The notes beneath the pieces were generated by a model. The model was given only the letters and a program-made list of their open reading frames with translations, had not been told where the DNA came from and did not search any database. The position numbers were made by a program, and so were the translations under genes. Shown here in pieces: positions 1-32,363 of a DNA stretch of 32,363 nucleotides. Source of the stretch: Candidatus Omnitrophota bacterium (GTDB lineage: Bacteria > Omnitrophota > Gorgyraeia > Zapsychrales > JANLHA01); assembly GCA_020849375.1 (NCBI GenBank), contig JADLGJ010000072.1, positions 1-32,363 on the forward strand. The letters are read 5' to 3'. Within the stretch, counting starts at the first letter, position 1. Each line of letters starts with the position of its first letter.

Positions 1-362
1 CCGGAATCCTGTTCTTTAGTTTTACTGCGCAAGACAATATCAGAGATCGCTGCAACGCTGTAAAGAGCTTCGCCGCGAAAACCAAGCGAATGAATATTGA
101 AAAGATCGTCGGCAGTCTGAATTTTGCTTGTTGAATGGCGCTCGAAAATCGTTTCCAGGTCTTCGTGGTGGATGCCGCTGCCGCTGTCCTTGAGATGAAT
201 AAGCCCTTTCCCTGCATCTTTGAGATGCAGTTCAATGGTCGTTGCTCCGGCATCGAGGCTGTTCTCGATCAACTCTTTAATGACGGAGGCGGGACGTTCA
301 ATAACTTCCCCGGCGGCAATTTTACTGATGACATCGGGTGATAGAACATGGACTCGGTTCAT
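1..362 (-). CDS. mutL: DNA mismatch repair protein MutL, N-terminal part (runs off the window edge)
   Basis: Reverse-complement translation MNRVHVLSPDVISKIAAGEVIERPASVIKELIENSLDAGATTIELHLKDAGKG...FRGEALYSVAAISDI: GHKL ATPase motifs typical of MutL. Absent from the ORF track because it is truncated. Start ATG overlaps the mutS stop (ATGA). Confidence 0.96.
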   Translation of the reverse strand, partial: MNRVHVLSPDVISKIAAGEVIERPASVIKELIENSLDAGATTIELHLKDAGKGLIHLKDSGSGIHHEDLETIFERHSTSKIQTADDLFNIHSLGFRGEALYSVAAISDIVLRSKTKEQDS

Positions 363-2911
363 AGAAGGTCTTTCAATTCTTTGATCTTATTTAACGCTTC
401 CAGCGGCGTCATCTGGTTGAGGTCGAGGGCCTTGATCGCATCTTTTAATTCTTCGGCAACAGGATCGCTTTTACTATTAAACAGAGAAAGCTGTTCGTCG
501 CCAGCGGATTTGACCGTTAAGCGCTGTTTTAAATTTCCCTGCGTTTCCAATTCCTTTAAGATCTTTTTCGAACGGGCAATGATCTCTTGCGGAACGCCGG
601 CGAGCTTCGCGACATAAATTCCGTAGCTGTCGTCCGTACTTCCCGGAATGATCTTGTGTAAAAAAATGATCTCATCTTTCCATTCTTTGACCGCCACATT
701 GTAATTCTTTACACCACTGTGCTCATCGGCCAAAGCGGTCAACTCATGAAAGTGTGTCGCAAATAAGGTTCGGCTTTTATTCTTTTGGAAATGTTCAGCC
801 AAGGCCCACGCTAAACTCAATCCGTCGTAAGTGCTTGTCCCTCGTCCGATCTCGTCGAGAATGACCAGGCTAGCCGGAGTTAAGTTGTTGAGAATGTCCG
901 CGGTTTCGCTCATTTCGACCATAAACGTGCTTTGGCCTTTAGTGATATCGTCATGAGCGCCGATGCGGGTGAAAATTTTGTCAACAACGCCGACAGCCGC
1001 ACTTTTCGCGGGAACATAACTGCCCATTTGGCTCAAAATAACCAAGAGCGCGATCTGGCGGATGTACGTTGATTTTCCGGCCATGTTCGGCCCGGTCAAA
1101 ATAATTAAATGTTGGTCTTGGCAATCGAGATAGGTGTCGTTGGGGATAAAATTCTGGGTTGACGTTTTCTCGACGACCGGATGGCGGCCTTCTTTGATAT
1201 CAAGAATGTGACCGTTGTTGATCTCCGGCGCGATATACCCATGTTCAAGCGAGAGAATAGCGAGAGAATATAAGGAATCAAGAGTCGCCGCACTTTGACT
1301 GAATTTGTGCAAGGCAGCGCTTTGATCGAGAATGGCTTTCTTTAATTGCTCGATCAATTCATTTTCGATCTTGCGGATCTTGTCCTCAGCGGTGAGGATC
1401 TTCTCTTCATATTCTTTGAGTTCCTGCGTAATAAAGCGTTCGCCATTGACCAGGGTTTGTTTACGGACAAAATCCTGCGGCACGAGATGAGCGTTCGCTT
1501 TGGTGACTTCGATGTAATAGCCGAACACATTATTGAAACCGACTTTCAGAGAATTGATCTTACTGCGGGCGATCTCTTTGCTTTGATATTGGCGCAGCCA
1601 TTCCTGGCCGTTGGTCTGAATATTTTTGAGGGCATCGAGATCGGCGTTGAAACCGCGGTTAATGACCTGCCCTTCATTATTCGCCAGAGGCATATCCGGA
1701 TTAACGGCGGCTTCCAGCAATTTTCTTAAACTTGGAATATCTTCGACGTTAAAGAGGCGGTTTTGTGAGGTGAGCGGCGCAATGGCTTGTTTGATCTTCG
1801 GGATCAGGGACAAACTGTTGCGGATCGAAAGAATATCTTTAGCGTGCGTGTATCCTGAACTGATCTTGGAAATTGATTTTTCAAGGTCGGGCAGAGATTG
1901 AAGGCATTCTTTGAGCGAACGCAACGTTTCGTTTTGGCCGCGTAAGAGCGTGACCGCTTTTTGCCGTTCCCGGATAGCGTCAACCTTGCGTAAAGGATGG
2001 CTGAGCCAGGAACGCAATTCGCGTTTGCCCATCGCGGTCAAGGTGTGATTGATCGTCCGGAAAAATGTTTCGATCTCGAGCCCATAATGCGCCGCCGGAG
2101 ATAAGTAAACAAATTCCTCATCGCTATAAAGGCTGATGCGGTCAATGTGGCGCAGCGGCTGGCGGTTCATGATCTTTAAATATTCCAACAGCGCGCCGGA
2201 GCTGGAAACGGCCATGGTTAATCCATCCAGGCCGAAACCGCGCAAGTTCAAGACCGCAAAGTGTTCACAGAGGTTCTTAGAAGCGATTTCCGGATTAAAA
2301 GACCAATTTTCCTGCGGGCTGAGGGTGAGAGTTTTAGTCTTCAAAAGCGGGTTCTGAAGGAGACTTTTGATCTTTTCTTCTTCGCTTGAGGGGAAAACGC
2401 ATTCATAAATAGGTAATCTGGCGAGCAATTCGATGATCTTATGGGGATTTTCAAACTGGTTGGCCTGGATCGCTCCGCTGACCGGGTCGGTGAAAGCGAT
2501 GCCGATCGTGGCCCCATTTGGACTTAGGGCGCAAAGATAGCGGGAATCCGCGGAATGTTCATCACAATAAGTTCCGGAAGAAATAACCCTGATGACATCG
2601 CGGCGCACGATCCCTTGAGCGGCGGCCGGATCTTCAACCTGTTCGCAGATAGCGACTTTGAACCCGGCTTTGATCAAGCGGCTAATATAGCCTTCGGAAG
2701 CGTGGAAAGGGATCCCGCACATCGGGATTTCGTTCGGAGTTCCGCGGCCGCGTGCCGTTAGGACCAGGTCCAGAACCTTGGACGCGGCTTTGGCGTCATC
2801 ATAAAACATTTCGTAGAAATCCCCAAGCCGGAAGAAAAGGATACAATCCTGATATTGCGCTTTGACCTTCTGGTATTGCGCGAGCATGGGGGTTGGGGCT
2901 TGGACGGTCAT
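359..2911 (-). CDS. mutS: DNA mismatch repair protein MutS
   Basis: 850 aa; TPMLAQYQKVKAQYQDCILFFRLGDFYEMFYDDA N-terminus, Walker A TGPNMAGKST, VILDEIGRGTSTYDG, FATHFHELT. Confidence 0.98.
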   Translation of the reverse strand: MTVQAPTPMLAQYQKVKAQYQDCILFFRLGDFYEMFYDDAKAASKVLDLVLTARGRGTPNEIPMCGIPFHASEGYISRLIKAGFKVAICEQVEDPAAAQGIVRRDVIRVISSGTYCDEHSADSRYLCALSPNGATIGIAFTDPVSGAIQANQFENPHKIIELLARLPIYECVFPSSEEEKIKSLLQNPLLKTKTLTLSPQENWSFNPEIASKNLCEHFAVLNLRGFGLDGLTMAVSSSGALLEYLKIMNRQPLRHIDRISLYSDEEFVYLSPAAHYGLEIETFFRTINHTLTAMGKRELRSWLSHPLRKVDAIRERQKAVTLLRGQNETLRSLKECLQSLPDLEKSISKISSGYTHAKDILSIRNSLSLIPKIKQAIAPLTSQNRLFNVEDIPSLRKLLEAAVNPDMPLANNEGQVINRGFNADLDALKNIQTNGQEWLRQYQSKEIARSKINSLKVGFNNVFGYYIEVTKANAHLVPQDFVRKQTLVNGERFITQELKEYEEKILTAEDKIRKIENELIEQLKKAILDQSAALHKFSQSAATLDSLYSLAILSLEHGYIAPEINNGHILDIKEGRHPVVEKTSTQNFIPNDTYLDCQDQHLIILTGPNMAGKSTYIRQIALLVILSQMGSYVPAKSAAVGVVDKIFTRIGAHDDITKGQSTFMVEMSETADILNNLTPASLVILDEIGRGTSTYDGLSLAWALAEHFQKNKSRTLFATHFHELTALADEHSGVKNYNVAVKEWKDEIIFLHKIIPGSTDDSYGIYVAKLAGVPQEIIARSKKILKELETQGNLKQRLTVKSAGDEQLSLFNSKSDPVAEELKDAIKALDLNQMTPLEALNKIKELKDLL

Positions 2912-2986
2912 TGCGGATAGTTATATCATAAAATTTTTATTCAATAAATTTTTATTTTTGGGGGTAATAAATATTATTAACCTTTG

Positions 2987-3015
2987 TTGCAGGGCTATTT
3001 CATCAATGTTATAAT
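2987..3015 (+). promoter_or_regulatory. Sigma-70-like promoter for the 3076 gene
   Basis: TTGCAG (2987-2992), 17-nt spacer, TATAAT (3010-3015), upstream of ATG 3076 in an AT-rich intergenic region. Confidence 0.6.
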
Positions 3016-3075
3016 CCAAAACATCATTAACAGAAAAGATTCCCGACGAATCTCTGAAAGACAATACGACTTCTT

Positions 3076-5589
3076 ATGAATAAAAAAATCTCAGTTGTTC
3101 TTGCTGCATTATTATTAAGCCCCCTTGCTTTTCTTTCCGTCGCTGACGCGAAGCCGAACTTAGCGGCCAAATTTTATCTTGAACAAGGCAAAAAGGAATT
3201 TAAGAATAAAGAATACGACCTTGCGATCAAGGAGTTCAATAAAGCGCTTTTGGCTGACCCCGAGAATGAAGAAGCCTTGATGTATTTGAAGATGCTCGGT
3301 TTTGGCGGTAAGGCATCATCGACACGCGAACAGGAGCCCGTCGCTAAAACAGAAGAAAAAGTAGAAGAAAAAACAAAAGATCAAATAAAAGATAAAGAAG
3401 AAAAGGCTGAGAATAAAGCCGAAAAGAAATCTGTCAAGAAAACCGACACTGTTAAGCCTAAAGTTGAGAAGACGGCCAGCCTTGTTGAAGCTTCTGAGGC
3501 GGAAGATACTGAAGAGGAAGATTCTGAAGCTGAAGATATGGATGCGCAAGATCATGTCCTTCAGGACATTGAAGACCAGATCGCGGCAGAAGAAGCTGCT
3601 GCGTTAAAAGCTTTGCATGAACAGGCGGCTAAAGACCAAGTTGCCCTTTTGAAGAAATTAGATCAGGTTGAGAAAAAAACAGAAACCCCTGCAGCTGTCC
3701 CTTCAAAAACAAAAGCGCCGAAAAAAGAATCGAAAGCTGATGCTGTTAAGAAAAGCCTTGCGGCAGAAGCAAAAAAATCTTCTGTAGCGCAAAAAACTGA
3801 ACCCAAGCCAGCGGATGTTGAAGATATCGCCGCTGAGGACGATCAAGCCGTCATTGAAGCCGTCGAAGATAAGCCGGAAGCCTCTGTTTCCGCCAGAGAA
3901 GCCGCGGCTGTTGCGAGCGTCAAGAAGAATACTTCCCGGGAAATAAGCGACTATCAGTCTAAGATTGAAGCTCAAACTGCGCAAAAGATCGAAAAAGTCC
4001 ACAACAAGTTTGCTGCTAAACCGATCGGCGAAAAAGAAAAAACGGTCTTTCGTGATTTTGATAATGACGGTGTGCCGGAAGCGATCTCGGTCAATGAAAA
4101 TAAGGCTATTGAAAAGATCGAGGCCGCTGCAAAGAAAGAAGAGCAGGCCGGAATAAAGAAGATCCAGAAACAAGGCCAGCAGGATGAAAAGACCGCATTG
4201 AAGAATTTGCGTGCCCTGATCAAGAAAGAAGAAAAGATGCAGCGCCGTGATCAAAAGACAGGTGACCTTAAGGCTGGCGATGTGGTCGGTTCTCCGGCGC
4301 TGAGCGCTACTGTCCATGATGATGAAGCGGACGAACTTGCTGCGGCGGAGGGCGTTTCCGGATCGGAGAAAGAGAATGCGGCACTGGCTCAGATGCGCGC
4401 TGATGTTGCCCGTAAAGAAAAAGACCTTGAGATGAAATATGCCAAGAAGAAGGCTATAAGGATGAGCGAGGCTGAAAAGAAGTCTAAGCCGCAGGTGCAG
4501 GAGCCAAAAGTTTCTTTGACCGATACTGATGAAAGTTATCCTGCCGACCTGGCGCAGCAGACCGAAGTTTTCCCGGTGGGTCAAAATATTTCCGTAACAA
4601 ATCCCAAATCGGTCCAGGCCCAGAACATTGTCCTGAAAAAGAAGTTCGCGCAAGTTGTTGAGATGTCGCAAAAAGACCAAGATTTGATCAAGGGCCTTGA
4701 AAAAGATCTTGAACAAAAGGACCAGAAAGTCGAAGCTTTGGAAAGCGATCTGCATGAAACAAAGACAACTCTCGATTCCAAGGTTGAAATGATCAAAGAA
4801 AAAGAAGAAAAGTTAAAAGACCTTTCCCAGCGGATCGCGGCAATGGAATCGGATGTCAATAGTAAGCAGTACGACTTTAAAGATAAGCAGATGGAATATG
4901 AAAAGAAACTGCAGGCGATCCAGGAAGAATTCGGTAATTATAAGACGGAAAGAACCAATTCAGAAGAAGAGTTGCGCGGACAGCTGAAGATCTTAAAAGA
5001 AGCTCTGGAGAAAAAGATCGCCGAGTTCAACGCCGCACAAGAAAAATTGATCTTTACCGAGAACAAACTCAAAAATAGTGAAGAAAAATACGCGCAGACC
5101 ACCAAGCAATATGATGACGTCAAGAAAACCTTGTCCGACCTCGAAGATCGCTTAGCGGGCCTCATGGCGCAACCGGCACCTGTGATTGACCAGGCTCCGC
5201 TCGTTACGGTCGACCCCAAGAACCTTCCGCCGCCGCAGAACCAGAATGAGGTTGTTTATCAGCAGTGGATCCAGCGCCAGGATCAGTTGGTCACGAAGCT
5301 TAAGAATAAACTTCTCTGGGCGCGTGAACAGATGGAATTCCTCGGCCGTTACGATATTAAATTGAGCGACCAGAAAATGGCCGCATTAAAAGAGCAGTTG
5401 GTCGAGGTTAAGAAGCAATTGAGCACGAAGGTTCCTTCCGGCCGTACTGATGAGGATTTTGCGGTGATGGATGCCCGCCTCAAGGATTCGCAGGAACGGC
5501 TTGAGATGGTTGAAAAGATCCTTCGTGAAAAAGATGACCAGGTTAAGGAATTGGAGAAACAATTGAACGAAGTTCTGTCCGCATTCTAA
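3076..5589 (+). CDS. Exported TPR / long coiled-coil protein with a calcium-loop-like motif
   Basis: Signal peptide MNKKISVVLAALLLSPLAFLSVADA; TPR-like segment (AKFYLEQGKKEFKNKEYDLAIKEFNKALLADPENEEAL); long K/E/A-rich coiled coil; FRDFDNDGVPEAISV resembles FG-GAP/VCBS DxDxDG loops. Confidence 0.85.
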   Translation: MNKKISVVLAALLLSPLAFLSVADAKPNLAAKFYLEQGKKEFKNKEYDLAIKEFNKALLADPENEEALMYLKMLGFGGKASSTREQEPVAKTEEKVEEKTKDQIKDKEEKAENKAEKKSVKKTDTVKPKVEKTASLVEASEAEDTEEEDSEAEDMDAQDHVLQDIEDQIAAEEAAALKALHEQAAKDQVALLKKLDQVEKKTETPAAVPSKTKAPKKESKADAVKKSLAAEAKKSSVAQKTEPKPADVEDIAAEDDQAVIEAVEDKPEASVSAREAAAVASVKKNTSREISDYQSKIEAQTAQKIEKVHNKFAAKPIGEKEKTVFRDFDNDGVPEAISVNENKAIEKIEAAAKKEEQAGIKKIQKQGQQDEKTALKNLRALIKKEEKMQRRDQKTGDLKAGDVVGSPALSATVHDDEADELAAAEGVSGSEKENAALAQMRADVARKEKDLEMKYAKKKAIRMSEAEKKSKPQVQEPKVSLTDTDESYPADLAQQTEVFPVGQNISVTNPKSVQAQNIVLKKKFAQVVEMSQKDQDLIKGLEKDLEQKDQKVEALESDLHETKTTLDSKVEMIKEKEEKLKDLSQRIAAMESDVNSKQYDFKDKQMEYEKKLQAIQEEFGNYKTERTNSEEELRGQLKILKEALEKKIAEFNAAQEKLIFTENKLKNSEEKYAQTTKQYDDVKKTLSDLEDRLAGLMAQPAPVIDQAPLVTVDPKNLPPPQNQNEVVYQQWIQRQDQLVTKLKNKLLWAREQMEFLGRYDIKLSDQKMAALKEQLVEVKKQLSTKVPSGRTDEDFAVMDARLKDSQERLEMVEKILREKDDQVKELEKQLNEVLSAF

Positions 5590-6372
5590 ATGTCTGTCGA
5601 ACGAAAACTGCTCCTTGTTAAACTGATCGGGTTCTTGACCGGTGAGATCTCAAAGAACGAGATCTATGAGTGGGCCCTTTTTGTCGCGGTGTCCCGCGAT
5701 TATGAAGAGCTCGTTAAGAACGATAAGCTTTCCGAACAGATCATGCAGTTCTTGATCGATGTTAATAAGCCTCGCACGACAACGGCCCCGACTCAAAAGA
5801 TCCTTGAATATTTTATTGCGTGCCTGGAAGATAAAAAGCAATTTAGCGAAGATGACTATAAACTCCTGATCGCCGATCAGCCGTCTAAAACGGCGACGGT
5901 TCCGAAATCCGCTGTGGCCGCGAAGAAACCGCTCAGGATCCCTGTTCCGGTTCTGTCACCCGGGAAAAGAACTCTGATCTCGCGGATCGCGAATATTTAT
6001 GTTTTTCTTTTTGTCAGCATATCGATCATTCTGAATTTGACCGTGATCTTAAAACCGGATTTTCTGGTCAATCCGGGAGAGGTCGCGCCTATTCCCGACC
6101 AGGTTCTGCGGGATGCTTTCCCGCATTTATTTTACGGGATCACGATGATCATCGCCCTTTTAGTGAGAGGGCCAAGAATCTTGTTCTATGCGTTATTTTT
6201 TATTGCAACGTGGGGAATGTTGTTTTATTGGTACTCCATAACAATATTTATATTTGAGAATAAATGGCCGTTATATTATTTGGTCATGTTGTCACCAGCC
6301 TTAACGTTACCGCCAACCTTGATGTTCTGGATCATGTTGACGCGCTGGTTCAACGTTAAAGAACCTGCTTAA
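5590..6372 (+). CDS. Hypothetical protein: soluble N-terminal region plus C-terminal multi-pass membrane region
   Basis: Start codon directly abuts the upstream stop (TAA|ATG), suggesting translational coupling; several hydrophobic segments after about residue 130. Confidence 0.75.
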   Translation: MSVERKLLLVKLIGFLTGEISKNEIYEWALFVAVSRDYEELVKNDKLSEQIMQFLIDVNKPRTTTAPTQKILEYFIACLEDKKQFSEDDYKLLIADQPSKTATVPKSAVAAKKPLRIPVPVLSPGKRTLISRIANIYVFLFVSISIILNLTVILKPDFLVNPGEVAPIPDQVLRDAFPHLFYGITMIIALLVRGPRILFYALFFIATWGMLFYWYSITIFIFENKWPLYYLVMLSPALTLPPTLMFWIMLTRWFNVKEPA

Positions 6373-6389
6373 AAGAGAGAGGAAAATCC

Positions 6390-6890
6390 ATGCTTGCGAT
6401 TTTATTATTGTTTTTTGGTGTTCTGTCACGGTTGTGGTTCCATGTCCCTAATTTTACGCCTGTTCTCGCATTGGCGCTTTTCGGTGGAGTTTATTTAAGC
6501 CCCCGCCGTGCTCTTTTGATGCCGCTGGTGTTGATGATCGCATCCGATCTTTTGATCGGTTTGCATGACACGATCCTATTTACGTGGGGCAGTGTTGTTT
6601 TGATCTCTGCCCTCGGATTATATTTACGCGGACGTAAAAGCTCTAAAAATATCGTTTTAGCGTCTCTCGCCTCAGCGGTGATCTTCTTTGTGATCTCAAA
6701 CTTTGGGGCATGGATCATGATGTATCCCAAAACCTGGGCCGGCGTTGCTGAATGCTTCTGGGCCGCGGTCCCGTTTTTCCGTTGGACATTGTTAAGTACC
6801 TTAATATATAGTGTCGCCTTGTTTTATGGATATGAAGTTTTGGCGGAACGCATCGCTAAAACACGTTTTGCAAAAGCCTTATTGTCTTAA
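6390..6890 (+). CDS. Small multi-pass membrane protein, DUF6580-like (ECF substrate-component-like)
   Basis: MLAILLLFFGVLSRLWFHVPNFTPVLALALFGGVYLSPRRALLMPLVLMIASDLLIGLHD: N-PAL-LFGG and SD--IG-H pattern of this family; preceded by an AGAGAGGAAAA Shine-Dalgarno. Confidence 0.65.
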   Translation: MLAILLLFFGVLSRLWFHVPNFTPVLALALFGGVYLSPRRALLMPLVLMIASDLLIGLHDTILFTWGSVVLISALGLYLRGRKSSKNIVLASLASAVIFFVISNFGAWIMMYPKTWAGVAECFWAAVPFFRWTLLSTLIYSVALFYGYEVLAERIAKTRFAKALLS

Positions 6891-6912
6891 TTTCGTTCTG
6901 GTATTTATATAG

Positions 6913-7071
6913 TTATACCGATAGGGGAATCCCGTGAGAATCGGGAACGGTCCCGCCACTGTGAATGGCCCCGAAGGGGGTCAAAGTCAGGTCGCCTGCC
7001 GGTATAAGAGCAAATCTTTGCGCAAGACAAAGAGACGTGCTTACACCTTGGGGTCATAGTGACAAAGGGTG
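6913..7071 (+). ncRNA. Cobalamin (B12) riboswitch
   Basis: Conserved core ATAGGGGAATCCCGTGAGAATCGGGAACGGTCCCGCCACTGTGA ... AAGTCAGGTCGCCTGCC; closing stem TTATACCG/CGGTATAA; loop CACTGTGA (6957-6964) is complementary over 8 nt (one G-U) to TCATAGTG (7054-7061), consistent with the L5-L13 kissing interaction. Confidence 0.93.
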
Positions 7072-7072
7072 C

Positions 7073-7108
7073 AATCCCAATTGAATTTATATTCGATTGG
7101 GATTTTTT
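7073..7108 (+). terminator. Rho-independent terminator forming the riboswitch expression platform
   Basis: AATCCCAATTGAAT-TTAT-ATTCGATTGGGATT followed by a T-run. Confidence 0.8.
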
Positions 7109-7139
7109 ATTTGCCGTCTTCAGAGGAAGACGGCAAATA
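7108..7139 (+). repeat. Perfect 14-bp inverted repeat (hairpin) in the btuB-like leader
   Basis: TATTTGCCGTCTTC-AGAG-GAAGACGGCAAATA. Confidence 0.8.
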
Positions 7140-7191
7140 TCCTGAGCATGGCCTGGTCCATGCGAAGGATTACATTGCAAAGGGAGAAGAA

Positions 7192-9207
7192 ATGAAAAAA
7201 ATCATAGGTTTAGTTTTTGTAGCGCTATTGATCATCACCGCAAACAGCGCGTACGCCAGCGTCAATCTTGATACGATCGTGGTCACTGGTTCGCGTTTAG
7301 AGCAAAAAGAATATAGGGTCGCGAGCAATGTCACGGTCATTACGCAGGAACAGATCGAGGCTTCCAATGCCAACAGTCTTCCCGATCTTTTACGCTACGC
7401 GCAAGGTTTGAATATTTATGATAACAGCACCAGCAAAACAGCGGTTGTCGACATTCGCGGTTTTGGTGATACTGCGGCAAGAAATGTCCTCGTCTTGATC
7501 AACGGCCGCAAAGTCAATTCGATTGATGTGTCGGGCCCGGATCTTTCGCAGATCCCGATCGGCGCGGTCGAACGCGTTGAAATTATTCGCGGGGCCGGGT
7601 CTGTCCTTTATGGCGATAATGCCGTCGGCGGCGTTGTTAACATCATTACAAAAAAGGGCCAAGGTGATTTTCGCGGGAAGCTCGGAGCGAATTATGCGAG
7701 CTATAATTCCAGCGATGAACATCTTGAGCTTTCCGGCTCGAAAGGCAAGATGAACAAATTTTCGTATTTTCTCTATTCAAAGTATTCAGACCAGCGTGGT
7801 TACCGCGAGAATAGCGATGACTTGGCCAAAGATTTCAATACGCGCTTAGGTTATGAATTTTCTCAGGATTATGCCGGTGAAGTTGAAGTCGGCTGGCACG
7901 AAGACGATTCCGGGTTACCGGGTGGGCTTTTATCAGCCGATCTTGCCAGTAAAGGCCGCCGCGCGACAACGAACCCTGATGATTATTCATCAACGAAAGA
8001 CCGCTACGTGAAGGTCAATTTAAAAGCCTCCCCGTCGGTTGATGGGATGTATTTCGGCGGGCTCACGCTTGACCTTTTGTACCGCAACCGCGATGTCTTC
8101 GACTCGTTCAATACTTTCGGCCCATTCCATACCAAGCGGTCGATCGATACGTACGGTGTCGCGGGTAAATATGCTTTTGACCGGACGATCTTTAATAAGG
8201 AAGTCAATTTCGTCACCGGCATAGATTACTATGACAACACCAATGATATCCTGGGAAGCGGGGACAATGTTGACGATATCACGATCAAGAAAAAAGAATT
8301 CGGGATCTACGAACACTTGCAGTATGAGCTGATCGATAGCCTTTTTGTGAGTACGGGAACACGCTATAACCACGCCAACTATGAATTCCATCAACGTAAT
8401 GTTGTTGTTGACCAAGAACAAACCCCTGACCAATGGGTGAATTCCGGTGGGTTAAAATACGAATACGCCAAAGGCTCTAATTTGCATTTTAGCTGGCAGC
8501 AGACATTCCGTTTCTTAGCGACGGATGAATGGTATAGCACGGCTAATTTTCCGGGCTTCGGGATCACCCCGGGTTTAAACCTTGATCTCAAGCAACAGTC
8601 CGGTGAGCAATATGAAGTAGGGGTCAAGCATAATTTCAGGGATACGATGGTCGTGGGCATTACGCCGTATTTGATGGTCAATAAGAACGAGATCTTCTTT
8701 GACCCGGTCACGTTCGCCAACAGCAACTATGATAAGACGCGCCGCTTCGGGATCGAGTTCGACCAGAAAGTGGACCTGCTTAAAGTGGTCAATTTTAGCT
8801 TTCTGGATAAATTGGACCTGATCACGACGTATACCTATCAAAATCCGCGTTTTGACAAAGGGGCTAATGACGGGAAGTTCATCCCGATGGTCCCGACGCA
8901 CTCGGCAAGCCAGACGCTTTATACCGAGTTCTTGCAGCATTTTAATTTTTCTTTAACGGGGCGTTTCGTCGGGTCGCGTTATGCGATCAATGACGTACAG
9001 AATAGCACGCCGCTGGTCAAACCGCATCAGGTCCTCGACACGAAATTAGCTTACAAAGCTAAAGATTACGAGATCTATGTCGCGGCCAATAATATTTTCG
9101 ATATGCGCTATTCTGATTATGTCGCCAAATCGACTTCTTCCTCGGATAAATCTTATTTCCCGGCCCCGGAAAGGAATTTCAGCGTCGGCATGGATTGGAA
9201 ATTCTAA
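7192..9207 (+). CDS. btuB: TonB-dependent receptor, BtuB-like (cobalamin uptake)
   Basis: Signal peptide MKKIIGLVFVALLIITANSAYA, TonB box DTIVVTGSR, plug motifs (LPDLLRYAQGLNIYD, VEIIRGAGSVLYGDNAVGGVVNIITKKG), C-terminal aromatic VGMDWKF; downstream of a B12 riboswitch. The track start at 7069 lies in the riboswitch; ATG 7192 has SD AGGGAGAAG. Confidence 0.9.
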   Translation: MKKIIGLVFVALLIITANSAYASVNLDTIVVTGSRLEQKEYRVASNVTVITQEQIEASNANSLPDLLRYAQGLNIYDNSTSKTAVVDIRGFGDTAARNVLVLINGRKVNSIDVSGPDLSQIPIGAVERVEIIRGAGSVLYGDNAVGGVVNIITKKGQGDFRGKLGANYASYNSSDEHLELSGSKGKMNKFSYFLYSKYSDQRGYRENSDDLAKDFNTRLGYEFSQDYAGEVEVGWHEDDSGLPGGLLSADLASKGRRATTNPDDYSSTKDRYVKVNLKASPSVDGMYFGGLTLDLLYRNRDVFDSFNTFGPFHTKRSIDTYGVAGKYAFDRTIFNKEVNFVTGIDYYDNTNDILGSGDNVDDITIKKKEFGIYEHLQYELIDSLFVSTGTRYNHANYEFHQRNVVVDQEQTPDQWVNSGGLKYEYAKGSNLHFSWQQTFRFLATDEWYSTANFPGFGITPGLNLDLKQQSGEQYEVGVKHNFRDTMVVGITPYLMVNKNEIFFDPVTFANSNYDKTRRFGIEFDQKVDLLKVVNFSFLDKLDLITTYTYQNPRFDKGANDGKFIPMVPTHSASQTLYTEFLQHFNFSLTGRFVGSRYAINDVQNSTPLVKPHQVLDTKLAYKAKDYEIYVAANNIFDMRYSDYVAKSTSSSDKSYFPAPERNFSVGMDWKF

Positions 9208-9225
9208 TCCTGTTATAATGGGCAC

Positions 9226-11361
9226 GTGAAAAAGAACTTCGATCCCTTTTGGCTCGTCGGTGGCTTGACCATTATCGCTTGGGTCTTCTGCTTTCGTGTC
9301 TTTCTGACCCGTGAAGCCCCGCTGATCTCCGATGCTGTTTCTTTCTACGACCATCTTAAATTCTACATTGATAACATCTCCCGCGGTATTTATCCACTGT
9401 GGGACCCCTTATGGAGCTGCGGCTCGCCAAATGAATTCTTCCTGCGGCGGATCGGGCCTTTTAATCCTTTTCTCCTTCTTATCATTATTCCTTATAAATT
9501 AGGACTGCCATATTGGGCCGCCTTTGCGTCCTTTATTACGTTCTATTTTTTCTTAGGCATGGCCGGTTTTTATAAACTGGCCTTAGAAGTCCTGAAAGAT
9601 AAAAGATCCGCGTTGTTAGCGTTTGTCTTGCTGAGTTTTTCCTCTCTGGGAACAAGAGTGTTCGATTCGTATATCATGATGTTCATGACGCCGGCGATCT
9701 GGTTTTTTTATTTTTTGTTCGTTTTCGATCGCACTTTTCAAAAGTACGCGCTTGGAGGCATGGTGTTTTGCACAATGCTTTTGATGACAACATACATTCC
9801 GTTTTACTTTATCGTCATTGTTTTAACGTTCGGGTTGTTCTTTGTGCCGGTATTCCCGCGGGAGAGCAAAAGTTTCGTTTTTGGCCTCATGGAGTTTGGC
9901 CGTCGGAACCCCTTTTTCTTTTTGTTATGCGTGGCTGCTGTTGCAGCGTCCTGTGTTCCCGGATTGATGTTCTTTAAACAGGCCGGGCAGGGGACTTTCG
10001 CCATGCCGTTACGGCATTTTGATGCTGCGGCCCAGAACGTTCTGAGCGTCAAATCCGATGTCACGACATATTGGGCGATCCCGGAAGATTTACTTTTTTC
10101 TCTTTTTTATTTGGAGGACCTGCGGCTCTTTAATTTTGCGGTCTTTTATGTTCCTCTCTTGTGCATTATTTTCTGGCTCATGAGCCTGGCGACACCGCTT
10201 AACCGTAAGCTCGTTTTTATGTTTATGTGGGCGTTCTTTCTTTTTTTGATGGGATCGCCCTATCTTGTCCCCCTTTACGATTTTCTAAATCAGCACATTT
10301 TCTTCTTTAAATATTTCCGCAATCTGCATTTCTTTCTTTGGCTGGTGATCCTACCGTTATTTATTCTTTTTGTCGTCGCGCAACTGAAAGATTTTCTCGG
10401 CATCGTAAGCATGCCGGCGCAACGCAAGAAATGGATCGTTTGCTTTATCGTCCTTGTCCATATCGTATTGGCCGGCTTTTTGGTTTGGCGCGACAGTTTT
10501 AATTATTCGACGTGGGCGGTCCTGGCCCTGAGCTTCGTAACGTTCGTTCTTCTTTTGTGGGGGCGTTTGTCCGTGGGGTTCTTTTACGGGTTTTGTTTTA
10601 TTGTCGCCGCGATCGAACCTATGGAGGCGTACCAAAATTTAAATAATAACGTCGAAAAGTATCTGGCCCTCTCCGTGTATGACCAATTTTCGCCGGAATT
10701 TCAGTACACGCGCGGACAAAAGACGATCTTGCTGGTTAATGAGAAGGATCTGACGCACGAAACCAATGCAAGAAACAATCCGCTTTATTTTGGGACGCAG
10801 TGGTACAACATGCTTTGGGATAATGTTGATTTTGCGGTCTTGAAAAATTATACTTTTGCGAAATTCGTTCTTTATGACCGTATCGAGAGTTTTGATGAAG
10901 AAAAACAAGATTTACGAACGGTTGAGCGTTCGTGGCAAAGCAAGCTCAATGTGGCTTATATTGCTCCCGGACAAATTGACACGTCGTTAGCAGGCCTTGT
11001 TCGGCCTGTCGGCCCCGACTCTCCGTCGCCTATGGCCATTGAGAAAGACAGTGAGCAATTCCGTGTGGTCCGCAGTGATGCCAATATGGTCAAAATAAGA
11101 ACCAACTTCTCAGCCGAGAAGTTCTTGGTCTTCAATGACGGGTATTATCCCGGATGGCATGCTTATCTTAATGATAAGCCCGTGACGTTGTACCGGGCGA
11201 ATGTGGCTTTTAAAGGTGTTGTCTTGCCGCCGGGACAGCAGTTTGTTGAGTTCCGGTTCGGCCAACCTTGGCGGTATGGCGTGGAAGTTGCCCTTTTGAC
11301 CTTCTATGGGGCTTTCTTTTCTAGTGTGATATGGTTGTGGCGCAAGGAGAGAAATGCTTAG
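9226..11361 (+). CDS. YfhO-like integral membrane protein
   Basis: Many TM segments and C-terminal NDGYYPGWHAYLNDKPVTLYRANVAFKGVVLPPGQQFVEFRF signature; GTG start. Confidence 0.75.
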   Translation: MKKNFDPFWLVGGLTIIAWVFCFRVFLTREAPLISDAVSFYDHLKFYIDNISRGIYPLWDPLWSCGSPNEFFLRRIGPFNPFLLLIIIPYKLGLPYWAAFASFITFYFFLGMAGFYKLALEVLKDKRSALLAFVLLSFSSLGTRVFDSYIMMFMTPAIWFFYFLFVFDRTFQKYALGGMVFCTMLLMTTYIPFYFIVIVLTFGLFFVPVFPRESKSFVFGLMEFGRRNPFFFLLCVAAVAASCVPGLMFFKQAGQGTFAMPLRHFDAAAQNVLSVKSDVTTYWAIPEDLLFSLFYLEDLRLFNFAVFYVPLLCIIFWLMSLATPLNRKLVFMFMWAFFLFLMGSPYLVPLYDFLNQHIFFFKYFRNLHFFLWLVILPLFILFVVAQLKDFLGIVSMPAQRKKWIVCFIVLVHIVLAGFLVWRDSFNYSTWAVLALSFVTFVLLLWGRLSVGFFYGFCFIVAAIEPMEAYQNLNNNVEKYLALSVYDQFSPEFQYTRGQKTILLVNEKDLTHETNARNNPLYFGTQWYNMLWDNVDFAVLKNYTFAKFVLYDRIESFDEEKQDLRTVERSWQSKLNVAYIAPGQIDTSLAGLVRPVGPDSPSPMAIEKDSEQFRVVRSDANMVKIRTNFSAEKFLVFNDGYYPGWHAYLNDKPVTLYRANVAFKGVVLPPGQQFVEFRFGQPWRYGVEVALLTFYGAFFSSVIWLWRKERNA

Positions 11362-12271
11362 GAATTTGTTCAAAGTTATAATGTCCCGCACGGCCGTATT
11401 ATATGTTCTGGCCGCGGGCTTTTTGTTGATCGTCGGGGATTTTCCTGTCGCCTGGAACCATGTCGTCACCAGCGCGTTAAGCCGTTATATGCCGGCACAC
11501 GAGTATTTGAAAGATTTTGATAAGGACCGCACAAAATTTGATTTTAAGAAGAATAAAGAGTTCGAGCTGTATTACCGCAAATTAACAGAATTGATGCCTG
11601 AGTTGCCGGAAGCGAATGCGATGTTGGGTTTTTGCTATTTCTACGACGGGAAGATTGACCGCGCAATCGCCGCTTACCAAAAGGCGGCACGGCTTGAACC
11701 TAAGGTTTTTAATTTTTATTATAATCAAGGGGTCATCGCCCTTGAGCGTCGTGATCAGGCCCGTGCATTAGAATATTTTAAACAGAGCCTTGATGTCCCT
11801 ATTGCGGATAATTTGCAGTTTATTGTGACTTCTCGGATGTATAAGCCGCTTTTGCCGGAGACGCGGATCGCGGATGTCCTGGCGAAGGAAATGGGGGAGC
11901 ATGTTTATGCCGTTTATCGGTGGGCGTATTTTGAAACCTTGGCCCTTGCCGAACAGCAAAAAGATTACAGCGTGATGTTGAGATATGCGCGCCAAGGCGT
12001 GGCACAAGGATTATTGGAGGCAGGTGTCGGGAATTATTATGCCGGACGCGCCGCTTATGGTTTAAAAGAATACGAGGCTGCGGCCGGTTATTTGCAGGAG
12101 GCGATACGTTCGGGTTTTCATTATGCCCAGGCTTTTGAAATGATCGGGATCTCTTTGCGGGCGCTCAATCGCCGCGAAAGTACGGCGGCGATCGCTGCCG
12201 CTGCGAGTTTGACGCACGAAGGCAAGATCTTCAAACCTGCACCGCACAACAGGGATCTCTTGATCTATTAA
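11354..12271 (+). CDS. Membrane-anchored TPR protein
   Basis: N-terminal TM helix; TPR-like repeats (EANAMLGFCYFYDGKIDRAIAAYQKAARLEPKVFNFYYNQGVIALERRDQARALEYFKQSL); overlaps the upstream gene by 8 nt. Confidence 0.8.
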   Translation: MLRNLFKVIMSRTAVLYVLAAGFLLIVGDFPVAWNHVVTSALSRYMPAHEYLKDFDKDRTKFDFKKNKEFELYYRKLTELMPELPEANAMLGFCYFYDGKIDRAIAAYQKAARLEPKVFNFYYNQGVIALERRDQARALEYFKQSLDVPIADNLQFIVTSRMYKPLLPETRIADVLAKEMGEHVYAVYRWAYFETLALAEQQKDYSVMLRYARQGVAQGLLEAGVGNYYAGRAAYGLKEYEAAAGYLQEAIRSGFHYAQAFEMIGISLRALNRRESTAAIAAAASLTHEGKIFKPAPHNRDLLIY

Positions 12272-12279
12272 AAGAGGGA

Positions 12280-13371
12280 TTAATCGTCGTCGGGTAGGAT
12301 CCTGAATTGCACCCAGATGGGTTTGTTGGCCGTCACGGGCGGCTTGCTTTTTGAAGGGAACGCCGCCGCATCAATATCAAGCACCCCTGACTTGCCATTG
12401 AATTCGGTCAATTCTTTTTTGCGGAACCAAAAATTGCCCAAGAGGTCAATCGGGGCTCTGTTGGCGGGAAGGGTCCGCGCGATCGTCGGTAAAAGCGAAG
12501 CGCTGTCCCAGATCAGCCCGCGTGATTCAAAGGCAAATTCGCCAAAGATCATCATATCCTGTGTTTCCGGATATTGGGTTTTGACCGCCTCAGAAAAATT
12601 CTCCAGTGGAGCGATCGATCCCAGCGAAAGGCCGGAAGCCGGCGCTGCAAAAGTGGCGACGATAAAATCAAAGTCTCCCGCTTTGAACAGGCCGTAAGAC
12701 GGCGCTATAGGGAGAGGGTCTGCGCCTTTGAAAAGGGAGCTCTTTTGTAAAGGTTGGATCCTGTCGTCGCGGTATAGATAGGCGGTCAATGTCTTGCCAG
12801 TCTCGGCCTGGACAGTTTCGTAGACGGCGTTATAGCGTAAGATCTTGAGGGCCGTCGAAATTCTTTTTAAGAAGATCTCATTGGGAAGTTTCGTGATCGT
12901 GCTCAATTCGCAAAAGCGCATGATATTCGCAAGATGGATGATCTCTTTATCGGAAAGAGGATCGTTGAGGATAAGATCCGCATTAAAAGAGCAAATCGTG
13001 ATCTCGTCCGTCTGGTGCCGGATCATCTCCCCGGGTAACTCCTTTTCGAGTGTGGCGGGATCAAAAATGGTCTCGTCAAAGGTCAGGCTTTCGAGGGGTT
13101 TTTCTGCTTTGAGGTCCTTTGTTTTGAGGGGAAGAGATTTCTTCCATTCGGCTATTTTACCGCCGAAATCTTTGGTAAAATCTTTCAAAGATTTCTTGTA
13201 GTCCCGCAGGTAAAAGTTTATTTTGCTGATATCTCTTTGGTGCGCACGCTGAAAATCTTTGTTGGTGTAGAGCACATATCCGGCAGCGGTAATGATGATC
13301 AGGCAGAAAAGGAGTGTTAGAAAAGCGTTGCCGTTCTTGTTCGAGATTTTTTGGGAGAGGTCCATACGCAT
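12280..13371 (-). CDS. Hypothetical membrane-anchored protein
   Basis: 363 aa with one N-terminal TM segment (AFLTLLFCLIIITAAGYVLY); no family recognised. Confidence 0.7.
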   Translation of the reverse strand: MRMDLSQKISNKNGNAFLTLLFCLIIITAAGYVLYTNKDFQRAHQRDISKINFYLRDYKKSLKDFTKDFGGKIAEWKKSLPLKTKDLKAEKPLESLTFDETIFDPATLEKELPGEMIRHQTDEITICSFNADLILNDPLSDKEIIHLANIMRFCELSTITKLPNEIFLKRISTALKILRYNAVYETVQAETGKTLTAYLYRDDRIQPLQKSSLFKGADPLPIAPSYGLFKAGDFDFIVATFAAPASGLSLGSIAPLENFSEAVKTQYPETQDMMIFGEFAFESRGLIWDSASLLPTIARTLPANRAPIDLLGNFWFRKKELTEFNGKSGVLDIDAAAFPSKSKPPVTANKPIWVQFRILPDDD

Positions 13372-13456
13372 AGATTTTATTTTTTTGTATTATAGCATCA
13401 ATTCTGTTTCATGAAATGAATGTCCGAAGTAATTTCAACTTAAAGAAAGGTAATGT

Positions 13457-14107
13457 ATGGGTATAAGAAAAGGATTCTTTGAACACATTCGTGTCTGTAT
13501 TTTCCGCGGATTATTGGCGATCATTCCGATTTTGCTGTGCGTGCTGGCGGTCCAGCTTTTATATGTTTTGATCGACAAGCGGATCATGGGTTTTTTGGAT
13601 AAATTTATCAGTCTCCGGCAGATCCCGGGCTTGGGGATATTACTTCTTTTGTTGACGCTTTACTTGATCGGGTTGATCGTCAGTAATATTATCGGCCGTC
13701 AATTCTTTAAGCTTCTCGAGAATATTACCGAACGGATTCCTTTTATTAAAGCCATTTATTCCGTTGGGAAACAACTGTCACAGGGTCTTTCCGCCGCTGA
13801 AGGAAAAAGCCAGGCGTTTAAGAAGGCCCTTTTGGTCAAGGTGACTGACAATATTTGGGTGCCAGCTTTCTTAATGAATTCCAAAGTGGATCCAAAAACA
13901 GGGGAAGAATTGTATTTTGTTTTGATCCCTACGGCGCCTACTCCTGGGTCCGGCTTTGTCGCTATGGTCAAGCCCAGCCAGACCATTGACCCCGGCTGGA
14001 GTATTGAAGAATGTTTGAAGGCGATCGTTTCCGTTGGTATCGTTGTTCCGGAAAAACTTGGAGATTATGAAGGGCCCATTGCCAAGGAGACGGGCAACGA
14101 CATTTGA
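13457..14107 (+). CDS. DUF502 family membrane protein
   Basis: RGLLAIIPILLCVLAVQLLY..., IPGLGILLLLLTLYLIGLI, FIKAIYSVGKQLSQ, FVLIPTAPTPGSGFVAMV are typical DUF502 segments. Confidence 0.85.
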   Translation: MGIRKGFFEHIRVCIFRGLLAIIPILLCVLAVQLLYVLIDKRIMGFLDKFISLRQIPGLGILLLLLTLYLIGLIVSNIIGRQFFKLLENITERIPFIKAIYSVGKQLSQGLSAAEGKSQAFKKALLVKVTDNIWVPAFLMNSKVDPKTGEELYFVLIPTAPTPGSGFVAMVKPSQTIDPGWSIEECLKAIVSVGIVVPEKLGDYEGPIAKETGNDI

Positions 14108-14135
14108 CGATTACAAACAAGTCCTCAAATTGTAA

Positions 14136-14165
14136 TTCACAGAGCCGGCCGTTACCGTCTATACT
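14136..14165 (+). promoter_or_regulatory. Candidate sigma-70-like promoter of the HTH-GIDE-LemA operon
   Basis: TTCACA (14136-14141), 18-nt spacer, TATACT (14160-14165). Confidence 0.45.
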
Positions 14166-14183
14166 TTCAACACTATCGAAAGT
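14163..14183 (+). promoter_or_regulatory. Operator-like dyad overlapping the -10 and preceding the HTH gene
   Basis: ACTTTC-N9-GAAAGT, immediately followed by SD-like GAGGGAG and a TTG start at 14195. Confidence 0.45.
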
Positions 14184-14194
14184 GAGGGAGTGCA

Positions 14195-14674
14195 TTGGAA
14201 TCTTACGAAGTCCTTAAAAAAGCGTTTGCGAAGCCCGGGGCAAAAAAGATCGCCGCCGAGTTGGGTTTATCGCAATCCTTGGTCTATAAATGGTCGCAGA
14301 ATAAAGCTGACCCCGAGTCCTGGCAGCAGGGCGGGGCCGTTAACCCGCTCGACCGTATTAAACAGCTTTATGAATTGACCGGTGATGCTGAGCTGATCAA
14401 TTGGCTTTGCCAGACTGCTGACGGATATTTTGTAAAAAATCCAACTGTCAAGAAATCCAGCCGCGATGCGCAAGCGTTGAGAAATATCCAGCTTTTCATT
14501 AAAGAATTCTCCGAGGCGCTTGATGCGATCTCAAAATCGTATGATGACGACAAAAGTATTGATTCCAAAGAAGCTGTCAAGATCCGCAACGCCTGGGAAG
14601 ATCTCAAGCGGGTCGGCGAAGCGTTTGTCAGGGAGTGCGAGAAAGGTGATTTTAATAAAAAATCGAGAAAATGA
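14195..14674 (+). CDS. HTH DNA-binding protein (phage CI/CII-regulator-like)
   Basis: AKKIAAELGLSQSLVYKWSQNKADPE helix-turn-helix. TTG start is the only in-frame start after the upstream stop that fits the SD. Confidence 0.75.
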   Translation: MESYEVLKKAFAKPGAKKIAAELGLSQSLVYKWSQNKADPESWQQGGAVNPLDRIKQLYELTGDAELINWLCQTADGYFVKNPTVKKSSRDAQALRNIQLFIKEFSEALDAISKSYDDDKSIDSKEAVKIRNAWEDLKRVGEAFVRECEKGDFNKKSRK

Positions 14675-15597
14675 GCGACGATCGCGATATAGCTTTTGCC
14701 TTTTTGGGGTTAGGGGCCGGCATATTCTTGTTTTTTAACGGATTTAGGATCTTTCGCAAGAAACAGCTCATTGACAATGTCCCGACCTCGACGGTGCGCG
14801 GCATGGCGATGGGCTTGGTCGAATTGAGCGGGCGTGCGGTGCGAGGGGCACCTTTGAAGGGGCCGTTGAGCCGCGAAGATTGTGCGGCGTACACTTACTG
14901 TATTGAACGTTATGAGCGGCGCGGCAAGTCCAGTTCATGGGTCACGATCGCGAAAGGGGACAGTTTTCATTGCTCTTTTGACGTGGAAGATGAGACCGGA
15001 AAGGTCACCGTGATGCCGTATGGCGTGGAGTTCATTTGTAATGTCCGGTATTTTTTTGAAACAGGATTGATGACCCCGCTGCCGCCCAACTTGTCGGGGT
15101 TTATGAATAATGCGGGCATTTCTTACGGCGGGTTTTTTGGTAATAGCAGGTTACGTTTTACCGAACGCAATATTCAACCCGGTGAACCTATTTATGTCCT
15201 GGGCACGGCCAAAAAAACGAACGCTGCATTAGCTGACGCGGACGTTTATAAAAGTAAATTAGCTCAGCGGCTTAATGAAGTTAAGGGCGATGCGAAGTTC
15301 ATGGCTGAGATTGACGGGAATAAGGATGGTAATGTTAGCGACGAGGAATGGCAGAAGGCTGTGATGAAGATCGAGCATGACCTGTTGCAAAGCGAGGTCA
15401 GCAGTGCGGCGTCATCCCAGCTTCCTGATGTCGTGATCGCAAGAGGCGATGTCGAGAGAATATTTATTATTTCTGATAAAAGCCAAAAGGAACTGGGTGC
15501 GGTGCTGGGTTGGCAGGTCATTGGAGGGGTTTTCGGCGGTGCGGTGGTGTCCGTTGCGTGTTTGTGGTATTTATTGGTGCGGTTTCATATATTTTAG
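14671..15597 (+). CDS. GIDE/MULAN-like membrane protein with an inserted EF-hand
   Basis: N- and C-terminal TM segments; VELSGRAV.GAPLKGPLSREDCAAYTYCIERYERRGKSSSW resembles the GIDE domain; canonical EF-hand loop DGNKDGNVSDEE; ATGA overlap with the HTH gene. Confidence 0.75.
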   Translation: MSDDRDIAFAFLGLGAGIFLFFNGFRIFRKKQLIDNVPTSTVRGMAMGLVELSGRAVRGAPLKGPLSREDCAAYTYCIERYERRGKSSSWVTIAKGDSFHCSFDVEDETGKVTVMPYGVEFICNVRYFFETGLMTPLPPNLSGFMNNAGISYGGFFGNSRLRFTERNIQPGEPIYVLGTAKKTNAALADADVYKSKLAQRLNEVKGDAKFMAEIDGNKDGNVSDEEWQKAVMKIEHDLLQSEVSSAASSQLPDVVIARGDVERIFIISDKSQKELGAVLGWQVIGGVFGGAVVSVACLWYLLVRFHIF

Positions 15598-15627
15598 GTG
15601 ATGGGGCTTAATTAACAAGGAGGAAGT

Positions 15628-16200
15628 ATGGGGTATATTATTCTTGCAATTATCTTTTTTGTGGCCGTCGGGCTAGCGCTGTATTTTGTCGGCGTTTATA
15701 ACGGGCTTATCCTGCTCTCGCGCAACATCGATAAGGCGTGGGCCAATATTGACGTTTTATTAAAACAGCGTTACGACGAAATTCCCAAGCTCGTTAAGGT
15801 TTGCGAAGGGTACATGAAATATGAAGCGGAGACTTTGAGCAAGATCACCGCGGCACGCACGGCGTGCATGAACGCTAAATCCGTCGGAGAAACGGCTGCC
15901 GCCGAAGGGATGTTGACGCAGTCTTTGAAAACGTTATTCGCTGTTTCGGAGAATTATCCTGATCTTAAGGCGAATAATAATTTCTCCCAGCTGCAGGGCC
16001 GCGTGAGTTATTTGGAAAGCCAGCTCGCTGACCGCCGGGAATTCTACAATGATTCCGTCAATACGTACAATATTCGTATCAACCAGATCCCTGACGTGAT
16101 CGTCGCGCGCAATATGCTCAATTATAAAGAACGCGATCTGTTCAAAGTTGGCGAAGAAGAGCGTAAAGACGTTGATATCAAGTTCGATTTTCCGAAGTAG
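15628..16200 (+). CDS. lemA: LemA family protein
   Basis: N-terminal TM, YNGLILLSRNIDKAWANIDVLLKQRYDEIPKLVKVCEGYMKYEAETLSKITAAR and YNDSVNTYNIRINQIPDVIVA are diagnostic; SD AAGGAGGA upstream. Confidence 0.93.
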   Translation: MGYIILAIIFFVAVGLALYFVGVYNGLILLSRNIDKAWANIDVLLKQRYDEIPKLVKVCEGYMKYEAETLSKITAARTACMNAKSVGETAAAEGMLTQSLKTLFAVSENYPDLKANNNFSQLQGRVSYLESQLADRREFYNDSVNTYNIRINQIPDVIVARNMLNYKERDLFKVGEEERKDVDIKFDFPK

Positions 16201-16202
16201 CT

Positions 16203-17741
16203 TTATCCCGCCGACCACCAGGTCCGGTCTAAACTGCGGTACCCTATCGCCTCAGCAATATGCTGGGGCGATATTGTTTCCTGGCCTTCAAGATCGGCGA
16301 TGGTCCGGCTGACCTTGAGGATCTTGTCATGGGCGCGGGCTGAGAGTTTTAGTTCTTCGATCGCGGTCTTTAAAAGATCCAGACTGTCTTTGTTTAAAGG
16401 ACAGAACTGCTTGATCTGTTTTTGGCTCATTTGCGCGTTGGCAAAGATGCCGGAATTTTTAAAGCGCTCTTGCTGAATGCCGCGTGCCGCGACGGTGCGT
16501 TTCTTGATCTCCGATGACGTTTCAGCTTTGTGATGCTGCATGAGCTCGAGCGGTTTGAGCGCCGGGACTTCGAGATGAATATCAATACGGTCCAAGAGCG
16601 GGCCGGAAATTTTCCCCATATAGCGCTGCACTTGTTGCGGCGAACATTGGCAGCGGCGTCGCGTGTCCGTCAAATATCCGCATGGGCACGGGTTCATGCT
16701 AGCGACGAGCATGAACTTCGCCGGAAACCGCGCCGCACGGTTCGCGCGCGAGATCGTCACACAATGATCTTCCAGCGGCTGCCGTAACGATTCCAGAACA
16801 TAGCGTCCGAATTCCGGGATTTCATCCAAAAATAAAACCCCATGATGACTTAATGTGACTTCGCCCGGTTTGGGAACGGAACCGCCGCCCACGAGCGCGA
16901 CATCGGACGACGTATGATGCGGGGAGCGGAACGGCCGTGTTGTCAGCAAGCTCACTTGCGGCGGGATTAATCCCATGACTGAATGGATTTTAGTTATTTC
17001 CAGCGATTCTTCCAAGGTCATATCCGGCAAGATCGTCGGAATACGTTTTGCGAGCATGGTCTTGCCGCTGCCCGGCGGGCCGATGAGCAGACAGTTATGT
17101 CCGCCGGTGGCGGCGACTTCGATCCCGCGCTTGACATGCGCCTGGCCTTTAACGTCACTGAAGTCGAGGCTATAGTGATTCGTCTTCTGGAACAATGAAG
17201 CCGTATCCACTTTGAACGGTGAGATCGTTTCTTCCCCCGAAAGAAAGTTAACGACCTCTTTAAGGTTTTGCACGGGATAAATAGCGATCGTGTTCGTCAC
17301 CGCGGCTTCGGCGGCATTCGTGCGCGGCAAAAGGAAACCTTTGAATTGATCCGGTTTGATATTGAGCGCCACCGATAAAGCCCCGGTCACCGGCATGATT
17401 TTTCCGTCGAGAGAGAGTTCCCCTAAAATGACATACTGTGCAAGTTGTTCGTTCTCGATCTGCCCGGTCGCGCTTAAATATCCCAGCGCGATCGCCAAGT
17501 CGAAGGACGGCCCTTCTTTGGGAATATTTGCCGGAGAGAGATTGATCGTCACACGCTGTGGTTTGTATTGATAACCGCTGTTGCGGATCGCGGCGCGGAC
17601 GCGCTCTTTGCTTTCTTTGACCGCACTGTCGGGAAGGCCGACGATGACCGTGCCGGGCAAACCGGCGGAGACATCAACTTCGATCGTGATGGGATAAGCA
17701 TCCAACGACGAAATGCCGTAGCTGAAGACTTTGGATAACAT
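16203..17741 (-). CDS. comM: YifB/ComM-family Mg-chelatase-like AAA+ ATPase
   Basis: MLSKVFSYGISSLDAYPITIEVDVSAGLPGTVIVGLPDSAVKESKERVRAAI, Walker A GPPGSGKT, FRSPHHTSSDVALVGGG, MNPCPCGY. Confidence 0.95.
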   Translation of the reverse strand: MLSKVFSYGISSLDAYPITIEVDVSAGLPGTVIVGLPDSAVKESKERVRAAIRNSGYQYKPQRVTINLSPANIPKEGPSFDLAIALGYLSATGQIENEQLAQYVILGELSLDGKIMPVTGALSVALNIKPDQFKGFLLPRTNAAEAAVTNTIAIYPVQNLKEVVNFLSGEETISPFKVDTASLFQKTNHYSLDFSDVKGQAHVKRGIEVAATGGHNCLLIGPPGSGKTMLAKRIPTILPDMTLEESLEITKIHSVMGLIPPQVSLLTTRPFRSPHHTSSDVALVGGGSVPKPGEVTLSHHGVLFLDEIPEFGRYVLESLRQPLEDHCVTISRANRAARFPAKFMLVASMNPCPCGYLTDTRRRCQCSPQQVQRYMGKISGPLLDRIDIHLEVPALKPLELMQHHKAETSSEIKKRTVAARGIQQERFKNSGIFANAQMSQKQIKQFCPLNKDSLDLLKTAIEELKLSARAHDKILKVSRTIADLEGQETISPQHIAEAIGYRSLDRTWWSAG

Positions 17742-17792
17742 GATGGACTTTCTGTGGGGGTATTACGGGAAAAGACGGGGAAGAAAATTAAT

Positions 17793-18827
17793 TTAACACG
17801 GCTTAGCGGAATTCTCAAGGACGAGTTGTTTGAGGCATTCCACCCATGTCGGGGAGGTATTCAAGCTTTCGACCAATTGCCAGCGTTCGCCGCCGAGATG
17901 GGTGAATTGATGCTTGTATTCCATGCCGATCTCAACGGTCGTTTCGAGGCAGTCCGCGACAAAGGCGGGAGAGAAAACGAGGACATTTTTAATATTGCGC
18001 TTGATCAGGCCGTTGATGATCTCATCGGTATACGGCTTGACCCAGGGGTCTTTGCCTAAGCGCGACTGAAAACACAAAGTGTACTGATCTTCATTGATGC
18101 CAAGTTCCTTGGCTAACAGCCGGGTCGTCGCGAAACACTGCGCGCGATAGCAGTATTGGTTCTTGTTGTGATAGGTTTTGCAGCAATCGCCTAAGCGGCA
18201 ATATCCGTCGGATGAGGCTTTTAGGATCTGCCGCTCGGGAAGCCCGTGATAGCTAAAAAGGATATGGTCGTATTTAGCCTGAGATAAATATTTTTTGCCT
18301 AGCTCCGCGAATGCTTTGATAAATAGCGGATGTTCGAAAAATTGGCTGATGACCTTGACGGTCGGGACCACTTCCCATCTTTTGATCTCATCCATGAATT
18401 TTTCATGGGTCGAGCCGGTCGAAGCGGAAGCATATTGCGGGTACATCGGGATCACAATGAGTTCTTTGAGCCCTTTGTCCTTAAATTGTTCCAAGGCCGA
18501 CCGCAAACTCGGGTTTTGATAACGCATCCCAAAAACGACCTGATAATCAGCCCCTAAGCTGTCTTGCAAAAGTTTCGTGACCTGATAACCATAAATTTTG
18601 AGCGGCGAACCGTCCTTGGTCCAAAGCTGTTGATAACCTTTGGCGCTTTGGGGCGCACGGAAGGGGGCAATGATCAGGTTGACCAAGAGCCAGCGCTGGA
18701 GAAACGGGATATCAATGACCCGTCCGTCCATGAGGAATTCCTGCAGATATTTACGGACATCCGGAACCGCAGGGCTGTCCGGGGTGCCGAGGTTGAGGAG
18801 GAGAACGCCTGTATGTGCTTTTGCCAT
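17793..18827 (-). CDS. hemH: Ferrochelatase
   Basis: GVLLLNLGTPDSP, VVFGMRYQNPSL, LIVIPMYPQYASASTGS, LFSYHGLPERQI, CFQSRLGKDPWVKPYTDE, VFSPAFVADCLETTVEIG. Confidence 0.95.
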   Translation of the reverse strand: MAKAHTGVLLLNLGTPDSPAVPDVRKYLQEFLMDGRVIDIPFLQRWLLVNLIIAPFRAPQSAKGYQQLWTKDGSPLKIYGYQVTKLLQDSLGADYQVVFGMRYQNPSLRSALEQFKDKGLKELIVIPMYPQYASASTGSTHEKFMDEIKRWEVVPTVKVISQFFEHPLFIKAFAELGKKYLSQAKYDHILFSYHGLPERQILKASSDGYCRLGDCCKTYHNKNQYCYRAQCFATTRLLAKELGINEDQYTLCFQSRLGKDPWVKPYTDEIINGLIKRNIKNVLVFSPAFVADCLETTVEIGMEYKHQFTHLGGERWQLVESLNTSPTWVECLKQLVLENSAKPC

Positions 18828-18921
18828 AAGGGGTTATTCTATAACAAGTTTTGTTATTTTTCGAGCAAATTAATTTTTGAGCGCGCCTTAAAGGGAGCAT
18901 TCTGCGGAATGCTCAAAAAAC

Positions 18922-18950
18922 TTGCTTTTCGACGCCGGCGCTCCTATAAT
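18922..18950 (+). promoter_or_regulatory. Sigma-70-like promoter for the DUF212 gene
   Basis: TTGCTT (18922-18927), 17-nt spacer, TATAAT (18945-18950). Confidence 0.6.
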
Positions 18951-18984
18951 ACGGGAACTATTAAGAGAGCATTTTTCGCAAATT

Positions 18985-19473
18985 TTGGAGCTAAAACTGC
19001 CACAAACACCTTTAGAAAATCATCTGGCAACTCCAGTTGGGCACAAGATCCTGCTGATCACCATTTCGGTTTGGGCTATCGCACAGACGATCAAGGTCAT
19101 TTTAGGGGTCATTGTTGAACGGCGATTCAATTTCCGCTGGTTCATCGGGACCGGAGGCATGCCGTCCAGCCACGCAGCCGGCGTCACGGCTTTGGCAACT
19201 CTCTGCGGCTTATGCGTGGGCTTTGAATCGGTAGCTTTTGCTTTAGCTTCGGTTTTTGCCCTGGTGACGATGTTTGACGCGCAAGGTGTACGCCGGGCGA
19301 CCGGGCAGCAGGCGGAAGTTTTAAACAAAATAGTCGAAGACCTTTACCGGCACGGTAATATTCCCGTCAACCGGTTAAGGGAGCTTGTCGGGCACACTCC
19401 GTTCCAGGTCTTTGTGGGGGCTTTGGTCGGCGGTTTCTTTGCGGTGTTCTTTTATAATATTTGGATCAGATAA
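18985..19473 (+). CDS. DUF212 / divergent PAP2 family membrane protein
   Basis: GTGGMPSSHAAGVTALAT, MFDAQGVRRATGQQAEVLN, LRELVGHTPFQVFVGALVG. The track start (18922) is the first base of a putative -35 box, so a downstream start is likelier; TTG 18985 is a tentative choice. Confidence 0.85.
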   Translation: MELKLPQTPLENHLATPVGHKILLITISVWAIAQTIKVILGVIVERRFNFRWFIGTGGMPSSHAAGVTALATLCGLCVGFESVAFALASVFALVTMFDAQGVRRATGQQAEVLNKIVEDLYRHGNIPVNRLRELVGHTPFQVFVGALVGGFFAVFFYNIWIR

Positions 19474-19485
19474 TGGAGGCTTGGT

Positions 19486-20310
19486 GTGAATAAAAAAATA
19501 TTGATCGTTGCTGCGGTGATCGCGGGGGTCGTGGCCGTATTTGTTTTTATGCCGAAGCGGCATTCGCCAAAAGCTGAAGGCCAGGCCGCTCCGGTGAACA
19601 ATGTCAAAGAAGCAAAAGAGCTTTATGCTCAGGCTGTGAAGCTGCGCCAGATGAACGAGCCGCTCAAGGCCCGCGCGATCTATCAGGATATTGTTAAGAA
19701 TTATCCCGATATTGACAATATGTCGGCGATCCAGCAGGAAGCGGAAGCGCTGAATATGCAGATCTTGTTCTCCCGGACGGAAGTTCCGGAAAAAACGGTC
19801 ATTCATGAAGTCGTTCCTGGTGACAGTTTGGCCAAGATCGCGAAAAAATATAATACGACCACGGATTTTATCCGCCGCAGTAATAATCTCAAAGGTGATG
19901 TCGTGCGTTTGGGAGAAAAATTGCGGATCTGGATCGGTAAGTTCAATGTTTTTGTTGATAAGTCGCAGAATGTTTTGATCCTCAAAGACGGCAATGACAT
20001 TGTGAAAGTTTATAATGTTTCGACGGGTGCCAACAATAGTACTCCGGTCGGGACATTTAAGATCACCACTAAATTGGAAAATCCGGTTTGGTTCAATAAA
20101 GGCATGGTCGTTCCGCCGGAAAGCCCCGACAATGTTTTGGGGACCCGTTGGCTGGGTTTTGATATTCAGGGTTATGGCATTCACGGCACGGTCGAGCCCA
20201 AAGCGATCGGCCAGCAGGTCACGGCCGGATGCGTGCGCATGATCAATGAGCAGGTCGAAGAGCTCTATAGTATTCTACCCGTCGGAACAGAAGTTGTTGT
20301 TGTTGATTAA
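19486..20310 (+). CDS. LysM-domain L,D-transpeptidase (YkuD family)
   Basis: N-terminal TM; LysM VIHEVVPGDSLAKIAKKYNTTTDFIRRSNNL; catalytic YGIHGT...VTAGCVRM; GTG start. Confidence 0.92.
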   Translation: MNKKILIVAAVIAGVVAVFVFMPKRHSPKAEGQAAPVNNVKEAKELYAQAVKLRQMNEPLKARAIYQDIVKNYPDIDNMSAIQQEAEALNMQILFSRTEVPEKTVIHEVVPGDSLAKIAKKYNTTTDFIRRSNNLKGDVVRLGEKLRIWIGKFNVFVDKSQNVLILKDGNDIVKVYNVSTGANNSTPVGTFKITTKLENPVWFNKGMVVPPESPDNVLGTRWLGFDIQGYGIHGTVEPKAIGQQVTAGCVRMINEQVEELYSILPVGTEVVVVD

Positions 20311-20353
20311 GTTTTTAACTTAAATTTATTTTTCGCTCGCTCACTCGCTCAAA

Positions 20354-20405
20354 ATGATGATTTGGGCGAAGAAGCGGAAGAAAAAAAGAGGGCCCAAATC
20401 ATCAT
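20354..20405 (+). promoter_or_regulatory. Perfect 14-bp inverted repeat whose 3' arm runs into the accA start codon
   Basis: ATGATGATTTGGGC (20354-20367), 24-nt purine-rich loop, GCCCAAATCATCAT (20392-20405); ATG is 20404-20406. Confidence 0.75.
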
Positions 20406-21363
20406 GTCTGGACTAGATTTTGAAAAACCGATCATCGAGTTGGAAACCAAGATCAATGAATTAAAGAATCTCGGGAAAACAAGAAAAGTTGACCTTGATC
20501 CCGAGATCAAAAAGCTTGAGCAAAAAGCTGCGAAAATGAAGGAAGAGATCTATTCCAAGTTGACCGATTGGCAGCGCGTGCAGATCGCCCGCCATCCGCT
20601 GCGTCCGTACACCCTGGATTATATTAATATGATGACTTCCGAATTTATCGAGGTCCATGGTGACCGCTTATTCGCGGACGACCTTGCGCTCGTCGGAGGA
20701 TTTGCGAAATTGAACGGCCACCGCATCATGATCATGGGCCACCAAAAAGGCCGCGACACAAAAGATAATATCCGCCGCAACTTTGGCTGTGCGCATCCCG
20801 AAGGTTACCGCAAAGCGATGCGTTTGATGAGGCTGGCGGAAAAGTTTGGTTTGCCGGTCGTTGTTTTGATCGATACCCCCGGTGCTTATCCCGGTGTCGG
20901 CGCTGAAGAGCGCGGGCAAGCGCAGGCGATCGCGGAAAATCTGATGGACATGGCGCAGTTGAAAACCCCGGTCGTTGCGACCATCATCGGTGAAGGCGGA
21001 AGCGGTGGCGCCTTAGGTGTTGCTGTTGCCGACCGTGTCCTTATTTTACAAAATGCTTATTATTCGGTTATTTCGCCGGAAGGTTGTGCTTCGATCTTGT
21101 GGCGCAGCAGTACAAAAGCCCCGGAAGCGGCCAATGCTTTAAAATTGACCGGCGAACACCTTTTGAAATTCGGGATCGTTGATGAGGTCGTTGCCGAGCC
21201 CGAAGGCGGCGCGCACCGCGACCCCGAAGCGATCGCTGCTCAACTAAAGAAGGCGATCCTTAGAAATATTAAAGAACTCACACCCCTTTCCCCGGAAGAA
21301 CTCCTCGACCAGCGTTATGAGAAATTCCGCCGTATGGGCCACTTCCAGACGGTCGAAGCCTAA
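20404..21363 (+). CDS. accA: Acetyl-CoA carboxylase carboxyltransferase subunit alpha
   Basis: LDFEKPIIELETKINELK, DWQRVQIARHPLRPYTLDYI, GDRLFADDLALVGG, VVLIDTPGAYPGVGAEERGQ, IGEGGSGGALG. ATG 20404 (MSGLDFEKPI) chosen over TTG 20362. Confidence 0.95.
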   Translation: MSGLDFEKPIIELETKINELKNLGKTRKVDLDPEIKKLEQKAAKMKEEIYSKLTDWQRVQIARHPLRPYTLDYINMMTSEFIEVHGDRLFADDLALVGGFAKLNGHRIMIMGHQKGRDTKDNIRRNFGCAHPEGYRKAMRLMRLAEKFGLPVVVLIDTPGAYPGVGAEERGQAQAIAENLMDMAQLKTPVVATIIGEGGSGGALGVAVADRVLILQNAYYSVISPEGCASILWRSSTKAPEAANALKLTGEHLLKFGIVDEVVAEPEGGAHRDPEAIAAQLKKAILRNIKELTPLSPEELLDQRYEKFRRMGHFQTVEA

Positions 21364-21369
21364 AATAAA

Positions 21370-22425
21370 ATGACGATTTCGACAGACACTCTTCATCCCG
21401 ATATACGCGGTGTGTTCCTTAAAGACCTTGAGGAGGATTTTCGCGGGATCGGCGAGAAAGCTTTCCGCGCCCGGCAGGTTTTTGATTGGATCTATAAAAA
21501 AGGTGCGACCGGTTTTGATGCGATGACGAATTTGTCACCGGAACTACGTGCGAAATTAAAAGCTAAGTATTCGCTCGCGCCGCCGCAAGTCGCCGCCGAA
21601 CATCACTCTGTGGACGGGACGAAAAAATTCTTGTTCTCGATGACTGATCGCGAGAAAGTTGAGACGGTCATTATTCCGTCGAAGACGCGCGCAACCGTTT
21701 GTGTATCAACACAAGCTGGCTGTAAATTCGGCTGCAAATTCTGCGCAAGCGGCATCGGCGGCTGGACAAGAAATTTAACGGCTGCGGAAATCCTGACCGA
21801 GATCCTTTATGCCAAAGCAAAAAGTAACCTGCACCCTTTATCACATATTGTTTTCATGGGAACCGGGGAGCCGTTGGATAATTATGATAATCTGATGCGC
21901 GCGATCCGTTTGATCAATGCGCCGGAAGGGCTGGGCATCGCAGCCCGGCGTATCACTGTTTCGACGTGCGGTGTCATTCCAAAGATCTTGCAGATGGCGA
22001 CGGAAGGTTTGCAGATCGAGCTGGCTATTTCTTTGCACGGTTATAATGATGAATCACGTAAGGTCCTGATGCCGGTGAATAAAAAATATCCGATGAGCGA
22101 TCTGATCCCGGCTTGCCGGGAATACATTAAGGCGACCAAGCGGCAGATCACGTTCGAATATATTTTGATCAAGGATGTGACTTGCAGTCCCGAGGCCGTG
22201 CGTGAGTTGAGCCTGTTGTTTAAAGGCATGATCTGCAAAATGAACTTGATCCCCTACAACCCTGTTTCTGAATTCGACCACAAGACCCCGAGCCGTGAGG
22301 AAATGAATGATTTTGTCGAAAGCCTGGAACGCGCCGGGATACACGCAACTATCCGCACCCCTCGCGGACGCGACGTTTCCGCGGCGTGCGGGCAACTCCG
22401 GCACGAACATCAAAACGCAAACTAA
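21370..22425 (+). CDS. rlmN: 23S rRNA (adenine2503-C2)-methyltransferase RlmN
   Basis: Radical SAM CKFGCKFC, FRARQVFDWIYKKG, VFMGTGEPLDNYDN, LAISLHGYNDESRKVLMPVN, IRTPRGRDVSAACGQL. Confidence 0.97.
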   Translation: MTISTDTLHPDIRGVFLKDLEEDFRGIGEKAFRARQVFDWIYKKGATGFDAMTNLSPELRAKLKAKYSLAPPQVAAEHHSVDGTKKFLFSMTDREKVETVIIPSKTRATVCVSTQAGCKFGCKFCASGIGGWTRNLTAAEILTEILYAKAKSNLHPLSHIVFMGTGEPLDNYDNLMRAIRLINAPEGLGIAARRITVSTCGVIPKILQMATEGLQIELAISLHGYNDESRKVLMPVNKKYPMSDLIPACREYIKATKRQITFEYILIKDVTCSPEAVRELSLLFKGMICKMNLIPYNPVSEFDHKTPSREEMNDFVESLERAGIHATIRTPRGRDVSAACGQLRHEHQNAN

Positions 22426-22437
22426 TTCGTTATCGCG

Positions 22438-22466
22438 TTGACGTCAAATTGAACAGGCTCTATAAT
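22438..22466 (+). promoter_or_regulatory. Strong sigma-70-like promoter of the type II secretion operon
   Basis: TTGACG (22438-22443), 17-nt spacer, TATAAT (22461-22466), 34 nt before the first ATG. Confidence 0.7.
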
Positions 22467-22500
22467 TTGTATATCTATAATATTAATATTTAACAAGAGT

Positions 22501-23028
22501 ATGTCTTTGGTCTCAAATACAATTCAGGGGAAATGGCTGACGGATCCGTTGGCGCATGTCCAATCCATTTTGCAGGCCGTTTTGCTTGTGCTGATCGCTG
22601 GATCTTTGGGGATCGGGTGGTGGCGTTATCAAAATACTGTTTTTGTGATCAGTGAAGCTAAGTCGGGGCCTAACCGGTCATCGGCGGATAGCAGTGATCC
22701 TGCTGGCAAAAGTATTCAGCCGTTAAGTTTTTATACGGAACTAACGGACACGCGCGATATTTTTTCCTTCGTGGGGATGAATCCATCCACCGCGGGTGCC
22801 GACGTGGAAGTGATTTCGCCGGTCAGCCAGGACATGATGAGCCGTTATATCGTCCAGGGGATCATCCATGATGAGGACCCGATGGCGATCATTAAAGACA
22901 AGCAAAGCAATAAGACCTATTTTCTTCACCGTTCAGAAATCCTGGAAGGCGCGAGCCTTGTTGATATTCGTGATAACCATGTGATCTTTAACCGCGGCGG
23001 AGAAGTGATGGAGTTGATCAAAAAATGA
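22501..23028 (+). CDS. GspC/PilP-like inner-membrane protein of type II secretion
   Basis: Single N-terminal TM; ISPVSQDMMSRYIVQGIIHDEDPMAIIKDKQSNKTYFLHRSEILEGASLVDIRDNHVIF is GspC HR / PilP-like; position before the secretin. Confidence 0.65.
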   Translation: MSLVSNTIQGKWLTDPLAHVQSILQAVLLVLIAGSLGIGWWRYQNTVFVISEAKSGPNRSSADSSDPAGKSIQPLSFYTELTDTRDIFSFVGMNPSTAGADVEVISPVSQDMMSRYIVQGIIHDEDPMAIIKDKQSNKTYFLHRSEILEGASLVDIRDNHVIFNRGGEVMELIKK

Positions 23029-24701
23029 GACGCGTCACGATCGAGAATATTTTTTTGTTCCTTTGTTCCATGAGTGTCCTTTTAAATGTGATGCCGGGGC
23101 AGGTTTTTGCCCAGGACGTGCCCGCACCGCAACCCGACCCTGTCAATATTAATGAAGAAATAGACGCCCCGGCTTATGCGGTCGCTCCGCAAGAAACAAT
23201 TTTACCGATGCCCAGGACCGTTACCCCTTCCACCGAAAATCCGTCGACACCGCCCCTGCTCGAAGAAGTGGACCTCAAGGAAGTTGAGGTCACGGATGTT
23301 CTGAAAATGATCTCCCAAAAAAGCGGATTGAATATTGTCATCGGCAGTACAGTCACCGGCAAGGTGAGCTTGTATTTGAAAGGTGTCACGGCGAAAGATG
23401 TTTTGGACATTGTCGCTAAAACGAATGACCTGGCTTATGTTGAAGACGGGCGTTTGATCCATGTGATGACGGGAGCGGATTATGAAAGAATATATGGGCG
23501 CAAATTCTTCAAGAAAACAAAGACCGTTCTGCAGAAGTTGAATTATATCAGTGTTGCGGAAGTCGTTCCTATGCTGGAAAGAATGAAAAGCCCCTCGGGA
23601 GTCGTGCTTTCCGACCCGCGCAGCAGTACGATCTCATTAAATGACCTCCCGGAAAATATTTTGGATATGATCGCGTTCATCCGTGAGATCGATGTTCCGC
23701 GCATGACGCAGGTTTTTGACCTGACCTATGCTAAAGCCGAAGACCTCTCCGAGCGCATTAATTTGATCTTGACCCCGACCGTCGGGTCCATGCGTTTTGA
23801 TAAAAGGACGAACAAGATCTCGGTCACCGATATTCCTGACAAGATCCATGAGATCGAACGGATGATCAATGCTTTTGACGTCAAAGAACAGCAGGTCGCG
23901 ATCGAAGCCAAGATCGTGCAGGTTATCCTCAGCGACAATTTTCAAATGGGTGTTGATTGGGAAGCGGTGGTCGAAAGTTCACATAACCTGACGATGGTCG
24001 GTAATTTTGATGTGCTCAATGCCACAGATAAAGCGGGACGCATGAGTATCGGTACCTTGGCCGACGACCACTACACGGCGATGATCGAAGCCCTGCAAAC
24101 ATACGGAAAGACAGAAAATCTTTCCAATCCGCATATCATGGTCATTAACAATCAGGAAGCTAAGATCCTCGTCGGTTCAACGGAGCCTTATGTCACCTCG
24201 ACGACGACGACACCGGCTTCCGGGCCCACGACGACTGCGGAAACGGTCAACTTTATCGAGGTCGGGGTCAAGCTTTATGTCACGCCGACGATCCATAAGG
24301 ACGGCTTTGTCACGTTAAAGATCAAGCCCGAGGTCAGTTCTGTCACCCGCAATGTCACGACCAGCAACAACAATACGATCCCCGTCGTTGAAACGTCCGA
24401 AGCCGAGACCACCGTCTTGGTGAAAGATGGCGTGACCATCGTCATCGGGGGTTTGATCAAAGATGAAAAGATCAATACCGATACGCGTATACCGCTTTTG
24501 GGAAGTATTCCGCTGGTCGGTGGCGCTTTCCGCAGTAAGGATTATTTGACCCGCAAGACCGAGCTTGTCATTTTCTTAACCCCGCGTATATCAACGGGGG
24601 CCATGATCGACGCCCGCAAAGTAGGGAATGTTGACGTCCGCAAAGTTGCTGATAAGGTCGCGATCAAAAAAGAAAAGTCAGAGCCACAACATTTGCAATG
24701 A
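23025..24701 (+). CDS. gspD: Type II secretion secretin GspD
   Basis: Signal peptide; secretin repeats; VAIEAKIVQV, VGVKLYVTPTIHKDGFVTLKIKPEVS, VLVKDGVTIVIGGLIKDE, IPLLGSIPLVGGAFRS, ELVIFLTPRI. Confidence 0.93.
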   Translation: MRRVTIENIFLFLCSMSVLLNVMPGQVFAQDVPAPQPDPVNINEEIDAPAYAVAPQETILPMPRTVTPSTENPSTPPLLEEVDLKEVEVTDVLKMISQKSGLNIVIGSTVTGKVSLYLKGVTAKDVLDIVAKTNDLAYVEDGRLIHVMTGADYERIYGRKFFKKTKTVLQKLNYISVAEVVPMLERMKSPSGVVLSDPRSSTISLNDLPENILDMIAFIREIDVPRMTQVFDLTYAKAEDLSERINLILTPTVGSMRFDKRTNKISVTDIPDKIHEIERMINAFDVKEQQVAIEAKIVQVILSDNFQMGVDWEAVVESSHNLTMVGNFDVLNATDKAGRMSIGTLADDHYTAMIEALQTYGKTENLSNPHIMVINNQEAKILVGSTEPYVTSTTTTPASGPTTTAETVNFIEVGVKLYVTPTIHKDGFVTLKIKPEVSSVTRNVTTSNNNTIPVVETSEAETTVLVKDGVTIVIGGLIKDEKINTDTRIPLLGSIPLVGGAFRSKDYLTRKTELVIFLTPRISTGAMIDARKVGNVDVRKVADKVAIKKEKSEPQHLQ

Positions 24702-26410
24702 ACTCCATTCTTAAACAGCGCCATATCCGTTTAGGCGAACTTTTGATCGCCGAGAAATTGATCACGGAAGACGAATTGCAGGCGGCTTTAAAAGAACAGG
24801 AGCGTTCCGGCGGCGGTTTGGCCGAAGTTTTTTTACGGACGAAATTCCAGCAGCAGCCGCAGCTCCTTTACCGTGTCCTTGCCCGTCAGTTAGGCGTCGA
24901 TTTTATCGATTGTGCATCCCTGGAAATCCCTCCGGAAGTCCTTTCCGCACTGCCCGCGCAGGCCGCTTTATATTTTAAAGTCCTGCCTATTGAATTCAAA
25001 AATGATGAACTCGTGATCGCGACCGCTGATCCGACGAATGTCAGCAATTTCGACGGATTGACCAGTATTCTCGGGAAAAGGATCCGCTTTGTATTGGCGA
25101 TCGAAAGCGATATTTTTGAAGGGATACGCAGTTATTACGGGTTAGGTGCGGAAACGATCGCGCGAATGCTTGAAAATCGCGAGCCCTCGGCCACGGCAGA
25201 GATCCAGACGGTAGAAAATATCGCTGATGTGCAGAGTGAAGCGTCGATCGCCCGGTTCGTTAATCAAGTTCTTTTGGAAGCGTGCCGTAATCGTGCAACG
25301 GATATTCATTTTGAACCTTATGAAAATGACCTGCGGATTCGTTACCGCATTGACGGCGTTTTACATGACGCGCCGGTCCCGGCCGAGATCCGGCATTTTA
25401 AGGACGCGATCAATTCCCGCATTAAGATCATGTCGCGGTTGAATATTGCCGAAAAACGCCTTCCGCAGGATGGGCGTTTTAATGTCCTCGCCGGGAAACA
25501 ACCGCTGGATCTGCGTATTTCTTTTTTGCCGACGCCCTGGGGTGAAAGTTTGGTCCTTCGCGTTCTGGAGCAAAACCGTTTGCGCGATCTCGCGGAATTA
25601 GGATTTGTCCCGCAGGATTTGGTCGTTCTGGAAAAGTTGATCAAATATCCGCATGGCCTGATCTTTGTTACTGGCCCGACGGGAAGCGGGAAAACAACGA
25701 CATTGTATTCGTGCTTGTCACGACTGAACCTGCCTGAGCATAAGATCATTACCATCGAAGACCCTGTTGAAGTTCAATTGAAAGGGATCTCTCAGATCCA
25801 GGTGAACCCCGCGATCGGGTTAACGTTCGGCCATGGCTTGCGTTCGATCCTTCGCCATGACCCCGACATCATGATGGTCGGGGAGGTCCGTGACCGTGAG
25901 ACCGCCGAAATTGCGGTGCAGGTCGCGTTGACCGGGCATTTGGTGTTCTCAAGCATTCACACCAACGATGCCTCGTCGGGTGCGGCGCGGCTTTTGGACA
26001 TCGGCTGCGAACCTTATTTGATCGCGAGTTCTGTGATCTGTTTTATTGCCCAGCGGCTGGTTCGTGTTCTGTGCCCGTCTTGTAAAAAACGTGCAAGAGT
26101 TTCTGATGAAATGGCGGCCGCGTTCGGCCTTAAGTATGAAGATGTCCGCTCGATCGAATCATATGCGGCCGTTGGTTGTGAACTTTGCCAGATGACGGGC
26201 TATCGCGGCCGGCAGGCGATCTATGAATTTCTTGTGATCAACAATGAGATCCGGCAGCTCATTCAAGACCGTGCTTCTGCGCAAGATATCCGTGTCCAGG
26301 CGGTCAAGAATGGGATGGTCCCTTTGCGGCAAAGCGGTTGGCAAAAGATTTGTCAAGGCCTGACAACTCCTGAAGAAGTGATCCGCGTCACCCGTGACGA
26401 CTCAACATAA
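24698..26410 (+). CDS. gspE: Type II secretion ATPase GspE (MshEN N-terminal domain)
   Basis: RLGELLIAEKLITEDELQAALKEQ; Walker A GPTGSGKTTTLYS; RSILRHDPDIMMVGEVRDRETAEIA; HTNDASSGAARLLDIG; CPSC...CELC zinc motif. Confidence 0.96.
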   Translation: MNSILKQRHIRLGELLIAEKLITEDELQAALKEQERSGGGLAEVFLRTKFQQQPQLLYRVLARQLGVDFIDCASLEIPPEVLSALPAQAALYFKVLPIEFKNDELVIATADPTNVSNFDGLTSILGKRIRFVLAIESDIFEGIRSYYGLGAETIARMLENREPSATAEIQTVENIADVQSEASIARFVNQVLLEACRNRATDIHFEPYENDLRIRYRIDGVLHDAPVPAEIRHFKDAINSRIKIMSRLNIAEKRLPQDGRFNVLAGKQPLDLRISFLPTPWGESLVLRVLEQNRLRDLAELGFVPQDLVVLEKLIKYPHGLIFVTGPTGSGKTTTLYSCLSRLNLPEHKIITIEDPVEVQLKGISQIQVNPAIGLTFGHGLRSILRHDPDIMMVGEVRDRETAEIAVQVALTGHLVFSSIHTNDASSGAARLLDIGCEPYLIASSVICFIAQRLVRVLCPSCKKRARVSDEMAAAFGLKYEDVRSIESYAAVGCELCQMTGYRGRQAIYEFLVINNEIRQLIQDRASAQDIRVQAVKNGMVPLRQSGWQKICQGLTTPEEVIRVTRDDST

Positions 26411-26421
26411 GGTTGGCTAAG

Positions 26422-27636
26422 ATGCGTTATGTTTATAAAGCCCGCAATACGTCGGGAATCTTGACGCAAGGCACGCTGGACGCTGAAAGCCGCGAAGAAG
26501 CGGTCCAAAAGATTTTGCGTGATGGATTTTCTCCTGTTGAAGTTGAAGTCCAGGGCAATGTGCGGACGATCTTGCCGGGAACCGTATTCGGGCAGGGTGG
26601 CCGGACGAACCTCAACGATCTTGGGGATTTTTTACGGCGGTTCTCTGATCTGATCGCCGCTGATATCCCGTTGGTGCGTGCTTTACAAATGGTTGAGAAA
26701 AGGACGTCGCGGATCGCTTTGCGGGAAGCGGTCGTCAGGATCATTGGTAAAGTCCAGGATGGGGTGTCCTTATCTGCGGCTTTGGCGTCTGAGCCGAAAG
26801 TTTTTCCGTCATTTTGGCCAGGGTTGGTCCGCGCCGGGGAGATCAGTGGACGGTTAAAAGGGATCTTAGGACGGCTCAGCCAGTTGGTCGAGAAGGAGCG
26901 CGAAGCGAAAGCGCGCTTGATCAGTGGGGCTGTTTATCCGCTTCTGATCCTGATCGTCGTATTCTTGATCGTTTTTGCTTTATTGACCTTTGTGGTCCCG
27001 AAACTTGCTGAAGTGTTCACTGAGATGGGGCAGGACCTCCCGTTGATGACAAAAATGCTGTTGATGATTAGCGGGGCTTTATCTAAAACGTGGTGGCTGT
27101 TCCTTCTGGTGGTAGTCGTAGCCGCCCTCTGGATTAAATCGGTCCTATTAACAGTTGCGGGCCGTTTATCTTTAGAAAAATTCTTGTTCCGTGTTCCGTT
27201 TTGGGGCGAGTTCATTAAGACCGACGATATGGAGCGCCTTGCAAGAACCATCGGGATCCTTTTGGAAAGCGGGGTCGAAACCGTCGCGGCATTAGAATGC
27301 GGGGCGCAAACTTTGAAACGGGAAACATTTAAAGTCGAAATGGCCAAGACGGTTAATGCGGTCCGGCAGGGTGTCGGCTTAAGTACGGCTTTTGCTGCTG
27401 CACCGGTCTTTTCCGAGGACGTTGTCAGCATGATCGGTGTCGGGGAAGAGTCGGGCAAGGGCGCGCAGGGATTTTTGCAATGGGCCGAGATCTGCGAACG
27501 GCGGCTTGAGTACATGACGAAAACTGCGACCGCGCTATTGGAGCCTGCCCTGATCCTTTTTCTCGGTGTGATCTTCGGGTTTATCGTGATGGCACTGCTC
27601 TTGCCGATCTTTAATATGAGTTTGGGAGTGAAATAG
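26422..27636 (+). CDS. gspF: Type II secretion inner-membrane protein GspF
   Basis: MRYVYKARNTSGILTQGTLDAES, LRRFSDLIAADIPLVRALQMVE, FWPGLVRAGEISGRL, MIGVGEESGKG, LILFLGVIFGFIVMALLLPIFNMS. ATG 26422 preferred to TTG 26413. Confidence 0.95.
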   Translation: MRYVYKARNTSGILTQGTLDAESREEAVQKILRDGFSPVEVEVQGNVRTILPGTVFGQGGRTNLNDLGDFLRRFSDLIAADIPLVRALQMVEKRTSRIALREAVVRIIGKVQDGVSLSAALASEPKVFPSFWPGLVRAGEISGRLKGILGRLSQLVEKEREAKARLISGAVYPLLILIVVFLIVFALLTFVVPKLAEVFTEMGQDLPLMTKMLLMISGALSKTWWLFLLVVVVAALWIKSVLLTVAGRLSLEKFLFRVPFWGEFIKTDDMERLARTIGILLESGVETVAALECGAQTLKRETFKVEMAKTVNAVRQGVGLSTAFAAAPVFSEDVVSMIGVGEESGKGAQGFLQWAEICERRLEYMTKTATALLEPALILFLGVIFGFIVMALLLPIFNMSLGVK

Positions 27637-27637
27637 C

Positions 27638-28036
27638 GTGAGGCCGGGGAAAATAAATTGCCGGGGCGCGTTTTTGTTAGAAGCGTTGCTCGCTGTTTTT
27701 ATTCTTTCTGTGGCCTTGGTCGGCATGATCCGTGGGTTGTTGTCGTCGTTAAACGCCGCGGCGGAGGCGGAGAAATATTCGCACGCGATCTTGGCTGCTG
27801 ACAACGCGTTGATCGAAGTGATTCGTCTTAATGGCCAGAAAGTGGAACCCCCGATCGTTTTAAAAACCCAGGTGGAAAGTGTTGCGGGGCAAATTCTGGT
27901 CAAGCTGTTGGATGATCCAGCGATCCCGGAAGTTTTGCAACAAGCCAGGTTGCGCGTTACATGGCCTGGTGCTGTTAAGGACAAGACGATCGAAGCTTTT
28001 ACTTTGGTCTTTGGGTCTGTTGATGAAAAAAAATGA
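27638..28036 (+). CDS. Minor pseudopilin, GspI-like
   Basis: Prepilin-like NCRGAFLLEALLAVFILSVALVGM; GTG start; between gspF and a GspJ-like gene. Confidence 0.7.
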   Translation: MRPGKINCRGAFLLEALLAVFILSVALVGMIRGLLSSLNAAAEAEKYSHAILAADNALIEVIRLNGQKVEPPIVLKTQVESVAGQILVKLLDDPAIPEVLQQARLRVTWPGAVKDKTIEAFTLVFGSVDEKK

Positions 28037-28742
28037 CCTTAGCTTTTTCCGTCACCGGGGATTTACCCTGATCGAAGTTTTGCTCGCGGCAATGATCGTG
28101 GCTTTGATGGGCGGGAGCCTTTATGCGACTTTTGCCGCCGGGTTTAAACTGGATCACCGTATTAAGCAGTCATTCGCTGATCTGGACGATAACCGCATCA
28201 TCATGGAACAGCTTGAGCGTGATCTTGGACATGCGGTATTTTATGATTTTCGCGGTTCTTTCCCGGAGCAAAAAACTTTTTTTGATGCCGGCGAGGGGTT
28301 GCTCTTTATCATTAATGATGGCCGGCAATTACGATGGGTTCGCTATCATTTAGGCGTGGACCAGAAAGGGCAGGTCAAATCCACCCAGGTGGGAACGACA
28401 ACGTCAGAGAATGTCGAGGTCAGTAATATTACGACGACGGAGAAGTCATTGCGGTCGCTCGTGCGTGATGAGGGAGACTTGGCCAAACTTTTCAACTCTA
28501 ATGGAGAACCCCAACCCGATAAGAGCGAAGCCCTGACCCGCCGTGTGGCTGATGAAGGTTGGGATATGTTTTATGCCCCGAACGTAACACCGCAAGCGAA
28601 GATCGAATGGCGTTCGGATTGGAAAGAAGAATATTTGCCCGCTGCGGTCCGTTTAGAGCTTTCGTTGCAGAACGAAAAAGGCCAGATCAATAAAATTGAA
28701 CGGGACTTTGTCCTTCCGGCGGGAGGGCGCAATGAGATCTAA
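28023..28742 (+). CDS. Minor pseudopilin, GspJ-like
   Basis: RHRGFTLIEVLLAAMIVALMGGSLYATF prepilin signal; overlaps the previous gene; ATG 28023 rather than the track start 27879. Confidence 0.8.
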   Translation: MKKNDLSFFRHRGFTLIEVLLAAMIVALMGGSLYATFAAGFKLDHRIKQSFADLDDNRIIMEQLERDLGHAVFYDFRGSFPEQKTFFDAGEGLLFIINDGRQLRWVRYHLGVDQKGQVKSTQVGTTTSENVEVSNITTTEKSLRSLVRDEGDLAKLFNSNGEPQPDKSEALTRRVADEGWDMFYAPNVTPQAKIEWRSDWKEEYLPAAVRLELSLQNEKGQINKIERDFVLPAGGRNEI

Positions 28743-29796
28743 GGCCTTGCGCCAGGGGACCAGGGGTTCGGTGCTGATCGTTGTCGTCGGGATGCTCGCG
28801 ATCCTTTTGTTGATGACCGTTAGTGTTGGCCGGCGCGCCAATCAAGAACTTGTCTTGGTGAAGTATTCTTTACAGAAGATGCAGTCGCGTTATTTGGCCT
28901 GGGCGGGTTTTCATTATTCTTTGAGCTATATTCGCGCAGACGGCCTCGACGAAAAGACCGGCCGCTATGATAGCCAATTTGCCTGCGCCGTTAAACTCAT
29001 AGAAGAGCAAACACCTGAAGATATTTTTAAAGAGGTGAAATTGGGGGGCGGTTCTTTCGGTGTCACGGCGGGGCAGGACCCCGTACGCTATGGGATGGGC
29101 GATGAAGACGGGAAATTGAATTTGAACGCGGTCGGCATCCCGAATTACGGGATCCTCAAAGAACTGTTGGTGATCGCAGGATTAGATCTCAATAGTGCTA
29201 ATATGGTCGCAGCTTCTGCGGTCGATTGGCGCGATGAGGATTCGGAACCGGCTTTAGGCAAGGAACAGCAGCAGGAGGAAGGGCCGTTCGGCCCCGAGAA
29301 AGAACCATTACGTGCTAAAAATCGGCCTTTCGACCAGGTTGTGGAGTTAATGTTCATCAATAGGATGACCCCGGAGGTGTATGAAAAGATCAAGAATGGC
29401 CTGACCGTGTTCCCTCGCCGGGCAGATAATTTAAAGATCAATCTTGCAACAGCTCCTCGTGAAGTCCTATTGGCGATGGCGAGATTTTTTTCCGGGCCGG
29501 TGACAGGGACGTCCCGAGGTGATGCAGATGGTTTGGTTACAAAACTTTTAGCCTTTCGTGCCGGCGAAGACCGGATCGAAGGGACGGCAGATGATCAAGA
29601 GCTTGTAGAAACCAAGATGGCCCTGACGATGCCGGAGCAAGTTATTTTCCGTTTGATGATGCAATATGAAACAAAGACGTCACGTTTCATATCTTTTCGT
29701 GTTAGTGGTTTTGAAGGAGCTAACCGGCGGCAAAGTCATATTGATGCGGTTGTTGACCGCCAGACTTTAACCGTTGTTTCATGGAGAAATGATTGA
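28732..29796 (+). CDS. gspK: GspK-like type II secretion protein
   Basis: RGSVLIVVVGMLAILLLMTVSVGRRANQEL..., DEDGKLNLNAV, INLATAPREVLLAM. ATG 28732 instead of track start 28696. Confidence 0.85.
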   Translation: MRSKALRQGTRGSVLIVVVGMLAILLLMTVSVGRRANQELVLVKYSLQKMQSRYLAWAGFHYSLSYIRADGLDEKTGRYDSQFACAVKLIEEQTPEDIFKEVKLGGGSFGVTAGQDPVRYGMGDEDGKLNLNAVGIPNYGILKELLVIAGLDLNSANMVAASAVDWRDEDSEPALGKEQQQEEGPFGPEKEPLRAKNRPFDQVVELMFINRMTPEVYEKIKNGLTVFPRRADNLKINLATAPREVLLAMARFFSGPVTGTSRGDADGLVTKLLAFRAGEDRIEGTADDQELVETKMALTMPEQVIFRLMMQYETKTSRFISFRVSGFEGANRRQSHIDAVVDRQTLTVVSWRND

Positions 29797-29797
29797 A

Positions 29798-31237
29798 ATG
29801 GCCTTATGGAAACAAAAAATAGCGACGGTTCTTTTGGTCAGCGGTGACCGCTTGACCGTTGTCCAGGGCCATGAGGCACGGGTTGAGTTTTTTAACAGCA
29901 CCGAGGTCAATTGGTCACATGAGCAAAAAGCCCGGGAAGATCTTGCCAAACTGATCCCGCCCGCTCGCCGTAAACAGATCCGTGATCTGTGTTTGGTGCT
30001 GCCGCGCCTGATGTTCTTTTCAAAGCAGGTCCGTCTTCCTTCTGTTGACGCGGACGAATTGCGTAAAATGGCTAACCTGCAGATCAGCCAGCATTTGCCG
30101 TATCCGGCCGAACAGGCCGCCTGGGACATCGTGATCGGCCAGCCGCGCGGCTCATCGACCGATGTGCTTATCCTCGCGATCCAGCTGGAAAGCGTGATGA
30201 AATATTTACGCAATCTTTCTGTCGCGGGCCTTGCGCCGACGCATGTGACGATCAGCTCGAACGCTGCGGCCGCTCTTCTGGGTTCGCTGGACATGACATT
30301 GCAAAAGGTCCTCTTTTTGCCGGAAGATCAATACAGCGAGTTCTGTTTTTGCACGTCGGATAATAATTTTTGTTCTTCGCGCGGGATCGTTTATGGTGAA
30401 AAAGACCTCGGAACGGAAAAGGTCAAAGATTTTTTTATCCAGGTCCGTTTGACATTTGAAGCGCATCGTAAGAATTTCCCGCAAAGCACGGTTGCGGCGG
30501 GGTATTATCTGAAAGGTTTTACTCAGGGGGCCCCGCAGGACTTTTGGGAAACTTTGAACCAGGAGTCAGGCGTCCTGTGGAAAGAATTGCCCGTTGATAA
30601 CCTGGTAAAGCTTTTTACTGCGGTCCGCTCCTCGGGAAAGCCGGTGATATCCGCCGACATGTTGGTCGGCTTAGCTTTTTTGCGGCGCGGATTTAATCGG
30701 ATCTGTAATTTTTTGCCGCGTGAATATAAGGCGCGTAACACGGTGCGAGCTTTGCGTCAGAATATGGCGGCGATCACATTTTTAGTGCTCGGCGTGATCC
30801 TGTCCATGACTTTGGCGGTGAGCGCGCCGGTCATTAAGAAATGGGATTATGCGCGCCGTTTGGACCGTGAGCTGAAGCTCGTTGAGAACCCATTCTTGAA
30901 ATTACGCAAAGAACGTGCTCTTTGGTCAGCGATGACCGCTGGTTTGGAGGCGCGGGTTTCGCCGTTAAAGTTCGTGGAAGAACTTTATCGCAGCGCCCCT
31001 CAGGGTATCGCTTTTTCCAGGATACAGATCAGGGCGTTCAATGAGATTGAACTGGAAGGCCAGGCTTTCCAGTCAGCGACAGTCAACGACTTGCAGGAAA
31101 AGCTGATCGCTTCTTCGTTGTTCCGCGATGTGCGGCTTGATCGTACGGTCCGCCGGCCGGGCCCGTTGGGAGAAGTGGTCCAATTCACGATCAGTGCTAA
31201 ATTGCAGAACGTTCAGCCAACGAAAGACAGTCCTTGA
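29798..31237 (+). CDS. GspL/PilM-like type II secretion protein
   Basis: Actin-fold-like LCLVLPRLMFFSKQVRLPSVDADELRKMANLQISQHLPYPAEQAAWDI; one TM (AAITFLVLGVILSMTLAVSA) and PilN-like C-terminus; SD GGAGAA before ATG 29798. Confidence 0.75.
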   Translation: MALWKQKIATVLLVSGDRLTVVQGHEARVEFFNSTEVNWSHEQKAREDLAKLIPPARRKQIRDLCLVLPRLMFFSKQVRLPSVDADELRKMANLQISQHLPYPAEQAAWDIVIGQPRGSSTDVLILAIQLESVMKYLRNLSVAGLAPTHVTISSNAAAALLGSLDMTLQKVLFLPEDQYSEFCFCTSDNNFCSSRGIVYGEKDLGTEKVKDFFIQVRLTFEAHRKNFPQSTVAAGYYLKGFTQGAPQDFWETLNQESGVLWKELPVDNLVKLFTAVRSSGKPVISADMLVGLAFLRRGFNRICNFLPREYKARNTVRALRQNMAAITFLVLGVILSMTLAVSAPVIKKWDYARRLDRELKLVENPFLKLRKERALWSAMTAGLEARVSPLKFVEELYRSAPQGIAFSRIQIRAFNEIELEGQAFQSATVNDLQEKLIASSLFRDVRLDRTVRRPGPLGEVVQFTISAKLQNVQPTKDSP

Positions 31238-31238
31238 T

Positions 31239-31784
31239 ATGGCGTCCGTCAATATAAAACAAAGAGAAAAATTACTTTTGGTCTTAACCATCGTGGTTGT
31301 TTTGGGGTGGGCCTGGAAGTTCTTTGTTTTGAACCCGATCTTGGATTATGGCGACAAGCTCGATGCCGAACTTGTGGTCAAAAACCTCAAGCTTCGTGAG
31401 GCCAAAAAGATCATCAATAGTTCTCCGCAGAAAGCTGCGACGCAAGAATCGTTCAAGCGTTTTATTTCCGGCGGTTCCAATCAGGAAGATATGACAAGAA
31501 TGATCAAGGATATCGAGGTCGCCGCTGCCCAGGCCGGCTTGAAAGTCTTGGAAACGAAAGCTCAGCCGCAGGTCAAGAATGTCGGTTGGTTTGAATTAAG
31601 GGTCAGCATTTCTTTTGAGGGGCGCTGGAGTGATGTGGTTCGTTTCTTTTATCAATTGGAAAATGTTGATAAACCGCTTCTCGTCAATGAAATGTCATTA
31701 GAAGCCAATATGCCGCAACAAACATCGGTTCGCGGGCGTTTCGAGATTGGCCGGCTCCTAACGATAGCGTCGCCGGACCTTTAA
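31239..31784 (+). CDS. GspM/PilO-like type II secretion protein
   Basis: Short N-terminus, one TM (LLLVLTIVVVLGWAWKFFVL), ferredoxin-like periplasmic region; last gene of the cluster. Confidence 0.65.
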   Translation: MASVNIKQREKLLLVLTIVVVLGWAWKFFVLNPILDYGDKLDAELVVKNLKLREAKKIINSSPQKAATQESFKRFISGGSNQEDMTRMIKDIEVAAAQAGLKVLETKAQPQVKNVGWFELRVSISFEGRWSDVVRFFYQLENVDKPLLVNEMSLEANMPQQTSVRGRFEIGRLLTIASPDL

Positions 31785-31796
31785 AAGTTAAAAGGC

Positions 31797-32309
31797 TTAT
31801 TTGGCGGAGTTTTGCATTCTCCCGGCGGTGACGCGGATGATTTCCTGCATGGTGGGGTTCTGCATCAATTTCTGCACTTCGGGGTTATTCTGGATTTTCT
31901 GAGGATCCATTGATAAAGCATCTTGCATAAGAGAAGGATTTTTCATTAATTCCGCGATCTCTGGGTCTTTCACGAGTTCTTGGATCAACGACATGATCGC
32001 CGGGTCCTGCATCATATTTGTTTTAACGTCATTGATCGTATCAGCTGATATTTTGCCGTCTGCCCCGACCTGGATGCCTCCTCCGCTTACTGCTTCGGCA
32101 CTGTTAATACTGAGGATTTGGTCGGCCGAGACTTTGACCTGCCCCATCGTGGAGCTTGCGATCGTATAAGACCCGTTGGCAACATTTACCAATTGGCCTT
32201 TGATCGTCGTTCCGTCTTTTAGTTTGATGATTTGTAAAGACTGTTGAGCGCAAACAGGGGCGGCAATAGCGAAAGCCAGAAGAAGCGTAGTAAGGGAAAG
32301 TTTGTTCAT
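31797..32309 (-). CDS. Exported small protein: N-terminal beta-rich domain plus STI1/Hop-like DP repeats
   Basis: Signal peptide MNKLSLTTLLLAFAIAAPVCAQQ; LKDGTTIKGQLVNVANGSYTIASSTMGQVKVSADQILSI; DPAIMSLIQELVKDPEIAELMKNPSLMQDALSMDPQKIQNNPEVQKLMQNPTMQEII. ATG at 32309 preferred over track start 32327. Confidence 0.75.
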   Translation of the reverse strand: MNKLSLTTLLLAFAIAAPVCAQQSLQIIKLKDGTTIKGQLVNVANGSYTIASSTMGQVKVSADQILSINSAEAVSGGGIQVGADGKISADTINDVKTNMMQDPAIMSLIQELVKDPEIAELMKNPSLMQDALSMDPQKIQNNPEVQKLMQNPTMQEIIRVTAGRMQNSAK

Positions 32310-32363
32310 GTGATTGAAATATAACACTCCGCGAGGGTGGTGTCAAATCACTAATTTCTATAA

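Follow-up and report, generated by a model that had tools for sequence, protein, structure and literature searches.

The locus studied here raises the question of why a gene for a helix-turn-helix (HTH) protein of a phage-type family stands at the head of an operon whose other two genes encode membrane proteins. It lies on a stretch of 32,363 nucleotides, hereafter the window, which is contig C72 of the 1.55-Mb, 123-contig genome (G000) of a Candidatus Omnitrophota bacterium. The HTH gene is followed by genes for a protein with GIDE, a domain of the mitochondrial ligase MAPL/MULAN, and for a LemA protein. To our knowledge both families are common among bacterial membrane proteins but have no well-established function, and we know of almost nothing about regulation in the Omnitrophota and Elusimicrobiota. 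The initial annotation tentatively regarded the operon as an envelope-stress or conflict-type module autoregulated by a phage-repressor-like protein. Comparison across genomes leads us to a different reading that we consider likely: the HTH protein is a chromosomal activator of the phage 186 CII type and commands a regulon for membrane integrity to which its own operon belongs.

The operon and its promoter

The coordinates of the three same-strand open reading frames and the four-base ATGA overlap of the HTH and GIDE genes were confirmed (Table 1), and Pfam upheld the LemA assignment. The GIDE domain scored just over the Pfam cut-off of 23.6 bits in the window and was matched by all eight aligned orthologues, at best with an E value of 7e-16. 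The EF-hand proposed for the same protein has a canonical loop; it is sub-threshold in the window protein by itself and recognized in most orthologues. Upstream, a DUF502 gene on the strand of the HTH gene ends 2 bp before the candidate operator described below and is probably not part of the operon; at an Elusimicrobia locus (L057) a DUF502 gene (49.5 bits) also accompanies the HTH gene, there on its 3' side. A gene that resembles comM follows the operon in the opposite direction. PADLOC gave no match for the HTH, GIDE, LemA or DUF502 proteins and no phage genes were seen in the window; the conflict-type or defence reading was therefore dropped.

Table 1. Features of the locus, with positions in the window
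Feature	Position	Strand	Basis
DUF502 membrane protein gene	13457..14107	+	Pfam DUF502, 79.9 bits
Left half-site of candidate operator, ATTACAA, centred at -59 from the predicted transcription start	14110..14116	+	TTAYAAA at fixed spacing in 13/13 intergenic promoters; geometry
Right half-site of candidate operator, TTGTAAT, centred at -39	14130..14136	+	perfect inverted repeat of the left half-site
-35 hexamer TTCACA	14136..14141	+	third base not G, as in 15/16 aligned sites
-10 hexamer TATACT, 18-bp spacer	14160..14165	+	promoter alignment; geometry
Dyad ACTTTC-N9-GAAAGT of the initial annotation, probably chance	14163..14183	+	not conserved
Ribosome-binding site GAGGGAG	14184..14190	+	sequence
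HTH transcription factor of CII type, 159 aa, start codon TTG	14195..14674	+	Phage_CP76 / PHROG 101; AlphaFold2 model and Foldseek
GIDE/BAM-domain membrane protein, 308 aa, predicted terminal hydrophobic helices	14671..15597	+	Pfam GIDE, 24.0 bits; 8/8 orthologues
EF-hand loop DGNKDGNVSDEE within the GIDE protein	15313..15348	+	EF-hand in 6/8 orthologues
LemA family protein, 190 aa	15628..16200	+	Pfam LemA, 168 bits; adjoins GIDE in 8/8 loci

The promoter TTCACA-18-TATACT was likewise borne out, and its layout is conserved in orthologous promoters: the -10 element keeps its TATACT form, and all but one of 16 sites have a base other than the G of TTGACA at the third position of the -35 element. 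The operator proposed earlier did not fare as well. The dyad ACTTTC-N9-GAAAGT exists and occurs in exact form just once in the window, but an alignment of orthologous upstream regions showed it in none of the HTH promoters examined, and shuffling the 86-bp leader yields a perfect 6-bp dyad with a spacer of 3–15 in 18% of cases. Given this lack of conservation and a frequency near chance expectation, we rejected it as the operator. A better candidate, judged from sequence, is a perfect 7-bp inverted repeat that the initial annotation did not mention, ATTACAA-N13-TTGTAAT. It abuts the -35 element in such a way that the last T of the right half-site is the first base of the hexamer. The half-site centres lie 20 bp apart, at -58 and -38 in most sites; the 18-bp spacer of the window promoter places them one base further upstream.

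A conserved site in HTH-bearing genomes

Promoters of HTH orthologues from different genera, whose proteins are about 55% identical, were aligned and gave TTRTAATTnnCA at the -35 region and, ahead of it, TTAYAAA; in every intergenic case (13/13) the two motifs start exactly 19 bp apart. The resulting pattern TTAYAAA-N12-TTRTAATTnnCA was counted with at most one mismatch in 92 whole genomes, all of them drafts and mostly metagenome-assembled, so that a missing gene or site may reflect an assembly gap. The exact site occurs in 10 of the 11 genomes with the HTH gene vs 1 of the 81 without it (Fisher p=2e-11, a value inflated for the loci from which the pattern was built). The pattern derives partly from loci that were later counted; the independent sites are those on contigs C44 of the window genome and C16 of G038 and those in G002 and G369. 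The single exact copy in a genome lacking the HTH gene sits within an ORF of 1969 aa. Apart from this intragenic copy, the exact site is restricted to HTH-bearing genomes among the 92 compared. It also recurs with the same layout in a genome of another phylum (Elusimicrobia). A relaxed pattern without the left half-site was discarded as too unspecific, as it matched in many genomes without the HTH gene. The HTH promoter of G002 has no site, and no convincing operator was seen near the HTH homologues of Planctomycetota, Verrucomicrobiota, Auribacterota and Firestonebacteria. Further sites with one or two mismatches and unclear targets, such as G009:C20, G009:C21, G038:C31:125714 and G370:C68, were left uncounted.

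Many genes behind the site encode membrane proteins; some targets are not clearly of this kind. Exact copies number just two in the window genome, one before the HTH-GIDE-LemA operon and one on another contig (G000:C44:2116-2146), where it precedes genes for an NfeD protein (2390-2848) and an SPFH protein (2876-3811). Two copies stand side by side in G009, before GIDE-LemA and before HTH-NfeD-SPFH. G038 carries one copy before an operon of the HTH gene, a YqiJ-like gene and a flotillin gene and an unlinked exact copy before an M48 (HtpX-like) protease gene. In G002 a copy with two mismatches and a perfect TATAAT precedes a YqiJ-like-flotillin pair, with the HTH gene elsewhere; YqiJ-like proteins were named by their size, position and hydrophobic start and have no Pfam NfeD match. 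The Elusimicrobia genome has exact copies before the HTH gene, which adjoins a gene for a zinc-ribbon SPFH protein, and before a zinc-ribbon protein gene. In the same genome, and unlinked to the HTH gene, the region L220:2040-2122 (G369:C370) contains two overlapping dyads of opposite orientation, each with two mismatches; they are flanked by LemA-DUF3137, in which the LemA frame is broken, and by a divergent DUF3137 gene. A copy in G067 precedes a gene for an 80-aa hydrophobic protein. The operator on contig C31 of G040 (L176:2434-6046) stands before a gene for a membrane protein of 248 aa that Pfam does not recognize; a Fur-like gene and a catalase-peroxidase gene come next. In G029, G040 and G076 the convergent neighbour carries the site in place of the HTH gene. 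Genes of a family of about 255–281 aa lie convergent with the HTH gene, and in three genomes their promoters contain the operator (L030:175-1020, L034:6303-7076 and L036:3674-4441); two scanned members had no Pfam match.

GIDE-LemA itself is not an obligatory member of the regulon, as far as site sequences tell. No operator within one mismatch precedes GIDE-LemA in G003, an HTH-bearing genome, and none was found before GIDE-LemA in genomes without the HTH gene. The absence of a recognizable site in G003 indicates that regulon membership shifts between lineages. The expectation that the HTH gene is co-conserved with GIDE and LemA stood for the window and G009, where they are adjacent, but not for G003, and thus for two of the three HTH-bearing genomes with a clear GIDE orthologue. 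More often the HTH gene is joined to SPFH modules, and we therefore abandoned an obligatory tie to GIDE-LemA. Its neighbours are NfeD-SPFH in G003 and G009, SPFH in G067, YqiJ-like-flotillin in G033 and G038, and a zinc-ribbon SPFH protein with a Tim44-domain protein in Elusimicrobia. Genomes hold 2–7 SPFH genes each, and one of these lies at most two genes from the HTH gene in 5 of 11 genomes, where about 1% or less would be expected for each. The linkage has a p value of about 5e-9, which is overstated because the genomes were treated as independent. In G005 the HTH gene (L031:31-501) ends its contig facing outwards, and an NfeD-SPFH pair lies 27 bp from the end of another contig (L177); probably these are the halves of one broken HTH-NfeD-SPFH operon.

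Both copies in the window genome show an unusual variant, TTGTAATTCACA. At both operators the variant half-site TTGTAAT occurs alongside a serine at residue 34 of the HTH protein, which replaces a cysteine of the recognition helix (YKWCQ) that is nearly invariant in the homologues. The link between residue and half-site is not strict, as G038 combines the variant half-site with cysteine.

The regulator and its proposed mode of action

The window HTH protein scored 25.1 bits against the Pfam family Phage_CP76 and thus fell 0.9 bit short of the cut-off of 26, whereas all 23 aligned homologues matched this family at E≤1e-3 (best 2e-10). PHROG 101 was matched at E=1e-9. An AlphaFold2 model from 22 alignment rows (mean pLDDT 78) shows an N-terminal HTH domain of five helices, with a long helical hairpin at the C-terminal end. 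In a Foldseek search of the PDB the seven best hits were all structures of phage 186 CII, with weak E values of 0.008–0.4, probabilities up to 0.98 and TM scores mostly below 0.3 (0.24–0.29); we take this modelled likeness as a lead rather than proof. A sequence search retrieved no solved relatives and a viral fold library gave no significant match; the tree of the HTH family is poorly resolved. No homologue was found in 50,697 phage records or in IMG/VR, which argues against a recent phage origin. Since the gene is chromosomal and without phage context, we assign its product to the Phage_CP76 sequence family as a CII-type protein and do not call it a phage CII.

CII of phage 186 binds the pE promoter, whose basal strength is negligible, at an inverted repeat; the half-sites lie two helix turns apart with centres at -38 and -58, and the protein touches both the alpha and the sigma subunit (PMC6593788). 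The agreement of our sites with this geometry is independent support, because it was not used in building the pattern. The regulator studied here resembles 186/P2-type CII in family, spacing of the candidate inverted repeat and a weak -35 element, and the solved folds nearest to its model, by weak hits, are those of 186 CII. It differs in its chromosomal location outside any prophage, its half-site TTAYAA, the lack of protein matches in phage records and its putative targets, which are cellular membrane genes and often unlinked. CII of phage lambda is a small HTH activator acting at the -35 region as well, but it binds a direct repeat, TTGC-N6-TTGC, and not an inverted one, and its complex (8igr) ranked ninth in the Foldseek search with a weak match. 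It has been called unrelated to 186 CII (PMC7708051).

On this basis we propose that the HTH protein, as a dimer or higher oligomer, would bind the candidate site ATTACAA-N13-TTGTAAT with the half-sites about two helix turns apart and, once bound, draw RNA polymerase to the promoter, whose -35 element is weak. Its own operon with GIDE and LemA would thereby be switched on and, in trans, NfeD-SPFH on contig C44. A membrane-related signal, presumably membrane stress, would cause the CII-type protein to accumulate or become active. In relatives the regulon would comprise SPFH/flotillin genes with NfeD or YqiJ partners, GIDE-LemA, LemA-DUF3137 and the M48 (HtpX-like) protease. The products would work at the membrane, GIDE and LemA in one complex and SPFH/NfeD in another. 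The idea of a regulated and autoregulated envelope module is thus supported by the TTAYAAA/TTRTAATT site, although the operator first put forward for it failed on conservation.

The same protein at the same site could also act in the opposite sense, occluding the -35 element until it is released or degraded under stress. Autoregulation of a first gene is usual for repressors, the right half-site abuts the -35 element and shares a base with it, CII-type proteins have the HTH fold of repressors, and there is a weak match to PHROG 35. However, the half-sites stand where those of the 186 CII activator stand (PMC6593788), repressors more often cover the stretch from -35 to +1, and the nearly general lack of the G of TTGACA is what would be expected if the promoters need activation. 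A CII-like regulator accordingly makes activation at a weak -35 likelier than the simple repression implied by "phage-repressor-like", which we regard as unlikely.

That the HTH gene is merely one member of the regulon, with the site read as a promoter element by an alternative sigma factor or another regulator, seems to us quite improbable. The HTH gene itself often carries the site, and the element includes the -35 region while the -10 keeps one form, as this explanation would have it. Against it, the exact site tracks the HTH gene across the 92 genomes, the dyad has the geometry of the family to which the HTH protein belongs, and in the three genomes with the site on the neighbour of the HTH gene both have nevertheless been kept together. 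Least credible of all, with hardly any chance of being correct, is an ordinary operon in which a local phage-derived HTH protein regulates itself and GIDE-LemA through ACTTTC-N9-GAAAGT without any wider regulon. This would account for the exact inverted repeat of 6 bp that overlaps the -10 element; beyond the objections to that dyad given above, the protein has no counterpart in the phage collections and the second operator on contig C44 would be unexplained.

For the activator, one may speculate that membrane proteases degrade the protein and that stress is perhaps sensed in this way, by analogy with 186 CII, a substrate of FtsH and RseP (PMC7708051). In E. coli, FtsH together with the SPFH proteins HflKC breaks down lambda CII (PMC1838920). 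In a bolder version, which we consider doubtful, a cellular counterpart of CII would sense membrane trouble directly: overloaded FtsH and RseP would spare it, and the accumulating protein would turn on SPFH/NfeD, GIDE-LemA and the HtpX-like protease, with SPFH modulating FtsH. If this were true, phage CII would be a captured bacterial membrane-stress sensor, or the reverse.

Membrane modules and related systems

GIDE and LemA genes adjoin at all eight clear loci. Moreover, in G030 (L043:6906-8231) a single ORF fuses GIDE (91-243) with LemA (295-437), and G044 (L045:1936-3246) has a similar one. Following the usual reasoning on gene fusions, we take this as good evidence for joint action of both proteins, probably in one membrane complex. 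A low-confidence model of the GIDE protein (two alignment rows, mean pLDDT 50) places its terminal helices at 2-35 and 272-304, and a sequence search for solved relatives yielded only EF-hand proteins and weak chance matches. Where the EF-hand loop is kept, calcium or another ion may serve as an input. In MAPL/MULAN a BAM domain lies between two membrane helices, and bacterial forms without RING are known (PMC4457424). The protein described here differs by its EF-hand insert and by LemA as partner or fusion, and it has no RING.

In function the closest parallel is the sigma-W regulon of Bacillus subtilis, which includes yuaF-floT-yuaI (NfeD-like/flotillin), yqeZ-yqfA-yqfB (NfeD-SPFH) and pspA-ydjGHI with the SPFH protein YdjI (PMC3498285). 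In both cases one regulator would stand over several membrane-defence operons. The regulator there is an ECF sigma factor, here a putative CII-type activator with GIDE-LemA added to its targets, and no pspA was seen among the targets of the site. SPFH/NfeD/YqiJ modules with varied local regulators have been described in Psp-type and NfeD-SPFH stress operons (PMC9239133, PMC11237479, PMC2636767); the passages of this literature covered by our search contain neither a link to LemA or GIDE nor a CII-type regulator. A search of open-licence papers likewise returned no account of a CII-type membrane regulon. The regulon proposed here, defined by the sequence of its site, puts GIDE and LemA in the company of SPFH, NfeD, flotillin and HtpX-like proteins. 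It would also give a phage-186-type CII a cellular role in maintaining membranes.

Further genes were seen next to the HTH gene or its partners. A gene for an RtcB RNA ligase, with a small ORF upstream of it, lies 3' of the HTH gene in G002 (L027:4658-6365), and a similar pair, with RtcB assigned by resemblance, lies 3' of NfeD-SPFH in G005 (L177:2187-3909). In Planctomycetota and Verrucomicrobiota the HTH gene stands beside a gene for an iron/manganese superoxide dismutase in at least two cases. At L061:5197-5811 and L065:5045-5779 (Phycisphaerae/Planctomycetota), where the operator of the Omnitrophota type was not seen, the HTH homologue is divergent from this dismutase gene, a neighbour that hints at oxidative stress.
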